NCBI RefSeq assembly: GCF_000019665.1
Contig: NC_010794.1
Span: 2,108,001 to 2,172,000 of the forward strand
DNA from: Methylacidiphilum infernorum V4
GTDB lineage: Bacteria; Verrucomicrobiota; Verrucomicrobiia; Methylacidiphilales; Methylacidiphilaceae
Reading direction: 5' to 3'
DNA length: 64,000 bases
The position numbers and the translations under genes are program-made. Shown one piece after another: positions 1 through 64,000 of this stretch (position 1 is its first letter; every line of letters begins with the position of its first letter). The notes beneath the pieces are model-generated. The model saw only the letters and a program-made list of their open reading frames with translations. It did no database searches and was not told the DNA's origin.

Positions 1-381
1 GATGTGCCGGCAGTCTTCTTCGTCCTTGGAATGGTATCCCCCCTCGATTCTTTGGATGTTGACAAGGTGTTTTTTGCTGTAAGCCTCGAAAAGGTCCTCT
101 GGAGTCATTCCCAATAATTGGGCGGTGGAAATGAGAAAGTGCAGCAGGTCGACCACTTCCACGCGGGCGTTCTGCAGGTCTAACTTCTGGTATTTCGCCC
201 ACCACTTCCAGGGGATACAATCCACCAGTTCCGCCAGTTCCTGGCTAATCGCCCGGGTGTAGTTCAAAAGCCACTGCATCTTGGATTGTTGATCCATGCT
301 CTTGGGATCGACGCCGATCTTAAGATTTAATTTTTCCTGCAGTTCAAATATGCGGTCTAGTTTGTCAGGGGAAAGGCTCAT
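1..381 (-). CDS. Dimeric dUTPase (dUTPase_2 / all-alpha NTP pyrophosphatase fold), 3' end cut by window edge
   Basis: Hydrolyses dUTP to dUMP and PPi in the cytoplasm, keeping uracil out of DNA. The start is the ATG at 379-381 and 127 codons are visible before the window ends; the C-terminus is missing. Visible marks of the all-alpha dUTPase_2 family are the helix ELAELVD followed by a Trp-rich stretch (IPWKWWAK), then ARVEVVDLLHFL. The two acidic helices supply the Mg2+-binding E/D residues, and SKKHLVNIQR near the end is also typical. It is not the trimeric beta-fold enzyme. It lies head-to-tail after the DCC-family gene on the same strand, 45 bp apart. Family knowledge gives the reaction; the residues are seen directly. 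Confidence 0.88.
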   Translation of the reverse strand, partial: MSLSPDKLDRIFELQEKLNLKIGVDPKSMDQQSKMQWLLNYTRAISQELAELVDCIPWKWWAKYQKLDLQNARVEVVDLLHFLISTAQLLGMTPEDLFEAYSKKHLVNIQRIEGGYHSKDEEDCRHI

Positions 382-426
382 GGACTTATTGTGACAAATA
401 AAGAAGGCTCAAAAAAGAGAAAAAAA

Positions 427-867
427 TCAATCTAAAAAATAGGCTTTTTCTTCGGGACTGGGCAGCCGGCAACTTTCCCTTTTCCCGAACAGCCGGTACC
501 GGTTGTTGGCTACCAACCTATACAGGCGGTCTAAAAACGGACGGGGGAAGACCGAAAGGAAAGCGGCGATCCAACGCAACCCGGGCAGCCCTTTCAAGAT
601 CTCGATCAGGGCCCGCGATTCGATAAAAAACTCCCACCTTCCCTTTTGATTGCGGCAAAGAACGATCGAATCGGCCCTTTTCTCCTCCTCGCCCATGTAA
701 GCCTTGAGATCTTCAAAGAACTTGCCCTGCCTTGAAGCAAAGAAAAAATGGTGCTCCTTGTCTTTGCTGAATACAAAAGAAACAAAAGCATTGCACAAAG
801 AACAGATTCCATCGAAAAAGATGATTTGTTTCTCTTTTAGGTCTGGAGTAGAAAAATAAGGATCCAC
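427..867 (-). CDS. DCC-family (DUF393) thiol-disulfide oxidoreductase-like protein
   Basis: A 146-residue protein with the DUF393 hallmark FFDGICSLCN near residues 18-27 (the DxxCxxC 'DCC' motif), then the usual pattern of a short thioredoxin-like fold ending in a conserved RLFGKRESCRLPSPEE tail. The family is annotated as predicted thiol-disulfide oxidoreductases, but substrates are generally unknown. I take the GTG at 865-867 as start because the conserved motif begins only about 14 codons later and no ATG precedes it in frame; the ribosome site is weak. It is divergent from the glycosyltransferase at 999, so 868-998 should hold both promoters. Confidence 0.82.
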   Translation of the reverse strand: MDPYFSTPDLKEKQIIFFDGICSLCNAFVSFVFSKDKEHHFFFASRQGKFFEDLKAYMGEEEKRADSIVLCRNQKGRWEFFIESRALIEILKGLPGLRWIAAFLSVFPRPFLDRLYRLVANNRYRLFGKRESCRLPSPEEKAYFLD

Positions 868-998
868 GAATGAACAATAGCCTAGGAGAAAAAAAATAAA
901 ACCCCTTAGATTATGGAGCCGTTAAAAGAAAAAGACCGGAACAAATATTTTCTTTTTCTTTTTTGTTTTTTAAGTTTTATTCTACCTCTTTTTCTCCC

Positions 999-1751
999 AT
1001 GACCTTATTCAGCGTTGTGCTCCCCGTTTACAATGAAGAGAAAGTCATCCGGGAAGTCAGCCTGTGCATCTGCCGGTTTGCCCAAGAACACCCCAAGTAC
1101 GAGTTCGTGTTTGTCAACGACGGATCTACCGATAATACCGGGACTTTACTCAAAAGGGCCTTAAAGGAATTCGGGTCCAAGCAGGTCCAACTCGTCGATT
1201 ATAAAACCAATAAAGGGAAAGGTTTTGCCATCCGGGAGGGGTTCAAGCACACAACGGGAGAGCACTTCGGTTTTCTTGACGGTGATCTGGCTTATCCGCT
1301 CGACTATTTACCCCTGTTCGAAGAAAAGCTCCAGAGTTGTGACATCGCCATAGGCAGTCGGATTGCCGAAAAGAAGGGCAAAAGCTGGGATAGAAGCTTC
1401 AGGAGGAAGTTTCTTGGATTCTGTTTCAACAAGCTCGTCGGCTCTATCCTTGGTCTTCCCTACTCGGACACGCAAGCCGGGCTCAAGGCTTTTCGAAGGG
1501 ATGTCGCCGAAAGACTTTTCAAAATGCAAAAAATTGAAGGATTTTCTTTCGACGTGGAATTAATTTTTTTGGCCAGAAAGCTCGGTTACAAAATCGTAGA
1601 AATTCCCGTTAAAGTCTCTCCCACCCATTCCTATAAACACTCTAAAATCAAGCTTGTAGGAGATTCCTTGCGCATGTTCAAGGAGCTGCTCCAGATCAAG
1701 CATTTCGAAACCACGGGGGAATATGACCGGCAAAATCTACCTGAACTTTGA
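999..1751 (+). CDS. Glycosyltransferase family 2, dolichol/polyprenyl-phosphate sugar transferase type
   Basis: A 250-residue GT2 enzyme. It shows LPVYNEEKVI at the N-terminus, FVNDGSTDNTG (nucleotide-sugar binding DGS), then FLDGDLAYPL (the DxD-like metal site), IGSRIAEKKG and DTQAGLKAFRR, all typical of the DPM1/ALG5 branch that moves a hexose from a nucleotide sugar onto a polyprenyl phosphate at the cytoplasmic face of the membrane. No C-terminal membrane segments are present, so it is the soluble DPM1-like form. The ATG at 999 gives the family-like N-terminus; an in-frame upstream TTG at 963 would add an unlikely low-complexity leader. Its end overlaps the deacetylase by 29 bp, which makes an operon with the next two genes likely. 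Confidence 0.9.
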   Translation: MTLFSVVLPVYNEEKVIREVSLCICRFAQEHPKYEFVFVNDGSTDNTGTLLKRALKEFGSKQVQLVDYKTNKGKGFAIREGFKHTTGEHFGFLDGDLAYPLDYLPLFEEKLQSCDIAIGSRIAEKKGKSWDRSFRRKFLGFCFNKLVGSILGLPYSDTQAGLKAFRRDVAERLFKMQKIEGFSFDVELIFLARKLGYKIVEIPVKVSPTHSYKHSKIKLVGDSLRMFKELLQIKHFETTGEYDRQNLPEL

Positions 1752-2520
1752 CCTGGAAGAGTTCGATATTCCTTGCGAATACGGCCAACCTATCAAGGAA
1801 GAAGAACAAATCGAGGTCACCAGCGAGGGATTGAAACGGCTCCTGGAGCTATTGCAAAAGAAAGGTCTCAAAGCGACCTTTTTTACCACCGCCTCTTTTG
1901 CTTTAAATAAAACGGCCCTTGCAAAAAATCTCTTGGAGCTTGGCCATGAAATCGCTTCCCATGGCCTGGATCACAAGCCCAAGGCCAAGGAGGAAGATCT
2001 TTTCCTTTCCAAGAAGATTCTTGAAGAAATCTCCTCCGTCCCGGTCTTGGGATACCGCAGTCCAAGATTTAGACCCGTCGATCCCCAGGCCCTCCTGTCC
2101 CACGGATACGCTTATAATTCCTCTATAAATCCTACATGGCTGCCGGGAAGGTACAACTACCTGCACTACCCGAGAAAAATTTTTTCTCACCAGGGCCTTG
2201 TCCAAGTCCCGATCTCCACTACGCCCATCGTTCGGCTCCCCCTCTGCTGGCTTAGTTTTAAAAACCTCCCTCCAAGCCTATTCAATCTCTTTTCCTGGAT
2301 TACCCTCAAGGAAAAAGGTTATCTGAACATCTTTTTTCATCCCTGGGAATTTGCCCCAATCCAAAACTACGCTATGCCCAAGGCGGCAAAATCCCTGGAT
2401 GGGAAAGCCCTCCTAAAAAGGCTCGAAGAGTATATCAACTGGCTTATGTCCCTGGAAGTCGCCTTTGCCAAGCTCGGCGAGGTCGTCGGGCCCGTGGGAA
2501 ACAGCCCGACTCTCAAATGA
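1723..2520 (+). CDS. Polysaccharide deacetylase-family (NodB-homology) protein
   Basis: A 265-residue protein with NodB-homology features: NFDLEEF near the start (catalytic/metal Asp), LKATFFTTASFA, then GHEIASHGLDHKP carrying the two metal-binding histidines (H-x3-H), and GYRSPRFRP as the Arg motif. The later LNIFFHPWEF matches the C-terminal His motif. This layout resembles the family-4 carbohydrate esterase branch found in exopolysaccharide and lipid-linked sugar clusters. It lies between a GT2 and a GT87 enzyme and overlaps both (29 bp upstream, 4 bp ATGA downstream), so it probably de-N-acetylates a lipid-linked sugar made by these partners. The substrate is inferred from context only. 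Confidence 0.87.
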   Translation: MTGKIYLNFDLEEFDIPCEYGQPIKEEEQIEVTSEGLKRLLELLQKKGLKATFFTTASFALNKTALAKNLLELGHEIASHGLDHKPKAKEEDLFLSKKILEEISSVPVLGYRSPRFRPVDPQALLSHGYAYNSSINPTWLPGRYNYLHYPRKIFSHQGLVQVPISTTPIVRLPLCWLSFKNLPPSLFNLFSWITLKEKGYLNIFFHPWEFAPIQNYAMPKAAKSLDGKALLKRLEEYINWLMSLEVAFAKLGEVVGPVGNSPTLK

Positions 2521-3680
2521 AAGCCAAAGCGATGTTTTTAAAAGAGCCCGTTGTCGGCTATGCCCTGTGGGCGGTTCTCTTTACGGTTATCTCTCTTATG
2601 ATCGCCCAGCATCCCTCGGATCGAACCGTCAGCTTGGCTTATATCCAAGCTGCCCAAAGGTTCTTACAAAAAGCTCCCTTGTACGAAAGGGAAGGCATCC
2701 ATGGTTTTCTCTATTTTCCCCACTTTGCGATCTTTTTTTGCCCTTTTGTTTTCATGCCTCCCTTAGCCCGAGAAATCCTCTGGAGACTTTTTTCCCTTCT
2801 GCTTTTTGTCGGCTCCATTCGGAAAATCAGCTCTTCTTTTTTTCCCGGTCTCCAATCCAAGGCTTTTTTTTGCTTTTCTCTCCTCGTCATGGCCAGCTCC
2901 ATGGCTTCGCTGAGAAACGGCCAAACCAACCTCGGCCTCGGCGCAGCCCTCATGCTCGGCTTTCTTTACTGCGGAGAAAAAAAGAACTTTAAAGCCGGCC
3001 TTTTTTTCTTCCTGGGCCTTATTCTTAAACCCATCGCCTTATTTCCTTTTTTCTGCGCCGCGCTGTTTTTCCCCTCCTTCAGGAAAGCTGCCCTGGCAAC
3101 CCTCCTTTTCTTTTTTATCTTTCCCTTTTTTTTCTCCATGGACCGCCCCCGCTATGCCTACGAACAATACCTTTTATTCTTAAACCGCATGCTCAGCGTC
3201 TCCCAGCCCAATGAAGCCAATTTCGCCGATATCCAGGGATTGCTTTACCTTTTCCATCTCAAGCTTTCTCCCCTTCTCTCTCTTCTGACCAGGTCCCTGG
3301 GAGCCATAGGAACCCTTCTTGTCGTCAGATCCCTAGGAAATCTCCCAAGGGGATCTTCCCTTTTCCCTGCCCTTCTTTACAGCTTTTCCACGAGCTATCT
3401 CCTCCTTTTCAACCCCCGGACCGAGCTTAATTCTTACGTTATGCTTGGGCTATCGCTTGCTTTTTTCTCGCTTTACTTTGGATGGATCGAAAGGCAACCC
3501 AAGGCCAGCCTCCTCTTTATCTTTTTAACTCCCCTTTTGGGAATAGAAGCATTCGGAGGGAGTTGGGTCCGGATAGGGCTATGGCTCAAACCCCTTGTAT
3601 GCCTCCTGTTTGAAAGTTTGTTGGTTTTCTTTTTATTCAACCGGAGATCCCCGGTCCGCTGCCCAATCAGGTCCGGATAG
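2517..3680 (+). CDS. Integral membrane glycosyltransferase, GT87 / DUF2029-like
   Basis: A 387-residue polytopic protein with about ten hydrophobic segments, very rich in Phe and Leu. The segment YIQAAQRFLQKAPLYE followed by FLYFPHFAIFF is the usual GT87 (DUF2029) N-terminal loop with its Tyr/Pro-rich motif, and RNGQTNLGLGAALMLGF matches the conserved NGQxN loop of that family. GT87 enzymes use polyprenyl-phosphate sugars as donors on the periplasmic side, which fits the polyprenyl-phosphate GT2 two genes upstream. The start overlaps the deacetylase stop as ATGA. The end overlaps hisF tail-to-tail by 14 bp. The acceptor is unknown. Confidence 0.82.
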   Translation: MKAKAMFLKEPVVGYALWAVLFTVISLMIAQHPSDRTVSLAYIQAAQRFLQKAPLYEREGIHGFLYFPHFAIFFCPFVFMPPLAREILWRLFSLLLFVGSIRKISSSFFPGLQSKAFFCFSLLVMASSMASLRNGQTNLGLGAALMLGFLYCGEKKNFKAGLFFFLGLILKPIALFPFFCAALFFPSFRKAALATLLFFFIFPFFFSMDRPRYAYEQYLLFLNRMLSVSQPNEANFADIQGLLYLFHLKLSPLLSLLTRSLGAIGTLLVVRSLGNLPRGSSLFPALLYSFSTSYLLLFNPRTELNSYVMLGLSLAFFSLYFGWIERQPKASLLFIFLTPLLGIEAFGGSWVRIGLWLKPLVCLLFESLLVFFLFNRRSPVRCPIRSG

Positions 3681-4440
3681 GCAATCCCCTCTCTTTCAAG
3701 TAGGATTTTAAAGCCGCAATATGGATTTCAGCCCTATGAAACACCCCCGCTGCAAGCACGGCATCGGCATGGGCATATTCCAGGGCCAAGGCAAAATCTT
3801 CCATCTTTCCTGCTCCGCCACTGGCAACCACGGGCACAGGCAAGCAATCGGCCAGCATCCTTATGAGCTTGAGATCATAACCTTCTTTTGTGCCATCGGC
3901 ATCGATACTGTTTATAACGATCTCTCCGGCTCCCAGCTCAACCCCTTTCATCGCCCACTCCCTTACATCCCAAGGGGTTTCTTTCCTGCCCCCATGGCTG
4001 TAAACCCTCCAGGAATTTTCTCCGACCCTTTGGGCATCAATGGATAAAACAATACACTGCGAGCCGAACTTCTGGGCTCCCTCTTTAATGAGCAGGGGAT
4101 TGGCCAAAGCCGCGGTATTCAAACTGACCTTGTCTGCACCCGCCCGCAAAACTTCCCGGATCTCCTCCACGGTTTTTATTCCGCCTCCAGCCGTAAGGGG
4201 AATAAAACAACTCCGGGCGACAGACCGCAAGATGCCAAGCAATGCTCCCCTGCCCTCGACGCTTGCGGTGATATCATAAAAAACGAGCTCATCGGCTCCT
4301 TCCTCGTTATACCTTAAGGCAAGAAGGGAGGGATCGCCAACGTCGGTCAACTGCCCCAGCTCGGCCTTGCCAAATTTTTTTCCCCTGGTTACCCTTCCCG
4401 CATGGACGTCAAGACAGGGAATAATTCTCTTGGCCAGCAT
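3667..4440 (-). CDS. hisF: Imidazole glycerol phosphate synthase subunit HisF
   Basis: The cyclase half of the HisF-HisH synthase: it turns PRFAR plus ammonia from HisH into IGP and AICAR in histidine synthesis. The 257-residue TIM barrel opens [17 protein letters not shown] with the catalytic Asp in CLDV, has [21 protein letters not shown] and VASGGAG phosphate-binding loops, and VLSIDAQR carrying the second catalytic Asp. The ATG at 4438-4440 matches the family N-terminus; longer in-frame starts add an unrelated leader. The loop after the first strand ([16 protein letters not shown]) is a few residues longer than usual. No other his gene is nearby, so the pathway is dispersed in this genome. 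Confidence 0.96.
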
Positions 4441-4506
4441 AAGTATAAAAAGATGAACGTAAAAAAAGTAGGGGCAAATTGTCTCCTTCCAAAGGGCAAA
4501 AATCAA

Positions 4507-4980
4507 CTATTTTTTGCCCAAGAGAATTTGCCTTAAGGCTTCGTAGAGCACGATGGATACACAGTTGGCCAAGTTGAGGCTGCGCACTTTCCCATTAAGG
4601 ATGGGAATCGAATAAATAAAATGGGGACTGAAAGAAAGAATTCTCTGGGAAAGGCCTTTTGTTTCACGGCCAAAAACAAGCATGTCCCCGGGAGCAAAAG
4701 AAGCGGTAAAGTAAGGGGGATAAGTCCCGGTTTCAAAAAAAAGCAACCTTTTGCGGGGATTTGCAGCCGTGAAATGATCCCACCCTTCCCAGAGGAATAA
4801 CCGGACTTCCTTCCAGTAGTCCAACCCGGCTCTCCGCAAGGCCGCATCTTCCAAAGAAAAACCCAGGGGTTTGACCAGGTGGAGTTCGCTAAATGTGGCC
4901 GCACAGATCCTTGCAATATTGCCCGTGTTTTGAGGAATTTGGGGAGCCACAAGAACGACTCCAAGACCCTGGTGTTCCAT
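4507..4980 (-). CDS. trmL: tRNA (cytidine(34)-2'-O)-methyltransferase TrmL (SPOUT family)
   Basis: Methylates the ribose of the wobble base in certain tRNA-Leu using SAM. The 157-residue minimal SPOUT protein shows the three family motifs in order: PQIPQNTGNIARICAA, the FGRETKGLS loop, and SLNLANCVSIVLYEALR, which form the trefoil knot that binds SAM. The ATG at 4978-4980 is preferred to an in-frame TTG 12 bp upstream because GGAG lies at a good distance before it, and because a GC-rich hairpin ends just upstream at 4996. The gene lies 66 bp upstream of hisF on the same strand. Confidence 0.93.
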   Translation of the reverse strand: MEHQGLGVVLVAPQIPQNTGNIARICAATFSELHLVKPLGFSLEDAALRRAGLDYWKEVRLFLWEGWDHFTAANPRKRLLFFETGTYPPYFTASFAPGDMLVFGRETKGLSQRILSFSPHFIYSIPILNGKVRSLNLANCVSIVLYEALRQILLGKK

Positions 4981-4995
4981 AGGCCACTCCAATTT

Positions 4996-5029
4996 CCCCG
5001 CGCCTTTTCCTTGTCCATTGGGCGCGGGG
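4996..5029 (-). terminator. GC-rich hairpin between the 5042-5512 gene and trmL
   Basis: A perfect 9-bp inverted repeat (CCCCGCGCC at 4996-5004 pairing with GGCGCGGGG at 5021-5029) with a 16-nt loop. On the minus strand it falls 13 nt after the stop of the membrane-protein gene and 16 nt before the trmL ATG. There is no T-run after it, so it could be a processing site, an attenuator or a weak terminator rather than a classic intrinsic terminator. Confidence 0.4.
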
Positions 5030-5041
5030 ATTTGAACTTCT

Positions 5042-5512
5042 TTACCTCTTCTTTTTAACCTCTTTTTTCTCCATAACCCCTAATCCCTTTTTCAGCACTA
5101 CCACGATCAAGCCAAAAAAGAGAGCATAAATGCCCATCCAAGGACTTAAGGGAACATGGCCCGGAGTGGACAGCCGTGCAACAAGATATCCAATCCAGAG
5201 CATCCCCCAAAAGGGAAGCAGCTCATGTTCTTCCTTCTGGCCGAGTTTTCTTGTCTTGAACAAGAGCAAGCTCGATAAACCGATGAAAAGACCATCGGCC
5301 GCCAGCAAAAGGAAATTCCTTTCCACCACCCTTTTGAGTATAAAAAGATGATCTGCACCCGCCCTAGACAAAATTTCATAAAAATAAGCGAGCAGGGCAG
5401 GGACAGCAATCCAACAGTAGACAAGGCAAAACAGCCTTGTCAGCGCAACGATACCAACCCAAGTTTTAACTCTTGGATAGCTTACCGTTTCAAACGTGGT
5501 TGGATAGTTCAT
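5042..5512 (-). CDS. Hypothetical four-helix inner-membrane protein
   Basis: A 156-residue protein that I do not recognise. It has about four hydrophobic segments (roughly residues 19-44, 67-84, 100-112 and 125-142) and a strongly basic C-terminus ending VKKKR, which suggests the tail is cytoplasmic. A very good ribosome site, AAGGAGG, lies 5 nt before the ATG at 5510-5512, which supports translation. The gene precedes trmL and hisF on the same strand but is separated from trmL by the hairpin at 4996-5029. It is divergent from katG across an AT-rich spacer. No function can be proposed. Confidence 0.6.
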   Translation of the reverse strand: MNYPTTFETVSYPRVKTWVGIVALTRLFCLVYCWIAVPALLAYFYEILSRAGADHLFILKRVVERNFLLLAADGLFIGLSSLLLFKTRKLGQKEEHELLPFWGMLWIGYLVARLSTPGHVPLSPWMGIYALFFGLIVVVLKKGLGVMEKKEVKKKR

Positions 5513-8212
<2,700 letters not shown>

Positions 8213-8491
8213 AGACGATCCCGGCAAGCGCTAGAACTTTACCCTCAGCCGTTCCGCAAGACTTACCCACTGCTGCTCAAACAGGAACAAAGCTGACAGA
8301 CTTACTCGTCGAGGCCGGATGCGCCCGGCACGTGCAGGTTAGGCCAGAGCCTTCCTCTCCGCAGGCCTGCCTTCCGCCGGAACTGGCCGTAGAGCCGTTC
8401 AAGACGGCCAACACGAAGTAAAATGTACAAGAAAGATTGAAAAAGATTAAATAATTAATCAACTGTTCAAGCCCTGCGATGTTGTTTTTTT

Positions 8492-9244
8492 CTAGCTTTC
8501 CTGATCCGGGGGATAATCAACGGCTAATAGATACAGTCCCCAAGGGGGAGCAGCAGCAAAGGCCTCTATTCTTTTTTGATTTTCAAAAATTTTTTTAAGT
8601 TCTTGCCGGCTCAACCGTCCTAGTCCCACTTTCACTAACGCCCCGACCATGTTGCGGACCATGCGGTAAAGAAAACCGTCGGCTTTAACGTTAAAGAAAA
8701 CAAGACTGCCTTGCTCAAGGAAAAAACAATCCAACACCGTCCTTACCGGGTTTTTGACCGGCATTCCGGGGTTACTGACAAAAGCGGCAAAATTATGCTT
8801 GCCCAAGAAGAGCCGAGCGGCTTCATTCATCATTTCCACGTCCATGGCCCGGGGTATATGCCAGGCCCTGCCGAGATAAAAAGGATCCATGACCGGGTCG
8901 TTCCAGAGAAGATACTGGTAAGTCTTGGAAACCGCATCGAACCGAGCGCTGAACTCCCTGGGGACAATCCGGGCATCCCAAACCCGGACCGTGTCGGGCA
9001 AATGATAATTGAGGGCTCGCTTGAGTACTTCGGGTTCTAACTTTCTTGGGGCGGCAAAGGAAGCCACTTGTCCCTTGGCATGGACACCCGCGTCGGTCCG
9101 CCCGGCCCCTTCAACGGGAATCGGCTCTTCCCATATTTTGGCAACCGCTTCCTCAAGGGCGCGCTGGACGGTAGGCAGCTCTCCCTGTCTTTGCCAACCA
9201 TGGAAACCGCTGCCGCAATAAGAAAGAGTAAGCTTGTAGCCCAC
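8492..9244 (-). CDS. truA: tRNA pseudouridine(38-40) synthase TruA
   Basis: Isomerises uridines 38-40 in the anticodon arm of many tRNAs. It shows the family start YKLTLSYCGSGFHGWQRQ and the catalytic motif GAGRTDAGVHA with the nucleophilic Asp at about residue 51, plus RMVRNMVGALVKVG in the C-terminal half. I choose the GTG at 9242-9244, which gives the normal N-terminus (GYKLTL...). An upstream TTG at 9257-9259 overlaps the stop of the preceding PagL-like gene as TTGA and would add five residues. The gene follows the PagL-like gene closely, so the two are likely co-transcribed. It converges on katG. Confidence 0.94.
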   Translation of the reverse strand: MGYKLTLSYCGSGFHGWQRQGELPTVQRALEEAVAKIWEEPIPVEGAGRTDAGVHAKGQVASFAAPRKLEPEVLKRALNYHLPDTVRVWDARIVPREFSARFDAVSKTYQYLLWNDPVMDPFYLGRAWHIPRAMDVEMMNEAARLFLGKHNFAAFVSNPGMPVKNPVRTVLDCFFLEQGSLVFFNVKADGFLYRMVRNMVGALVKVGLGRLSRQELKKIFENQKRIEAFAAAPPWGLYLLAVDYPPDQES

Positions 9245-9255
9245 AACAGCTAAGT

Positions 9256-9936
9256 TCAATGAGGCCGACCCAGTAGATAAGAAAACCCGATCAATCCTCC
9301 CAATTCATTCACTCCAATATTCCTACTGGCCATGTCCGCATTAGACATGTGGTGAAACAAAAGCTCGAAGTTAAACGACCAATGGCTGTCCAACATGTAG
9401 CGGCAACCCGCGCCAAGTTGAGGGGTAAACTCTATGGCCTGCCCCACCATCGATTGGGTTTTAACCGTATAGGCATCGGTAAAGACAAACCCCAGTCCTC
9501 CCTCGATAAAGGGAATAAAGCGGCTGTCCGGCTGAACGAAGTTGTACCTGATCATAACTTGCGGTCCTACGACGGTGCTTCCAAAGCCCTTAATGATGGC
9601 ACTGGCATAAAGAGCAACAAGCAACTCTAGATTGCCCCGCAGGATTCCCCCTTTATCCGGGGTCGTCAACATCCACCCCCAGTAAGTCATGGTAGGAATT
9701 TCATCAAAAGTATACCTCCCGTTTCCCGAACCCATCGAAAAAAGACCGCCCGCCATGAACATAATTTCGTTGGCCCCTTCCTTAAAAAGGGCGACCTCGG
9801 GAATTTCCTCGGTTTTAAGGGATGAAGGGGATTGCTCGGTTTGCGCACTGTAGGCAGACTCCGCTCCAGGATTAGCCCTTGCAAAGGCGGGCCACAGGAT
9901 CGCCAAGCTCAAAAGAAAACAAAACACAAAACGCAT
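9256..9936 (-). CDS. PagL-like lipid A 3-O-deacylase (acyloxyacyl hydrolase), outer membrane
   Basis: A 226-residue protein with a clear signal peptide (MRFVFCFLLSLAILWPAFARA) and alternating amphipathic strands of a small outer-membrane beta-barrel. The C-terminal FELLFHHMSNADMASRN then GVNELGGL matches the PagL active site: the His and Ser of HxSN, with the Glu 15 residues on (one more than in Pseudomonas PagL). PagL enzymes remove the 3-position acyl chain of lipid A. If active, it would remodel the outer leaflet, which could matter for acid tolerance. It ends in ATTGAAC, overlapping a possible truA start. Barrel proteins of similar shape exist, so the specific activity is a family inference. 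Confidence 0.75.
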   Translation of the reverse strand: MRFVFCFLLSLAILWPAFARANPGAESAYSAQTEQSPSSLKTEEIPEVALFKEGANEIMFMAGGLFSMGSGNGRYTFDEIPTMTYWGWMLTTPDKGGILRGNLELLVALYASAIIKGFGSTVVGPQVMIRYNFVQPDSRFIPFIEGGLGFVFTDAYTVKTQSMVGQAIEFTPQLGAGCRYMLDSHWSFNFELLFHHMSNADMASRNIGVNELGGLIGFSYLLGRPH

Positions 9937-9957
9937 TTTTTTTCTCTTATCAAGATG

Positions 9958-10398
9958 TTAAACAGCACTTCCCGCTCTTTTTCCCTTCAAGGGAAGAACA
10001 TCCAAGTAAGACTGCAGTATAACCGCTGCGGCATAGCTGTCGATCTTTTTTTTCTTTTCCCTGCCATTGCAACCGCATTGAGTCAATAACCGGTCTGCCA
10101 ACTTCGTCGTCAGCCTCTCGTCATGAAATTCCACAGGTATAGGGATCCACTGCTTAAGCTTCAACACGAACTGCCTTACTTTTTCGGCGGCAGGCCCATA
10201 GGAACCATCCATGTTCCTTGGCAACCCCACGATAAGAAGGCTCACCTCGTAGTTTACGATGATCTCCTTGAGCTTTCCAATAAACTTCACGTAGGGTTCT
10301 GCAGGCAACGGATCGAGAGGAATGGCAATCGAAAAGCTCTCGTCGTTGACCGCAAGCCCAATATGCTTATTACCGTAATCCAAGGACAAAATAGCCAT
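9958..10398 (-). CDS. ruvX: YqgF/RuvX-family nuclease (putative pre-16S rRNA processing / Holliday junction resolvase)
   Basis: A 146-residue RNase H-fold protein. It opens AILSLDYGNKHIGLAV, carrying the first catalytic Asp, has LLIVGLPRNMDGS, then EFHDERLTTKLAD with conserved Glu/Asp, and IDSYAAAVILQSYLD with the last Asp. YqgF proteins take part in 5'-end maturation of 16S rRNA in E. coli and resemble RuvC. The ATG at 10396-10398 places the conserved first strand at the N-terminus; longer starts are not family-like. It sits 21 bp upstream of the PagL-like gene and 34 bp downstream of trpA on the same strand, so a leftward run trpA-ruvX-PagL-truA is likely. Confidence 0.92.
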   Translation of the reverse strand: MAILSLDYGNKHIGLAVNDESFSIAIPLDPLPAEPYVKFIGKLKEIIVNYEVSLLIVGLPRNMDGSYGPAAEKVRQFVLKLKQWIPIPVEFHDERLTTKLADRLLTQCGCNGREKKKKIDSYAAAVILQSYLDVLPLKGKRAGSAV

Positions 10399-10432
10399 CG
10401 CTTCAGTTTCGCTGGTTAGACTTTTTTTGCTC

Positions 10433-11239
10433 TTAATGAATACTTTTTGCAAGAGAAAAAGCAAAATCTTTGAATCTTTCCACCGTGCTTTTTCCCTCGG
10501 CGATCCTCGCCACTTCCCCTACCAAGGCACTACCCACGACAACCCCATCGGCATAAGAAGAAATGGCCCTGGCCTGCTCCGGGGTCGATACCCCAAAACC
10601 TACACAAAGGGGGACCCGTTTATAGGGTTCAACGGACTTGACCAGTTCATAGGCCTCTTTTGATATTTCCTTTTGGGGACCGGTAATGCCGTAACGGGAA
10701 ACACAGTAAAGAAAGCCCCGGCTTCTGCCCGCTATGTACCTTCTCCTTTCCGGGGAAGTTGAAGGAGTAACAAGCAATACCCGGTCAAGCTTTTCCTCTA
10801 AAACCTCCACCCCTTCAAGGACTTCCTCGGGGGGGAGATCGACGATCAGCACCCCATCGGCCCCACTTTCAACGGCTTTCTGGGCAAACCGCTCGATCCC
10901 GTATCGAAAAATCGGGTTAAGATAAGAAAAAAGGACAACCGGGATAGCGGATCTTTGCCGAATCTGAGAGAGCAAGGAAAAAACCTCTTCCATATTTATT
11001 CCCCCCTTCAAAGCCCGGATAGCCGATTGTTGGATTATGGGACCATCGGCCAAGGGATCAGAAAAAGGAATGCCCACTTCCAACAGGTCCGCCCCGCTTT
11101 CATCCAAGGCTTCCACAAGATCAAGGAAAAGCTCTGGAGAAGGATCTCCCGCCATCAAAAAAGGAATGAAGGCCTTTTGGGAATTCCGGCTCAACTCTGA
11201 AAAAGTTCCTGCAATCCTTCCCTTCGTGATACTGTTCAT
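10433..11239 (-). CDS. trpA: Tryptophan synthase alpha subunit
   Basis: Cleaves indole-3-glycerol phosphate to indole and glyceraldehyde 3-phosphate; indole passes to TrpB. The 268-residue TIM barrel has AFIPFLMAGDPSPE, the signature LLEVGIPFSDPLADGP (with catalytic Glu and Asp), DGVLIVDLPPEE, and the phosphate-binding CVGFGVSTPEQA and VVGSALV. The ATG at 11237-11239 gives the normal start (MNSITKGRIAGTF). No trpB is adjacent. A 400-bp spacer separates it from the divergent gltB. Confidence 0.96.
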   Translation of the reverse strand: MNSITKGRIAGTFSELSRNSQKAFIPFLMAGDPSPELFLDLVEALDESGADLLEVGIPFSDPLADGPIIQQSAIRALKGGINMEEVFSLLSQIRQRSAIPVVLFSYLNPIFRYGIERFAQKAVESGADGVLIVDLPPEEVLEGVEVLEEKLDRVLLVTPSTSPERRRYIAGRSRGFLYCVSRYGITGPQKEISKEAYELVKSVEPYKRVPLCVGFGVSTPEQARAISSYADGVVVGSALVGEVARIAEGKSTVERFKDFAFSLAKSIH

Positions 11240-11642
11240 AGAAGAAAAACTTACCAGCAATCGGGCCAAAAAAAAGAGCATTGTTAAGAAAGCAAGGCCA
11301 GCTTTTTTTCCCTTCCCTATACAAACAAGGCTTTTCACCAAGTCCTATTCTCCGGCTGGGGCCAGAAAAAAGGCTCTCTTTAATTTTCAAGGACCAAGGA
11401 AGCTGTGCCATGGCCGGGGCAACCGAGGACTTCAATGTCCGGGCAGGTCCCAAGCCAACTTGCCTTTTTTTATTCCTTAAACGGGCTTAAAAATACGGCT
11501 TGGGCCAAGCCTTGACCGACCGGGAAAAAGCCGACCCCATTTTACCCCAAAGGAAAATAAGAAGAAAAAAAACAAACAAAATGAAAAAAAAATGTAACCT
11601 CCATCTTGCTCCCTCCTCAAAGTTATCTAGAATTATCAAAAC
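11240..11642 (+). other. trpA/gltB divergent spacer with a possible structured gltB leader
   Basis: No gene. On the plus strand, GGACC at 11391-11395 can pair with GGTCC at 11446-11450, closing a small multibranch element that contains GGAC-TTCAAT-GTCC. The right arm overlaps the left arm of an intrinsic terminator at 11442-11471, so the two folds exclude each other as in a riboswitch or attenuator. A second perfect hairpin (GGCTTG-GGC-CAAGCC, 11497-11511) follows. The rest, down to gltB, is A-rich. I do not recognise a known riboswitch class. Confidence 0.4.
11442..11471 (+). terminator. Intrinsic terminator inside the gltB leader
   Basis: GGCAGGT (11442-11448) pairs with ACTTGCC (11458-11464), including one G-U pair, across a 9-nt loop, and is followed directly by seven T's (11465-11471). 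No rightward gene lies upstream, since trpA is leftward. The terminator would therefore act on a leader transcript reading toward gltB, or on stray antisense transcription. Confidence 0.55.
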
Positions 11643-14600
11643 ATGGATTTAAAAAGATTCGATCGAAAACAGGCTTTGACCCCACCCTTGTGGATTCCCC
11701 AGAGAGAAAGGTCGAGCTGTGGAGTGGGATTCGTAGCCGACATCCAGGCCAACAGCAGCCACTCTATTTTAGAAAGCGCCTTGAGTTGCGTCTGTGCCCT
11801 TTCCCACAGGGGTGCTATCGATGCGGACATGAAAACGGGCGATGGGGCCGGGATCATGACAAGGATTCCCTACGATATCTTTCGGCCCGAGATCGAAAAG
11901 TCAGGGCACCATCTTTTTAAAAACGAAGACCTGGCCATCGGGTTTTGCTTTTTGCCCGCCGAGGATCTCTACGCCCAAGCCCACTGCAAAAAAATCATCG
12001 AACAGACGGTCCAGGAACAGGGAATCTTCATCCTGGGTTGGCGCACCGTTCCCGTTCACAGGGATGCCCTCGGGGATAAAGCGCAAAGAACTTGTCCGCA
12101 GATCGAACAATTACTTTTGGCCAAGCCCCTCGACCGGCCGCTCGACTCTTTTGGTTTTGAACAACTGCTTTTCCTTTGCCGGAAAAAAATTGAAAATAAA
12201 ATAGCCCAAGAAAACATCAAGGATTTTTACATCCCCTCCTTTTCCTGTCGAACCATTGTTTACAAGGGACTTTTCGTTTCCCCCCAGCTCCAAAAGTTCT
12301 ACGCGGACCTAAAAGATCCCCTTTACAAGACCCCTTTTGCGATCTACCACCAAAGATACAGCACCAATACTTTCCCCTCCTGGTTTCTTGCCCAACCCTT
12401 TAGGCTCCTCGCCCACAACGGCGAGATCAATACCATCCAGGGCAACCGCAGCTGGACCAGGGCAAAAGAAAGAGCCCTTGAAATGGCCGAGCCCTGGGGA
12501 AAAGAAATAGAAAACCTCCTGCCTATCATCGATCCGGCTTCCAGCGACTCGGCAAGCCTAGACAACGTGCTCGAGTTTCTTCACCTTTCCGGCAGGGACA
12601 TCCTGGAAACCCTCCTCATGATGGTTCCCGCCGCCTGGCAGGCTGAAAAGCATATTTCTGAAGAGCTCAAAAGCTTTTATCTCTACCACGAACTTTTTTC
12701 CGAGCCCTGGGACGGTCCCGCCGCCTTGGTATTCAGCGATGGAAGGATCGTCGGGGCTTGCCTTGACCGAAACGGGCTGCGCCCCGCCCGCTACAGGATC
12801 ACCGCCGATGGCCTCTTTATCCTCGGTTCGGAAGCCGGGATCGGGAAAACCGACGACAGGTCCGTCATAGAAAAGGGAAGATTGGGTCCCGGGGAAATCA
12901 TCGCGGTAGATATCGAGGCAAAGAAGATCCTCAGGGACAAGGAGATCAAGGCCCAGCTGAGCTTGCGCCATCCCTACAATACTTTTCTAAAGCGCTGCCA
13001 CAAAAAAATAAGGAAAAAAATCTCCTTTTCCCATGGCTTCAAGGACAACCCCGAGGAGCTCAACCGGCAGCTTTTGTGTTTTGGCTACGATGAAGAAGAG
13101 ATCCAGTATGTCCTTAAACCGATGGTCCTAAAGGCCGAGGAAGCCATAGGCTCCATGGGTGACGATGCCCCCCTAGCCATTCTTTCAGACAAACCGAAGC
13201 TCCTCTACTGGTACTTTAGGCAGCTTTTTGCCCAGGTTACCAACCCCCCCATCGATCCCATTCGTGAAAAACTGGTCATGTCCCTGGAAAGCTGGTGCGG
13301 CCGCTTTCCCCCGTGGATTTCCTCGGATCCGATCGACTACGAAGTCCTTCGGCTCAGTTCTCCTGTTCTCTTCGATTCGGACATCGAAGAGTTAAGGTCC
13401 AGACCGGAGCCTTCGCTCCAATCCAGGACCATCCGGTGCCTTTTCCCCACTGAAGGCCAAGAAGAAGCCTTCTTGGCTCGGCTATGGGAAATCAAAAAAG
13501 AAGCCGAAGAGGCGGCCGACGAAGGGATATCGATTCTCATTTTGTCGGATAAAGGGGTAAGCCCCGAGCTTGCTCCCTTGCCCATGCTTCTTGTCGTTGG
13601 GGCGGTACACCACCACTTGATTCGAGTGGGCAAAAGGACAAAACTCTCCTTGATCTGTGAAACGGCCGAGTGCCGGGACGTCCACCATTTCGCCTGCCTG
13701 ATCGGTTACGGGGCGACCGCCGTCAACCCCTACCTTTGCCTGGAACTTTTTTGTCACCTTCACCAAGGGGGAGATTTTGGGAACTTGACCCAGGAAGAGA
13801 TGGCCCAAAATTACAAGGCGGCGGTAGAAAAAGGACTGCTCAAGATCTTGTCGAAAATGGGAATCTCGACCCTTTCGAGTTACCACGGCAGCCAACTTTT
13901 CGAAGCTCTCGGCATCGGGGAAGAAGTGGTAAGGGACTGTTTTGAAAACACCCCCACGCGCATTGGCGGGTTAAACTACAGGCAGATCGCCAAGGAAACC
14001 CTCCAAAGGCACCAACTGGGCTTTGGCGGCAACCTCCAGAAGCTCGTGGACATGGGCTATTACCGTTACAAAAGAGAAGGGGAAAGGCATGCCCTGACCC
14101 CTCCTGCCATCAACTCCCTTCACCTTTTCGTCGGTTTAAAGGGGAAAACCAAGGGTGGACAAATCGACGATTACAGGAAGTTTGCCGAGGCGATCAACCG
14201 CCATGGCCCCTTGTCCATCCGTGACTGCTTGACCTTTCGCCCGCAAACCCCCATTCCCCTTGAAGAGGTGGAGCAAGTCGAAGAAATAAGGAAAAGGTTT
14301 ACCACAGCGGCCATGTCTTATGGGGCTTTATCTCCCGAAGCCCACGAAACGCTTTCCATTGCCATGAACAGGATCGGGGGCAAGTCGAACACGGGAGAAG
14401 GAGGAGAAGATCCGGAAAGGTATAGCCCGATGCTCAACGGCGATTCCAAGAATAGCCTTATCAAGCAGGTGGCTTCCGGCCGCTTCGGGGTTACCGCCGA
14501 GTATCTTTCCAACGCCGCCGAGATCGAGATCAAGATGGCCCAAGGTTCCAAGCCGGGTGAAGGTGGACAAATTCCCGGCTTTAAAGTCGATGCGGTCATC

Positions 14601-16196
14601 GCCCGCCTCAGGAGGAGCACCCCGGGCTTCCCCCTCATTTCTCCCCCGCCCCACCACGACATTTACAGTATCGAAGACCTCTCCCAGCTCATTTATGACC
14701 TTAAGCAGGCTAACCCCAGGGCCAAGATTTGCGTCAAGCTCGTCTCGGAAGCCGGCGTAGGGACGATCGCCGCGGGTGTAGCCAAGGCTCATGCCGACAT
14801 CATTCTCATCAGCGGTTGTGAAGGCGGAACGGGGGCTTCTCCCATTTCTTCCATCAAGTATGCGGGAACTCCCTGGGAGCTCGGAGTAGCCGAAACCCAG
14901 CAAGTGCTCATGCTCAACGGGCTGAGAAGCAGGGTAACGCTCAGGACCGACGGGGGGTTGCGCACCGGCCGGGACATCGTGATAGCGGCAATCCTGGGGG
15001 CCGAGGAATACAATTTCGGCACCATGGCCCTCATCGCCATGGGCTGTGTCTACGTTCGCCACTGCCACCTGAACACCTGCCCGACGGGGATCGCCACCCA
15101 GGATCCGAAACTAAGGAGTCGGTTCAAGGGTACTCCTGAAGCCGTCATCGCTTATCTGAACGCGGTTGCCCAAGAAGTCAGGGAAATCTTGGCTAGCCTT
15201 GGGGCCCGTTCTTTAAACGAGATCATCGGCAGGACCGAACTGCTCGAACAAAGAACTTTCCCCCACCATCCCAAGGCCAATCTTTTAGACCTGCGTTCCC
15301 TTTTTTGGAAACCCGAGGGAATGGAAACCGAGCCCCGTTACCACACCTGGGAAAGGAACGATTTCCAGGGGGACCGACCCCTTGATGAAATCATCCTCCA
15401 GCAAGCCAAGTCCGCCATTCGAACCCGCAAACCGGTTTCCATCCACCACAAGGTTAAAAATACCAATAGGAGTATCGGCACCCAGCTTTCGGGGACCATT
15501 GCTTATCTCTACGGGGACAACGGGCTTCCCGAAGGGACGATCAGCCTTCAACTTTCGGGTTGTGCCGGTCAAAGCCTCGGAGCTTTCCTGGTCAACGGGG
15601 TAAACATCTGCCTTGAAGGAGAAGCCAACGATTACGTGGGCAAAGGGATGTGCGGGGGAGAAATCGTCCTTAAAGCCCCTCCCGATGTTCCCTATAAACC
15701 CGAGGAAAACGTGATTTGCGGCAACACCGTCCTTTATGGAGCCACCGGCGGTAGGTTTTACGGTTGTGGAAAAGCCGGGGAGAGGTTTGCCGTGAGGAAC
15801 AGCGGGGCGGTCGCCGTCATCGAGGGAATCGGCGATCACGGCTGCGAATACATGACGAGGGGCAAAGTGGTCGTGCTGGGTAAAACCGGAAAAAATTTTG
15901 CCGCGGGAATGTCGGGAGGTATCGCCTACGTGTACGACGAGGAAGGGAATTTTCCGGACTGTTGCAACATGCAGATGGTGAGGTTGGAAAGATTCTCGGA
16001 AAGCGACGAAGACAAGGATTTACAACAGATCCTTTATTACCACCTGGAAAAAACGGGCAGCAGCACGGCAAAGAAGATCCTCGAGAATTGGAAAGAAAGA
16101 AAACAGTTCTTTTGGAAAGTCATTCCCTTGGAACCTCCCAAGCCCAAGCCCAAGGAAACTCTGGGCAAGGAACGTTTCCAGGAAGTCAAAGCCTAA
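11643..16196 (+). CDS. gltB: Glutamate synthase large (alpha) subunit
   Basis: Makes two glutamates from glutamine and 2-oxoglutarate (GOGAT). The 1517-residue protein has all four domains. The N-terminal class II amidotransferase begins after a short propeptide with catalytic Cys26 (RSSCGVGFVADI). A central domain follows, then the FMN-binding synthase domain (GEGGEDPERY, KPGEGGQIPG), the [3Fe-4S] cysteines in CVYVRHCHLNTCPTG, and the C-terminal GXGXG beta-helix (SGCAGQSLGAF, GKGMCGGEIV). No small subunit gltD is adjacent, so the electron donor (NADPH via a distant GltD, or ferredoxin) is open. The ATG at 11643 lacks a clear ribosome site. It may be controlled by the leader upstream. Confidence 0.97.
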   Translation: MDLKRFDRKQALTPPLWIPQRERSSCGVGFVADIQANSSHSILESALSCVCALSHRGAIDADMKTGDGAGIMTRIPYDIFRPEIEKSGHHLFKNEDLAIGFCFLPAEDLYAQAHCKKIIEQTVQEQGIFILGWRTVPVHRDALGDKAQRTCPQIEQLLLAKPLDRPLDSFGFEQLLFLCRKKIENKIAQENIKDFYIPSFSCRTIVYKGLFVSPQLQKFYADLKDPLYKTPFAIYHQRYSTNTFPSWFLAQPFRLLAHNGEINTIQGNRSWTRAKERALEMAEPWGKEIENLLPIIDPASSDSASLDNVLEFLHLSGRDILETLLMMVPAAWQAEKHISEELKSFYLYHELFSEPWDGPAALVFSDGRIVGACLDRNGLRPARYRITADGLFILGSEAGIGKTDDRSVIEKGRLGPGEIIAVDIEAKKILRDKEIKAQLSLRHPYNTFLKRCHKKIRKKISFSHGFKDNPEELNRQLLCFGYDEEEIQYVLKPMVLKAEEAIGSMGDDAPLAILSDKPKLLYWYFRQLFAQVTNPPIDPIREKLVMSLESWCGRFPPWISSDPIDYEVLRLSSPVLFDSDIEELRSRPEPSLQSRTIRCLFPTEGQEEAFLARLWEIKKEAEEAADEGISILILSDKGVSPELAPLPMLLVVGAVHHHLIRVGKRTKLSLICETAECRDVHHFACLIGYGATAVNPYLCLELFCHLHQGGDFGNLTQEEMAQNYKAAVEKGLLKILSKMGISTLSSYHGSQLFEALGIGEEVVRDCFENTPTRIGGLNYRQIAKETLQRHQLGFGGNLQKLVDMGYYRYKREGERHALTPPAINSLHLFVGLKGKTKGGQIDDYRKFAEAINRHGPLSIRDCLTFRPQTPIPLEEVEQVEEIRKRFTTAAMSYGALSPEAHETLSIAMNRIGGKSNTGEGGEDPERYSPMLNGDSKNSLIKQVASGRFGVTAEYLSNAAEIEIKMAQGSKPGEGGQIPGFKVDAVIARLRRSTPGFPLISPPPHHDIYSIEDLSQLIYDLKQANPRAKICVKLVSEAGVGTIAAGVAKAHADIILISGCEGGTGASPISSIKYAGTPWELGVAETQQVLMLNGLRSRVTLRTDGGLRTGRDIVIAAILGAEEYNFGTMALIAMGCVYVRHCHLNTCPTGIATQDPKLRSRFKGTPEAVIAYLNAVAQEVREILASLGARSLNEIIGRTELLEQRTFPHHPKANLLDLRSLFWKPEGMETEPRYHTWERNDFQGDRPLDEIILQQAKSAIRTRKPVSIHHKVKNTNRSIGTQLSGTIAYLYGDNGLPEGTISLQLSGCAGQSLGAFLVNGVNICLEGEANDYVGKGMCGGEIVLKAPPDVPYKPEENVICGNTVLYGATGGRFYGCGKAGERFAVRNSGAVAVIEGIGDHGCEYMTRGKVVVLGKTGKNFAAGMSGGIAYVYDEEGNFPDCCNMQMVRLERFSESDEDKDLQQILYYHLEKTGSSTAKKILENWKERKQFFWKVIPLEPPKPKPKETLGKERFQEVKA

Positions 16197-16228
16197 AAGG
16201 TTGTTCTGGGCCTTGCAGATCCAACCTT
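16197..16228 (+). terminator. Weak hairpin after gltB
   Basis: AAGGTTG (16197-16203) pairs with CAACCTT (16222-16228), beginning right after the gltB stop codon, with an 18-nt loop and no T-run. It lies between the convergent gltB and LysM genes, so it may act weakly in either direction. Confidence 0.3.
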
Positions 16229-16251
16229 AAGCCCTCAAGACAAATCGATCC

Positions 16252-16626
16252 CTACTGGGGATTTTGCGGGGAAGAAGATTCAGCCTTGGCCGGTTCTTTT
16301 TTCTCTTCTTGGGAAGGGCTAGCCAAGGGTTCCTTTGGAGGAGGCCTGTAGCCCTTGGGGGGGATGATCAATTCTTGGCCGGGCTTTAAACGGTCGTCTT
16401 TTAACTCGTTTATGGCCATTAAGGCTTCCACCGTTACCTTGTATTTCCTGGAAATTTTCCAGAGGCTATCCCCTTTCTTGACGATGTACTTGAGTTCCGT
16501 AGGCTTCTTGGCCGGGGAGCTATCCGCGGACTTTGGCTGGGAAGAAGCGCTGTCTTCTCCATGAAGCCGAGGAACAAAAAGAGGGGAAGAAAACACCAAG
16601 ATCAGTATAAAGGCGATGAAGGGCAT
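16252..16626 (-). CDS. Secreted or periplasmic LysM-domain protein
   Basis: A 124-residue protein with an N-terminal signal or anchor (PFIAFILILVFSSPLFVP), a Ser/Lys/Pro-rich linker, and a single LysM repeat (YIVKKGDSLWKISRKYKV ... INELKDDRLKPGQELIIP) that binds N-acetylglucosamine in peptidoglycan. A low-complexity Pro/Glu/Lys/Ser tail follows. ATG 16624-16626 is selected because it puts the signal peptide first; longer frames carry a nonsensical Lys/Arg-rich leader. No catalytic domain is present, so it is probably a wall-binding accessory protein. It is convergent with gltB. Confidence 0.83.
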   Translation of the reverse strand: MPFIAFILILVFSSPLFVPRLHGEDSASSQPKSADSSPAKKPTELKYIVKKGDSLWKISRKYKVTVEALMAINELKDDRLKPGQELIIPPKGYRPPPKEPLASPSQEEKKEPAKAESSSPQNPQ

Positions 16627-17243
16627 GCTTTCATCATAGCTTCCCCAGGTTATTTTAAAAGCAGAAAAAAAGATTTTTTTCCTTGTTTTTCTTTTTCTTC
16701 TTTTTCTTTTTCTGCTTCTCTTGCATGACCCGGGTCCAAGGGCCGTCAAGAAAGCTATCCCTTCCCCTTGTTCCAAGACCCCGCAAGCCTCCTCTCCTTC
16801 TCCCTGCACCGCAAGGTAAAACTGGAACGGCACTTATCTCCAAGGCATTGACTCAAGCTCAACAACTCATCCCCGCTGACCAAGTTACCGAAGCTAAAAT
16901 GATTTTTTTCCATTTTTCTATTTTTGATGAAAATTCATTTTTATGGAAGAAAAAGGAAAAGGGCACGGCTCCCTTGAGAGGGTAAAGGATGCCCAGGTCA
17001 AAGCCCCATGCAAGGCCGAAAAGGAATCCAACATGAAACCCACAAACTTGCAATTAAATCTTCTTTGGCGAGAGCAACTATTATCTTAAGCTTATTCATG
17101 GCTCAATCACCAAGACGCGCCAAGAGCCATAATGGAATCCAGGGGGCAAAAATAATCCCCCGCAGCCGATCTCTCCTCTTGAAAACCTGGAAAATTTATG
17201 CTTGAATAGTTCAAGTGATCCATGAAGTATCCGGGTAGCGAAA
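16627..17243 (+). other. Gene-poor spacer
   Basis: About 600 bp with no supported gene. It contains a T/C-rich tract (about 16665-16720) and short open frames with no recognisable motif. It marks the left edge of the accessory island, where composition becomes AT-richer. Confidence 0.35.
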
Positions 17244-18794
17244 GTGAGCAAAGAAAAAATCATTGAGGCGGCCGAAGAGCTCCTCGCCGCAGGCAAGGAA
17301 GTGACGCTTGAAGCCGTTTGGCAAAAAACCGGCGGAAGTTACACCACGATAAGCATAGTGTTGGATGAATGGAAAGCCAAGAAAGATCACGAACGGGACC
17401 AAATGGAAAAGGCTAGGTGGTCCAAAATAACCGAAAAGATTAAGTCTTGTAACGACGTGGATGAAGCTCTGGATCTTTTTCAAACAAATTTTGGGGACGT
17501 TGACGATATTTCTCCTAATAGCAGTGACGAAGCTTTCTACCACAAAGACAAAGAAAAGGCCCTAAGAGAAAGCGCAGAGTGGCTGGTTGCAAGAGATCCA
17601 GTTAAAACCATCTCCATGATTTGCAACATCTTAGACTCTGTCCTTGAACGCAAATACAATTTTCCCGAAGATTATTCTTTGGAATGGCTTAGTGAGTGGA
17701 TTCCAGATTGGACTCCAGATCTCATCCAGTTGCCGCAGCAAAAAGCAAAGTTACGAGAACTGGTTTTAGTTCAAGCTCTTTACTTGGTTTCCCTTAAAGC
17801 CATTAGGGAAAAACTTATTTCCCCTTCCCAAGTATTCTCTATTCTTCAATCTCAACGATGGAGGGTGTTCAAAAGAATTGAACTCAAACTATGCTCTGAG
17901 TGCGAAGATTATGAACTCAGAAAAAAAGCGATTTTAGATAAGAAAAATTTTTTTGACTGCTTTCCCGAAAACAGCAATCCCGAAAAATGCCTTTTGCCGG
18001 AATACAGAGACCTTCTAAAAGAAAATTTTAAAAATCTCGAAGAAGGTGAGAAGGAAAAAATTCGATTCTGGATGGAAGAGTGGCCCAGGACTGAGCAAGC
18101 AATGCAGATGCAAAATTTTCAAAATTTCCGGAAAAAGTGGAAACAGGATCTGGACCGGTGCCAATTGTTTAAGCTCATCGGTGACAAAAAAGCAACTTAT
18201 AAAAAAGAAAAAAAACTTATTGAGTGTCTTTTTGTTAAAATGCTTCTTGAGGCAAAAAATATAGATCCAGAGATCGAACTACGCTGGGACCCGAAGGGAG
18301 AAGAAAAAAAACCTGATGTTACGTTTGAAATAAACGGCCGCCGAGTATGGGTAGAAGTGACCGAGCTATACCCAGACGAGGGAGATCGTGGGAGCCCTGC
18401 AAGAAAAGAGGCCGAAACTAGCCTTGCAGCATGGAGCCAGCCTGCTTGGATAGCCACAAATTGGGAGAAGACCCTGCAAGAGGGGGTTAAAGAGAAAATA
18501 TGCAAGGGTAAAGAGTATTTAATTGATCCGCAAGACGATCTTTGGCTTTTGGTTGTCACATCCATACCACAAATTGAAAAATTGAAGGCTACTATGGTTG
18601 CCCTTCACTCCCTGGATCAAGTCAAGCTTTCGGTAGATGATCTGCTGAACGATCCCCGGAGTGATAACCGCTTCGATGAGTTCTACTTCTTTCCAATCGT
18701 AAATATCGGTAACGACAATCGACTCTATTCATGGAGCCGAGGCGAGGGGTGGAAGGAACTGCGGGTACAGGTATGGAACGATTTTTTCTCTTAA
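17244..18794 (+). CDS. KfrA_N DNA-binding domain fused to a PD-(D/E)XK-like nuclease domain (candidate defence protein)
   Basis: A 516-residue protein with an unusual architecture. Residues 1-55 (SKEKIIEAAEELLAAGKEVT ... SYTTISIVLDEWKAKK) match the KfrA N-terminal helix-turn-helix of plasmid proteins. A helical middle of about 270 residues has scattered cysteines (CSECEDYE, FFDCF, KCLLPEY) and is unknown to me. Around residues 325-375 a helix with KKLIECLFVKML is followed by KPDVTF, then RRVWVEVTEL: a D...ExT arrangement like a PD-(D/E)XK core with Thr where Lys is usual. The GTG at 17244 is chosen because the KfrA_N domain starts there. It stands alone in an AT-rich island. DNA binding and cleavage are inferred. 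Confidence 0.6.
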   Translation: MSKEKIIEAAEELLAAGKEVTLEAVWQKTGGSYTTISIVLDEWKAKKDHERDQMEKARWSKITEKIKSCNDVDEALDLFQTNFGDVDDISPNSSDEAFYHKDKEKALRESAEWLVARDPVKTISMICNILDSVLERKYNFPEDYSLEWLSEWIPDWTPDLIQLPQQKAKLRELVLVQALYLVSLKAIREKLISPSQVFSILQSQRWRVFKRIELKLCSECEDYELRKKAILDKKNFFDCFPENSNPEKCLLPEYRDLLKENFKNLEEGEKEKIRFWMEEWPRTEQAMQMQNFQNFRKKWKQDLDRCQLFKLIGDKKATYKKEKKLIECLFVKMLLEAKNIDPEIELRWDPKGEEKKPDVTFEINGRRVWVEVTELYPDEGDRGSPARKEAETSLAAWSQPAWIATNWEKTLQEGVKEKICKGKEYLIDPQDDLWLLVVTSIPQIEKLKATMVALHSLDQVKLSVDDLLNDPRSDNRFDEFYFFPIVNIGNDNRLYSWSRGEGWKELRVQVWNDFFS

Positions 18795-19280
18795 ACTGTG
18801 CTGGCCTTGGAAAGAAAGAGGCATAAGGTTGGTTTGCCATCCCTCTTGACCTAGAATCACCACCGGGAACCAACCATTCCACGCTGGCACACTCTGCTCC
18901 ATCTTTCTAGAATTACGCACGCGAAAGCGAATGAAATTAATTAAAGCAAGTGAATGCTGAAAAGTATCAAATTACGTAAGTAAGTATTCAAGTATGTACA
19001 ACCGTAGAGTGGCCTGCCCGGAAAAGCATAAAAAGTCAAAATCTGAAAACTATGCTGCTGTCCATCAATCTTCGTTTTCAACTGGAACCTTCCCTTTAAT
19101 TATCTCCCGGCTCTTGTCTTGGGATATCGCTTCTTTCGTTCCATCAACGATGTCCATGCCTTTCAACGATGAGAAAACGTCAATTTTCCACCAGCTCCTC
19201 CTTTTGAAGTTCGGCCATAAGTTGCTTGCTCTGTGTTAAGGCAAAAGTGTTTAACTTTCTTACTTCTGTTACCTAATCGG
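18795..19280 (+). other. Spacer with no supported gene
   Basis: About 490 bp following the nuclease gene. It contains an AT-rich stretch (about 18920-18990) and short frames without recognisable motifs. Nothing else seen. Confidence 0.3.
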
Positions 19281-19283
19281 TAA

Positions 19284-19523
19284 GTAACAGTATTGAGCAA
19301 GGATCAAGCAACGATTCCAAAAAGTGTTTGTGAAGAACTTGAGATTAGCCCGGAGGATGATCTGGAATTCGTGGTAGAGGGCGATTTGTTGAAGAGGAGT
19401 CCGTGTCGGAGTTTCGGATTGGCCGAATTTCTGTGCTCCCTCCGGGGAAGCCGTGTACCCTTTTGGGTGAAGGAGGAGGGAGCCAAAAGCTTGGTTGAAA
19501 GAAAATCTAGAATTTTCTTTTGA
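19284..19523 (+). pseudogene. AbrB/MazE-like antitoxin relic without a normal start codon
   Basis: The frame reads VTVLSKDQATIPKSVCEELEI (shown in part) and continues SPEDDLEFVVEGDLL, a clear match to the SpoVT/AbrB swapped-hairpin domain (usual form: S-K-G-Q-x-T-I-P-K ... PGD-x-hEF-h-h-E-G). A TAA stop lies at 19281-19283, just before the conserved strand, and the only usable start is a TTG at 19293 that removes the first residues of the domain. The C-terminus (LAEFLCSLRGSRVPFW) fits an antitoxin tail. No PIN or MazF toxin follows. I read it as a decaying antitoxin; leaky TTG initiation cannot be excluded. Confidence 0.5.
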
Positions 19524-20528
19524 AGACCACCGTAATACTCCGGGTGGGCACAAGCATATTGGTAAATCTTGCATAAGGGCACTAGAGAAGTTATGTAAGC
19601 ATGTTGAATCCCAAGTCGAGTCGGCCAAGGCCAGTTGGCAATAGCTGGCCGTTCCTCCTTGCACTCAGCTGAGGCAACCCCTGTCTTACAAGGGGTGATG
19701 GTCAGACATGGAAAGTGGGGAGGATTACCTTGTCGTCGTGCTCAGCCTATGGGAGTGGGACATCTGGGACGAGACTTGGGCCTTTCGAGTCCTCTAGTAG
19801 CTGGCCTTCTTGAATGCCGACTTAGACGATGCTCACCTGCCCCCCCCAGGGCACAAATCAAAATGAGAAGGGTAGAGGGCTTTGGCAGGAATTTCGCCAC
19901 CCTGTCAGTTCACTGGAAGGAGCCATAGGCTAGGACTTGCCCTCGATGGATGAATACTTCGCATAATGGCTGCCTCTGTTCTACCATGGGGATCCCTTAG
20001 AACTTAGAAACAGGGAAGGTAACATCGATCCATGCCTTAGAACGCATCTTGAAAATAGTCTCTGGATCGCTCATTACACCCAATCTTTTCATTTTGAAAG
20101 GAGAGATGTAGGAGCATGATGTTTTTCCGCAAAAGCATAAGTACAAGGGCAAGGTTTCAACCTCCTCGATGGAGGTAGGGGCGGACCCTTTTTGAGCTTG
20201 TGCCCGCTGGTGAGATATAGTTCCCTAATGAGGCAGGAATCCCTTCCCTTTGGCAAGATAGGAGACCACTCGAAGAAGTAGAAACATTGAAAAATACAAC
20301 GCTTCCAATTCTTCTAGGGAGTGATTACTCAGCAAGGATAATGCCTTTTTTTTGTGTTGCTGGCTTGCTGCACGATCCACTTCTCTCTTGGCGTTCTTTT
20401 TTTGAGAACATTACAGTGAATATAAGTACCCATATAACAGGTCAAGATCGGGATATATAAATGGTTATACCGAAAAAAATAATGTATTCCTTGCTAGTTA
20501 ACTAGATTAATGATAGGTTCAAGCAGTC
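19524..20528 (+). other. Accessory-island spacer, possibly containing decayed IS200/IS605-type right ends
   Basis: No intact gene. Three places resemble the 3' tail of tnpB-type elements, where a GAGGCA(A/GGAA) box is followed by a hairpin: CTGAGGCAACC then ACCCCT-N8-AGGGGT (about 19671-19698), GGCAGGAATTTCGCC (19893-19907), and ATGAGGCAGGAATCCC with a degenerate hairpin (about 20240-20265). The pattern is weak and no tnpB protein can be read before them. The remainder holds short broken frames. Confidence 0.25.
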
Positions 20529-21140
20529 ATGAAAAAGGGAGAAGAAGCGATTTCATTCCTCAAGAGAAAGATAGCAGAAGCGAACAAGGGGATCCAGTTG
20601 TGGATTTTTGACCGTCGGGATCAAGGTAGGGAAATAGTAATTCCAAAACCCATTGCCGAAGAACTGGTGACGGCAGGAAGGCAACAAAAATTTGAATTTT
20701 TACAGGTCTTGATTCGTATGTGCAACGACGACAGTAATGTTATTAGGAACTCGAACGTGTTCATTCTCTTGGATGGAGGCATTAGCGATGTGAAAAAATA
20801 CCCAGAACCCCAAATTGGTCAACTTGTTCTACTGGATTTCCAGCTGCCAATATTCTCGGAAAAAGCTCCTATGCGGATTCTAAGATATGTAACACGCAGC
20901 GACATTATAAATTTTATAAAAGATTGGGATATTATGCTCGTACACTTCGTAAACACCGTTGAACTTGTACCATTAAAACTGGGTACGCAGATCCCCATCG
21001 TGGGAGAACAAAGCGATTGGAATATTACATTACCACTGGGCTATCCTGCCTTAGTAAGGGAATTTACTGGTCTTTTTAGTGGCTATCATTCCCATCGTGA
21101 TGCACAAGTTGTTCTCAAAGAAGCTTACCTGCCATTGTAG
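20529..21140 (+). CDS. Hypothetical protein, 203 residues
   Basis: I do not recognise this protein. It is a continuous frame with balanced composition and no repeats, signal peptide or membrane segments: a basic N-terminal helix (EEAISFLKRKIAEANKG), then mixed alpha/beta-looking sequence with LWIFDRRDQGREIVIPKP and FILLDGG. Its length and natural-looking composition support coding in a region where chance frames are short. No good ribosome site precedes the ATG. It stands alone between the AbrB relic and IS debris, so it is probably accessory cargo. Confidence 0.5.
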   Translation: MKKGEEAISFLKRKIAEANKGIQLWIFDRRDQGREIVIPKPIAEELVTAGRQQKFEFLQVLIRMCNDDSNVIRNSNVFILLDGGISDVKKYPEPQIGQLVLLDFQLPIFSEKAPMRILRYVTRSDIINFIKDWDIMLVHFVNTVELVPLKLGTQIPIVGEQSDWNITLPLGYPALVREFTGLFSGYHSHRDAQVVLKEAYLPL

Positions 21141-21851
21141 TCATGAAATGATCCTGGAATATATAGATTTCTTTATCCCTCTTATTCCAAGCAATTGGCA
21201 TCAGCAGTGATTGGTCATATCTTGTAATGATGAGGTTATGACCTTGGCTCTTTTTTTTCGGAAAACTGCGATATCATTATTTCTTCTTATAGTGAGGATG
21301 AATGGTTCTATTATAGTCCTTAAATAGAAGACTTATGGCGATAGTTTTAAAAGTATCAGTTAATTTCCATTCTTTGCAACGCATTTGACACTTTCAACAA
21401 AATAGTCAAGAAGATTTTTTTCTGGAGATATTTCTTACTCTTAGTCACATAAGCATTGAAACCCAAAGCTCATGGACTTCTTAAATCTATTTTGTAGCTA
21501 AGAGCAGCTTTATCAAAACTTCTTTTTCTTGCTTACTTCAACTCTATTTCGTTGAACTTTCTTTTCTTTTCTCAGTTTGCTTAATTCTGCATTCCAATGG
21601 ATAAAATGTATATGAAATAATCAAGCTCAATCAAGTTCGAGCTTAGTAATCCTGGATTTAAAAGAAAGATGGTTTTGAATAAAGAAAAATTCTATACTGT
21701 TTTCTAGAACCAGATCCCCAATAGATAAACTTATCTGAAGAAAACTTTAAAAGCTTAATGAAAGGGACTCAACCTAATCCTTAGCAGGTGAGATAAATAA
21801 GCAACATTGGTAAAAAATATGGCTCAATTATCCTTTTCAAGATATTCAAAG
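21141..21851 (+). other. AT-rich gene-free stretch
   Basis: About 700 bp of AT-rich sequence with stops in all frames and no motif recognised. It separates the 203-residue orphan from a small leftward frame. Confidence 0.3.
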
Positions 21852-22052
21852 CTATAACTGCCTCATGTTGCCCGATCGGTATTCTGCAATAGCTTTTCGG
21901 ATAGTAGTGGCCACATCATGGGGATGATTCCAGATCCAAATGATCTCCTCGTCGGTTAAGTAGTTAATTCCCGCTTTTTGTAAGAGCTCTTTGATTTCTT
22001 CAAGGCTCAAATTTATTAAATTATTTTGTATGTTTTTAATAAAGGGTTTCAT
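21852..22052 (-). CDS. Possible small protein, 66 residues
   Basis: A short frame that begins with ATG and has plausible protein character: two helical segments (LSLEEIKELLQKAG and DVATTIRKAIAEYRSG) around INYLTDEEIIWIWNHPHD. The amphipathic helices look more like a real small protein than a chance frame, but I recognise no family and see no strong ribosome site. It lies inside the AT-rich island near tnpB debris. Confidence 0.32.
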   Translation of the reverse strand: MKPFIKNIQNNLINLSLEEIKELLQKAGINYLTDEEIIWIWNHPHDVATTIRKAIAEYRSGNMRQL

Positions 22053-22349
22053 GTTTCTAAAAATACGATATATTTTCTGTTGTGCAAAAAAAAATGGTTT
22101 TTAAACCTATTCTGCTGATCCTCCGAAAAAGTCCTTTCCCACATTTATAATTCCCCCTTTTTTCCTTTATCATAATCATAGATGCTTCATGATCCTTGTT
22201 AAACCCGGTTATAAAATTAGACGAATGTCACTCATCTACAAAGTGATTCTGGTGCCACACTTACCGCGGAACCATAATATAGTACAAAATGATTAGAGTT
22301 TGCAAAAACTCACTCGGCAGAAGTTAATACATGAAAAAGAAATTATGTA

Positions 22350-22800
22350 GAACAGGTTTAGGCAAGAAAAGAAATGACGCTCCCAATCCGCTGAAGGGAT
22401 TCGGAGTGTTACTTATACTTCCCCTGTTTTACTCTCCCAAAGGCTCCACCTTCCAATCCACTGATCACCCATCGTCCTTTAAGGTTTCGCCTTCAGCTAT
22501 TTTATCCTCTTCGAACTTTTCAGACTGCTTTCGCTCCTCAAAGCCCTTCGCTCTATTCACCTACCCATCTTTTTCAGTTATAATTAGGCGGCTCCAGCTA
22601 CTTTGCGGTTATACGCCTCCCCTCTTTAATGTTTACGCATTCGTCCACCCCTCAAGAATGTCCCTATCAAGAACATAATCGAAAAAGAAACGGAGAAAGT
22701 ATCCCCATAAAAAGAATGCCCTGAGGCCTGTTCTATAAAGCGATCTTCACATGCGGCCTCAGTACCCTGCATATTTTACACATGATTGACCGCCAAGGAG
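22350..22800 (-). mobile_element. Probable IS200/IS605-family relic: tnpB 3' end plus structured right end
   Basis: Read leftward, 22674-22660 encodes VLDRD, the conserved RuvC-III/DRD motif of TnpB. After a stop the same frame gives TLKRGGV (22632-22612), as in the usual DRDxNAAxNIL-RRG ending. About 100 bp upstream another frame has CKIC (about 22780) and NRPQGILF, reminiscent of the TnpB zinc finger. The frames are broken by shifts and stops. Downstream (22610-22350) lies a region full of small hairpins, including the long one at 22377-22409, in the place where TnpB elements encode their guide (omega) RNA and the TnpA-recognised right end. The match is by eye. Confidence 0.38.
22377..22409 (-). 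repeat. Long imperfect hairpin in the putative IS right end
   Basis: On the plus strand ACGCTCC-C-AATCC, a 7-nt loop GCTGAAG, then GGATT-C-GGAGTGT. This gives twelve paired positions with one C-C mismatch and one G-U pair. Hairpins of this type with a bulge or mismatch near the stem middle are typical of IS200/IS605 ends and of the omega RNA tail. Confidence 0.5.
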
Positions 22801-23183
22801 ACATTTTCTTAGTTATACAAACAAAATCAGCCAAGGTAAAGGAGGATCGGCTTAGCTGTTAACATATTTTTGAAAAAATTTGTGCAAGCTCAATTATTTT
22901 GTCCATTGTTTCAAGACAACAGATCTTGCAAATACGATTATAAGGTATTATAATATGTAGTCGTTTTGCGATCTATTTTTCATTTCTTCAAGTTTACTGT
23001 TTCGTCGTTTCTCATCATCCCTCAGACTATTTTGGTGGGTGTCTTGACATCTCTGTTTCCGATGTAAAATTCTTAAAATGCCTAAAATAAAACTATTATT
23101 GATTGGAATTACCATTATATATATGTCGCCTTTTGCCGCCTAATATGGATAAAAAATCTGGCTTTATACAGTTTCAAAAAAAA
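22801..23183 (-). other. AT-rich spacer
   Basis: Nothing recognisable beyond possible decayed tnpB sequence at its left edge. It lies immediately 3' of the HEPN-like gene. Confidence 0.3.
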
Positions 23184-23930
23184 TTACACAAATAGTTCTT
23201 CTATAACGCCAGCCGGCCACTGATCTCGTTCATCTGTCATCTGCTTCCAGAGTTTCCATGCTTTTTCCTTTGCTTGCTTTCCCGCATCGGTATTGGGGAA
23301 AAACATATCGAAGCGGTGGAAGAGATCATACTGCGGTACCGGAACTAAAACACTGCGCATCGGTTCATTCATGCGCAACATTTCATTCACAATGTACGTA
23401 ATTCCTTGTGCAACCCTGACAATTTGGCGCTGTGCCTGTTTAACAGTCTCTTGATCTAATTTAAATTCGTCATAATTCTTAGGTTTTTTAGTTGGATCAT
23501 TAGTTGGATCTGCCAAATGAGCGATGAACTTATTGGTCCATTCCCTTGTTTTTTTAATTTCCTCGGTGTCTAACCATTCATCCAACCTCTTGATAACCCG
23601 TTCAGGCTCACAGCCACTAGGAGAAATTTTCGTCAGCAGGTTCTTCTTTTTACGTAGTTCATCAATCAGCCTGGGCAAGGAAATCACGTCTTTGCTCCTG
23701 TCAGTTAGTCGGCGAACGATCAAAGGCAGAAAGCTGCAATAACCAATCTCAATTAAATTGGAGATAACAGGACAGTAGAGTGCGCTTTCTCGATCTGCCT
23801 TGGCCACGGCTAGGATTACTTGGAACTCCATGTCATATTCCAACATCCGATCGATTTGAGACCACAAATTCTTCATCCATTCACGCCATTCTTTTATATC
23901 TTCTATATAATTTGCATGTTCGGTATTCAT
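23184..23930 (-). CDS. HEPN/AbiU2-like protein (candidate abortive-infection ribonuclease)
   Basis: A 248-residue all-helical protein. The arrangement FLPLIVRRLTDRSKDVISLPRLIDELRKK, then after about 35 residues TREWTNKFIAHLADPTN, resembles the AbiU2 branch of HEPN proteins, where a RxxxNxxIAH-type motif forms a metal-free RNase site. Here the R...H spacing (R-E-W-T-N-K-F-I-A-H) is a little long, so activity is uncertain. AbiU-type proteins act in phage abortive infection. No adjacent nucleotidyltransferase partner is seen. ATG 23928-23930 is the only good start. Its setting in an AT-rich island with IS debris fits a defence gene. Confidence 0.5.
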   Translation of the reverse strand: MNTEHANYIEDIKEWREWMKNLWSQIDRMLEYDMEFQVILAVAKADRESALYCPVISNLIEIGYCSFLPLIVRRLTDRSKDVISLPRLIDELRKKKNLLTKISPSGCEPERVIKRLDEWLDTEEIKKTREWTNKFIAHLADPTNDPTKKPKNYDEFKLDQETVKQAQRQIVRVAQGITYIVNEMLRMNEPMRSVLVPVPQYDLFHRFDMFFPNTDAGKQAKEKAWKLWKQMTDERDQWPAGVIEELFV

Positions 23931-24260
23931 AATGGCATATTACCTAGTTATAGTAAAAAATTCACGATTTATATTATGAATTTATAAACAAAATTTCTAA
24001 CGGTGATATTACCGGTGAAGAAGGTTGTAACTTTACACAGTCATTTTTAAATATTAAAAACCCAACGTAGAACTCCCATCTCTCTTTTCACCAAGCCTTC
24101 TTTATAGCAAAAAGGGCTAGTCAAAGCATTGCCTGTTTCATTCAAAAAAATAAACCCTGGATTTCTTAATTTCTTCATTTAAAAAATTTTCTTTTCCCAG
24201 TTTTCCTCCCCTTCCATTGAGATCGCCCTACATGAAGTAGAAAAAACTTTTTTGCCTGCC
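23931..24260 (+). other. Divergent spacer between the HEPN-like gene and comM
   Basis: AT-rich up to about 24220. It holds the promoters of both flanking genes by position; no specific site recognised. Confidence 0.3.
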
Positions 24261-25790
24261 ATGTTCACAAGGATCTTTTCAGCCGCCTTATGGGGCATCG
24301 AGTCGATCCCCGTGGAGGTCGAAACCGATGTTTCCCCGGGGCTTCCTTCCACCCGGGTGGTGGGCCTGCCCGATGCCGCGGTAAAAGAAAGCCTTCACAG
24401 GGTGTCCAGTTCCCTGAAAAACTGCGGCTTTAGCCTTCCCCTGGGCAAGCTGACCATCAACCTGGCCCCGGCCGACTTAAAAAAAGAAGGACCCATTTTC
24501 GACCTTCCCATCGCCCTTGGCATTCTCCAAGCCTCCGGGCAGGTGGGCAGCAGCGAAGAATCAGCCGATTGCTGGGCTATCGGGGAGTTGGCCTTGAGTG
24601 GAAAAATACGGGGCATAAAGGGGATTTTACCCTTCGTTGCCAAGGCCAAGGAAAAGAAAGCAAGGAAAGTCATCCTTCCCAAGGAAAATGCCTTGGAAGC
24701 CCAGATTATCCCCGGGGTGGCTATCTGTCCCGTCGAGGATCTCAAGGAAGCGGTCCAAGCCTGGACTTCAGCTCCACAAAAGCCATTAGCCGCAAGCCCC
24801 AGCTTCGAACCCGCAAAAAACGCCTTGGAAAAAGATTTTTCTGAGGTCAAGGGCCAAGAAAGCGTTAAACGTGCCATAGAAATCGCCGTCAGCGGCTTTC
24901 ACAATCTCCTTCTCATCGGGCCTCCCGGTGGAGGCAAATCGATGCTCGCTCAACGGATACCGACCATTTTTCCTCCCCTTTCCCTAGAAGAAGCGATCGA
25001 AGTAACCAACATCCACAGTGCTGCAGGAAAAATCAAGCCCGGCGAAGGATTGATCACCGCAAGGCCTTTCCGCTGCCCCCACCACAGTTCAACTGAAGCG
25101 GGAATCATCGGTGGAGGCAACCCTCCCCGGCCGGGAGAAGCAAGCCTAGCCCACCACGGAGTGCTTTTCCTCGATGAACTGCCCGAATTCAGAAGGAATG
25201 CCCTAGAAGCCCTCCGACAACCCCTCGAAGAGGGTAAAATCACCCTTTGCCGGGCCAAGTTTTCCGTGCAATTTCCCGCCCGGTTCATGCTCGTCGCCGC
25301 CATGAATCCTTCCCCTTCGGGCCGCGCCCAAGATTACCAAGCCGGCCGGTGTTCCTTTGCCCAAACCCAAAAATACCTTAACAAGGTCTCCGGTCCTTTG
25401 CTCGACCGGATCGACCTGCACATCGAAGTTCCCAAGCCCGATCCCAAGCTCCTCATGGAAAAGAAACAAGCCGAAAGTTCTGCCTCCATCGCCCAGAGAA
25501 TCACGGAAGCCCGGGCCATCCAACACCGTAGGTTTAAAGACATCTCCTTGCTTTTAACCAACGGCAAGATGGGACCCAAGGAAATTGAACGGTTCTGCGA
25601 ACTTTCTTCCTCAGCTTCCCTCCTTCTTTCCCAAGCCCTCGAGGAGCTGGGGTTCTCGGCCCGGGCTTACGGGAAAATTCTCAAGGTGGCCAGGACGATC
25701 AGCGACTTGGCCGGAAAAGAAAAAATAGAAGAGGAGGCTATCCTTGAAGCGATCAGCTATAGAACCCTAGACCGCCAGTACTGGACTTGA
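24261..25790 (+). CDS. comM: YifB/ComM-family Mg-chelatase-like AAA+ ATPase
   Basis: ComM is a hexameric helicase that promotes branch migration when transformed DNA is integrated, and is widespread beyond competent species. The 509-residue protein has the usual three parts: the N-terminal ChlI/Lon-protease-like domain (SRVVGLPDAAVKES-like start and KLTINLAPADLKKEG), the AAA+ core with Walker A (GPPGGGKSML), RPFRCPHHSS and Walker B (GVLFLDELPEF), and a C-terminal domain with the arginine-containing LDRIDLHIEV and YRTLDRQ. ATG 24261 is preferred to an in-frame TTG nine bases earlier. Confidence 0.95.
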   Translation: MFTRIFSAALWGIESIPVEVETDVSPGLPSTRVVGLPDAAVKESLHRVSSSLKNCGFSLPLGKLTINLAPADLKKEGPIFDLPIALGILQASGQVGSSEESADCWAIGELALSGKIRGIKGILPFVAKAKEKKARKVILPKENALEAQIIPGVAICPVEDLKEAVQAWTSAPQKPLAASPSFEPAKNALEKDFSEVKGQESVKRAIEIAVSGFHNLLLIGPPGGGKSMLAQRIPTIFPPLSLEEAIEVTNIHSAAGKIKPGEGLITARPFRCPHHSSTEAGIIGGGNPPRPGEASLAHHGVLFLDELPEFRRNALEALRQPLEEGKITLCRAKFSVQFPARFMLVAAMNPSPSGRAQDYQAGRCSFAQTQKYLNKVSGPLLDRIDLHIEVPKPDPKLLMEKKQAESSASIAQRITEARAIQHRRFKDISLLLTNGKMGPKEIERFCELSSSASLLLSQALEELGFSARAYGKILKVARTISDLAGKEKIEEEAILEAISYRTLDRQYWT

Positions 25791-25886
25791 AAAAACCTTT
25801 CCTTTCTTAAGCAGGATAAGGACTCTTTTGCTGGGTGAATACCCAAAAATGCTATTCCTCTATTTTATATTTTGGGTCATTTTTTG

Positions 25887-26849
25887 ATGGAGTGCGGCGC
25901 AATACCGGTTAAAATCAAGAAAGCTTTTAAAAAGAAAACAAGCCTGGGTGGGGAGCTTAAAGTTAAAACCGCTATGAGTTCTTGGGAAAAGGTTCTCTTC
26001 TCTACCCAAGAATGGAGAAGTTTTTGGCGTTCCAAGCTTTGCCAGGTTATTCTTTGGTTTTATTACAAGAAGGTTTTAAGGGGAGAGTGGGTTCTTTACC
26101 TGGATAACGGGACAAGATTCATTTACCATGCCGATAGCGGCTTTTTGCCCCTTAGCTTTTCTTTTTCGGGGATCACCGATTTCAGGGAGATGCGGTTTTT
26201 AAGCCGTTACCTCAGAAAAGGGGATGTTGTGTTTGACTGTGGAGCCCACCAGGGACTTTACAGCGTTTACCTAGCCAAGCTGGTGGGGGAAGAAGGCCGG
26301 GTGATCGCGATCGAACCTTCTCAAAAATTCCTTTTTTATCTCCAAAAAAATGCGCTTGCCAACGGCCTTCGCTGCATCGAAATCTATCCCTTTGCCGCTG
26401 GAAACAAAAAAGAAACCAAGCTTTTTTATGAAAACGGCCCTTTCAGTCGCCTTGCCCCCCCATCCCTTGAAGGGGGTTCAACAGAAGTCGAAGTAAGACC
26501 GCTGGAAGAGATCCTCCAGCCCACTTCCCGTTATGCTTTCGGAAAAATCGACGTGGAAGGAGCCGAGCTCTTCGTCCTCCAGGGACTGGACCGGATGCTC
26601 AAGGAAGGGAACCCTCCCGTTCTCCAGCTGGAAATAACCAGGCTGGTCAAAGATTACGGTTACTCTCCTCACAAGCTCCAGGAATTTCTCGAAGACCGGG
26701 GCTATTTCATCTACCTCTACTCTCCTTGGTCAAATAGGCTCCTAGCCTGTAGCCACCACGGCTCAAGCTGCATCAACTTCTTGGCGATCCACAAGGAGGG
26801 AAAAAAATTCGTCCTCGAGCGGCTCAACTCCCAAGGGAAAAACACTTAG
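25887..26849 (+). CDS. FkbM-family SAM-dependent methyltransferase
   Basis: FkbM-family enzymes O-methylate sugars or polyketides. Visible motifs are the SAM-binding VVFDCGAHQGLYSVYLAKLV (motif I) and VIAIEPSQ (motif II acidic residue region), and the family signature KIDVEGAELFVLQGLDRML, with VLQLEITR after it. The C-terminus is a typical short tail. The start is uncertain: ATG 25887 or ATG 25974, neither with a clear ribosome site, and the catalytic domain is complete with both. Its 3' end overlaps the convergent neighbour by four bases. Surface glycan methylation is a reasonable guess; the substrate is unknown. Confidence 0.83.
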   Translation: MECGAIPVKIKKAFKKKTSLGGELKVKTAMSSWEKVLFSTQEWRSFWRSKLCQVILWFYYKKVLRGEWVLYLDNGTRFIYHADSGFLPLSFSFSGITDFREMRFLSRYLRKGDVVFDCGAHQGLYSVYLAKLVGEEGRVIAIEPSQKFLFYLQKNALANGLRCIEIYPFAAGNKKETKLFYENGPFSRLAPPSLEGGSTEVEVRPLEEILQPTSRYAFGKIDVEGAELFVLQGLDRMLKEGNPPVLQLEITRLVKDYGYSPHKLQEFLEDRGYFIYLYSPWSNRLLACSHHGSSCINFLAIHKEGKKFVLERLNSQGKNT

Positions 26850-27427
26850 CCTTTTTGCTTTTCAACGGGCCACCTGCCTTCCTTTATCCAAAGAAGGTTT
26901 TCCAAGGCTTCCCCAGTCCCGACGTAAACCCAAGCCAATTCCCTTTTCCCTTGGGCAAAGACCGGAACGATGACCCGCCTATAAAGGGCACCTTTAGCGG
27001 GCCAAATCCCCTCGTAATCGTCCATGAGCCGAAGACGATGTCGGAGACCGTCAAAACTCATCAACTCCCCGTAGACGCAAGACCAAGAACCGGGAGGAGA
27101 ATCTTCCCCAAGAAAACCCTTCGAGGAAGATTGTTCCCCGAACTTTTGGGAAAGCCCCAGGAAAAGGGCTTCGTCTTCAAGAGGATCAGCCCTACTTTCG
27201 GCCAAGATCGACCGGGGAGGAACATGAAGGAGGGGATAGCCCGAAGCATGGAGGTAAAGCCGGCCCCAAACAAAAGCTTCCCTGACGTCCAGGACCCCTT
27301 GGCAAAACCGGTCGTGAGCCGGAAAACCCCGTTTCAAGCTCCCGTAGGCAAAAAGCTTAAAGAAAGTCTTCGTAGCGGCTTTTCCCATCCCGGTCTCTCC
27401 CGCTCGAGCAGTGGTTTGCCTTTCCAT
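26846..27427 (-). CDS. Gamma-glutamylcyclotransferase-fold (AIG2/GGCT-like) protein
   Basis: A 193-residue protein with the family start KLFAYGSLKRGFPAHD (the YGSLxxG substrate-binding loop), ASGYPLL, and MDDYEGIWPAKGALYRR, where the Glu of YEG is the catalytic acid. A C-terminal AWVYVGTG strand follows. Such proteins cyclise gamma-glutamyl amines or peptides, but many bacterial members are uncharacterised. An insertion between residues about 70 and 105 makes it longer than the minimal 110-120 residue members. It is convergent with the FkbM gene and divergent from the SRAP-umuDC set. Confidence 0.82.
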   Translation of the reverse strand: MERQTTARAGETGMGKAATKTFFKLFAYGSLKRGFPAHDRFCQGVLDVREAFVWGRLYLHASGYPLLHVPPRSILAESRADPLEDEALFLGLSQKFGEQSSSKGFLGEDSPPGSWSCVYGELMSFDGLRHRLRLMDDYEGIWPAKGALYRRVIVPVFAQGKRELAWVYVGTGEALENLLWIKEGRWPVEKQKG

Positions 27428-27503
27428 CGGCTTGGAAAAAGAGTTTTTTCTTTAAACCACCAAAAAGTTGGCCCGGAGAAGGCAAAAGCTCAAGCCTTTT
27501 AAC

Positions 27504-27543
27504 GGGGAAAAGTCCAAAAAAAACTTTTTTTGTTTTTTTCCCC
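27504..27543 (+). promoter_or_regulatory. Long imperfect palindrome upstream of the SRAP-umuDC set
   Basis: GGGGAAAA (27504-27511) is the exact reverse complement of TTTTCCCC (27536-27543), and the interior A-run and T-run can pair further. It lies 29 bp before the SRAP start codon. It could be an operator, perhaps for LexA or another repressor, or a bidirectional terminator. The sequence does not match the E. coli or Bacillus LexA boxes. Confidence 0.3.
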
Positions 27544-27571
27544 TTGGCTTGCTAAACTAAAACGACCAAGG

Positions 27572-28228
27572 ATGTGCGGCCGGTTTTCCCTTCATACTTC
27601 CCCCCGGGTCATCCAGCAGGTTTTCAAGCTTGATTCCCTGCCCGATATCACCCCTCGGTACAACATCGCACCCTCAACCCCCATCCTGGCCATAAGGAAA
27701 AAAGAGGGGAAAAACGATGCAGCCCTGCTGCGCTGGGGACTCGTTCCCCACTGGGCCAAGGAACAAAAAAGCGGCTACAGCCTCATCAACGCCCGTGCCG
27801 AAACCCTTTGTTCGAAACCGGCTTTCAGAGAGAGTTTTAAAAAAAGAAGATGCCTGATCCCCGCAGACGGCTTTTATGAATGGGAATCTGTCGATGGCAA
27901 AAAAACACCCTGGTACATCACCCTGCCCGACTTGCCCCTGTTCGCCTTTGCCGGCCTGTGGGATAGCTGGCGGTCCCCGGAACAAAGCGTGGAATCCTGC
28001 ACGATCATCGTGACCGAAGCCTGCGAAACACTGCGCCCGATTCATCCAAGGATGCCGGCCATCCTCGCTCCTGCCGACTACGAGCGGTGGTTGCAACCGA
28101 CCGCCGGGGAAGAAGAAAAAGATCTTTGCCTGCTCACGCCCTGGCCGGGCGAGATCCGCCTGCGCCGGGTAAGTCCCGCGGTCAACAAACCTACCGTGGA
28201 AGGAGAAGGGTTAATCCGGGAAGTCTAA
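27572..28228 (+). CDS. SRAP-domain protein (HMCES/YedK-type abasic-site shield)
   Basis: SRAP proteins covalently trap abasic sites in single-stranded DNA through the N-terminal Cys2 after Met removal. The 218-residue protein begins MCGRFSLHTS with Cys2 in place, has PRYNIAPST, the NARAET motif (Asn and Glu in the active pocket), CLIPADGFYEWE, and HPRMPAIL with the catalytic His. ATG 27572 is fixed by the need for Cys at position 2. It precedes umuD by 53 bp on the same strand, forming a damage-tolerance set with UmuDC. Regulation by DNA damage is inferred from this company. Confidence 0.94.
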   Translation: MCGRFSLHTSPRVIQQVFKLDSLPDITPRYNIAPSTPILAIRKKEGKNDAALLRWGLVPHWAKEQKSGYSLINARAETLCSKPAFRESFKKRRCLIPADGFYEWESVDGKKTPWYITLPDLPLFAFAGLWDSWRSPEQSVESCTIIVTEACETLRPIHPRMPAILAPADYERWLQPTAGEEEKDLCLLTPWPGEIRLRRVSPAVNKPTVEGEGLIREV

Positions 28229-28281
28229 AAAACACTTTATCCTTCTTAAGATCCAAAATCCGTTTTATATTTTCGGTGGGT

Positions 28282-28842
28282 ATGAAAGAAAAACCGCAAG
28301 GAGAGTTGGCCAACGGCTCTCCCCCAACCCCATTACTGGAAGGTTCCGAGGCAAAAAAGGAGGAAAGCATTCCCGGTAGCTTTCCTTGCCCGGGGGAAGG
28401 CAGCCCGGGGAGGGTCTACCGGTTCAATCCCGGAGCCGAAGCCCTTTCCTATCCTTTGTTTGGTTGTCGTGTCGCCGCCGGTTTTCCCAATCCTGCAGAT
28501 GACCATCTCGAAAAGAGCTTAAGCCTTGATGAGCTTTTGATCAAAAGACCTGCGGCAACGTTCTTCGTCAAGGCCAGCGGGAATTCCATGGAAGGAGAGG
28601 GAATAAGGGATGGGGACATCCTGGTCGTCGATAGGGCCGAAAAGCCTAAAAACGGCTCGATCGTCGTGGCGGCGATCAACGGGGAGTTGGTGGTCAAAAA
28701 GCTCTGGATGGAAGCCGGCCACAGCTGGTTAAAATCGGTCCCCGCCGAGGGTGCCAAGGCTTTTTCCATGGAAATCCATGAGGAGGTCGAGCTGGTTATC
28801 TGGGGAGTGGTGACCGCCGTTATCCATAAATTTTGGCCATGA
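28282..28842 (+). CDS. umuD: UmuD-like S24 self-cleaving protein with N-terminal extension
   Basis: Accessory subunit of DNA polymerase V. RecA-stimulated self-cleavage should occur at Ala66-Gly67 in CRVAAGFPNPADDH, the same local sequence as UmuD. The Ser-Lys dyad is Ser102 (ASGNSMEGEGI) and Lys139 (ELVVKKLW), with the normal 37-residue spacing. The protein is 186 residues, about 45 longer than E. coli UmuD, because of a Pro/Glu/Gly-rich N-terminal extension of about 45 residues. ATG 28282 is the first methionine of this frame not buried in an Arg-rich shadow of the SRAP gene. The stop overlaps the umuC start as ATGA. Confidence 0.92.
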   Translation: MKEKPQGELANGSPPTPLLEGSEAKKEESIPGSFPCPGEGSPGRVYRFNPGAEALSYPLFGCRVAAGFPNPADDHLEKSLSLDELLIKRPAATFFVKASGNSMEGEGIRDGDILVVDRAEKPKNGSIVVAAINGELVVKKLWMEAGHSWLKSVPAEGAKAFSMEIHEEVELVIWGVVTAVIHKFWP

Positions 28843-30098
28843 AAAAAACGTTTTGCCTTGTCGACTGCGACAACTTTTATGTTTCATGCGAACGGCTGTT
28901 CAACCCCGGCCTTGAAGGCAAACCGGTGGTCGTCCTCTCGAACAACGACGGTTGCATCGTTTCCCGGTCCAACGAAGCCAAGCTCCTGGGCATCCCCATG
29001 GGTGCCCCTTTTTTCCGCTGGAAAGAGTTTTTCAAACAACAGGGGGTCGTCGCTCTCTCCAGCAACTATGCCCTTTATGGAGACATCAGCGGCAGGCTGA
29101 TGCAGCTCCTCGAAGAGTCCGCTCCTTGCGTAGAGATCTACAGCATCGACGAGGCCTGGATCGACTTAAGTGCCCACCCCTCCCCGGAAAGTTTTGCCAG
29201 GGAGTTAAGGGAAAAGATCCGGAGATGGACGGGCATCCCGGTCACCCTGGGTATCGCACCCACAAAAACGCTGGCCAAGGTCGCTTCCAAGATAGCCAAG
29301 AAAACAACCGCCCTGAAAGGGATGAACCTCCTTTTTGGGGAAGAAGAAATAGACCAGGCTTTAAGAACGCTTGAAGTAGACGAGCTTTGGGGAATAGGAG
29401 CCAGGCTTGCGGCAAAACTCAAGGAACGGGGAATATCCAAGGCAGTCGATCTTAAAAATGCCGATCCTTTCAAGATACGCAGGCTTTTTTCTGTCATGCT
29501 CGAACGAACGGTCTGGGAGCTGCGGGCAATAAGCTGTTTTGGTCTTGAAGAAAACGTTAGTCCTCCCAAGCAGATCCTCTCCTCCCAGACCTTTGGGCAA
29601 ACCCTTTTTAGCCTGGATGAACTCAGGGCGGCCACGGCCCACTTCGTCAAGGAATCCGCAAGAAAACTCAGGCAATTTGGGCTTGCGGCACACCAGCTGA
29701 GCGTTTTTCTGCGCCATGGACCGTTTCCCGGCTACATCGAATCGGCAAGCTTTCGGTTCATGGAACCGATCGGGGATGTGATCGGCTTGCTGGAAAAAGC
29801 GGATAGCCTTCTGCAAGCCCTCTACAAGCCCCAAAGGGCATACACAAAGTCAGGGGTAATCCTTTTCGATCTCCTTCCCCAAAGCTGTCACCAGGCTTCG
29901 TTCTGGCCGCCGGAGGAAGAAAAAGAAAGAAAATACGCTACCCTTTCCCATCTCCTCGAGGAGTTACCCAAGCAAAAGGGCAAGCCCACCCTCCGGGTAG
30001 GCACCGAACTGCTGGGCGAAAACTGGAGGCTGCGTTTCCAAAGGAAAACCCCAAGCTATACAAGCCGGTGGGAGGAGATCCCCGCGGTCAAGGCATAA
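28839..30098 (+). CDS. umuC: DNA polymerase V catalytic subunit UmuC (Y family)
   Basis: Translesion polymerase. The 419-residue protein shows the Y-family palm motifs FCLVDCDNFYVSCE (first metal Asp) and VEIYSIDEAWIDL (SIDE motif), the GIPVTLGIAPTKTLAKVA finger region, an HhH motif (LEVDELWGIGARLAAKL) and the UmuC-type little finger and C-terminal DUF4113-like tail (LRVGTELLGENWRLRFQRK, KTPSYTSRWEEIP). The ATGA overlap with umuD supports coupled translation; an in-frame TTG six bases earlier is less likely. Converges on nuoA. Confidence 0.96.
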   Translation: MKKTFCLVDCDNFYVSCERLFNPGLEGKPVVVLSNNDGCIVSRSNEAKLLGIPMGAPFFRWKEFFKQQGVVALSSNYALYGDISGRLMQLLEESAPCVEIYSIDEAWIDLSAHPSPESFARELREKIRRWTGIPVTLGIAPTKTLAKVASKIAKKTTALKGMNLLFGEEEIDQALRTLEVDELWGIGARLAAKLKERGISKAVDLKNADPFKIRRLFSVMLERTVWELRAISCFGLEENVSPPKQILSSQTFGQTLFSLDELRAATAHFVKESARKLRQFGLAAHQLSVFLRHGPFPGYIESASFRFMEPIGDVIGLLEKADSLLQALYKPQRAYTKSGVILFDLLPQSCHQASFWPPEEEKERKYATLSHLLEELPKQKGKPTLRVGTELLGENWRLRFQRKTPSYTSRWEEIPAVKA

Positions 30099-30192
30099 AG
30101 ACAGGCTTGAGGCTTGTTTAAGCTTCAAAGAACGCCGACCCATGAAAAAGCACTTGAAAGGGACAAAGGGAAACCGGCTTGAGCGGCAACGC

Positions 30193-30615
30193 TCATCCCT
30201 TTTGGGTCCAATCCAGGGCTTTTTTGCGGATTTCGTAGATAAAACCCACGGCCAGCACGAGAAGGAAAAAGAGGATGACCAGCAAAACTTCCCATCCCCG
30301 GGAAAGAAGATCCTTGTAGGAAATGGCCCAAACGAAGAAAAAAATCGTTTCAATGTCAAAAAGGATAAAGAGCATCGCCACCATGTAAAACTTGACGGAA
30401 AACCGGGGAGCTTGGGGACCGATGGGATCCTTGCCGCATTCATAAGGAATGTCTTTTTCTTTGGTTCGTCTTCCCTTTTGACCGATCAGGTTAGAAACGC
30501 CAAGCATGCCCCCGGCGACGAGCAGGGCGGTCAAAAACTGCAACACGAAGGCAAAGGCGCTAAAATCTTCAGAATAAGGTTGGGATTGTTCTGCCCAAAA
30601 CAAAACGCTGTTCAT
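30193..30615 (-). CDS. nuoA: NADH-quinone oxidoreductase subunit A
   Basis: A small membrane subunit of respiratory complex I. The 140-residue protein has three membrane helices and the conserved sequence IPYECGKDPIG ... RFSVKFYMVAMLFILFDIE (read in part), where the YECG loop and the membrane FDIE acidic pair are family hallmarks. A good ATG lies at 30613-30615. Unusually, nuoB does not follow: the downstream side is the convergent umuC. Either a separate nuo operon exists elsewhere or complex I genes are scattered in this genome. Confidence 0.95.
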   Translation of the reverse strand: MNSVLFWAEQSQPYSEDFSAFAFVLQFLTALLVAGGMLGVSNLIGQKGRRTKEKDIPYECGKDPIGPQAPRFSVKFYMVAMLFILFDIETIFFFVWAISYKDLLSRGWEVLLVILFFLLVLAVGFIYEIRKKALDWTQKG

Positions 30616-30698
30616 GAGAGTCTTTCCTTCTTCTCTTGCTTTTTCCTAATTCCCTGTAAAAAACTTTTTTAGTCTAACTTAAAGAAAGGGATTTTTCA

Positions 30699-31289
30699 AT
30701 GGATTTAAAAGAAGAAAAAAAAGAAAGGTTTTTCTTTGCTTTTTGGCCCGATTCTCAGCGGCAATCCCTCCTTGGCCGACTGCGAGAAGAGCTCTTTGCC
30801 GGGATTCAAGCCAGGGCTATCCCCCCGGAGTTTCTCCACCTGACCGTTCTTTTCCTGGGATGGACGTCCCCAAGGAGCATTGAAGAAATCGTAAAGGAGC
30901 TTCCCGGCCGGTTAAAAACCGAAGGATTTCCCCTTTTTTTCCAATTCAGCAAAGCGGTCTTCAAGAGGAGGGGCAAAGAAGGCATTATTTGGCTTGAAGC
31001 TGTCCGCGTCCCTCCGCCCGCCGAAAGGCTGCTTCAAGACTTGATCCAGTTGATGACCCAAAAAAAGCTTTCTTTCCAGGCCCATAGTCCTTTCGTTCCC
31101 CACATCACGATCTTTCGCCATGTCCTTCCCCAAAGTCTTCCTGAAAACCTGGCGAAAAGAAAAGAGATCGAACTGCCCGCCCCCTTTGAACTCGGCGTGG
31201 ATACCTTGTACCTGGTCCGCTCGGAACTGAAAGCCGAAGGAAGCGATTATAAAAAAGTCTTTTCTTTTCCCCTCGCCCAACAAAATTGA
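30699..31289 (+). CDS. thpR: RNA 2',3'-cyclic phosphodiesterase ThpR (2H family)
   Basis: The 2H phosphoesterase opens 2',3'-cyclic ends (and ligates tRNA halves in vitro). The 196-residue protein starts near RFFFAFWPDSQ and carries both HxTx motifs: EFLHLTVLFLGW at about residues 46-57 and FVPHITIFRH at about 130-139. The length is normal (about 180-195). The ribosome site AAAGAAAGGG lies 8 nt before ATG 30699. It lies just before purB with a 52-bp spacer and may be co-transcribed with the purine run. Confidence 0.9.
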   Translation: MDLKEEKKERFFFAFWPDSQRQSLLGRLREELFAGIQARAIPPEFLHLTVLFLGWTSPRSIEEIVKELPGRLKTEGFPLFFQFSKAVFKRRGKEGIIWLEAVRVPPPAERLLQDLIQLMTQKKLSFQAHSPFVPHITIFRHVLPQSLPENLAKRKEIELPAPFELGVDTLYLVRSELKAEGSDYKKVFSFPLAQQN

Positions 31290-31341
31290 GCTTTTTTTTA
31301 TTTTCCCTTTCCTTGATTAGCATTAAGTTAAGTTTTTCCCT

Positions 31342-32667
31342 ATGATCGATCGATACTCGCGTGAAGCTATGCTCCAGGTCTGGAGCGAAGAAAAAAGGAT
31401 AGAACACTGGATCAAGATCGAACGGCTCGTTCTCGAGGCCTTAGCCTCTTGCGGGGTTGTACCCAAAGAAGAGATCCAGGGCATCCCAGAAACGGTGTCG
31501 GTTTCCATCGAGGAAATCAAGAAAAGAGAAGAAAACCTCCAACATGAAATCTTGGCCTTTTTAGAACCCCTGGCCGATCGGCTGGGAGCCGCGGGAAGAT
31601 ACCTCCACTTCGGATTGACTTCTTCAGATATCCTGGACACTACCTTTGCCTTGCAGCTCAAGGAAGCCTCCGAGCTGCTTCTTGCCGACATCGAAAAGCT
31701 CATCCAACGGGTCGAGCAAAAGGCGGTCCAGTATGCCTTTTGTCCCATGATGGGAAGAACACACGGGGTCTTTGCCGAGCCCACCACCTATGGGCTTAAA
31801 CTGCTCCAAATGCGCGAAGAGTTTAAAAGGGCTTATGGGCGGCTCTTGGCCGCCCAAGAAGAGATTATCCATGGGATGATTTCCGGGGCGGTGGGCACCT
31901 ATGCCCACCTGGATCCCCGGGTAGAAAAAATCGTCTTAGACAAACTGGGATTAAAAGCCGAAGCCGTTTCTTCCCAAGTCATTCCCCGGGATCGGCATGC
32001 CTTTTTCCTTAATTGTATCGCTCTTGTAGGTTGTTCGATCGAGAGGTGGGCCACCGAGTTTCGCCATCTCCAAAGATCGGAAGTCCTTGAAGTCGAGGAA
32101 CCCTTTAAGGCCGGTCAAAAGGGCAGCAGTGCGATGCCCCACAAAAAAAATCCCATCTTGTGTGAAAGGTTGTGCGGACTGGCCCGGCTGTTGCGCGGAT
32201 ATGCCCTGTCGGCCATGGAAAACGTGGCGTTGTGGCACGAAAGGGATATCAGCCATTCTTCCGTCGAAAGGGTAGCTTTCCCCGATGCCACCCTCCTGCT
32301 GGATTACATGCTTTTTCTGCTGACCGGGATCGTCGAAAATCAAAAGGTTTATCCAAATCGGATGATGGACAATATCCTTGCCAGCCGACAGCTCTATGCT
32401 TCCGAGGGAATCATGTTGGCCCTGGTCAAAAAGGGAATGAGCCGGAAGGAAGCTTACGAAGCGGTGCAACAGGCCGCCATGAATTGCTGGGAAAAAGGCA
32501 AGCCCTTAAGCGTCTATGCCCAATCCCATCCGCTCATCTCCCGCCTGCTCAGCCCCAAGGAAATAGAGGCCCTCTGCTCCTTGGAATCGTATTTAAGCAA
32601 TGTCGCTTTCATTTTCGAGCGATGCGGTCTTAAGTTGCCTTCTTCTCCCCTTCCTTCCCTTGCTTAG
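31342..32667 (+). CDS. purB: Adenylosuccinate lyase
   Basis: Acts twice in purine synthesis: SAICAR to AICAR and adenylosuccinate to AMP, releasing fumarate. The 441-residue fumarase-fold protein has IDRYSREAMLQVWSEE at the N-terminus (as in bacterial PurB of about 430 residues), GRTHGVFAEPTTYG and MISGAVGTYA for substrate binding, and the signature loop GQKGSSAMPHKKNPI with the catalytic Ser. It heads a compact set purB-purS-purQ, with purS only 11 bp downstream. Confidence 0.97.
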   Translation: MIDRYSREAMLQVWSEEKRIEHWIKIERLVLEALASCGVVPKEEIQGIPETVSVSIEEIKKREENLQHEILAFLEPLADRLGAAGRYLHFGLTSSDILDTTFALQLKEASELLLADIEKLIQRVEQKAVQYAFCPMMGRTHGVFAEPTTYGLKLLQMREEFKRAYGRLLAAQEEIIHGMISGAVGTYAHLDPRVEKIVLDKLGLKAEAVSSQVIPRDRHAFFLNCIALVGCSIERWATEFRHLQRSEVLEVEEPFKAGQKGSSAMPHKKNPILCERLCGLARLLRGYALSAMENVALWHERDISHSSVERVAFPDATLLLDYMLFLLTGIVENQKVYPNRMMDNILASRQLYASEGIMLALVKKGMSRKEAYEAVQQAAMNCWEKGKPLSVYAQSHPLISRLLSPKEIEALCSLESYLSNVAFIFERCGLKLPSSPLPSLA

Positions 32668-32678
32668 GATTTTTAAAA

Positions 32679-32933
32679 ATGATTAGAGCCAAACTGCTTA
32701 TCCTTCCTAAAACCGGCGTGTTCGATCCCCAGGGGGAAACCTTGCGCAGGGCCCTGATCCAGCAGGGGCTGGTTGAAACTCAATCCGTCAGGGTAGGCAA
32801 AGAGATCGTCATCGAACTTCAGGATGCCGACGAAGAGAGGTTAAAGAAAAAGGTAGAAGAGGTGGCTAAGAATTTCTTAGCCAATCCGGTTATCGAGCAG
32901 TATGAAATCCAATGGGAAAGAAAAGAACAATGA
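32679..32933 (+). CDS. purS: Phosphoribosylformylglycinamidine synthase subunit PurS
   Basis: A small scaffold subunit of the three-part FGAM synthase. The 84-residue protein shows the family pattern: KLLILPKTGVFDPQGETLRRAL, then VRVGKEIVIEL and the C-terminal ANPVIEQYEI. It overlaps purQ by four bases (ATGA), indicating tight coupling. The large subunit purL is not in this window. Confidence 0.95.
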   Translation: MIRAKLLILPKTGVFDPQGETLRRALIQQGLVETQSVRVGKEIVIELQDADEERLKKKVEEVAKNFLANPVIEQYEIQWERKEQ

Positions 32934-33634
32934 ATTGGGCGATCGTTGAATTTCCCGGTTCTAATTGTGGACCGGACTGTCTTTATGTCGTTGAAAAGGT
33001 ACTCAAGCATAAGGCCACCTTGCTTTGGCACACCGACAAGAGGATCCCCCCCGTCGATGCCCTTATCCTGCCGGGGGGGTTTTCTTACGGGGACTACTTG
33101 AGATCGGGAGCCATCGCCTCGCTATCGCCCATCATGGAAGCGGTCAAAGAGGCTGCCCAGGCCGGCGTGCCCATTCTAGGAATATGCAACGGCTTTCAAA
33201 TCCTTTGTGAATCTAGGCTCCTTCCCGGGGCCTTGATCACTAACCGCTCCTTGCGGTTTGTTTGCAAGCGGGTTTATCTCCGGGTGGAAAGAACGGATTC
33301 CCTCTTCAGCCACCTTTTTCATCCCGGGGAGGTTATCCGCATCCCCATCGCTCATGGACAAGGCTGTTTTTATGCCGATCCCCAGACCCTTGAGCAGATG
33401 GAAGCCCAGGGGATGATCCTCTTGCGCTACTGCGATTGCCAAGGCCAAGTTGGCCCCCAGTCCAATCCCAACGGTTCGGTGGGAAACATCGCCGCGGTAC
33501 AGAACCAGCGGGGGAATGTCCTAGGGTTGATGCCCCATCCCGAAAGAGCTGCGGAGACCGAAATGGGATCGGTCGACGGGAAAAAAATCTTTGAATCCCT
33601 TTTTCGAGCCGTTGAAGCTTACAAAGGAAAATGA
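32930..33634 (+). CDS. purQ: Phosphoribosylformylglycinamidine synthase glutaminase subunit PurQ
   Basis: A class I glutamine amidotransferase that feeds ammonia to PurL. The 234-residue protein begins WAIVEFPGSNCGPDC and has LPGGFSYGDYLRSGAIA, the nucleophile elbow GICNGFQILCE with the catalytic Cys, and the C-terminal His/Glu pair in MPHPERA. ATG 32930 overlaps the purS stop. An upstream in-frame ATG (32912) falls inside purS and lacks family support. The end overlaps the next gene by four bases (ATGA). Confidence 0.96.
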   Translation: MNWAIVEFPGSNCGPDCLYVVEKVLKHKATLLWHTDKRIPPVDALILPGGFSYGDYLRSGAIASLSPIMEAVKEAAQAGVPILGICNGFQILCESRLLPGALITNRSLRFVCKRVYLRVERTDSLFSHLFHPGEVIRIPIAHGQGCFYADPQTLEQMEAQGMILLRYCDCQGQVGPQSNPNGSVGNIAAVQNQRGNVLGLMPHPERAAETEMGSVDGKKIFESLFRAVEAYKGK

Positions 33635-34296
33635 AGGTTGAAGGCATTGACAAGGAGCTTGATATTCCGGTAATTAGGGCAATGGACAACAAAGGGAACT
33701 CTCTTTCTTTGGACCACTATCTTTACTGGGAATTGAAGTATCAATCCGGTCAAACGGGCTGGGACAGGGGAGCGCCATCTCCTGCGCTGGTCGAAGCCCT
33801 AGAGATATTGCCGGCTCCCCAAAGAGTATGCGTTCCCGGATGCGGCAATGGTCATGACGTTCGCTACCTGGGCAGTTTAAAAATCCATGCCGTGGGCATC
33901 GATTTTGCCCCTTCTGCGATTGAAAAGGCCAAGTCCTTGGCCCAATCTCCTTTTGAAAACTACTTCCTTGCCGACATTTTTTCCCTGCCCAAAGAGTTTT
34001 ACTCTTCTTTTGATTGGGTCTGGGAACATACCTGTTTTTGCGCCATCCCCCCTGAAAAAAGGCCCGATTATGTCCTTTCGATGTACAACCTCCTTAAAAA
34101 GGGAGGGATTTTTCTTGGGATTTTCTTTTTGGATACGGGCAATCCTGGAGAGCCTCCTCCTTACTGCTTCAAGCTAGAGGAGATTGACCTTTATTTCGAT
34201 CGTTACTTTCAACTGGAAGCTGAATGGCTTCCTGCAAGCAATTACGCGGGAAGAGAAGGAGAGGAAATCGTCCGGTTGTATAAAAAGAAAGATTAA
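33631..34296 (+). CDS. Thiopurine S-methyltransferase-like (TPMT-fold) methyltransferase
   Basis: A 221-residue SAM-dependent methyltransferase of the TPMT superfamily. It shows QSGQTGWDRGAPSPALVEAL (the TPMT N-terminal GWD substrate region), VCVPGCGNGHDV (SAM motif I, PGCGxGxD), AVGIDFAPSAIEKA (acidic ribose-binding residue), and FDWVWEHTCFCAIPPE. Members methylate thiols, selenium or tellurium compounds, or halides; the substrate here is unknown. Its ATGA overlap with purQ puts it in the purine operon, so a link to sulfur or purine metabolites is possible but unproven. Confidence 0.85.
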   Translation: MKVEGIDKELDIPVIRAMDNKGNSLSLDHYLYWELKYQSGQTGWDRGAPSPALVEALEILPAPQRVCVPGCGNGHDVRYLGSLKIHAVGIDFAPSAIEKAKSLAQSPFENYFLADIFSLPKEFYSSFDWVWEHTCFCAIPPEKRPDYVLSMYNLLKKGGIFLGIFFLDTGNPGEPPPYCFKLEEIDLYFDRYFQLEAEWLPASNYAGREGEEIVRLYKKKD

Positions 34297-34326
34297 AAAA
34301 AAACAGCCAAAAGAAAAGGGCTTTCC

Positions 34327-35823
34327 ATGCTTAAAAGCCTACCCCTTTGCGTCCAGCGGCGTCCTTTTTACAGGGCGATCGCCCTGGGACTTATCCTGGC
34401 CGTCTTTTTTTTCCACCTCGGCTTTGCCCCGAGCTTCGACCTTGTACCCGATGAAGCCTACTACTGGCTCTGGTCCAAGCATCCCGCTTTTTCTTATGCC
34501 ACCAAGGGACCGTTGGTCGCCTGGGCGATTGCTATAGGATCGTTCTTTTTCGGAGACAGTGTCCTGGGGGTAAGGATCATGTCTGTTGTTTTCGGCCTTG
34601 GCAGCGGGCTTTTTTTATACCTGCTGGCCGAGGAACTCTTTGGAGCTTTCCCCGCCCTGCTCGCGGTTATTTTTGCCGCCGGCTGTCCCTTGTTTTCCAT
34701 CGGCTCCGTCCTGATGACCATTGATTCTCCTTCCCTGTTTTTCTGGCTTCTTAGTGCTTTTCTCTTTTTAAAAGCCCTTTCAGAAGACAAACTACGCTAC
34801 TGGATTTGGGCCGGGATAAGCGTGGGGCTGGGGTTTTTGGCCAAGTACGTCAACGGGCTGGAAATTCTCAGCTTTAGCCTTTACCTGGCCTTGCAGCCCC
34901 AGCGAAGAAGTCTTTTATGCTCAAATCGTTTTTTTTCTTTCCTTTCCTCCGCCCTGCTTGTTTCTCTTCCCGTGTGGATCTGGAATCTTAACCACGGCTG
35001 GGTCACGGTCTTTCATCTCCTTCACCGGGGAGGACTCACTTCTTCCCTGGGGTTCCACCCCTCCGAGCTGCTGAAATTCTTTCAAGAACAGCTCCTCAGC
35101 TATTCTCCCTTTCTTTTCGTGGGTATTCTTTGGGCGGTTCTCTTAGTCCTCTTTATCCCTTCCTTGCGTTCCCCTCAAGCCCTTTACTGCCTGACGCTAT
35201 TTTCGCCCGTCTTTCTCTTTTATTTTTTCTTGAGCTTTCAGCAGGCGGCAAAGGGAAACTGGACGGTCACGGCGATCTCCAGCGGGATTATTCTTCTTGC
35301 TTATGCCTGTTCAAAATTCTGGGCTTTGCCTTCCCTCAAGGTTTTTGTCCTGGGAGGACTCCTTTTGAGTCTTTTGCAAACCGCTCTCTTGCACGGAGAA
35401 AGCCTTTCTTTTCTAGGAATCAAACCGGGCAAGGATCCCCTTTTAAGACCCCGGGGATGGCAATCCGTGGCCATCCAGCTCAAGGAGATCCAGGACCATT
35501 TCCATCCCGACTTTTTCATCGCTAGCGACTACGGGTTGGCCGCTGCGTTGAACTTTTTACTGCAAAACTGCCGGTTTTATCTCCCCACCGATCTTCGTTC
35601 CCAAACCCAGTTCGCTTACTGGGAAAGTTACCCGGTCCAACCCCGTTGCCGGGCCATCTATATTTCCAACGATGAAAACGCCTTTCTGCCTCAATGCCTG
35701 AAAAAAGAATTTGGCCAGATTGAACCCATTGGTGGGTTCTGGAGAGAATACAAGGGAAAAAAGGTAGAATATTACAGGCTTTGGCTCCTTTTGGGTTCTC
35801 CAGCCCCTGCTTCCGAAAAATGA
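34327..35823 (+). CDS. GT39-family (ArnT/PMT-like) membrane glycosyltransferase
   Basis: A 498-residue polytopic protein with about eleven hydrophobic segments. The first periplasmic loop FDLVPDEAYYWLWSKHPAFS carries the Asp-Glu (VPDEAYYW) that is the catalytic signature of the GT39/GT83 fold, followed by KGPLVAWAIAIGSFFFGDS, typical of the ArnT-like branch. A soluble C-terminal part of about 110 residues lies outside the membrane. Such enzymes move a sugar from a polyprenyl phosphate to lipid A, protein or another lipid. It could serve with the GT2 and GT87 genes near 1-3.7 kb, but this is a guess. Confidence 0.87.
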   Translation: MLKSLPLCVQRRPFYRAIALGLILAVFFFHLGFAPSFDLVPDEAYYWLWSKHPAFSYATKGPLVAWAIAIGSFFFGDSVLGVRIMSVVFGLGSGLFLYLLAEELFGAFPALLAVIFAAGCPLFSIGSVLMTIDSPSLFFWLLSAFLFLKALSEDKLRYWIWAGISVGLGFLAKYVNGLEILSFSLYLALQPQRRSLLCSNRFFSFLSSALLVSLPVWIWNLNHGWVTVFHLLHRGGLTSSLGFHPSELLKFFQEQLLSYSPFLFVGILWAVLLVLFIPSLRSPQALYCLTLFSPVFLFYFFLSFQQAAKGNWTVTAISSGIILLAYACSKFWALPSLKVFVLGGLLLSLLQTALLHGESLSFLGIKPGKDPLLRPRGWQSVAIQLKEIQDHFHPDFFIASDYGLAAALNFLLQNCRFYLPTDLRSQTQFAYWESYPVQPRCRAIYISNDENAFLPQCLKKEFGQIEPIGGFWREYKGKKVEYYRLWLLLGSPAPASEK

Positions 35824-35920
35824 GGTTGGGTTCGAATCCAAAACAAGCTAGCCCTTTTCTTTTGCACGGCCATAAGCTATAAAGGAATAACCTAGAAAAG
35901 AGCAGAACTTTTTTATCCTT

Positions 35921-36679
35921 ATGCCCAACGAGTTTCTTTCTACCGCCATCGAATCGGCATTAGAAGCCGGACATTTTTTGCGCCGTCATTTCGGAACCGA
36001 GATCAAGATAGAGGAAAAATTTTCTTACGATCTTAAAATCGAACTCGATAAGCTTGCCCAACAAAAGATCATAGAATCCATCCTCAGGGATTATCCCGGG
36101 CACAAGGTCCTTGGGGAAGAGGGGACGAGCGGCCCTCCGGATGCAGAGGTCTGTTGGATTGTCGATCCTCTCGATGGAACGGTCAACTTCACTTACGGAA
36201 TTCCCCATTTTTGTATTTCCATCGCTGTTCAAAAGCAGGGCAAAACCGTTGCTGGGGTCATTTACGATCCGATAAGGGAAGAACTCTTTACGGTGAGTGA
36301 ACCGGGCCTACCCAAGCTCAACGGCAAGGTGATCCAATCCAGCCCGAGAGCTTACCTTTCCGAAGCGGTGGGAGTAATCGGTTTTTCAAGAACCAAGGAA
36401 ACAATAGCCAAAGCTACGGAGCTGTTTTTCAACCTTGTCCCCAAGGTAAGGAAAATCCGTTTCACCGGTTCGGCTGCACTCGATCTTGCTTACGTGGCTT
36501 GTGGCCGGCTGGATTTCTACATCGAACAGCAGATCCAGCTATGGGATATAGCGGCCGGGGTTTTACTCGTCGAAAAATCGGGGGGAAAGATAACCACCAA
36601 GCCTATCGTCGAAGGAAGAACGTTTTGCCTCAAAGCGACCAACGGGGTATTGAACCTCGATTTTATAACCTTTGATTGA
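35921..36679 (+). CDS. Inositol monophosphatase-family phosphatase (SuhB-like)
   Basis: A Mg2+-dependent, Li+-sensitive phosphatase of the IMPase/FBPase superfamily. The 252-residue protein has the metal-binding motifs in order: GEEGTSG (Glu), WIVDPLDGTVNF (Asp-x-Leu-Asp-Gly), and QLWDIAAGVLLVEKSGG near the C-terminus (WDxAAG). Substrates could be inositol phosphate, histidinol phosphate, fructose bisphosphate or other sugar phosphates; sequence alone does not decide. The next gene begins within nine bases, so co-transcription is likely. Confidence 0.88.
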   Translation: MPNEFLSTAIESALEAGHFLRRHFGTEIKIEEKFSYDLKIELDKLAQQKIIESILRDYPGHKVLGEEGTSGPPDAEVCWIVDPLDGTVNFTYGIPHFCISIAVQKQGKTVAGVIYDPIREELFTVSEPGLPKLNGKVIQSSPRAYLSEAVGVIGFSRTKETIAKATELFFNLVPKVRKIRFTGSAALDLAYVACGRLDFYIEQQIQLWDIAAGVLLVEKSGGKITTKPIVEGRTFCLKATNGVLNLDFITFD

Positions 36680-36687
36680 TTTTTTAT

Positions 36688-37323
36688 ATGAAGTTCTTTT
36701 TTTTAGAGAGCCTATCCCCGGCAAGACCTTGTTGTTTTTTCTTGGTCCTGTTTTTTTCCTTTTCTTGGAGCAAACTCCAGGGGGGCATTCCCTTCAAGCA
36801 AGACACCCAGTTTAGCGTGCTCCAGGTCATCCACACCGCCCATTCCCCTCCCATAAAACAAAAGGTATTCGTGGACAACCAGAAAATGAGAATGGAGTTA
36901 ATCGAGGCCGAAGAGCCTAACGTGATCATTTACCGCTCCGATCTTGGCCTCTTTTATACGCTTTTACCCCAAAAAAAGCTTTGTTTTGTTACCCCTTATT
37001 CCCATGCTTTCAAGAACAAAGATCCCATCGCCTCCAACCGTCTGCATAACCTTACCCTGCTAGGGACAGAGCTTCTTGATGGAGTTCCCTGCGATAAATA
37101 CGAGGTCACAGGACCCTTTGGCAAAGCTTACCTTTGGGTTGACAAGGAAAAAGATGTTCCCCTTCGGCTCAGCAGCATGGAGGGACAAAACGTGGTGGAT
37201 TGGATCGACTATCAAAAAGGGCCCCAACCTCCCCAACTTTTCGATCCTCCTCAAGGCTACCAGGTCATCGACTTGAGTAAAAATGTACCCCGGAAATCCC
37301 CTCCTCCTTCCCCTTCCCCTTAG
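36688..37323 (+). CDS. Periplasmic DUF4412-like / outer-membrane lipoprotein-sorting-like protein
   Basis: A 211-residue exported protein. After a hydrophobic N-terminal signal (CCFFLVLFFSFSWS, roughly residues 14-27) comes a beta-rich domain of the LolA/LppX type: FSVLQVIHTA, KVFVDNQKMRMELIE, LGLFYTLLPQKKLCFV, LLDGVPCDKYEVTG and KAYLWVDKEKDVPLRLSS, the last two typical of DUF4412. A Pro/Ser-rich tail ends the protein. ATG 36688 is chosen over a TTG 12 bp earlier because it puts the signal at the start. Its role is probably binding a lipid or hydrophobic ligand in the periplasm; this is inferred from the fold. Confidence 0.65.
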   Translation: MKFFFLESLSPARPCCFFLVLFFSFSWSKLQGGIPFKQDTQFSVLQVIHTAHSPPIKQKVFVDNQKMRMELIEAEEPNVIIYRSDLGLFYTLLPQKKLCFVTPYSHAFKNKDPIASNRLHNLTLLGTELLDGVPCDKYEVTGPFGKAYLWVDKEKDVPLRLSSMEGQNVVDWIDYQKGPQPPQLFDPPQGYQVIDLSKNVPRKSPPPSPSP

Positions 37324-38403
37324 GCCCAGCGGGAAGCTATCAGCTTGGGTGTTTTTGAACGAAGGATGTGAACCGGTCCTTTTTTTTAGAGATCATTTTT
37401 ACGTATGCCCAAGGGATCCAGAAACAGGAAAAATAAATCCTAGATTTTAAAGAAGGAGCCGGGTTTAGACGGCAAAACAAAACTCCTCTTTCCTGGCGTT
37501 GTGCAGGAACTTGAGGGGAGTGCCAAAACTTTTCAAGCCTAGAAGGGCAAAATCCAGAAGAGGATCCAACTTTATTATCTCTAAAGCTTCATGTCGTCTA
37601 CAAGTGGTGGATTCCATATCACATTGTCTACGATAAGAACATCCGGTATGAAGTGCGGACTGAAAAAAAGAGTTATTCTAAAGTGCATTTTTTTCAGGAA
37701 AACGAGCCTAGAGTAAAGTTTTTCTTAAACCATCCCTGCCCAAGCCCACACTATACACCGCTCCACACCTATCCGAAGTCCTAATCGGGTAAGGATAATA
37801 TCCTGCCAGTCACCTGCGCAAGGCAGACTAAAGGCTTTTTCCTCAACCTTGATGAAGGGATTGGAAGAAAAGACCCTGAGATATGGAGTAAAAATTTATC
37901 TATGTAATCTTTAAAGTCGATTTTCCCCACAAGCTAAGAAAATAAGACACATCCATTGTTTTACCGGCCAAAGCCAGATTGGGACCTCTACCTTATTACC
38001 TTTCCAGCTATATGCCTTATTCGATGCCAAAACCTCCAGGAGGTAGCAAATTCAGTAGCCTTTGAGACCGTGGTTTGCGATCCAAAAATGGAGTATTTCA
38101 AATTCAGTGATCAAGCATGTCATGGCCAGGGGCTGCCTTAAGAGGATCTTGCCATAAGTTCGAAAAACCTACTTCAATAAAGGTCCAAGTTCTTTCATGG
38201 AGCATTTTCAGAATGATAGCAGTCTAGTCTTAGCTTTTAGCTGGATATGATCCCAATGGCGACTCATCCGGATACAAGATTTTCCCATAAATGGGGGAAT
38301 AAACGAATCATCTTCGAATAAAAATTTCAGGAACACAGATGGACTGCACCGCTTGAAGTTGGTACAGGTTCTGCTTTTTCACTTCTCCGGAGCCAAGTTC
38401 GAA
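37324..38403 (+). other. Gene-poor spacer before the first receptor gene, with a start-less open frame
   Basis: No intact gene. At 37515-37785 an 89-codon open frame without ATG, GTG or TTG at its head reads protein-like sequence (KLHVVYKWWIPYHIVYD, then IRYEVRTEKKSYSKVHFF), possibly the remains of a gene I cannot name. From 38332 the DNA is homologous to the region before the second receptor gene. A weak hairpin with a T-run lies just after 37323. Confidence 0.35.
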
Positions 38404-40995
38404 ATGAAGGTAAAGACCGGGCAAAGGCAGTTACCTCTACCCACTGCCCAGTCTTCGACTCTTTTCCCGCCAGGGACTCAACTCTTCCCCTTCCTTTTCT
38501 GGTGGCTTGTAGCAGCTTCAGCCTTAAGTTCTTCCGAAACAGCCTCGTCTTTCCCGCAGGCTTCTTCAACTTCCGACTCTTCAACGCCTTTATCCGATCC
38601 GCCAAGTACTCCAACCGACATATCCACTCCAGGACCTACTGCGGCCGGTTCGTCAACTCCGGGAGGTCAACAGGGCAGCCTCCCCGGCATGGTGGTCAGT
38701 ACAACAGCTCCCGGCGAGTCGATGCTCCCGACGGCCACCCCCACCGAGTCAGGAGCCTATGGACAGCCGCTGAACGTGCTCGATATCCCCAGGCAACTCT
38801 TTCCCGTCAACCAGAAAATCTTGCAAACGGAGGGAGCCGGTACCCAGGGGTTTTTCGATCCGGTCAGTACCGCTTTCCTTTCCCCGGGTTCAACGGCTTC
38901 TGCAGGGAACAACCTCGTTATTGCCCCCATGATCCGTGGGATGCCTCCACTGGGGTTCATCAACGGCATGCAGATGGCGATGCACGACGGTGGGTGGTGG
39001 AACCTCCCGTGGAACTACAACATGGTTGAATCGTTTGATGTGATCGAGGGACCGCCCAATGCCGTCCTTGGCGAGTTCCAGCCCAACGGCGGGGCCGTCA
39101 ACTACATCACCAAGCAGCCTTACTTTGACCGGTTCCGCGGTTACGTATGGGATACGACCGGGATGTACGAAAATTACCTCTGGGGAGCTGACATCGGTGG
39201 ACCGATCGACAAGGAAAAGAAGATCGCTTACCGATTCAGCTACATGGGGATGGAGAACGGTAGTTACTATCAATACCAGTATAACGACCAGCAGAACTTC
39301 TACCTGGCCTTGAGCGCTCGGCCCTCCGACAATTACTCGGTTGATTTCTACTCCGATCTTGGCACCTATAACTTCGATATAATGGACTTCATGAATCGGC
39401 CGACCAACGAGCTGATCAACAACGATCTATACCAGACCGGGGCTTTAGCTCCCTCGCAAGTAGCATTCGGATTTCCCCCATTCAACACCTATGCGGGGCC
39501 GCTTGTTCCCATTAGCCTGCGCTCGACCGATATGAACCCGGCCAGTGGTGCCCAGGGTATAACCGGAATGCTTCAACTTGTTCAAAACATCGTCATTGAT
39601 GATGACCTGCACATCCGAAACAACACTTTTGTATTCTATATTCACAACTCTTTTATCGACTACTCTGAAATGCAAGATATCGATGTGCCGGGAGACTACG
39701 AGGTATATAATCGGACCGAGGTTTTAGCGGCCCTCCACCCCGAAGAGGCTCTCTTTGAGCAGAACATCGATGCGGGGCTTGAGTTCGGATTCCAACGCAA
39801 CCTCGATTATGAGGCTTCATTTCTAGGAATTCAGAATGCTTGGAGTATCGCAAACCCAAACAATCCCTCACTGGCTAACCCCAATCTTTGGAATGCCGAG
39901 CTTTCAAACGCCTTTGTAGCTGAGATCAAAAATCCACATGCCTTTGGCGGTGGGATGTGGCCTATTCCTTCGGCTCCTCCCGGATGGTATTTTCAACCCT
40001 TAAACGGTTATTCGCTCACCGAGGATTCGCAGTTTTGGGAAGTTGCCCCCTTCTACCAGCACAACATCCACTTCACCGACAAACTCATGCTCCTGGTGGG
40101 CGGTCGGGCGACAAACCTCTTCATCAGTGCCCAAACTCCTCCAGGCACGCCGGCTTTCCTTTCCACCGGTTACGACGCGGCCGTGCTCATGCCGATGGTC
40201 AACGTGAGCCCTGTCTATAAACCCTTTCCGTGGATGACCGCCTATTTCGACTTCAACTGGGGGTATACGAGTGCGGTGGGGGATTTAGGAGGTTACACAC
40301 CGATCTATGCTGGGGCCGAGTTCCGACTCGTCAACCAGCTCATCGAGGGAGGAATGAAATTTAGCCTGCTCAAAGACAAGCTCTACATCACCACTGCAGG
40401 TTTCGAGCAGAACTTGTACATCCCCAACGTCGGATTACCTCCAGCGCTAGCCTACATCAAGGGCTTTGAACTTGCCCTCACCTACCAGCCAACCAAGAAC
40501 TTCTGGGCTCGCATCCAGTACCTTCTTGCCAATGGTACCGAGGACTGGTCAGGGCTTCCCATAGGCCCATTCCAGTTCCAGACCTATTCAACATCAACCG
40601 CATTGGCCCAAGGCCTTCCCCTCAACAACGCGACCAGTTATCCCCCAGGCAAGTATGCCTTTATCGGTTGGCCCGATCAATCCTTGACCGCTATGGTTAC
40701 CTACCAGACCAACATGGGCCTAGGGGTAACCCTTTCGGCACTCGTTTTGAGCAACCAGTATCTCGATTATTCTTACAACCTAGAAATCCCCACCGAGTAT
40801 GTCATCAATGGGCGCCTATACTATTCGACACCCCGGTGGGATATTGCGGTGAATATTTACAACTTGACCGATAACCGTCATCTCTGGTTTCCTTTTGGAC
40901 CAGGAGCGACCTTCGGGAGGACATTGAACACCGAACAGATTATCGCCGGCTTACCCTTCTGGGTGCAAGGCACAGTCGGCTACAAGTTTTAGTTC
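38332..40995 (+). repeat. Direct repeat copy 1 (TonB-dependent receptor gene and its leader)
   Basis: About 2.66 kb that repeats at 58744-61410 in the same orientation. Similarity begins around CACAGATGGACTGCA, 70 bp before the receptor ATG, and ends just after its stop. Long blocks are nearly identical base for base, interrupted by short diverged blocks (for example around 38900-38990, 39360-39400, 39530-39700 and 39800-39960). Confidence 0.9.
38404..40992 (+). CDS. TonB-dependent outer-membrane receptor, copy 1
   Basis: An 862-residue ligand-gated porin. The N-terminus has a hydrophobic signal (FPFLFWWLVAASA), then an unusual Ser/Thr/Pro-rich stretch of about 60 residues, a possible TonB box (MVVSTTAP), and a plug domain with EGPPNAVLGEFQPNGGAVNY followed by ITKQP, as in siderophore-type receptors. 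The rest is beta-barrel, ending NIYNLTDNRHLWFPF and a terminal aromatic GYKF as required for BAM assembly. ATG 38404 is preferred to a TTG 51 bp upstream. It precedes the xanthine dehydrogenase gene by about 630 bp. By location it may import a purine or related compound; a metal chelate is the main alternative. Confidence 0.88.
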   Translation: MKVKTGQRQLPLPTAQSSTLFPPGTQLFPFLFWWLVAASALSSSETASSFPQASSTSDSSTPLSDPPSTPTDISTPGPTAAGSSTPGGQQGSLPGMVVSTTAPGESMLPTATPTESGAYGQPLNVLDIPRQLFPVNQKILQTEGAGTQGFFDPVSTAFLSPGSTASAGNNLVIAPMIRGMPPLGFINGMQMAMHDGGWWNLPWNYNMVESFDVIEGPPNAVLGEFQPNGGAVNYITKQPYFDRFRGYVWDTTGMYENYLWGADIGGPIDKEKKIAYRFSYMGMENGSYYQYQYNDQQNFYLALSARPSDNYSVDFYSDLGTYNFDIMDFMNRPTNELINNDLYQTGALAPSQVAFGFPPFNTYAGPLVPISLRSTDMNPASGAQGITGMLQLVQNIVIDDDLHIRNNTFVFYIHNSFIDYSEMQDIDVPGDYEVYNRTEVLAALHPEEALFEQNIDAGLEFGFQRNLDYEASFLGIQNAWSIANPNNPSLANPNLWNAELSNAFVAEIKNPHAFGGGMWPIPSAPPGWYFQPLNGYSLTEDSQFWEVAPFYQHNIHFTDKLMLLVGGRATNLFISAQTPPGTPAFLSTGYDAAVLMPMVNVSPVYKPFPWMTAYFDFNWGYTSAVGDLGGYTPIYAGAEFRLVNQLIEGGMKFSLLKDKLYITTAGFEQNLYIPNVGLPPALAYIKGFELALTYQPTKNFWARIQYLLANGTEDWSGLPIGPFQFQTYSTSTALAQGLPLNNATSYPPGKYAFIGWPDQSLTAMVTYQTNMGLGVTLSALVLSNQYLDYSYNLEIPTEYVINGRLYYSTPRWDIAVNIYNLTDNRHLWFPFGPGATFGRTLNTEQIIAGLPFWVQGTVGYKF

Positions 40996-41618
40996 CTATG
41001 AGCCGAAATGAGTCGAAAATTATTCTCTACCACAGAAAGGAAAATTACGAGTAACATGCCGTTCTTCCTCTACATTAATGAAAAGCAAGAAATCTGGCTC
41101 AATGATAAACCAACAAGGTAAGAATAAAAAGGTGCACGGCTATTGCCTGCCTTCTCTTCCCCAATCCTTACTCAACCCATTTGGTTTTTACCATCACTGC
41201 CAAAATATGAACCCGATAGTTTCCTAAACAACCGGCCCACGCCTATATCCTAGCTTCCGCTTGCCTGGTGGATATGCACCCTTCCGGAAGTGTCTGCCTC
41301 CTACCCAAGGAGATGAATATCATCTCTGGAGGAAAATGGCCACAAAAAAAAAGAGTCATGAAACCCCTTTCCTAGCGTTGCTCTAAAGTCAATCCGAGGA
41401 ACTCCTGAATCGGTTCTCCTTTCTTTTCATGCGAGCACGATAAAGAGATCGGCCTTTTCTTCTCCTACCATACGGTGGATCTACCTCTGGCTACTTTTTT
41501 CAAGAACCTACCATAGAGGACAACTCATTTTCCCTTCGAAAGAGCCCACGGGCAACGAGCAATGGCTTGCTAGAGCGGCCCGATTGGCACATTAACTGCT
41601 TTTTGCTCAATAAATCTT
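40993..41618 (+). other. Spacer between receptor copy 1 and xanthine dehydrogenase
   Basis: About 620 bp without a supported gene. Broken frames are present, and there is no trace of the iron-sulfur motifs expected for the missing XdhA subunit. The promoter for the purine genes should lie here. Confidence 0.35.
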
Positions 41619-44006
41619 ATGAAAGTTCAAGAAGAAACGCTCGCCCACTCCTCTTGTTTTCCATTGAGCCTACTAGGGCAACCCTTGACAGACGAAAGTG
41701 CGTTAGCCCACGTGAGCGGACGTGCCCGTTATACTGATGACTATGCCCGATCCTTTAACCAGCTGCTTCATGCTTGGCCGGTCTTAAGTCCTCATGCCCA
41801 TGCCCGCATTAATGGGATCAGCGTAGAAAACGCTCTCCGGATTCCCGGCGTTTCTTATGTTCTTACTGCAAAGGAAATCCCCGGAAAAAACGACACAAGC
41901 ATGGGTAATTTTGATGAACCGCTTTTGCCCACCGATGAAGTTTTCTACCACAATCAACCGGTAGCTTGGGTCCTCGGGGAAACCTTGGAAGCTGCTCGAT
42001 TGGGAGCGGCTGCTGTTTCTGTGGAATACGAGCCCCTTCCAGCCATTATAGAACTTGAGGAATCGATCGCATCGAAGAGTTGGCTTGCCGGACCTTTCCG
42101 GTTAAATCGAGGGAATTTTCTCGCCGCTTGGCTAGAGAGTCCCCTGCGGATCGAGGGCTCTCTCCGCATAGGTGGACAGGAACACTTTTACTTGGAAACG
42201 CAAGCCGCCTTGGCCTGGGAAGATGCTAACGGGGGAATCCTTGTCCAAAGCTCTACCCAGAACCCGAGCCAAGTCCAGGAGGTCATCGCTCGGGTCCTCG
42301 GGCTTCCAAGGAATAGGATCGCCGTGGAATGTGCACGGATGGGGGGAGCATTTGGCGGCAAGGAGGTCCAGGCGGCTCCTTACGCAGCAATTGCCGCACT
42401 GGGCTCCATTAAGACAAAAAGACCCGTCCGCGTCCGCCTTCCCCGCTCCTTAGACATGGTCTTAACCGGGAAAAGGCATCCTTTTCTAGGATATTTCCAA
42501 GTAGGCTTCACCCCAGAAGGGAAACTTCTTGCCCTAAAGATCACGCTCTATGCCGACGGCGGTTGGAGCCAAGACCTCTCCTGCGGGGTTCTTTGGCGAG
42601 CCCTCCTGCATTTGGACAACGCTTACTGGATTCCTGCAATCGAGGCGATCGGTTATATCTGCCGGACCAATAAGACTTCCCAAACGGCATTTCGCGGTTT
42701 TGGTGGTCCCCAGGGAGTGGCCATGATCGAAGAGGTACTCACCCGAATTGCTCACTGCCTAAATATTTCCCCTTCGTTAGTTCGCAAGCGTAACCTTTAC
42801 CGAGCCGGGCAGAAGACCCCATACGGCCAGGAAGTGCGTGAAGCGGATTCCTTAAGAACCCTCTGGGATTTACTTAAAAAATCCTCACACTATGAGGAGC
42901 GCCAAAAAAAAATCGAAGAGTTCAATCAACTTCATCCCTACCGCAAGCGCGGTATCGCTATCACCCCAGTAAAGTTTGGCATCTCTTTTACCTCGAGCAA
43001 CCTCAACCAGGCTGGAGCTAGCGTGATGCTCTATAGGGATGGCAGCGTACAGATTCATCACGGAGGCACCGAGATGGGCCAAGGTCTCCATACCAAGATT
43101 CGCCAGATTGCTGCCTCTCTGCTTGGATTGCCGCTTGAATCGATCCGGGTGATGACCACCCGAACCGATACGATCCCCAACAGTTCACCCACAGCGGCTT
43201 CATGTAGCTTTGATCTTAATGGAGCGGCCGTAGCCGAGGCCTGTTACCAACTCCGCGATCGCCTCTGGCCTCTTGCAGCTAAGCTTCTCGACTGTTCTCA
43301 ATCTTCTGTCTTATCCCAAAATGGACGTGTTTTTTCCAAGGACAATCCCTCCCACTCGCTCTCCTTTACCGAATTAGTGGAGGAAGCTTACCGCCGCTGT
43401 ATCCCTCTTTTTTCCCAAGGGTTCTATCGAACTCCAGGACTTTTTTTCGACCCCTCTACGGCTCAAGGAACGCCATTCGCTTACTTCGCAATCGGAGCAG
43501 CTGTTTCCGAGGTTGAAATCGACGGTTTTACGGGAGAATATAAGCTCCTTTCCGTGGAAATTCTCCACGACGTGGGACGTTCCATCAACCCGCTCATCGA
43601 TCGGGGACAAATCGAAGGAGGTTTTTTCCAGGGTCTTGGCTGGGTAAGCTGCGAAGAGCTTATTTGGGATCAGGAAGGCAAGCTCAAAACAACCGGCGCT
43701 TCTACCTACAAGATTCCCTCCTGGAGCGAGCTTCCCGATCATTTCGAAGTCCGTTTTTTCACAAAAGCTGTGGAAAGTCCCGCCATTGGCGGATCGAAAG
43801 CGGTGGGTGAACCTCCCCTTCTTTTAGCCCTTTCGGTTCGAGAAGCTCTCAAAGCGGCCATTACCGGTTTTGGGCCCGGTCCAGTAGAATTAGGGTTTCC
43901 GGCCACCCCGGAACGTGTCTATTGGGCAATCGAAACGGTTCGAAAAAGGGCTAAGAGCTGGGAAAAACTTCCGGTGACCAACCGTTATATCCCTCGGTTC
44001 TCTTAG
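41619..44006 (+). CDS. xdhB: Xanthine dehydrogenase, molybdenum-binding subunit (XdhB)
   Basis: Carries the Mo-pterin centre that hydroxylates hypoxanthine and xanthine to urate. The 795-residue protein starts with the small domain (GRARYTDDYARSFNQLLHAW) and has the Mo-cofactor loops GGAFGGKE, TAFRGFGGPQG (with the substrate-binding Arg), GTEMGQGLHTKIRQIAA and, near the C-terminus, GSKAVGEPPLLLALSVREA with the catalytic Glu. Length and layout match XdhB of the two-subunit bacterial enzyme. The partner XdhA with FAD and two [2Fe-2S] clusters is not next to it or elsewhere in the window. xdhC follows by 17 bp. Confidence 0.93.
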   Translation: MKVQEETLAHSSCFPLSLLGQPLTDESALAHVSGRARYTDDYARSFNQLLHAWPVLSPHAHARINGISVENALRIPGVSYVLTAKEIPGKNDTSMGNFDEPLLPTDEVFYHNQPVAWVLGETLEAARLGAAAVSVEYEPLPAIIELEESIASKSWLAGPFRLNRGNFLAAWLESPLRIEGSLRIGGQEHFYLETQAALAWEDANGGILVQSSTQNPSQVQEVIARVLGLPRNRIAVECARMGGAFGGKEVQAAPYAAIAALGSIKTKRPVRVRLPRSLDMVLTGKRHPFLGYFQVGFTPEGKLLALKITLYADGGWSQDLSCGVLWRALLHLDNAYWIPAIEAIGYICRTNKTSQTAFRGFGGPQGVAMIEEVLTRIAHCLNISPSLVRKRNLYRAGQKTPYGQEVREADSLRTLWDLLKKSSHYEERQKKIEEFNQLHPYRKRGIAITPVKFGISFTSSNLNQAGASVMLYRDGSVQIHHGGTEMGQGLHTKIRQIAASLLGLPLESIRVMTTRTDTIPNSSPTAASCSFDLNGAAVAEACYQLRDRLWPLAAKLLDCSQSSVLSQNGRVFSKDNPSHSLSFTELVEEAYRRCIPLFSQGFYRTPGLFFDPSTAQGTPFAYFAIGAAVSEVEIDGFTGEYKLLSVEILHDVGRSINPLIDRGQIEGGFFQGLGWVSCEELIWDQEGKLKTTGASTYKIPSWSELPDHFEVRFFTKAVESPAIGGSKAVGEPPLLLALSVREALKAAITGFGPGPVELGFPATPERVYWAIETVRKRAKSWEKLPVTNRYIPRFS

Positions 44007-44023
44007 GCAGAAACACTTCAACG

Positions 44024-44920
44024 ATGAACACTTCTTGGATCGACAAACTCCGCGAACTTTTTGGCATCCACCGAAAGGTCGTGATCGTCACCATTACAAA
44101 TGTCCGTGGTCATGCACCGCAAGAGGTGGGAGCAAAAATGCTCGTCACCAAGGATGAAAGCTTTGGAACCATTGGTGGAGGCAATCTAGAGAAGAGTGCT
44201 ATTGTCGAAGCACAGAAGATGTTGGATAATGGTGAGAAAATTCCTCGTTCAATCACCCTTAGGCTGGGAGCGGAAAAGGGAGAGTGGGGCGCTCAGTGTT
44301 GCGGAGGGGAAGTTTCGCTTTTTCTCGAACCCTTGAGCCTGGAAGTTCCCCAAGTTGCCATTTTTGGAATCGGACACGTGGGAAAAGCATTGGCCAAGGT
44401 CCTCTCCCTTTTACCCTTAGAGCTCTTTCTTGTCGATTCCCGGCCCGAAATGCTTCATCCGAGCAGACTGCCACCGCTTGATTGTCCGGCAATTATCCAT
44501 TGTTGCCCGGGATTGGTTCCCGAGAAATGGATTTCGGTTCTCTCCCCTGGAGCCTGCGTGGTCATCCTTACCCATGATCATGCCGAAGACTTAGTGATCT
44601 TAGAAGCAGCCCTAGCTCGACCCGATCTTCGCTATGTTGGAGTTATTGGAAGTGAGACCAAGCGGGCCCACTTCCGAAAACGGCTTAAGGAAGCAGGTTA
44701 TGGGGATGAGGTTTGGAGCCGAGTAACCATGCCGATCGGGATTCCCGGGATAGGAGATAAAACTCCAGCAGCCATTGCTATTTCCACCGCAGCTCAGCTT
44801 CTTTCCTTGCTCTTTGCTCCGAGCTCAAAAAACGAAGAGGCGTTACCCCCGTGCCTTTTTCCATCTCCACCCAAAGAGAAAATCCCCCATGAAGAGATCC
44901 ATGGACCTTCGATTTCTTGA
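44024..44920 (+). CDS. xdhC: Xanthine dehydrogenase accessory protein XdhC
   Basis: Binds Mo cofactor and inserts its sulfurated form into XDH. The 298-residue protein has the N-terminal XdhC/CoxI domain (VTITNVRGHAPQEVGAKMLV, TIGGGNLEKSAI, QCCGGEVSLFLEPL) and a C-terminal Rossmann-like half (VAIFGIGHVGKALAKVLSLL, then VILTHDHAEDL and YVGVIGSETKRAHF), as in the usual two-domain form. Its last 32 bp overlap the guanine deaminase start in another frame. Confidence 0.94.
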   Translation: MNTSWIDKLRELFGIHRKVVIVTITNVRGHAPQEVGAKMLVTKDESFGTIGGGNLEKSAIVEAQKMLDNGEKIPRSITLRLGAEKGEWGAQCCGGEVSLFLEPLSLEVPQVAIFGIGHVGKALAKVLSLLPLELFLVDSRPEMLHPSRLPPLDCPAIIHCCPGLVPEKWISVLSPGACVVILTHDHAEDLVILEAALARPDLRYVGVIGSETKRAHFRKRLKEAGYGDEVWSRVTMPIGIPGIGDKTPAAIAISTAAQLLSLLFAPSSKNEEALPPCLFPSPPKEKIPHEEIHGPSIS

Positions 44921-45368
44921 ACGCACCGCTTGTCTGGCCAGGGACAATGTTCTTAGCAACAGGGGAGACCCATTTGGACCCGTCGTGGTACTGGAGGACC
45001 AGATCGTTGGACAAGGAGCCAACCGCGTTACCGTTCTTTGCGATCCCACTGCCCATGCAGAAATCGAAGCCATGCGACAGGCGGCCATAAAACTCGGGCG
45101 ATTCGATCTTAGAGGATGCCTCCTCTATATGAACATCAATCCCTATCCGATGTGTTTGACCGCTGCCTACTGGGCTAGGATTAAAAGGATCGTTTGCGGA
45201 GGGCCCAATACTTTGACCGAAAAGGCTGGTTTTAAGGGTACTTACCTTTGGAATGAAATTCGGCATCCTCTGGAAGTGCGTTCCCTGAAAGTCGAACAGA
45301 TCGACCTGGCTGTCTGTCGTGAACCCCTTCTTTTTTGGAAACGCTTACAGAGAAAGATCCCTTACTAA
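44889..45368 (+). CDS. guaD: Guanine deaminase-like (cytidine-deaminase fold), with a zinc Cys replaced by Tyr
   Basis: Expected to turn guanine into xanthine for XDH. The 159-residue protein belongs to the Bacillus-type GuaD/CDA fold: GDPFGPVVVLEDQIVGQGAN, the TAHAEIEAMRQA motif with zinc His56 and proton-shuttling Glu58, and a MCLTAAYWARI helix. The second zinc motif should read PCxxC, but here is NPYPMC: the first cysteine is Tyr86 (TAT, one base from TGT), and the preceding Glu is Asn. With one thiol lost, zinc binding is doubtful. ATG 44889 (or 44901) lies inside xdhC. Loss of function, a changed metal site or a sequence error are the options. Confidence 0.85.
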   Translation: MKRSMDLRFLERTACLARDNVLSNRGDPFGPVVVLEDQIVGQGANRVTVLCDPTAHAEIEAMRQAAIKLGRFDLRGCLLYMNINPYPMCLTAAYWARIKRIVCGGPNTLTEKAGFKGTYLWNEIRHPLEVRSLKVEQIDLAVCREPLLFWKRLQRKIPY

Positions 45369-45371
45369 GGA

Positions 45372-46718
45372 ATGCGGATGAAACCCCATGGTCCTCTACT
45401 GAAGCAAAGGCGGTCTTTCCCTCCCAAGGTCCTGCTACTAGGGATCGGCATTTTTGTAGCTTTGCTCATCCTTTTATCGGCTTTCTTGACCATGCCAGGA
45501 ATCTTTTCCTCTTTTGTATCTCTTTGGCTTCCTTTAATCCTCCGCTGGGCTCATCTTATTTACGGGTTTGCCTGGATTGGAACCTCGTTTTTCTTTATTT
45601 TTGTTGAAAATAGCCTAGAGCCCAACCCCAAGGAGAGTAACCTTGCCGGCCAGCTCTGGACCGTTCATGGGGGAGGGATCTATCGATTTGAAAAATACCG
45701 GACGGCTCCGATCCCCTTGCCTTCACTTCTTCACTGGTTCCGCTGGGATGCCTATCTCACTTGGACGACCGGTTTTGCCCTTCTTGTATTGCTTTTTTAC
45801 GCTCATCCGGAAGCAACGCTGATCGATCCACAAATTGCCCCCCTTTCTCCCCAAGTCGCCGTTCTTTGCAGTCTTGGAATCTTAATAGCAAGTTGGTTGG
45901 TCTACATGGGATTAGCTGCCAGTACCCTTCTTAACCGCCCACCCCTTTTTACGGTTGTCTGTTGCCTTCTTCTTTCCCTCCTAGCTTACGGGCTCACCCA
46001 CCTTTTTAGCGGACGGGGTGCCTTTTTACAACTTGGAGCAGTCCTCGGGACGATCATGGCGGGGAACGTCCTCTTTGTCATCATTCCTTCCCAAAAAAGG
46101 TTTCTTGAGGCAGCCAGCCGGGGAGAACGTCTCGATCCAGAACTGGTCAAGCGGACTCATCTGCGCTCGATTCACAACAACTACTTGGCTTTTCCCGTGC
46201 TATTTGCGATGATGAGCAACCACTTTCCCTTTACCTTTCAGAGCAAAGCCAACTGGCTTGTCCTCCTTTGTCTTCTGCTTGCCGGAGGAACCGTGCGTCA
46301 TGCGGTTAACCTACGCCAGAAAAGAAAACCTTGGCTTAGTTGGCTTTTTGGAGGAATGGCTCTCTTGCTCGTATCGGTAATTGTCGCTCAGCCTACGCAA
46401 TCTTCCTTTCCTCCCCTCGTTTCCCCTCGAAAGATAAGTGATGCAGATGTGGAGATGATTCTCCGTAGTCGCTGTTCTGGTTGCCATGCCCACAATCCCA
46501 CGCTAGCCCGGCTTACCGCTCCACCCGCTGGGATTGTATTGGAAAACTTGGAGGATTTATGCAAAGTTCTGCCGCTTGCACGCACACAGCTTATCGACTT
46601 ACGTACCATGCCCCCTGGAAATTTTACCGGGATGACTGAAGGGGAGCGGATGGCCTTAGGCCTTTGGATTGAGAAGAAGCAACAAGACGGTCGTCAACAA
46701 AAGAACAGAGGTCAGTGA
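45372..46718 (+). CDS. puuD: Membrane urate oxidase PuuD (Urate_ox_N domain plus cytochrome c)
   Basis: PuuD oxidises urate to 5-hydroxyisourate in the inner membrane and passes electrons to a cytochrome rather than making H2O2. The 448-residue protein has about eight membrane segments of the Urate_ox_N (DUF989) domain, with LRWAHLIYGFAWIGTSFFFIF, NSLEPNP and HGGGIYRFEKYR, the histidines that bind heme b, and HLRSIHNNYLAFPVLFAMMSNH. A C-terminal cytochrome c domain carries CSGCH at about 368-372, with the Met ligand in LRTMPPGNF. It starts three bases after guaD and its stop overlaps the next gene as GTGA. Confidence 0.93.
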   Translation: MRMKPHGPLLKQRRSFPPKVLLLGIGIFVALLILLSAFLTMPGIFSSFVSLWLPLILRWAHLIYGFAWIGTSFFFIFVENSLEPNPKESNLAGQLWTVHGGGIYRFEKYRTAPIPLPSLLHWFRWDAYLTWTTGFALLVLLFYAHPEATLIDPQIAPLSPQVAVLCSLGILIASWLVYMGLAASTLLNRPPLFTVVCCLLLSLLAYGLTHLFSGRGAFLQLGAVLGTIMAGNVLFVIIPSQKRFLEAASRGERLDPELVKRTHLRSIHNNYLAFPVLFAMMSNHFPFTFQSKANWLVLLCLLLAGGTVRHAVNLRQKRKPWLSWLFGGMALLLVSVIVAQPTQSSFPPLVSPRKISDADVEMILRSRCSGCHAHNPTLARLTAPPAGIVLENLEDLCKVLPLARTQLIDLRTMPPGNFTGMTEGERMALGLWIEKKQQDGRQQKNRGQ

Positions 46719-47959
46719 AAAAGAGACAGCTCGATTGGCTTAAAGAGGCCGATAAAATCGGCCATCGTCTTGAGATTCTAGGCCATATTTCCGAACGAAA
46801 CGGAGTCTTGGACCGTCCTCCTTTCTCTGCTTCTATTCGCAAAGCTCTAGAGGTGGTCGGCTCTTGGATGGAGGAGGCTGGGTTGATACCCACCATGGAC
46901 GCTTTTGGAAACCTGCGCGGAGCGGGAATCCGGGAGAAACAAAAACCGGCCCTCTTGATCGGTTCCCATCTCGACACGGTTCCTGGAGGAGGACGGTTTG
47001 ACGGGGCACTGGGCATCGTTTTGGGCATTACGGCAGCTTCAATCCTGCGGGATCGGATGGCCGATTTCCCATTTGCTATCGATGTCATCGCCTTTCAAGA
47101 AGAAGAAGGGGTACGGTTTCGTTCCGGTTGCCTTGGTAGCCGAGCCTTTCTTGGACTTTTAGAAGAAAAGGACTGGGAACTTAAGGATGCCTCCGGAATA
47201 TCCGTTCGTCAAGCTCGCGACCGCTTTTCGATTGCAGGATGGCCCCTCAAGGATCCAAGACCAGAAGAGATCTTCGGCTACTTTGAAGCCCATATCGAGC
47301 AGGGACCTTTACTCGAAACCATGGGATTACCTCTTGGAGTCGTTTCCGGTATTGTTGCCCAGCAACGGCTCCTTTTCCGTTTCAGGGGAGAGGGCGGCCA
47401 TGCGGGCTGTCGTCCCATGAAGATTCGTCATGATGCTCTCTGCGCTGCAGCTGCTTTCGTTAGTTTTGTCGAGGACTCCGCCCTGGCGGAACCTGAAGCG
47501 GTCGCTACCGTCGGAGAAATTCACTGCCGACCCGGAGCCGTTAACATGATTCCCCACCTCGTCGAGCTCGCGGTCGATATACGGCACCCTCAGGAAACCG
47601 TGTTAGACAGGTTTTCTCAAAAGCTCCAAGAGAAAGCTATAGAGATAAGCAGGCAACGGTTGGTCGAGGTCGAGTGGCAAAAAACCGAGCGGTTCGGAGC
47701 CGTGGGCTCGGATCCAAATTGGCAAGATAGGCTCAGTGCCGTCCTCGCCACGATACAGGGGGAAGCTCCCCGGCTCTGGAGTGGAGCCGGTCACGACGCA
47801 GCCGTTTTCGGTCAACATGTTCCCATGGTGATGCTCTTTGTCCGTTGTCGAGGAGGGATCAGCCATGACCCCGCCGAGTGGGTATCGCGGGATGATATCG
47901 CCCTTGCCCTCAAAGCCATGGTTGGATTCATAGAGGGATTTCTTCCCAGTTCAGCTTAG
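46715..47959 (+). CDS. allC: Allantoate amidohydrolase-type M20 hydrolase
   Basis: Releases ammonia and CO2 from allantoate, giving ureidoglycine, with two Mn or Zn ions. The 414-residue M20 peptidase-fold protein has the metal ligands in order: GSHLDTVPGGGRFDG, AFQEEEGVRF, the family HIEQGPLLE, and GAGHDAAVF with the final His in GGISHDPAEW. The fold is shared with N-carbamoyl amino acid hydrolases, but its place between puuD and allantoinase favours allantoate. The GTG start at 46715 overlaps the puuD stop. A second M20 paralogue ends the window. Confidence 0.88.
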   Translation: MKKRQLDWLKEADKIGHRLEILGHISERNGVLDRPPFSASIRKALEVVGSWMEEAGLIPTMDAFGNLRGAGIREKQKPALLIGSHLDTVPGGGRFDGALGIVLGITAASILRDRMADFPFAIDVIAFQEEEGVRFRSGCLGSRAFLGLLEEKDWELKDASGISVRQARDRFSIAGWPLKDPRPEEIFGYFEAHIEQGPLLETMGLPLGVVSGIVAQQRLLFRFRGEGGHAGCRPMKIRHDALCAAAAFVSFVEDSALAEPEAVATVGEIHCRPGAVNMIPHLVELAVDIRHPQETVLDRFSQKLQEKAIEISRQRLVEVEWQKTERFGAVGSDPNWQDRLSAVLATIQGEAPRLWSGAGHDAAVFGQHVPMVMLFVRCRGGISHDPAEWVSRDDIALALKAMVGFIEGFLPSSA

Positions 47960-47968
47960 AATCGATCG

Positions 47969-49336
47969 ATGAATAATTTTGATTGGGTATTTCGACAGGT
48001 CGGTGTCGTAACGGCCGAAGGACTGTCCATGATGGATATCGGGATAAAGGATGGAATAATTGCAGCAACTGGGGCTATGTTGGACGGTAGGACTCACAAT
48101 GAGATCGACGGGAAGGGGCGTTACCTTTTTCCCGGAACCATTGATCCCCATGTCCATTTCGATGAGCCGGGAAGAGAAGATTGGGAAGGGATCGCCACCG
48201 GTTCACGTGCCCTTGCTGCCGGAGGAGGCACCTTGTTTTTCGACATGCCCCTTAACTCCCTCCCGCCCACGATCGACATGGTAAGTTTCCTTTTGAAGAA
48301 AAGGGCAGCTCTTGCCACCTCCCTGACGGATTTTGCCCTTTGGGGAGGGATCGTTCCCGGTAATAGCAAGGAACTCGAAAGGTTGGCAGAAGCCGGAGCG
48401 ATCGGCTTTAAAGCCTTCCTTTGCCCAACTGGAACTCCCGAGTTCGGTTGGGTCGATCGTCATACTCTTCTTAAAGGGATGAGGCAGGCGGCAGCACTCG
48501 GTCTTCCCGTCGCGGTCCATGCTGAATCAGGACGGATCGTCACCAAGCTTACCCAGCGATTACGGTCTCAAACGGTCGGGAATTGGCGAGACTATATTGC
48601 CTCTCGACCCTTAGCAGCGGAAATCGAAGGGGTCAAAGAAGCTCTCGAGTGTGCAGGAGAAACGGGTTGCAAACTCCATCTTGTGCATGTGAGTGCACCC
48701 GAAGCCATTACCGTTGTCGAAGCCTACCGTGGCCAGGGAGTGGACGTAACAATTGAAACTTGTCCTCACTACCTCCTCTTTTCCGAGGAAGACTTAGAAC
48801 GGCTCGGGGTACTCGCTAAGTGTGCTCCCCCACTTCGTAGTCGGCAGCAGTCCAAAGAGCTACTTCAAGCTCTTCTCCAAGGTAAAATCGATCTGCTTGC
48901 CTCGGATCATTCCCCCTGCCCTCCCTCCGCTAAATCCACTTCAGACTTTTTCGCTGCTTGGGGAGGGATCTCCGGTTGCCAACACCTCCTTTGCCTATTC
49001 CTCGAGCTAGTTGTTACCCAAAGGGATATCTCGGGATTCCCTCTCGCCGCCCGGCTATGTTCCCTGGGTAGTGCCCGTCGCTTCGGTATTCTTAACAAGG
49101 GAGAGATTAAGATCGGCAACGATGCCGATCTGACACTTATAGAACTCAGAGAACCTAAGCCTATTGCACCCAAAGACCTCTTCTATCGGCATCCCATAAG
49201 CCCTTATGTGGGACTCACAACCCGTATCTGCATTCTCCTCACACTTGTCCGGGGAAAGGTCGCCTTTTCTCGCCTCGGTCATCCGGTCGATTCGCACGGC
49301 CGTTTCGTTCCCGGACCTTGTGCACAAGATGCCTAG
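47969..49336 (+). CDS. allB: Allantoinase
   Basis: Opens the allantoin ring to allantoate. The 455-residue cyclic amidohydrolase has HVHFDEPGREDWEG (two metal His), GFKAFLCPTG (the Lys that is carbamylated to bridge the metals), AVHAESG, LHLVHVSAPEA, ETCPHYL and LASDHSPC (metal Asp). The GREDWEG after HVHFDEPG is typical of allantoinase rather than dihydroorotase or hydantoinase. It lies nine bases after the allantoate hydrolase. Confidence 0.95.
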   Translation: MNNFDWVFRQVGVVTAEGLSMMDIGIKDGIIAATGAMLDGRTHNEIDGKGRYLFPGTIDPHVHFDEPGREDWEGIATGSRALAAGGGTLFFDMPLNSLPPTIDMVSFLLKKRAALATSLTDFALWGGIVPGNSKELERLAEAGAIGFKAFLCPTGTPEFGWVDRHTLLKGMRQAAALGLPVAVHAESGRIVTKLTQRLRSQTVGNWRDYIASRPLAAEIEGVKEALECAGETGCKLHLVHVSAPEAITVVEAYRGQGVDVTIETCPHYLLFSEEDLERLGVLAKCAPPLRSRQQSKELLQALLQGKIDLLASDHSPCPPSAKSTSDFFAAWGGISGCQHLLCLFLELVVTQRDISGFPLAARLCSLGSARRFGILNKGEIKIGNDADLTLIELREPKPIAPKDLFYRHPISPYVGLTTRICILLTLVRGKVAFSRLGHPVDSHGRFVPGPCAQDA

Positions 49337-49437
49337 GCCTTCATTCGAAACAGGCTACAGGCTATGCACGGCCGATCGCTCTTGTAAGCTTCCCGCTTGT
49401 GCTTGGCACGCTAGCTGCTTTTTACTCCATGGGTCTT

Positions 49438-49881
49438 ATGAAAATCATTAGCCCAATACCCGAAAAGAAGGCACGAATTGAAATCATTCCTCTCATCGAC
49501 ATCATGGTATTCCTGATGGCCTGCATGATGATGGTAAACCTCGAGATGATCCGAATGCGTGGGCTTAAGCTCAACTTGCCTACCGCACAGACGGCAACCC
49601 CTGAAAACAAGTCTGATTTCCTAACGCTTTCGATCAAGGAGAGCGGAGCGGTCTTTCTCGAGAAGGAGGAAATCGACCGCAATGCCCTCGTCGATGAGCT
49701 TAAACGACGGAAAGAAAAGAATCCCAACCTGCGCATTTATGTCCAGGCCGACATGAACGCGATGCACGGAGATGTCGTGAAGGTCCTCGACAAGGTGCGC
49801 GCGGCGGGGATCCAAAAGATCGGTTTCCAGGTAAAGGAGGAAGCTCCTCCATCCGAGAAGTCCCTTTCTCCTAAACCTTAA
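49438..49881 (+). CDS. exbD: ExbD/TolR-type biopolymer transport protein
   Basis: A proton-channel subunit that powers TonB. The 147-residue protein has a short cytoplasmic N-terminus, one membrane helix with the essential Asp (IPLIDIMVFLMACMMM), and the periplasmic domain (FLTLSIKESGAVFLEKEEI, YVQADMNAMHGDVVKVLDKV, GIQKIGFQV). ATG 49438 gives the standard short N-terminus; longer frames add about 40 residues overlapping the allantoinase end. It starts the exbD-tonB-exbB set and is followed by tonB after 38 bp. A diverged copy of its periplasmic part is fused to exbB downstream. Confidence 0.93.
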   Translation: MKIISPIPEKKARIEIIPLIDIMVFLMACMMMVNLEMIRMRGLKLNLPTAQTATPENKSDFLTLSIKESGAVFLEKEEIDRNALVDELKRRKEKNPNLRIYVQADMNAMHGDVVKVLDKVRAAGIQKIGFQVKEEAPPSEKSLSPKP

Positions 49882-49919
49882 AAGGAGAAAAAAGTGAAGA
49901 ACAATGGAAGGATAGCTTA

Positions 49920-50648
49920 ATGACCTCAAGAATCCAAGTTAGACATTTAGGAGAACTCATGCCACGCTTGGGCCGACCATGGCTCGTTCCTTTGGGACTT
50001 CGTAACTATCCAATCGATAGCTATTTATGGCATAGGCGATGGGCCATGTTTTGCGTTGTCCTTTTCTTTGGATTTCTCCTATTTCTTGGCGCGGGTAACA
50101 AAGAACAGTCTATTGTGGATCTCCTTCTTCGGGGTGCTGTAATCCCGGTGTCCTCCCCTCCCCAGGAAGAAGAAGTCAATAGCCCTCCGATAGAAGTGGA
50201 ATTTACTCCCCCACCCCCTCCTGAACCGCATCCGGAGTTTATTCAACCGAAAGAACAGCCTCCCCCACAACCCGTTCCTCTTCCAGAAAAGAAACCCGAG
50301 CCAAGGCCAGAAATGCCAAGAACGACATCTATTCAACCGATAAAGAAGACAGCCCTGAGTACTCCGCCACGACAGGTTACTCGCTATGCAGCCGCTGCTC
50401 CTCGAGTTGGTGATGCCAACACGCCTAAACCCCCCTACCCTTATGAGTGTGCTATCCGCAGATACCAAGGAACTGTCGAATTGTCTCTTACCGTTGTCCA
50501 AGGGCGTATTGTTAGCGTTGATATTGTTCGATCATCGGGCTTTGCCATGCTCGATTCCAATGCCCGCCAATGGATCTTGCATCGTTGGAGGCTCCCTTCC
50601 ACCCTGACGGGAACCTACACCATCCCTATTATTTACAGGCTTGAATAG
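49920..50648 (+). CDS. tonB: TonB energy transducer
   Basis: Spans the periplasm and passes proton-motive energy to receptors. The 242-residue protein has a cytoplasmic N-terminus of about 38 residues, a membrane anchor (WAMFCVVLFFGFLLFLGAG), a Pro/Glu-rich periplasmic rod (PPPPPEPHPEF, EKKPEPRPEMPR), and the C-terminal TonB domain (NTPKPPYPYECAIRRYQGTV ... SSGFAMLDSNARQWILHRWR). The long N-terminal cytoplasmic part (LGRPWLVPLGLRNYPID) is unusual and recurs as a fragment before the MFS gene. A ribosome site GGAAGGA precedes ATG 49920. It probably serves the two receptors flanking this locus. Confidence 0.92.
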   Translation: MTSRIQVRHLGELMPRLGRPWLVPLGLRNYPIDSYLWHRRWAMFCVVLFFGFLLFLGAGNKEQSIVDLLLRGAVIPVSSPPQEEEVNSPPIEVEFTPPPPPEPHPEFIQPKEQPPPQPVPLPEKKPEPRPEMPRTTSIQPIKKTALSTPPRQVTRYAAAAPRVGDANTPKPPYPYECAIRRYQGTVELSLTVVQGRIVSVDIVRSSGFAMLDSNARQWILHRWRLPSTLTGTYTIPIIYRLE

Positions 50649-50694
50649 AGATCTATCGGGTTAATGCAAAAACAAAATCAAAGAAGGAGTGAAT

Positions 50695-51579
50695 ATGAGC
50701 TTTGCTAATATTATTCTAAATACCTTCTTCCGAGGAGGCCCGATCATGTGGCCCCTGCTTCTTACCGCTATCATCGCCTTTGCTACGGTGTTTGAACGGA
50801 TCTTCTGGTGGTCAATGGTCCAACTCCGACGAAAGGGAAGTAGACTTTCTGAAGTCTATAACTTTCTTAAAAGCGGCCAGATCGAGGAAGCGGTAAAACT
50901 TGCCCAAGCATCTAAGGATCCTGTCATGAAAATGATCTGGTGGGGACTTACCCACCATGAAACATCCCTGCAGAATGCCTTGCAAGTAGCGGCAGGCTTT
51001 GAGCTAAAGGAAGCAGGACGCGGACTTGCCATTCTCGATACAACCGTCACTTTAGGACCTCTATTGGGACTCTTGGGAACCGTTACGGGCATCATGAATG
51101 CCTTTCACTTCGTCGGTAACGAGGAGCTTGCAGCAGTCAAGGTAAGCGGGGGTATCGCCGAAGCCCTTATCGCCACCGCAACGGGACTAGCCCTTGCCAT
51201 CTTTGCTCTGATCCCCTTTAACTACTTCAGCCGAAAGGTGGCTAATCTCCAGTTTGATCTCGAGACGGCAGCAAGCAACGTGGAGCTTCTCCTGCAAAGC
51301 CGAAACCGCGGTACGGCTGAAACGAAGAGTGACATTCTTACCTTGTCGATAAAAGACAACGGGAAAGTCTTGCTCGAGAAGACGGAGATCGATAGGAACG
51401 AGCTTGTCGATGTGCTAAAACGAAGAAAAGAGCAGGAACCTAATTTGCATCTTTATGTTCAGGCCGACGCGAACGCCAATCAAGGGGATGTCGCAAACAT
51501 CCTCGATAAGGTATGGGCGGCAGGGATACAAAAAATCGGTTTCCAATTCAAAGAGGAAGCTTCACCGCTCGGTCGTTAA
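50695..51579 (+). CDS. exbB: ExbB fused to the periplasmic domain of a truncated ExbD
   Basis: Residues 1 to about 200 are a normal MotA/TolQ/ExbB proton channel: three membrane segments (IMWPLLLTAIIAFATVF; LDTTVTLGPLLGLLGTVTG; IAEALIATATGLALAIFALI) and the helix SNVELLLQSRN. Then the frame runs directly into an ExbD periplasmic domain (KSDILTLSIKDNGKVLLEK ... YVQADANANQGDVANILDKV ... IQKIGFQF) that resembles the ExbD encoded at 49438. The ExbD membrane helix is missing, so this domain would be left in the cytoplasm. ATG 50695 has AAGGAG at a proper distance; a GTG six bases earlier does not. It looks like an in-frame deletion joining exbB and exbD. Confidence 0.9.
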   Translation: MSFANIILNTFFRGGPIMWPLLLTAIIAFATVFERIFWWSMVQLRRKGSRLSEVYNFLKSGQIEEAVKLAQASKDPVMKMIWWGLTHHETSLQNALQVAAGFELKEAGRGLAILDTTVTLGPLLGLLGTVTGIMNAFHFVGNEELAAVKVSGGIAEALIATATGLALAIFALIPFNYFSRKVANLQFDLETAASNVELLLQSRNRGTAETKSDILTLSIKDNGKVLLEKTEIDRNELVDVLKRRKEQEPNLHLYVQADANANQGDVANILDKVWAAGIQKIGFQFKEEASPLGR

Positions 51580-51628
51580 ATTTTTCCTGCCCAAAGCTCC
51601 CTTCCTACAAGCTGAAAGGAAAAAGGAA

Positions 51629-51808
51629 ATGGAAGAAAAGGGGAAGAATAACCTTCTGATTATTAGAACCCTAGTTGGACATCTAAGCAAGCTTGTCCAT
51701 CCCTCAAGCCGACCATCGCTTCTTCCATTAGATATTGCCGATCATTCAATTAATCGAGGGCTGGACTACCGGTACCGGCGATGGGCTTTTCTTTATGTCT
51801 TAAAGGGG
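51629..51808 (+). pseudogene. Truncated second tonB (N-terminal fragment)
   Basis: The frame reads VGHLSKLVHPSSRPSLLPLD and then YRYRRWAFLYVL, aligning with the N-terminus of the intact TonB (VRHLGELMPRLGRPWLVPLG, then LWHRRWAMFCVV). The membrane helix, rod and C-terminal domain are gone. The fragment follows the exbD part of the exbB fusion at about the same distance as tonB follows exbD in the intact copy. It is in frame with the MFS gene. Confidence 0.6.
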
Positions 51809-53179
51809 ATAAGATCCGACCGGCTCCCTCAAGCTTCGAACCCAAAGGAAAGGTTAAGTTCAAGAAGTTATCAAGACCGGGTTTCAATTGATTCCTCAAC
51901 CCCTTTTCGATTACATCAACTTTATCCCTTTGTGGTCGCCTTCTTCGCTTGGACATTCGCAGTTTATGATTTTTTGCTCTTTGGTCTTCTCCTCCCCGTG
52001 CTGGCCAAGGAATTCAACTGGACGGCAACGCAAAGCGTTTCCATTGCGTTTTGGGTTACAATTGCAAGCTTTTTCTGCTCTCTTCTTGTCGGACCTATCG
52101 CTGATGGTTTTGGACGACGCAATGCCCTTGTTCTTACGGTGGGTGGAGCAGCCCTAAGCTCGGGGTTAACCGCTTTTACGACTGGCCCTCTTTCCCTTAT
52201 ACTCGCCCGATCCCTCTCCGGCCTTGGCTACTCGGAACAGGCGGTCCAAGCGGCATATCTTGCCGAGCTCGAAGCCGTCGAAAAACGTGGGCGTTTCTAT
52301 GGCTTTATCCAGGGAGGATGGCCATTCGGACAACTCCTGGCCACCGGTGCAGCAGGTTTGCTTCTTCCCTGGGTGGGTTGGCGCGGCGTTTTTCTCATCG
52401 CCAGCTTCCCCGCCGTAATCATATTGTTAGCTCGGCTCTGGCTCCCGGAGAGCCCTTACTTTCTTCGACTAAGGCGTTTTCGTCAACTTTACCGCCGTAA
52501 CCCTGAAGTGGCCGTTCGATATGCCTTAAAGAACCGCATGGATGTGGAAAGCTCACGGCAGTTCCTGCTTACCCAACTCCTAGCTCCAGAGCTCCGTGGG
52601 CAGTTTCTCTTTCTACTCCTCGCCTTCTTTTTTAACTGGTTTGCCGGAGAAATCTTCACGGTCTTGATTACCACCCTTCTTACACAGTTCAAGGGATTGA
52701 GCTACGGGGAGTCGCTCTGGGTTTTTGGCTTGGGAAGCGCCGTTGCCTACGTTGGATATGTTACCCACGGACTGTTAGGTCATATCTTGGGTCGACGAGA
52801 GACTGTGGCGATGGCTTGGACGGCCTCGGCGGTCGCCTACGCAGCCCTACTCTTTCTTGCTAAAGGATTTTGGACCGTGACCCTGCTCTATGCCCTTGCC
52901 GATTTCTGGCGAGCGGGAGCCTACGGTGCACTCTTCCCTTACATCGCCGAGTCTTTTCCCACTCGTGTCCGGGCCAGTGCTACAACTTTCATTAACGCAA
53001 TTGGACCGCTGGGTGCAATTGTAAGTTCTTTGCTCTTCAGTATCGCTCTTGCTCACGGGATCAGTGGCATCTATGCTAGTTTTTGGATCGGGGTTCTTCC
53101 CACGCTTTTCTCCGGACTCCTTCTCTTATGTTGTCGTCGTGTGCCTCCCGGTATGGAGCTTGATAGGATCGGTCAGTAA
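51629..53179 (+). CDS. MFS transporter (metabolite:H+ symporter type) with a tonB-derived N-terminal extension
   Basis: From about residue 100 this is a 12-helix major facilitator: FVVAFFAWTFAVYDFLLFGL, the loop 2-3 motif GPIADGFGRRNAL, SLSGLGYSEQAVQAAYLAE, and LGHILGRRETVAM in the second half, as in the aromatic-acid/sialate:H+ symporter group. The first 100 residues are hydrophilic and contain the tonB fragment. ATG 51629 with a good ribosome site (GAAAGGAAAAAGG) is the only ordinary start; a GTG at 51932 would begin inside the first helix. So the gene may be expressed as a fusion. Location suggests uptake of a purine degradation compound; the substrate is unproven. Confidence 0.78.
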   Translation: MEEKGKNNLLIIRTLVGHLSKLVHPSSRPSLLPLDIADHSINRGLDYRYRRWAFLYVLKGIRSDRLPQASNPKERLSSRSYQDRVSIDSSTPFRLHQLYPFVVAFFAWTFAVYDFLLFGLLLPVLAKEFNWTATQSVSIAFWVTIASFFCSLLVGPIADGFGRRNALVLTVGGAALSSGLTAFTTGPLSLILARSLSGLGYSEQAVQAAYLAELEAVEKRGRFYGFIQGGWPFGQLLATGAAGLLLPWVGWRGVFLIASFPAVIILLARLWLPESPYFLRLRRFRQLYRRNPEVAVRYALKNRMDVESSRQFLLTQLLAPELRGQFLFLLLAFFFNWFAGEIFTVLITTLLTQFKGLSYGESLWVFGLGSAVAYVGYVTHGLLGHILGRRETVAMAWTASAVAYAALLFLAKGFWTVTLLYALADFWRAGAYGALFPYIAESFPTRVRASATTFINAIGPLGAIVSSLLFSIALAHGISGIYASFWIGVLPTLFSGLLLLCCRRVPPGMELDRIGQ

Positions 53180-55910
53180 GGGGAAAGCCTTTTAAAATAA
53201 CCGTAGTTTTTTTCTCAAAATAAAAAGGCATGATCCCTTTATTCCACTTTTAAGCTAAAGACCGAAAATCCTCCCTTTACCCTCGTTATATCCTTTCGTT
53301 CGAGAGAAAGGGAAGTCGAAATGAAAACGGGGAAAGCACCAGCCGATAGTTTTATTGGGTAATTCTTGATAGTGTCTCATTCGTATTCAATTGATTAGCA
53401 GCAAAAAAAGCCGCTCTAGGGTTGGCTCAACGCGACAACTACGGTTTTCTTCCCGGATGGAGGATGTTCACATTTCAAAAGGACTTATGGACCAAATGAA
53501 AAAGGACGAACTCCAAAGGCAACGGCAAACACAACCCTGCTCCCAACGATAAAATGTAATACCAAAGAATCGGCAAGGATGGGGGGATTGCTCTTTGACT
53601 GAGCCATTGTGCACAGGAAGGGAAAAAGGCGATTCTATCAGTTTTCTTATTGATAAGCTTCCCCTTCTAGATAAAAGTTCTCTGCCCAAGGGTCAGCTCC
53701 AGCTCCCATTGGAAGGACCCTACCAAGATCAAGGAAGTTAGTGTTGTAAGGCACGGTAAACCATGGGCTTATGGTTGGGATAGCTTCCGGAAGCCTCGTC
53801 AGTCCAAAACCAACTCCGCCTCTGGGCCAAACGGTTTTACAGTGATCTTAGTCAGAATGAATTTATCATTACACTAGGGATAACGATCCTTGGCGTCCTT
53901 TTTCGGTGCTTTGTTCAACCCCTTTGAATGAAAGTAAGGGATGGGAACAGTCCCGAACTTTTCTCTAGTCCTTAAGTACAACTCATTGTTCATTTCGATT
54001 ATGGAAAAATTTCGAAAAAGAGATGTCTACAGGTGTTTTAACCAAGCAGACATCGGGGTAAACGATACCGAGTTGATGGGAGAATAAAAGACCCCAATAC
54101 CCGTGGATTGCAGGAGCCATCTTGGTCGGCTCACCAAGTGGCGATTTTTTCTTATTGCAAAACAAGCTAATTACTTGTTCCCCAAGCTCCTGGCCAACCC
54201 TATGAATATTGCTCGACAAATAATTGAGGATATCGACTTCCATACGAACATTCGGCCCTATCAACCGAAGAATCCCCTGGAAAGCATCCATGTCCTAGCA
54301 AACCCGATATGACGACCAGGTATAGCTCTCAGACTGGAGAAGCACACCTGGAAATAGCACGTTGTGTTTTTTGTCTCTTTTATTATTTATAGGAGTATGG
54401 GAAGCATAAAAGAGCAGGCTAAAAGTCTCCAATCGGGTACCAAGCTTCTTTTGCGGTATGCCACCAATCCCATATGAGGCAGTTGGAATCAAAAACAAAA
54501 TCGCCTTCTATTGAAGAAAATTCCACTTAAGCCGATCCGCCTACCACGCATGAGAAAAGGAGGAAGTTAAGGATGAATTCTAAAAAGCATTTCTCCTAAT
54601 CAATCCATAAGCTTAGCCATTGCAAACAGGGAAAGGAAGCCCAACGGGAGAATGGAATTGTAAAGCCCATCCTACTGAATCCAAATCGATACTTGAACCA
54701 CTGGCTAAGGATTACCATATTGACTCCCTTAAAGGTTAAGGGATCGATCCTATTCCAATTTAGTCAAACTGCTTGAAATTAGGTTTTTTCTACTTCAGTT
54801 TGGAGTACTCGACGACACTCCCGCGATCCCTTATTGTTTTATCCAAAGGTATTGGGGACCCCTTAAGACGACCTCCTGGATAATCGACAAAGATGAGTCT
54901 TCGCTCAATCAATTACAAAGAGATGTAATCAATTTCGCGAGTCTACATTCGATCTGGATCCAATCAAGTCAAAATCATCAAAAACCAAAAGAAGTTATGC
55001 ATCTCATTACCGGTTAACCGGGTTTGCCTTTCACCGTGCCGAATATCAAGGGCTCCTTACTCCCTTTAACTTCAAAACTGAATGCCCAAGCAAGGTTCTT
55101 CCCTTTCAAAATATTCCACATTCTTATTTATTTAACGATAGCTTCCGATTGTCCAAGATCATTTCTTAATTCTCAAGCAAAGCTACACCCTTGGCTCAGC
55201 TGCTTCCTTTGCTGCTTCTCATAAAAAAAATCCTAGCTAGTTAATGTAATGACTACAGCCTCAACTAACCTCGTGAAGGAGTGAATTTTTGAGGCAACTT
55301 GCCAATCGTAAGAAAGGGTTCTTCCTAGTAAACATCAAGAGTACAATTATGGTCAATAAAGGCTTTTATAAGGCAATCCTTTCCCCAAGCGGGAATTATT
55401 ACCAAACCTCCATCCTCAGAGTAAATCTTTCCCCCTTTTCCCTTTTTTACGTCCATACCAATATTCTTTCTTCTTGTATCAACCATTTGCTTATTCCGGT
55501 TGCAGGTGTACGGTAAAGAGGCTTGCAAGATGACATTATTGCAAACAGGAAGGGATCTTCTTCCTCGAGTTTAAGTTCCTGGCGAACATGGACTTCCGAT
55601 AACCCACTCAAGCCCGGGTTTCTCAAGCGGAACCAAAAGCGGCTTTTCGTAGCCAGGCAGATTCATTTCTGGAAAGGGATTCAAAGGAAAACCAAATCTC
55701 CGTTTAAAGAAGCACTCCTAACGACCGAAGAATCGTGATAGGGATGAGCCCCTGACGTGGAGAGCAAATATTCAGGAGTATTCACCATTTTTACCCGTAT
55801 CGTTTCTCTCCAGTTGAGATTGCGAACAATTCCTTGTAATTCAAAGGATACCGCATAAAGTCTCAGGAGTAGGTCAGTTCTCTTGGCATACAAGCTGCTT
55901 AAAGGATGCC
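53180..55910 (+). other. Long gene-poor region inside the purine locus
   Basis: About 2.7 kb with no frame that looks like a real gene on either strand; all open stretches are short and lack motifs. A loose inverted repeat (GCCTTTT ... AAAAGGC) follows the MFS stop near 53190-53230. The low density of frames, unlike the tightly packed genes on both sides, suggests that one or more genes have decayed here. I saw no trace of OHCU decarboxylase, XdhA or a reductase partner for the Rieske oxygenase. Confidence 0.4.
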
Positions 55911-56879
55911 ATGAATAAAGATCCACTTTTTGACGAGTGGCATCCAATCTTGGATTCAGAAGATATTCCCGAAGGACAGCTTCGATCCGCTTCCCTCCTC
56001 GGACATGATCTAGTCCTTTGGCGCGGTGAAAAAGGAGTCCATGCTTGGCCCGATCTCTGTTTGCACCGAGGAGCACGCCTTTCAATCGGCAAAGTCCAAG
56101 GGAACTGCCTTTGCTGTCCTTACCACGGTTGGGTTTATTCTGAAGAAGGCCGGTGTGTGAAGATCCCTGCTCATCCAAGAGTCATTCCTCCAAGCCGGGC
56201 CCATATTACGCCCTTTTTGTCAATCGAAAGCTACGGCGTAGTTTGGGTCTCATTGGGAGCTCCTCAAGGGGATCCCTTTTATTTCCCGGAGTGGAAAGAT
56301 CTTTCTGTTGGTAAGACTCGAACCGGTCCTTACCGGCTTAACGCCTCAGCCCCGCGTGTGCTGGAAAACTTCCTTGACCTTGCGCACCTTCCCATTGTTC
56401 ATGAAGGCATCCTGGGTGATTTGCGACAGCCGGATATCCCCGATTATCACGTTCAGCAAAGGCCAGGAGGCGGATGGTTAGCCACCGATATCCGTCTTTG
56501 GCAACCTGATCCAGACGGTAGTGGCCAACCACAAATCGTCTCTTACACCTACGAGATCATCCGTCCTCTAGTTGCCCGTTTCCAAAAAACAGGGAACGGC
56601 AAGAAGTACGGAATTTATGCTGCGGTTCAGCCGATCAATCCCAGAGAAAGTGTCCTATGGATGTGGAATTTTTGGTACCCACAAGATAACGTCACTCCCG
56701 AAGGAATCCGTATCCACCAGGAACGCATCGTTGCCCAGGACCGGTTGGTGGTTGAATCCCAGCGGCCGGAGCTCCTTCCCCTTGATCTTGCGGCAGAGCT
56801 TCACCTCCCATCCGATCGGCTCTCCATAGTCTACCGCCGCTGGCTCCGTGAACTTGGCGTTAGCTTCGGCACGAGTTGA
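55911..56879 (+). CDS. Rieske non-heme iron oxygenase, HpxD-like
   Basis: A 322-residue ring-hydroxylating oxygenase alpha-type subunit. The Rieske [2Fe-2S] motif is Cys50-x-His52 and Cys69-x2-His72 (CLHRGARL ... CCPYHGW). The mononuclear iron site is NFLDLAHLPIVHEG, with His159, His164 and the bridging Asp156. In Klebsiella the hpx cluster uses the Rieske protein HpxD with reductase HpxE for hypoxanthine to xanthine; this gene's presence among purine genes suggests the same task. No reductase gene is adjacent. AAAGGA lies just before ATG 55911. The last 49 bp overlap adenine deaminase tail-to-tail. Confidence 0.83.
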   Translation: MNKDPLFDEWHPILDSEDIPEGQLRSASLLGHDLVLWRGEKGVHAWPDLCLHRGARLSIGKVQGNCLCCPYHGWVYSEEGRCVKIPAHPRVIPPSRAHITPFLSIESYGVVWVSLGAPQGDPFYFPEWKDLSVGKTRTGPYRLNASAPRVLENFLDLAHLPIVHEGILGDLRQPDIPDYHVQQRPGGGWLATDIRLWQPDPDGSGQPQIVSYTYEIIRPLVARFQKTGNGKKYGIYAAVQPINPRESVLWMWNFWYPQDNVTPEGIRIHQERIVAQDRLVVESQRPELLPLDLAAELHLPSDRLSIVYRRWLRELGVSFGTS

Positions 56880-58708
56880 GAGGTGGAGTTTTCTATCCCC
56901 CTTTCCTTTACCGATTCATAGAGCGGGACAAAGCGCATTTCCGGTACGAGCACAAGACCCTTGTTAGTTAACCGAATCTCGGGGATCACAGAAAGGGAAA
57001 GGAGGTTAAAGCCCATGAAGGGGAGACGACAACCGACATCATGCCAAGCTTTCTTTAATCGGTGCATCTCTTTAGCTACTTCACCAATTCTTTTCTCTGA
57101 GAGAAGACCGGCAATAGGGAGTTCAACCAAAGCTAGAACTCGTCCACTGGAAACAACGCATATTCCTCCTTGGACCTTTTCCAAAATGCGCACAGCAACT
57201 TCCATATCCTCAACATTGCTCCCTGCGACTAGCAGATTGTGCGCATCGTGACTTACGGTAGAGGCGACGGCTCCTTGAACCCGACCGATCCCTTCTGCAA
57301 TACCCCAAGAAATTTCTCTACTCTTTCCATGACGTTCGAGAACGACAAGCCAACTCAACTTCCCCTCTTCAATCAACCTAAGAATCTCACCTCCAGAGGT
57401 CACCATTGTTAGATGGCGGGACAGAATTCCCTGAGGCTCTATTCCAAGGACGTGGAAAAGCTTTGGGATCTTGGGAAGTGAGGGAGGGCTAAGCGTTTGC
57501 CGCGGTAACCGCACCGTTCGATAAGCAGATCGTGGATAATGATACCGGATATTCAAGGCTTGCTCAAGACTCTGGGTGATCTTTCCTTTCTCGACTACCA
57601 ACTCTCCGCCAAGCCAGGTGTTTTGAACTTGTCCTTGATCATCAAGCAACACCAAATCGGCACGGCGACCGGGTGCCAAGCCCCCTATCTCCCCATCCAT
57701 TCCAAAACGGAGTGCGGGATGAAGAGAACCGAGGCTCCAGCCAAGCGGTCGACTAAGACCATGACGCCAACACTCGCGGACGACCCAGTCGAGCCCAAAA
57801 AGCAGAAGGTCTTCGGGATCTCGATCGTCGGTACAAACGCAAAGCCGCTTAGGGGAAGCACCTAAGCGTGTCACAGCTTCGATTGCCTTGGGAAGGCTAT
57901 GCCACGGCGTCGAGGGTGGACCTCCACGCAGGAAAATCCAGATCCCCGCTTGGAGCATCGCTAAAGCGATATCACCCTCTGTCGCCTCATGGGTATCGGT
58001 GATCCCGCTTGCGGCATAGGCCGCCACAAATTCCTCCCCATAGATGTGACCACAAACAGGACGACCCCGCCTGAGAGCTTCCCGGAGAATAGCATGGGCA
58101 TGGGGATGACCCGAAGCGACTGCAACGAAATCCATCTTTTCTCCAAGAGCGATCGCCTCGGGAAATCGATCAAAAATATAGGCAACATCCCACCAATCGA
58201 TCCTACCCCCAGAGGTTTCAATCCGTTCATTGGTTGCGGGTACGGTACTTGGCACCGTGAGAAAAATGTTAAGAGGGGATCTCCGGCAATCCTCGATCAT
58301 CCACTTGATTCCTCTTAAACCCAAAACGTTAGCGATCTCGTGGCAATCGCAGAAGACCGTAGTCGTACCGTTAAGTAAAGCTGCTTCGGCATAGGCACAT
58401 GCACCAACCATGCTACTTTCAATGTGCACATGGGGATCAATGAGCCCAGGGGCCACAATTCCCCCTTCAACGTCATATTCCCTCCCAGCCCAACGAGTTG
58501 GTGCAGTTCCCTTGGGCTTCACCGCAGCAATGCGACCTCCCATAATCCAAATTTCCCGGTCAGGTAGGATCGCCTCGGTATAGGGGCAAAGCAACTGGGA
58601 ATTACGCAATATCAACTCTGGCGGCCATTGACCCGAGGCGACCAGGGATAGTGAACGGGTCATTTTTGTAAGAGGGGCAATAGCAAAGGGCTTCTTTCGG
58701 CTAACCAT
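56831..58708 (-). CDS. ade: Adenine deaminase
   Basis: Converts adenine to hypoxanthine and ammonia. The protein (about 625 residues) is the amidohydrolase type: GLIDPHVHIESSMV (two metal His), FCDCHEIANVLG, ASGHPHAHAILREALRRG, GITDTHEATEGD and STVSHDAHNLLVAG, all typical of bacterial Ade. Candidate starts are 58741, 58708 and 58663; the domain proper begins after the last (LVASGQWPPELILRN), and I list 58708. Upstream reading frame beyond 58741 is only the antisense of the receptor gene. Hypoxanthine made here would feed the Rieske or XDH step. It is divergent from receptor copy 2. Confidence 0.92.
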   Translation of the reverse strand: MVSRKKPFAIAPLTKMTRSLSLVASGQWPPELILRNSQLLCPYTEAILPDREIWIMGGRIAAVKPKGTAPTRWAGREYDVEGGIVAPGLIDPHVHIESSMVGACAYAEAALLNGTTTVFCDCHEIANVLGLRGIKWMIEDCRRSPLNIFLTVPSTVPATNERIETSGGRIDWWDVAYIFDRFPEAIALGEKMDFVAVASGHPHAHAILREALRRGRPVCGHIYGEEFVAAYAASGITDTHEATEGDIALAMLQAGIWIFLRGGPPSTPWHSLPKAIEAVTRLGASPKRLCVCTDDRDPEDLLLFGLDWVVRECWRHGLSRPLGWSLGSLHPALRFGMDGEIGGLAPGRRADLVLLDDQGQVQNTWLGGELVVEKGKITQSLEQALNIRYHYPRSAYRTVRLPRQTLSPPSLPKIPKLFHVLGIEPQGILSRHLTMVTSGGEILRLIEEGKLSWLVVLERHGKSREISWGIAEGIGRVQGAVASTVSHDAHNLLVAGSNVEDMEVAVRILEKVQGGICVVSSGRVLALVELPIAGLLSEKRIGEVAKEMHRLKKAWHDVGCRLPFMGFNLLSLSVIPEIRLTNKGLVLVPEMRFVPLYESVKERGIENSTSQLVPKLTPSSRSQRR

Positions 58709-58815
58709 AGTTGATGTATTGGGTATATAAGCAAACTTCATGCCACAAGGATGGACTGCATCGCTTGAACTTGGCACAGGTTCTGCTTTTTCACTTCTCC
58801 GGAGCCAAGTTCGAA
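58709..58815 (+). promoter_or_regulatory. Divergent promoter region between ade and receptor copy 2
   Basis: About 100 bp separates the two divergent starts. The right 70 bp are shared with the leader of receptor copy 1 (from 38332), so the two receptor genes probably carry the same proximal signals while the upstream parts differ. No defined operator recognised. Confidence 0.35.
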
Positions 58816-61410
58816 ATGAAGGTAAAGACCGGGCAAAGACAGTTACCTCTACCCACTGCCCAGTCCCTGTCTCTTTTCCCGTCAAGGACTCAACTCTTCT
58901 CCTTTCTTTTCTGGTGGCTTGTAGCAGCTTCAGCCTTAAATTCTTCCGAAACAGCCTCGTCTTTCCCGCAGGCTTCTTCAACTTCCGAGCCCTCAACGCC
59001 TTTATCCGATCCGCCAAGTACTCCAAACGACATATCCACTCCAGAACCTACTGCGGCCGGTTCGTCAGCTCCAGGAGGTCAACAGGGCAGCCTTCCCGGC
59101 ATGGTGGTCAGTACAACCGCTCCCGGCGAGTCGATGCTTCCGACGGCCACCCCCACCGAGTCTGGAGCCTACGGGCAGCCGATGAACGTGCTCGATATCC
59201 CCAGGCAACTCTTTCCCGTCAACCAGAAAATCTTGCAAACCGAGGGAGCCGGTACCCAGGGTTGGTTTGATCCCGTCAGTACCGCTTTTCTTTCCCCCGG
59301 TTCGACTGCTGCCGCAGGTAACAACCTTGTCTTTGCGCCCATGATTCGAGGCATGCCTCCTCTGGGCTATATTAACGGGATGCAAATGACAATGCAGGAC
59401 GCAGGTTGGTGGAACCTCCCGTGGAACTACAACATGGTTGAATCGATGGACGTGATCGAGGGACCGCCCAATGCCGTCCTTGGCGAGTTCCAGCCCAACG
59501 GCGGGGCCGTCAACTACATCACCAAGCAGCCTTACTTTGACCGGTTCCGCGGTTACGTATGGGATACAACCGGGATGTACGAAAATTACCTCTGGGGAGC
59601 TGACATCGGCGGACCGATCGACAAGGAAAAGAAGATCGCTTACCGATTCAGCTACATGGGAATGGAGAACGGTAGTTACTATCAATACCAGTATAACGAC
59701 CAGCAGAACTTCTACCTGGCCTTGAGCGCTCGGCCCTCCGACAATTACTCGGTTGATTTCTACTCCGATTTTGGTACCTACAACTTTAACATCCTCGATT
59801 TCATGAATCGGCCGACCAACGAGCTGATCAACAACGATCTATACCAGACCGGGGCTTTAGCTCCCTCGCAAGTAACATTCGGATTTCCCCCATTCAACAC
59901 CTATGCGGGGCCGCTTGTTCCCATTAGCCTGCGCTCGACTGCCATGAACCCGGCCAGCGGTGCCCAGGGGATGAGCGGCATGCTCCAGTTGGTTCAAAAC
60001 TTAATCGTCAATGACGATTTGCGGGTTCGAAACAACACTTTTGTTTTTTACATCCGTAGCTCGCTCATCGACTATGCACAATGGGAGGACATAGACATCA
60101 CTGGAGACTACGAGGTATTCAATCGGACCGAGGTTTTAGCGGCCCTCCACCCCGAAGAGGCTCTCTTTGAGCAGAACATCGATGCGGGGCTTGAGTTCGG
60201 ATTCCAACGCAACCTCGATTACGAAGCGGTTTCCTTCTTTGGGATTCAAAACGCCTGGAGCATCGTCAATCCGAACAATCCTACCCTAGCCAATCCTTAC
60301 CTTTGGAATGCCGAGCTATCGACTTCCTTTATGGCGGGCGTAGGCAATCCTCTCGCTTTCGGTGGGGGAGATTGGCCTATTCCTTCGGCTCCTCCCGGGT
60401 GGTATTTTGAACCCTTAAACGGTTATTCGCTTACCGAGGATTCGCAGTTTTGGGAAGTTGCCCCCTTCTACCAGCACAACATCCACTTCACCGACAAACT
60501 CATGCTCCTGGTGGGCGGTCGGGCGACAAACCTCTTCATCAGTGCCCAAACTCCTCCAGGCACGCCGGCTTTCCTTTCCACCAGTTACGACGCGGCCGTG
60601 CTCATGCCGATGGTCAACGTGAGCCCGGTCTATAAACCCTTCCCGTGGATGACCGCCTATTTCGACTTCAACTGGGGGTATACGAGTGCGGTGGGAGTCA
60701 TGGGGGGTTATACACCGATCTATGCTGGGGCCGAGTTCCGACTCGTCAACCAGCTCATCGAGGGAGGAATGAAGTTTAGCCTGCTCAAAGACAAGCTCTA
60801 CATCACCACGGCAGGTTTCCAACAGAACTTGTACATCCCCAACGTCGGGTTGCCCCCAGCTCCGGCTTACATCAAGGGCTTTGAACTTGCCCTCACCTAC
60901 CAGCCAACCAAGAACTTCTGGGCTCGCATCCAGTATCTTCTTGCCAATGGTACCGAGGACTGGTCAGGGCTTCCCATAGGCCCCTTCCAGTTCCAGACCT
61001 ATTCAACATCAACCGCATTGGCCCAAGGCCTTCCCCTCAACAACGCGACCAGTTATCCCCCAGGCAAGTATGCCTTTGTGGGTTGGCCCGATCAATCCTT
61101 GACCGCTATGGTTACCTACCAGACCAACATGGGCCTAGGGGTAACCCTTTCGGCACTCGTTTTGAGCAACCAGTATCTCGATTATTCTTACAACCTAGAA
61201 ATCCCCACCGAGTATGTCATCAATGGGCGCCTTTTTTACACGACATCCCAGTGGGATTTTGCTGTAAACATTTATAACCTGACAGATAACCGGCATTTGT
61301 GGTTTCCCTACGGCCCAGGAGTAACATTCGGCAGGGAAATGAATACCGAGCAGATCGTTGCTGGATTACCTTTTTGGATACAAGGCACGGTCGCCTACAG
61401 GTTTTAATTC
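58744..61410 (+). repeat. Direct repeat copy 2 (TonB-dependent receptor gene and its leader)
   Basis: Matches 38332-40995 in the same orientation over about 2.66 kb, with nearly identical blocks and short diverged blocks at corresponding positions. Distance between copies is about 20.4 kb start to start. Confidence 0.9.
58816..61407 (+). CDS. TonB-dependent outer-membrane receptor, copy 2
   Basis: An 863-residue paralogue of the receptor at 38404 with the same layout: signal (FSFLFWWLVAASA), Ser/Thr/Pro-rich stretch, MVVSTTAP, plug (EGPPNAVLGEFQPNGGAVNY) and a barrel ending in VAYRF. Differences cluster in a few segments: residues near 170-190 (LGYINGMQMTMQDAGWW), near 370-430 (NPASGAQGMSGMLQLVQN, RSSLIDYAQWED), near 485-525 and at the C-terminus. 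These are candidates for ligand-contacting loops. It starts a rightward run with HIU hydrolase (5 bp after its stop) and the NCS1 permease, which ties the receptor firmly to purine degradation. Confidence 0.88.
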   Translation: MKVKTGQRQLPLPTAQSLSLFPSRTQLFSFLFWWLVAASALNSSETASSFPQASSTSEPSTPLSDPPSTPNDISTPEPTAAGSSAPGGQQGSLPGMVVSTTAPGESMLPTATPTESGAYGQPMNVLDIPRQLFPVNQKILQTEGAGTQGWFDPVSTAFLSPGSTAAAGNNLVFAPMIRGMPPLGYINGMQMTMQDAGWWNLPWNYNMVESMDVIEGPPNAVLGEFQPNGGAVNYITKQPYFDRFRGYVWDTTGMYENYLWGADIGGPIDKEKKIAYRFSYMGMENGSYYQYQYNDQQNFYLALSARPSDNYSVDFYSDFGTYNFNILDFMNRPTNELINNDLYQTGALAPSQVTFGFPPFNTYAGPLVPISLRSTAMNPASGAQGMSGMLQLVQNLIVNDDLRVRNNTFVFYIRSSLIDYAQWEDIDITGDYEVFNRTEVLAALHPEEALFEQNIDAGLEFGFQRNLDYEAVSFFGIQNAWSIVNPNNPTLANPYLWNAELSTSFMAGVGNPLAFGGGDWPIPSAPPGWYFEPLNGYSLTEDSQFWEVAPFYQHNIHFTDKLMLLVGGRATNLFISAQTPPGTPAFLSTSYDAAVLMPMVNVSPVYKPFPWMTAYFDFNWGYTSAVGVMGGYTPIYAGAEFRLVNQLIEGGMKFSLLKDKLYITTAGFQQNLYIPNVGLPPAPAYIKGFELALTYQPTKNFWARIQYLLANGTEDWSGLPIGPFQFQTYSTSTALAQGLPLNNATSYPPGKYAFVGWPDQSLTAMVTYQTNMGLGVTLSALVLSNQYLDYSYNLEIPTEYVINGRLFYTTSQWDFAVNIYNLTDNRHLWFPYGPGVTFGREMNTEQIVAGLPFWIQGTVAYRF

Positions 61411-61412
61411 CC

Positions 61413-61760
61413 ATGAACCAAATCACGACTCATGTCCTTGATCTCTACCATGGAAGACCGGCCGAAGGAGTGCCTCTTCGCCTCTACCGATCAGACTCAA
61501 AGGAGCTCTTGGTCGATTGCCGGACCGACTTAATGGGAAGGGCAGCATGCGTCCCACTTGAAAAAAAAATTTTCGAGTCCGGGTGGTACGAAATCGTCTT
61601 TGCGATAGCGAGCTATTTTACCAGAAAGGGGGTTATCCTTCCGGATCCTCCCTTTCTCGACGAGATCGTGATCCGTTTCGGAATTAGCCAACTAACCAAT
61701 TCCCTTCACATTCCCCTTCTCGTTACCCCATGGAGCTACACAGTTTACCGCGGTCAATGA
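61413..61760 (+). CDS. uraH: 5-hydroxyisourate hydrolase (transthyretin-like)
   Basis: Hydrolyses the PuuD product 5-hydroxyisourate to OHCU. The 115-residue protein has the three family signatures: ITTHVLDLYHGRPAEGV with catalytic His, a central Arg (DCRTDLMGRAA), and a C-terminal HIPLLVTPWSYTVYRGQ, where YRGS is usual and the final Ser is Gln. No signal peptide, so it is cytoplasmic. ATG 61413 is five bases after the receptor stop; the stop overlaps the permease start as ATGA. Confidence 0.95.
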   Translation: MNQITTHVLDLYHGRPAEGVPLRLYRSDSKELLVDCRTDLMGRAACVPLEKKIFESGWYEIVFAIASYFTRKGVILPDPPFLDEIVIRFGISQLTNSLHIPLLVTPWSYTVYRGQ

Positions 61761-63238
61761 AGAAAGAAACTCCCTTCCAAGCCAAAAAGAAAGCCCCTCC
61801 TCTCAAAGCAGGGGGAGTCGAGTGGGTCGATTGCCAGGAAGTTCATGCTCAGCCAAAAAGCCTTTTTCGGCTCTGGATGGCAGCTAATGTCAACATCGCT
61901 ACCTTAGGGACCGGTGCGATTGCTACGACTCTTCTGGTCCTTCCTTTCTGGAAAGCAATCCTGGCCATTATCGCTTCTAGCTTACTTGGCTCTCTTACCC
62001 TAGGTTTTTTCTCTACTTACGGGGTTCGCTATGATGTTCCCATGATCGCCATTTCTGAACGATGGTTCGGGTCAACGGGAAACAGGGTCTTTTCCTTGTT
62101 TTCCTTTCTGAGCGGAACAGGATGGTTTGCCGTCAATACCGCCGTTTGTGCCTACGCCCTAGAAAGATCTCTCCCGATCCATCCCGTCCTGGCTATCTTT
62201 CTTCTTTCCCTAGCTCAAACCCTTTTCGCATCGGTTGGTAACAAGCTCATCTTAAAGGCAGAAAACGCCTGCTACCTTATCCTCCTATCCCTCTTCACCG
62301 TTATCACCGCCTTCTGCCTGCTTTCTCTACCGACGGGGTCCTATTTAGCTCCAAATCCAGGGAGCAGAGGAGAAATCCCCGGGGCATGGATTCTCATGAT
62401 CAACATCGGTCTTTCCAACTTCAGTGGTTGGTTACCTTTCGCAGCCGACTATTCCCGCGGTATGGGTCAGACCCAAAAAAACCGTTCGATCGAAAAAGAA
62501 GTCTTTTGGTACGCTTTCTTGGGGTCGTTCTTTTCGACGAGCTGGGTCGAAATTCTAGGTGCTTTTCTTGGGAAAAGCATCCGTTCCGAAAACCCGACAG
62601 ATCTGCTTTTTACTTTGCTCCCAAGCTCCCTTCACCTTCTCCTAGCAGCCGCAATTGTGATCGGAACAATCAGTGCCAACATGATCAATCTTTATTCGGC
62701 CGGCCTTTGTCTTCTAGGTACTGGAATCCGCATTCCCTTCTGCCAAGCTTCGATCTTTGTCGGCATAACGGGTTTGGGAGCGGCCCTTTTTGGTTATCGC
62801 CACTTCTACCAGCGGTTCGAAGAGTTTCTCTTCCTCCTCGACTTCCTCGTCTTACCTCGGATGGCGATTTTAGCCATAACCCATCTCAGAACACGAACCT
62901 CGCGCATTCCACTGCTCAAGAGTGGAACGATCGGCTTTCTTTGCTGGCTTTTGGGAGTGATTGTTTCTATTCCTTGGATTAGGCAAGAACCCTTGTTCAT
63001 AGGAAGGATGGCCGCAACGTATCCCCAATTGGGGGATCTCTCCTTCTTACTCGGCTGCACGGTCTCTTCCCTGTCTTACTGGATCTTCACCAAGCCTGTC
63101 CAGGAATTTGCCCCACCAACAGAAGTCAACCCGCTAGCCTCATTAAACAATCGGCCAACACCCGGACCCCAGCTTCGATTTGTTGAGGAGAGCTGTACTC
63201 TTCGGGACAATGGCTCTTCCCTTCCCGGCACGGAATGA
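61757..63238 (+). CDS. NCS1-family purine/cytosine/allantoin permease
   Basis: An inner-membrane nucleobase symporter. The 493-residue protein has 12 predicted helices with family marks: LFRLWMAANVNIATLGTGAI (helix 1), MIAISERWFGSTGNRVFSLF, SGTGWFAVNTAV, and NIGLSNFSGWLPFAADYSRG. It resembles the purine/cytosine permease branch (PucI/CodB/FCY2-like). Substrates could be adenine, guanine, hypoxanthine, urate or allantoin. The last 38 residues are a hydrophilic tail encoded by DNA that also codes, on the other strand, for the end of the next gene. Confidence 0.9.
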   Translation: MKKETPFQAKKKAPPLKAGGVEWVDCQEVHAQPKSLFRLWMAANVNIATLGTGAIATTLLVLPFWKAILAIIASSLLGSLTLGFFSTYGVRYDVPMIAISERWFGSTGNRVFSLFSFLSGTGWFAVNTAVCAYALERSLPIHPVLAIFLLSLAQTLFASVGNKLILKAENACYLILLSLFTVITAFCLLSLPTGSYLAPNPGSRGEIPGAWILMINIGLSNFSGWLPFAADYSRGMGQTQKNRSIEKEVFWYAFLGSFFSTSWVEILGAFLGKSIRSENPTDLLFTLLPSSLHLLLAAAIVIGTISANMINLYSAGLCLLGTGIRIPFCQASIFVGITGLGAALFGYRHFYQRFEEFLFLLDFLVLPRMAILAITHLRTRTSRIPLLKSGTIGFLCWLLGVIVSIPWIRQEPLFIGRMAATYPQLGDLSFLLGCTVSSLSYWIFTKPVQEFAPPTEVNPLASLNNRPTPGPQLRFVEESCTLRDNGSSLPGTE

Positions 63239-64000
63239 AAATCATTACAACCGGGCAGAGTTGAGCCATAAAAAGAGAGTCGTGATAGGCCCGACTTTTC
63301 ATCGGTCGTGCCGCAAACCCTAACCGGTGGGCACTTTCCAAAACTAACGCCACCAGACCCGGGTCGCTGAGGGCAGGAGGGTCTTCGTAGATCACCTGCC
63401 AACTTAGCTTGAGTCCCCGCCGCTTTGCAATTTCCTCGAACGCTCCACGGATAGTCTGAGAGAGGAGGTGTCGTCTCTCCAGGTCGATGTCCCGCAGATC
63501 AATCCCCATCGTAACGCTCCCGGCAATAGAGTTGAGAGTTCCAGGGCTCACGGTAATCTCGCCTACCGTGGCAACCGTGTCGATTGATCCTAGCTCCTTA
63601 GCAACACGCTCCACGACAAGGATGCCCTCGGCGGCTCCGGCCAGAGCATCACGCCTTTGAAACATCAACACCGTACCCGCATGTCCGCTCACTCCATCCC
63701 AACGAACCCTATAGGCGGCCGGGGCGGCAATAGCCTCTACAGCTCCAATTACTTTTCCTTCCCTCTCAAGGATCGGACCCTGCTCAATGTGAAGTTCAAG
63801 AAAAGCCGCATAACGAGGTGGAAAAATCGAGGAAAAGGGAATATCCACTAATCCTGCCTTCTGACGCAGTTGGGCAAAACTTTGATCCTCCTTGTCCCTC
63901 AACGTTTCCAACTCCTCCTGGCGCAGCCTTCCTGCAAGCACCCGGCTGCCCAAGCAACTAATACCAAATCGCGTGGGTTCCTCGGCAGTGAAAACCACCA
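63126..64000 (-). CDS. Second M20-family ureido-amidohydrolase (allantoate/ureidoglycolate type), 5' end beyond window
   Basis: The C-terminal 290 residues of an M20 hydrolase. It enters at VFTAEEPTRFG (metal Glu pair), has ELHIEQGPILEREG (metal His), DGVSGHAGTVLM in the lid domain, and a final AYHDSLFMAQLCPVVMIFIP followed by GKSHCPEEYS with the last His. It is related to the hydrolase at 46715 but clearly diverged, lacking the GAGHDAA form (here SRAYHDS). In this pathway the second ureide step is ureidoglycolate to glyoxylate, so a ureidoglycolate amidohydrolase role is likely; allantoate or a carbamoyl amino acid is the alternative. The overlap with the permease gene is 113 bp, tail to tail. 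Confidence 0.85.
   Translation of the reverse strand, partial: VVFTAEEPTRFGISCLGSRVLAGRLRQEELETLRDKEDQSFAQLRQKAGLVDIPFSSIFPPRYAAFLELHIEQGPILEREGKVIGAVEAIAAPAAYRVRWDGVSGHAGTVLMFQRRDALAGAAEGILVVERVAKELGSIDTVATVGEITVSPGTLNSIAGSVTMGIDLRDIDLERRHLLSQTIRGAFEEIAKRRGLKLSWQVIYEDPPALSDPGLVALVLESAHRLGFAARPMKSRAYHDSLFMAQLCPVVMIFIPCREGKSHCPEEYSSPQQIEAGVRVLADCLMRLAG

Follow-up and report, generated by a model that had tools for sequence, protein, structure and literature searches.

In Serratia marcescens, the periplasmic extension of ExbB is N-terminal. The C-terminus of ordinary ExbB lies inside the cell (PMC6778125); the protein has three membrane helices, and its short N-terminus is on the outer side. 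In Escherichia coli ExbD, residues 44-49 form the intermolecular strand of the dimer and Tyr112 lies at the centre of the dimer interface (PMC10771500), and L132 is required for binding of the TonB D-box (PMC10907165).

We analysed a window of 64,000 nucleotides from the chromosome of Methylacidiphilum infernorum V4 (NC_010794.1, positions 2,108,001 to 2,172,000); all features described below are on the + strand and are given in window coordinates. M. infernorum is a heat- and acid-loving methane eater, and at 50695-51579 its genome contains a single, stop-free open frame of 294 amino acids that comprises a complete ExbB and the folded domain of ExbD. Pfam places MotA_ExbB (PF01618) on residues 87-188 (E 6e-27; 94.3 bits, above the curated cut-off of 22.9) and ExbD (PF02472) on residues 198-286 (E 2e-11; about 44.6-44.7 bits with a cut-off of 25.4, the equivalent stretch of exbD scoring 55.4 bits). 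The ExbD match covers profile positions 38-126 of 128, and because it starts at position 38, the N-terminus and membrane helix of ExbD are absent from the fusion. The nearest ExbD to the tail is the full one encoded two genes upstream, at 49438; protein identity between them is 67% over 96 aa (E 7e-42), and the DNA of the tail is 73% identical to the upstream exbD over 245 nt without gaps, far above chance. An earlier note on this DNA had described an ExbB joined in frame to the periplasmic domain of an ExbD deprived of its helix, and the open frame, the Pfam matches and the protein and DNA alignments bear this out with two corrections: the ExbB part is complete as claimed but ends at about residue 205 rather than 200, and the tail lacks not only the membrane helix but also the strand that follows it, GLKLNL in full ExbD.

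By Pfam and ortholog alignment, the ExbB part (residues 1-205) occupies 50695..51309. A junction or short linker at 51310..51327 retains neither the exbB stop codon nor any remnant of the exbD helix, and the appended ExbD folded domain (residues 209-294), delimited by Pfam, alignment and predicted fold, lies at 51319..51579. Separate production of the tail from an internal start was considered and rejected: no candidate start is preceded by a plausible ribosome-binding site. With a probability of about 0.58, we read the frame as a fusion made by duplication, in which the ExbB half is normal and the tail is a tolerated, folded passenger in the cytoplasm.

Immediately upstream of the fusion, Pfam identifies intact exbD and tonB genes, which together with exbB form an operon for the Ton motor of the inner membrane. 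The exbD gene (49438..49881, 147 aa) encodes a membrane helix with a PLIDIM motif, the GLKLNL strand and the folded domain, and it is the apparent donor of the copied domain; the single N-terminal membrane helix of ExbD, with its essential aspartate, is missing from the fusion and present in this separate protein. The tonB gene (49920..50648, 242 aa) encodes a post-helix PP-IEVEFT-PP stretch that by eye resembles the ExbD-binding D-box (motif definition from PMC10907165). Since exbD and tonB are intact, the motor misses no part, and since the genome has seven complete ExbD genes, along with seven ExbB genes, the fused domain is a surplus copy and not a displaced sole ExbD.

The surrounding region, 41619-63238, is a purine-catabolism cluster that encodes a xanthine dehydrogenase-type protein, amidohydrolases, adenine deaminase, a cytosine/purine permease and a TonB-receptor-like protein, at a G+C content of about 50-53% compared with 45.5% genome-wide. 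The product of 58711-61407 looks like a TonB-dependent receptor by eye, and Pfam gives no match to it at E 0.001. Judged by this gene neighbourhood, the operon may power the import of a purine or of a purine breakdown product.

Unfused ExbB orthologs in Methylacidimicrobium are 84-87% identical to residues 1-205 of the fusion. Four Methylacidimicrobium genomes, LP2A and three others, have the order exbD-tonB-exbB-MFS with a normal exbB (in LP2A, exbD at 6708-7232, tonB at 7229-7954, exbB at 8001 to 8675 and MFS at 9003-10424), and in none of the four does the gap between exbB and MFS hold a copy of exbD; an intact exbB-exbD pair at this point in relatives, envisaged by the earlier note, was thus not found. 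Among the matches listed from 387 Verrucomicrobiota genomes there is no ExbB-ExbD fusion besides that of the window, in a search that weak fusions could escape; a plasmid search gave no match to the fusion and a literature search no mention of it. Judged from these comparisons, the fusion is lineage-specific. Long frames in three genomes (G071, G219 and G270) were examined as further fusions and proved to be N-terminal run-ins or periplasmic extensions with no ExbD tail, and a frame in G122 is an ordinary 213-residue ExbB, likewise with no ExbD tail. Close orthologs of the window exbB, exbD and MFS gene are absent from four other Methylacidiphilum genomes, and the Ton/MFS part, common to Methylacidimicrobium but not to these four, was either gained by transfer or lost elsewhere.

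Two side observations concern the relatives. At L038:8676-9003, and at the equivalent site in L034, L035 and L040, a short proline-rich, signal-peptide-like frame lies between exbB and MFS; it bears a weak likeness to the proline-rich linker of TonB and could be what is left of an older tonB. In STC_89, a MAG of the Methylacidiphilaceae in which exbD is not adjacent to tonB, a single contig contains two identical stretches of about 127 bp that correspond to the end of exbB (L039:1-127 and about L039:4654-4780), one of them at the contig end, ahead of an outer-membrane-protein-like gene; the repeat is either an assembly-graph repeat or a second copy of exbB.

Homology to the upstream operon does not stop at the end of the fusion frame. 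Beyond its stop codon, 51594..51786 duplicates the spacer between exbD and tonB together with the start of tonB, and it aligns with 49858-50044 at a DNA score of 85, compared with a best score of 36.5 in 2000 dinucleotide-preserving shuffles; at the protein level, the copied 5' region of tonB aligns with a score of 63, compared with at most 52 in 3000 shuffles. Between exbB and the MFS core, the sequence is copied collinearly from the 3' part of exbD, the spacer and the 5' end of tonB, and its source is a stretch of about 0.45 kb at 49601..50044. The copied spacer and tonB end now precede, and provide the N-terminus of, the MFS transporter frame (51629..53179), which starts with the ATG at 51629 within the copied segment, preceded by the purine-rich AAAGGAAAAAGGAA, and with which the Methylacidimicrobium orthologs align from residue 60 or later only. 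About 60 N-terminal residues of this frame are TonB-derived, which makes it, too, an in-frame chimera produced by that event.

As comparison with relatives shows, a single duplicated segment has given rise to two chimeric frames, ExbB::ExbD and TonB-N-terminus::MFS. The segment, which begins midway through exbD and reaches into the start of tonB, was copied to the site directly after exbB, where the first junction brought exbB into frame with the folded domain of ExbD and the second brought the start of tonB into frame with the MFS gene. The simplest route would be a tandem duplication of exbD'-tonB-exbB after which, presumably in that order, the second tonB and the second exbB were mostly lost; direct insertion of 0.45 kb would be equally compatible.

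The copied domain differs from exbD by a dN of 0.19 and a dS of 1.9. From substitutions alone, the neutral probability that the copied frame would remain free of stops is 0.12, so the open frame alone is weak evidence and selection tests are needed. In a maximum likelihood codon model, omega is 0.094 on the copy branch, which may include time as a separate exbD gene and represents the one genome that carries the fusion, and 0.033 on all other branches; an omega of 1 for the copy branch is rejected at a cost of 8.1 lnL units when the copy is sister to the window exbD and of 4.3 when it is placed outside. Where five orthologs share the same base, the copy differs at 15% of first, 11% of second and 39% of third positions (p = 0.003), and it is altered at 6 of the 26 positions invariant in nine orthologs. 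These comparisons indicate that the copied domain is under purifying selection, roughly three times weaker than that on exbD. The constraint may partly predate the fusion, because a duplication before the Methylacidimicrobium split cannot be told apart from one after it (the tree likelihoods are equal and synonymous sites are near saturation).

As one origin of the frame, the earlier note had offered a scar left by an in-frame deletion that joined neighbouring exbB and exbD genes. The gene orders argue against it: the relatives have exbD-tonB-exbB-MFS with nothing exbD-like after exbB, and an intact exbD still lies upstream here. A deletion may have followed the duplication as a second step, although none is required. 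There is also a longer version of this account, in which an older exbD2-tonB2 pair stood after exbB and the exbB stop, the spacer and the exbD2 start were later lost; it concerns the origin only and can be combined with either a passive or a functional tail. A long existence as a normal gene would account for the low omega, and the copy, which is no nearer to the window exbD than to those of Methylacidimicrobium, with both trees equally likely, may predate the split from that genus. However, a second exbD at this place is present in no relative, the junction holds no trace of an exbD2 helix or spacer, and the account needs one event more than direct duplication does. We regard it as possible but doubtful.

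An AlphaFold2 model of the tail has the ExbD fold with a mean pLDDT of 80. In a Foldseek search with this model, ExbD ranks first (8pek, E 6e-7; 6e-7 to 1e-5 overall), and the matches to ExbD structures (PDB 8pek, 8p9r and 8vgc) have TM scores of about 0.73-0.74 over 72 residues. Several positions on which ExbD depends are nevertheless absent or changed. The missing GLKLNL aligns to E. coli ExbD residues 44-49, and its place in the fusion is taken, as judged from sequence, by the C-terminal helix of ExbB. The equivalent of Tyr112 is H in all ten orthologs aligned and Q in the copy, and an arginine of the last helix, invariant in the same ten orthologs, is W in the copy. As read from these alignments, the tail would lack the features through which ExbD dimerises, namely the post-helix strand and the Tyr112 position. 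At the position equivalent to L132 the copy has F, which is still hydrophobic.

The fusion has the same three hydrophobic stretches as an ordinary ExbB, and beyond residue 198 the Kyte-Doolittle maximum is 0.55, i.e., there is no further segment. Residues 1-12 carry no charge, whereas the cytoplasmic loop and the tail contain many K and R residues, giving the positive-inside pattern of an ordinary ExbB. Three helices are also visible in the model of the full-length fusion, which is of low confidence (mean pLDDT 56) and was used for the order of elements only. On the basis of hydropathy and charge prediction, the tail should therefore be cytoplasmic, in line with the earlier expectation that it would lie on the wrong side of the membrane unless the topology had changed.

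In the reading that we favour, of a normal ExbB with a tolerated passenger, the ExbB half would give the usual pentamer together with ExbD and TonB, both encoded separately, at full length and with intact sequences; conservation of residues 1-205 suggests that this part would still assemble around the ExbD helices and conduct protons. Because the C-terminus of ExbB is cytoplasmic, the extra ExbD domains would hang below the motor as folded passengers, where they could reach neither the periplasmic linker of TonB nor the cell wall, and they would be without the helix and the strand by which ExbD is positioned and paired. For a domain that is simply carried along, an omega of 0.09 on its branch is low. 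The residual constraint would most easily be explained by selection for a tail that remains folded and does no harm to an important membrane complex, perhaps combined with a small contribution to assembly.

The earlier suggestion of a new regulatory extension gains from the purifying selection on the tail and suffers from the loss of residues central to known ExbD function. In its general form, five tails per pentamer would pair or bind a partner under the motor and tune its assembly or activity, the candidate partners being the tail of a further ExbB, the N-terminus of ExbD and that of TonB, which is long and cytoplasmic. The constraint on the copy, the intact predicted fold and the hydrophobic residue retained at the L132 position are all consistent with this proposal, and the copied piece approximates the minimal fragment that binds the TonB D-box in crystals (PMC10907165). 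The D-box, however, lies across the membrane from the tail, the arrangement is found in no relative, and the intermolecular strand is missing, with H replaced by Q at the Tyr112 position (PMC10771500) and the invariant arginine by W. A functional tail seems to us unlikely. Its most specific form, in which duplication shifted a periplasmic motor domain to the cytoplasmic face of its own motor and selection kept the domain there as a tethered clamp on the ExbB pentamer or as its regulator, we consider quite improbable.

A sequencing or assembly artefact, in which the true genome would have a stop codon or an independent gene where the two parts meet, is very improbable: a single genome shows the fusion, but that genome (CP000975) is a single closed chromosome of 2,287,145 bp (PMC2474590), assembly collapse is unlikely and indeed excluded by the 27% DNA divergence between the copies, the tail has no credible translation start of its own, and with the exbD helix absent, one base error could not mask a normal gene. 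A periplasmic tail acting as a third ExbD head is barely conceivable, as we found no point that supports it, and the ordinary ExbB stretches, with none after residue 198, and the K/R-rich loop and tail speak against such a topology.

If the tail is active, the fusion offers a natural test of what an ExbD head is capable of when removed from TonB and the cell wall, and an instance of a motor component that switched membrane sides. If it is inert, it provides a clean example of one small duplication that creates two in-frame chimeras, ExbB::ExbD and TonB::MFS, with the ancestral arrangement kept in a sister genus. In either case it carries a warning for annotation, namely that a match to ExbD at this locus does not denote a usable ExbD.

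Among known systems, the ExbB of Methylacidimicrobium (PF01618) resembles the fusion in its first 205 residues (84-87% identical), in its operon order exbD-tonB-exbB-MFS and in its three membrane segments, but beyond this point it has only a short tail of about 15-20 residues, not conserved, where the fusion has the ExbD domain. That domain is like the periplasmic domain of ExbD (PF02472; PDB 8pek, 8p9r and 8vgc) in predicted fold and in its 67% identity to the neighbouring ExbD; unlike ExbD, it is without the membrane helix, the proton-path aspartate and the intermolecular strand, its Tyr112 equivalent is changed and its expected location is cytoplasmic. The ExbB of Serratia marcescens (PMC9008036) is also an ExbB with an added segment, but there the extension is long and periplasmic, whereas that of the fusion is a C-terminal, presumably cytoplasmic copy of a domain of its partner. 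Fusions in the Tol-Pal system (TolB-Pal, PorE; PMC12204202) likewise unite parts of one envelope machine in one protein; they join parts of the same compartment, whereas the M. infernorum fusion would put a domain on the side of the membrane opposite to its normal one.
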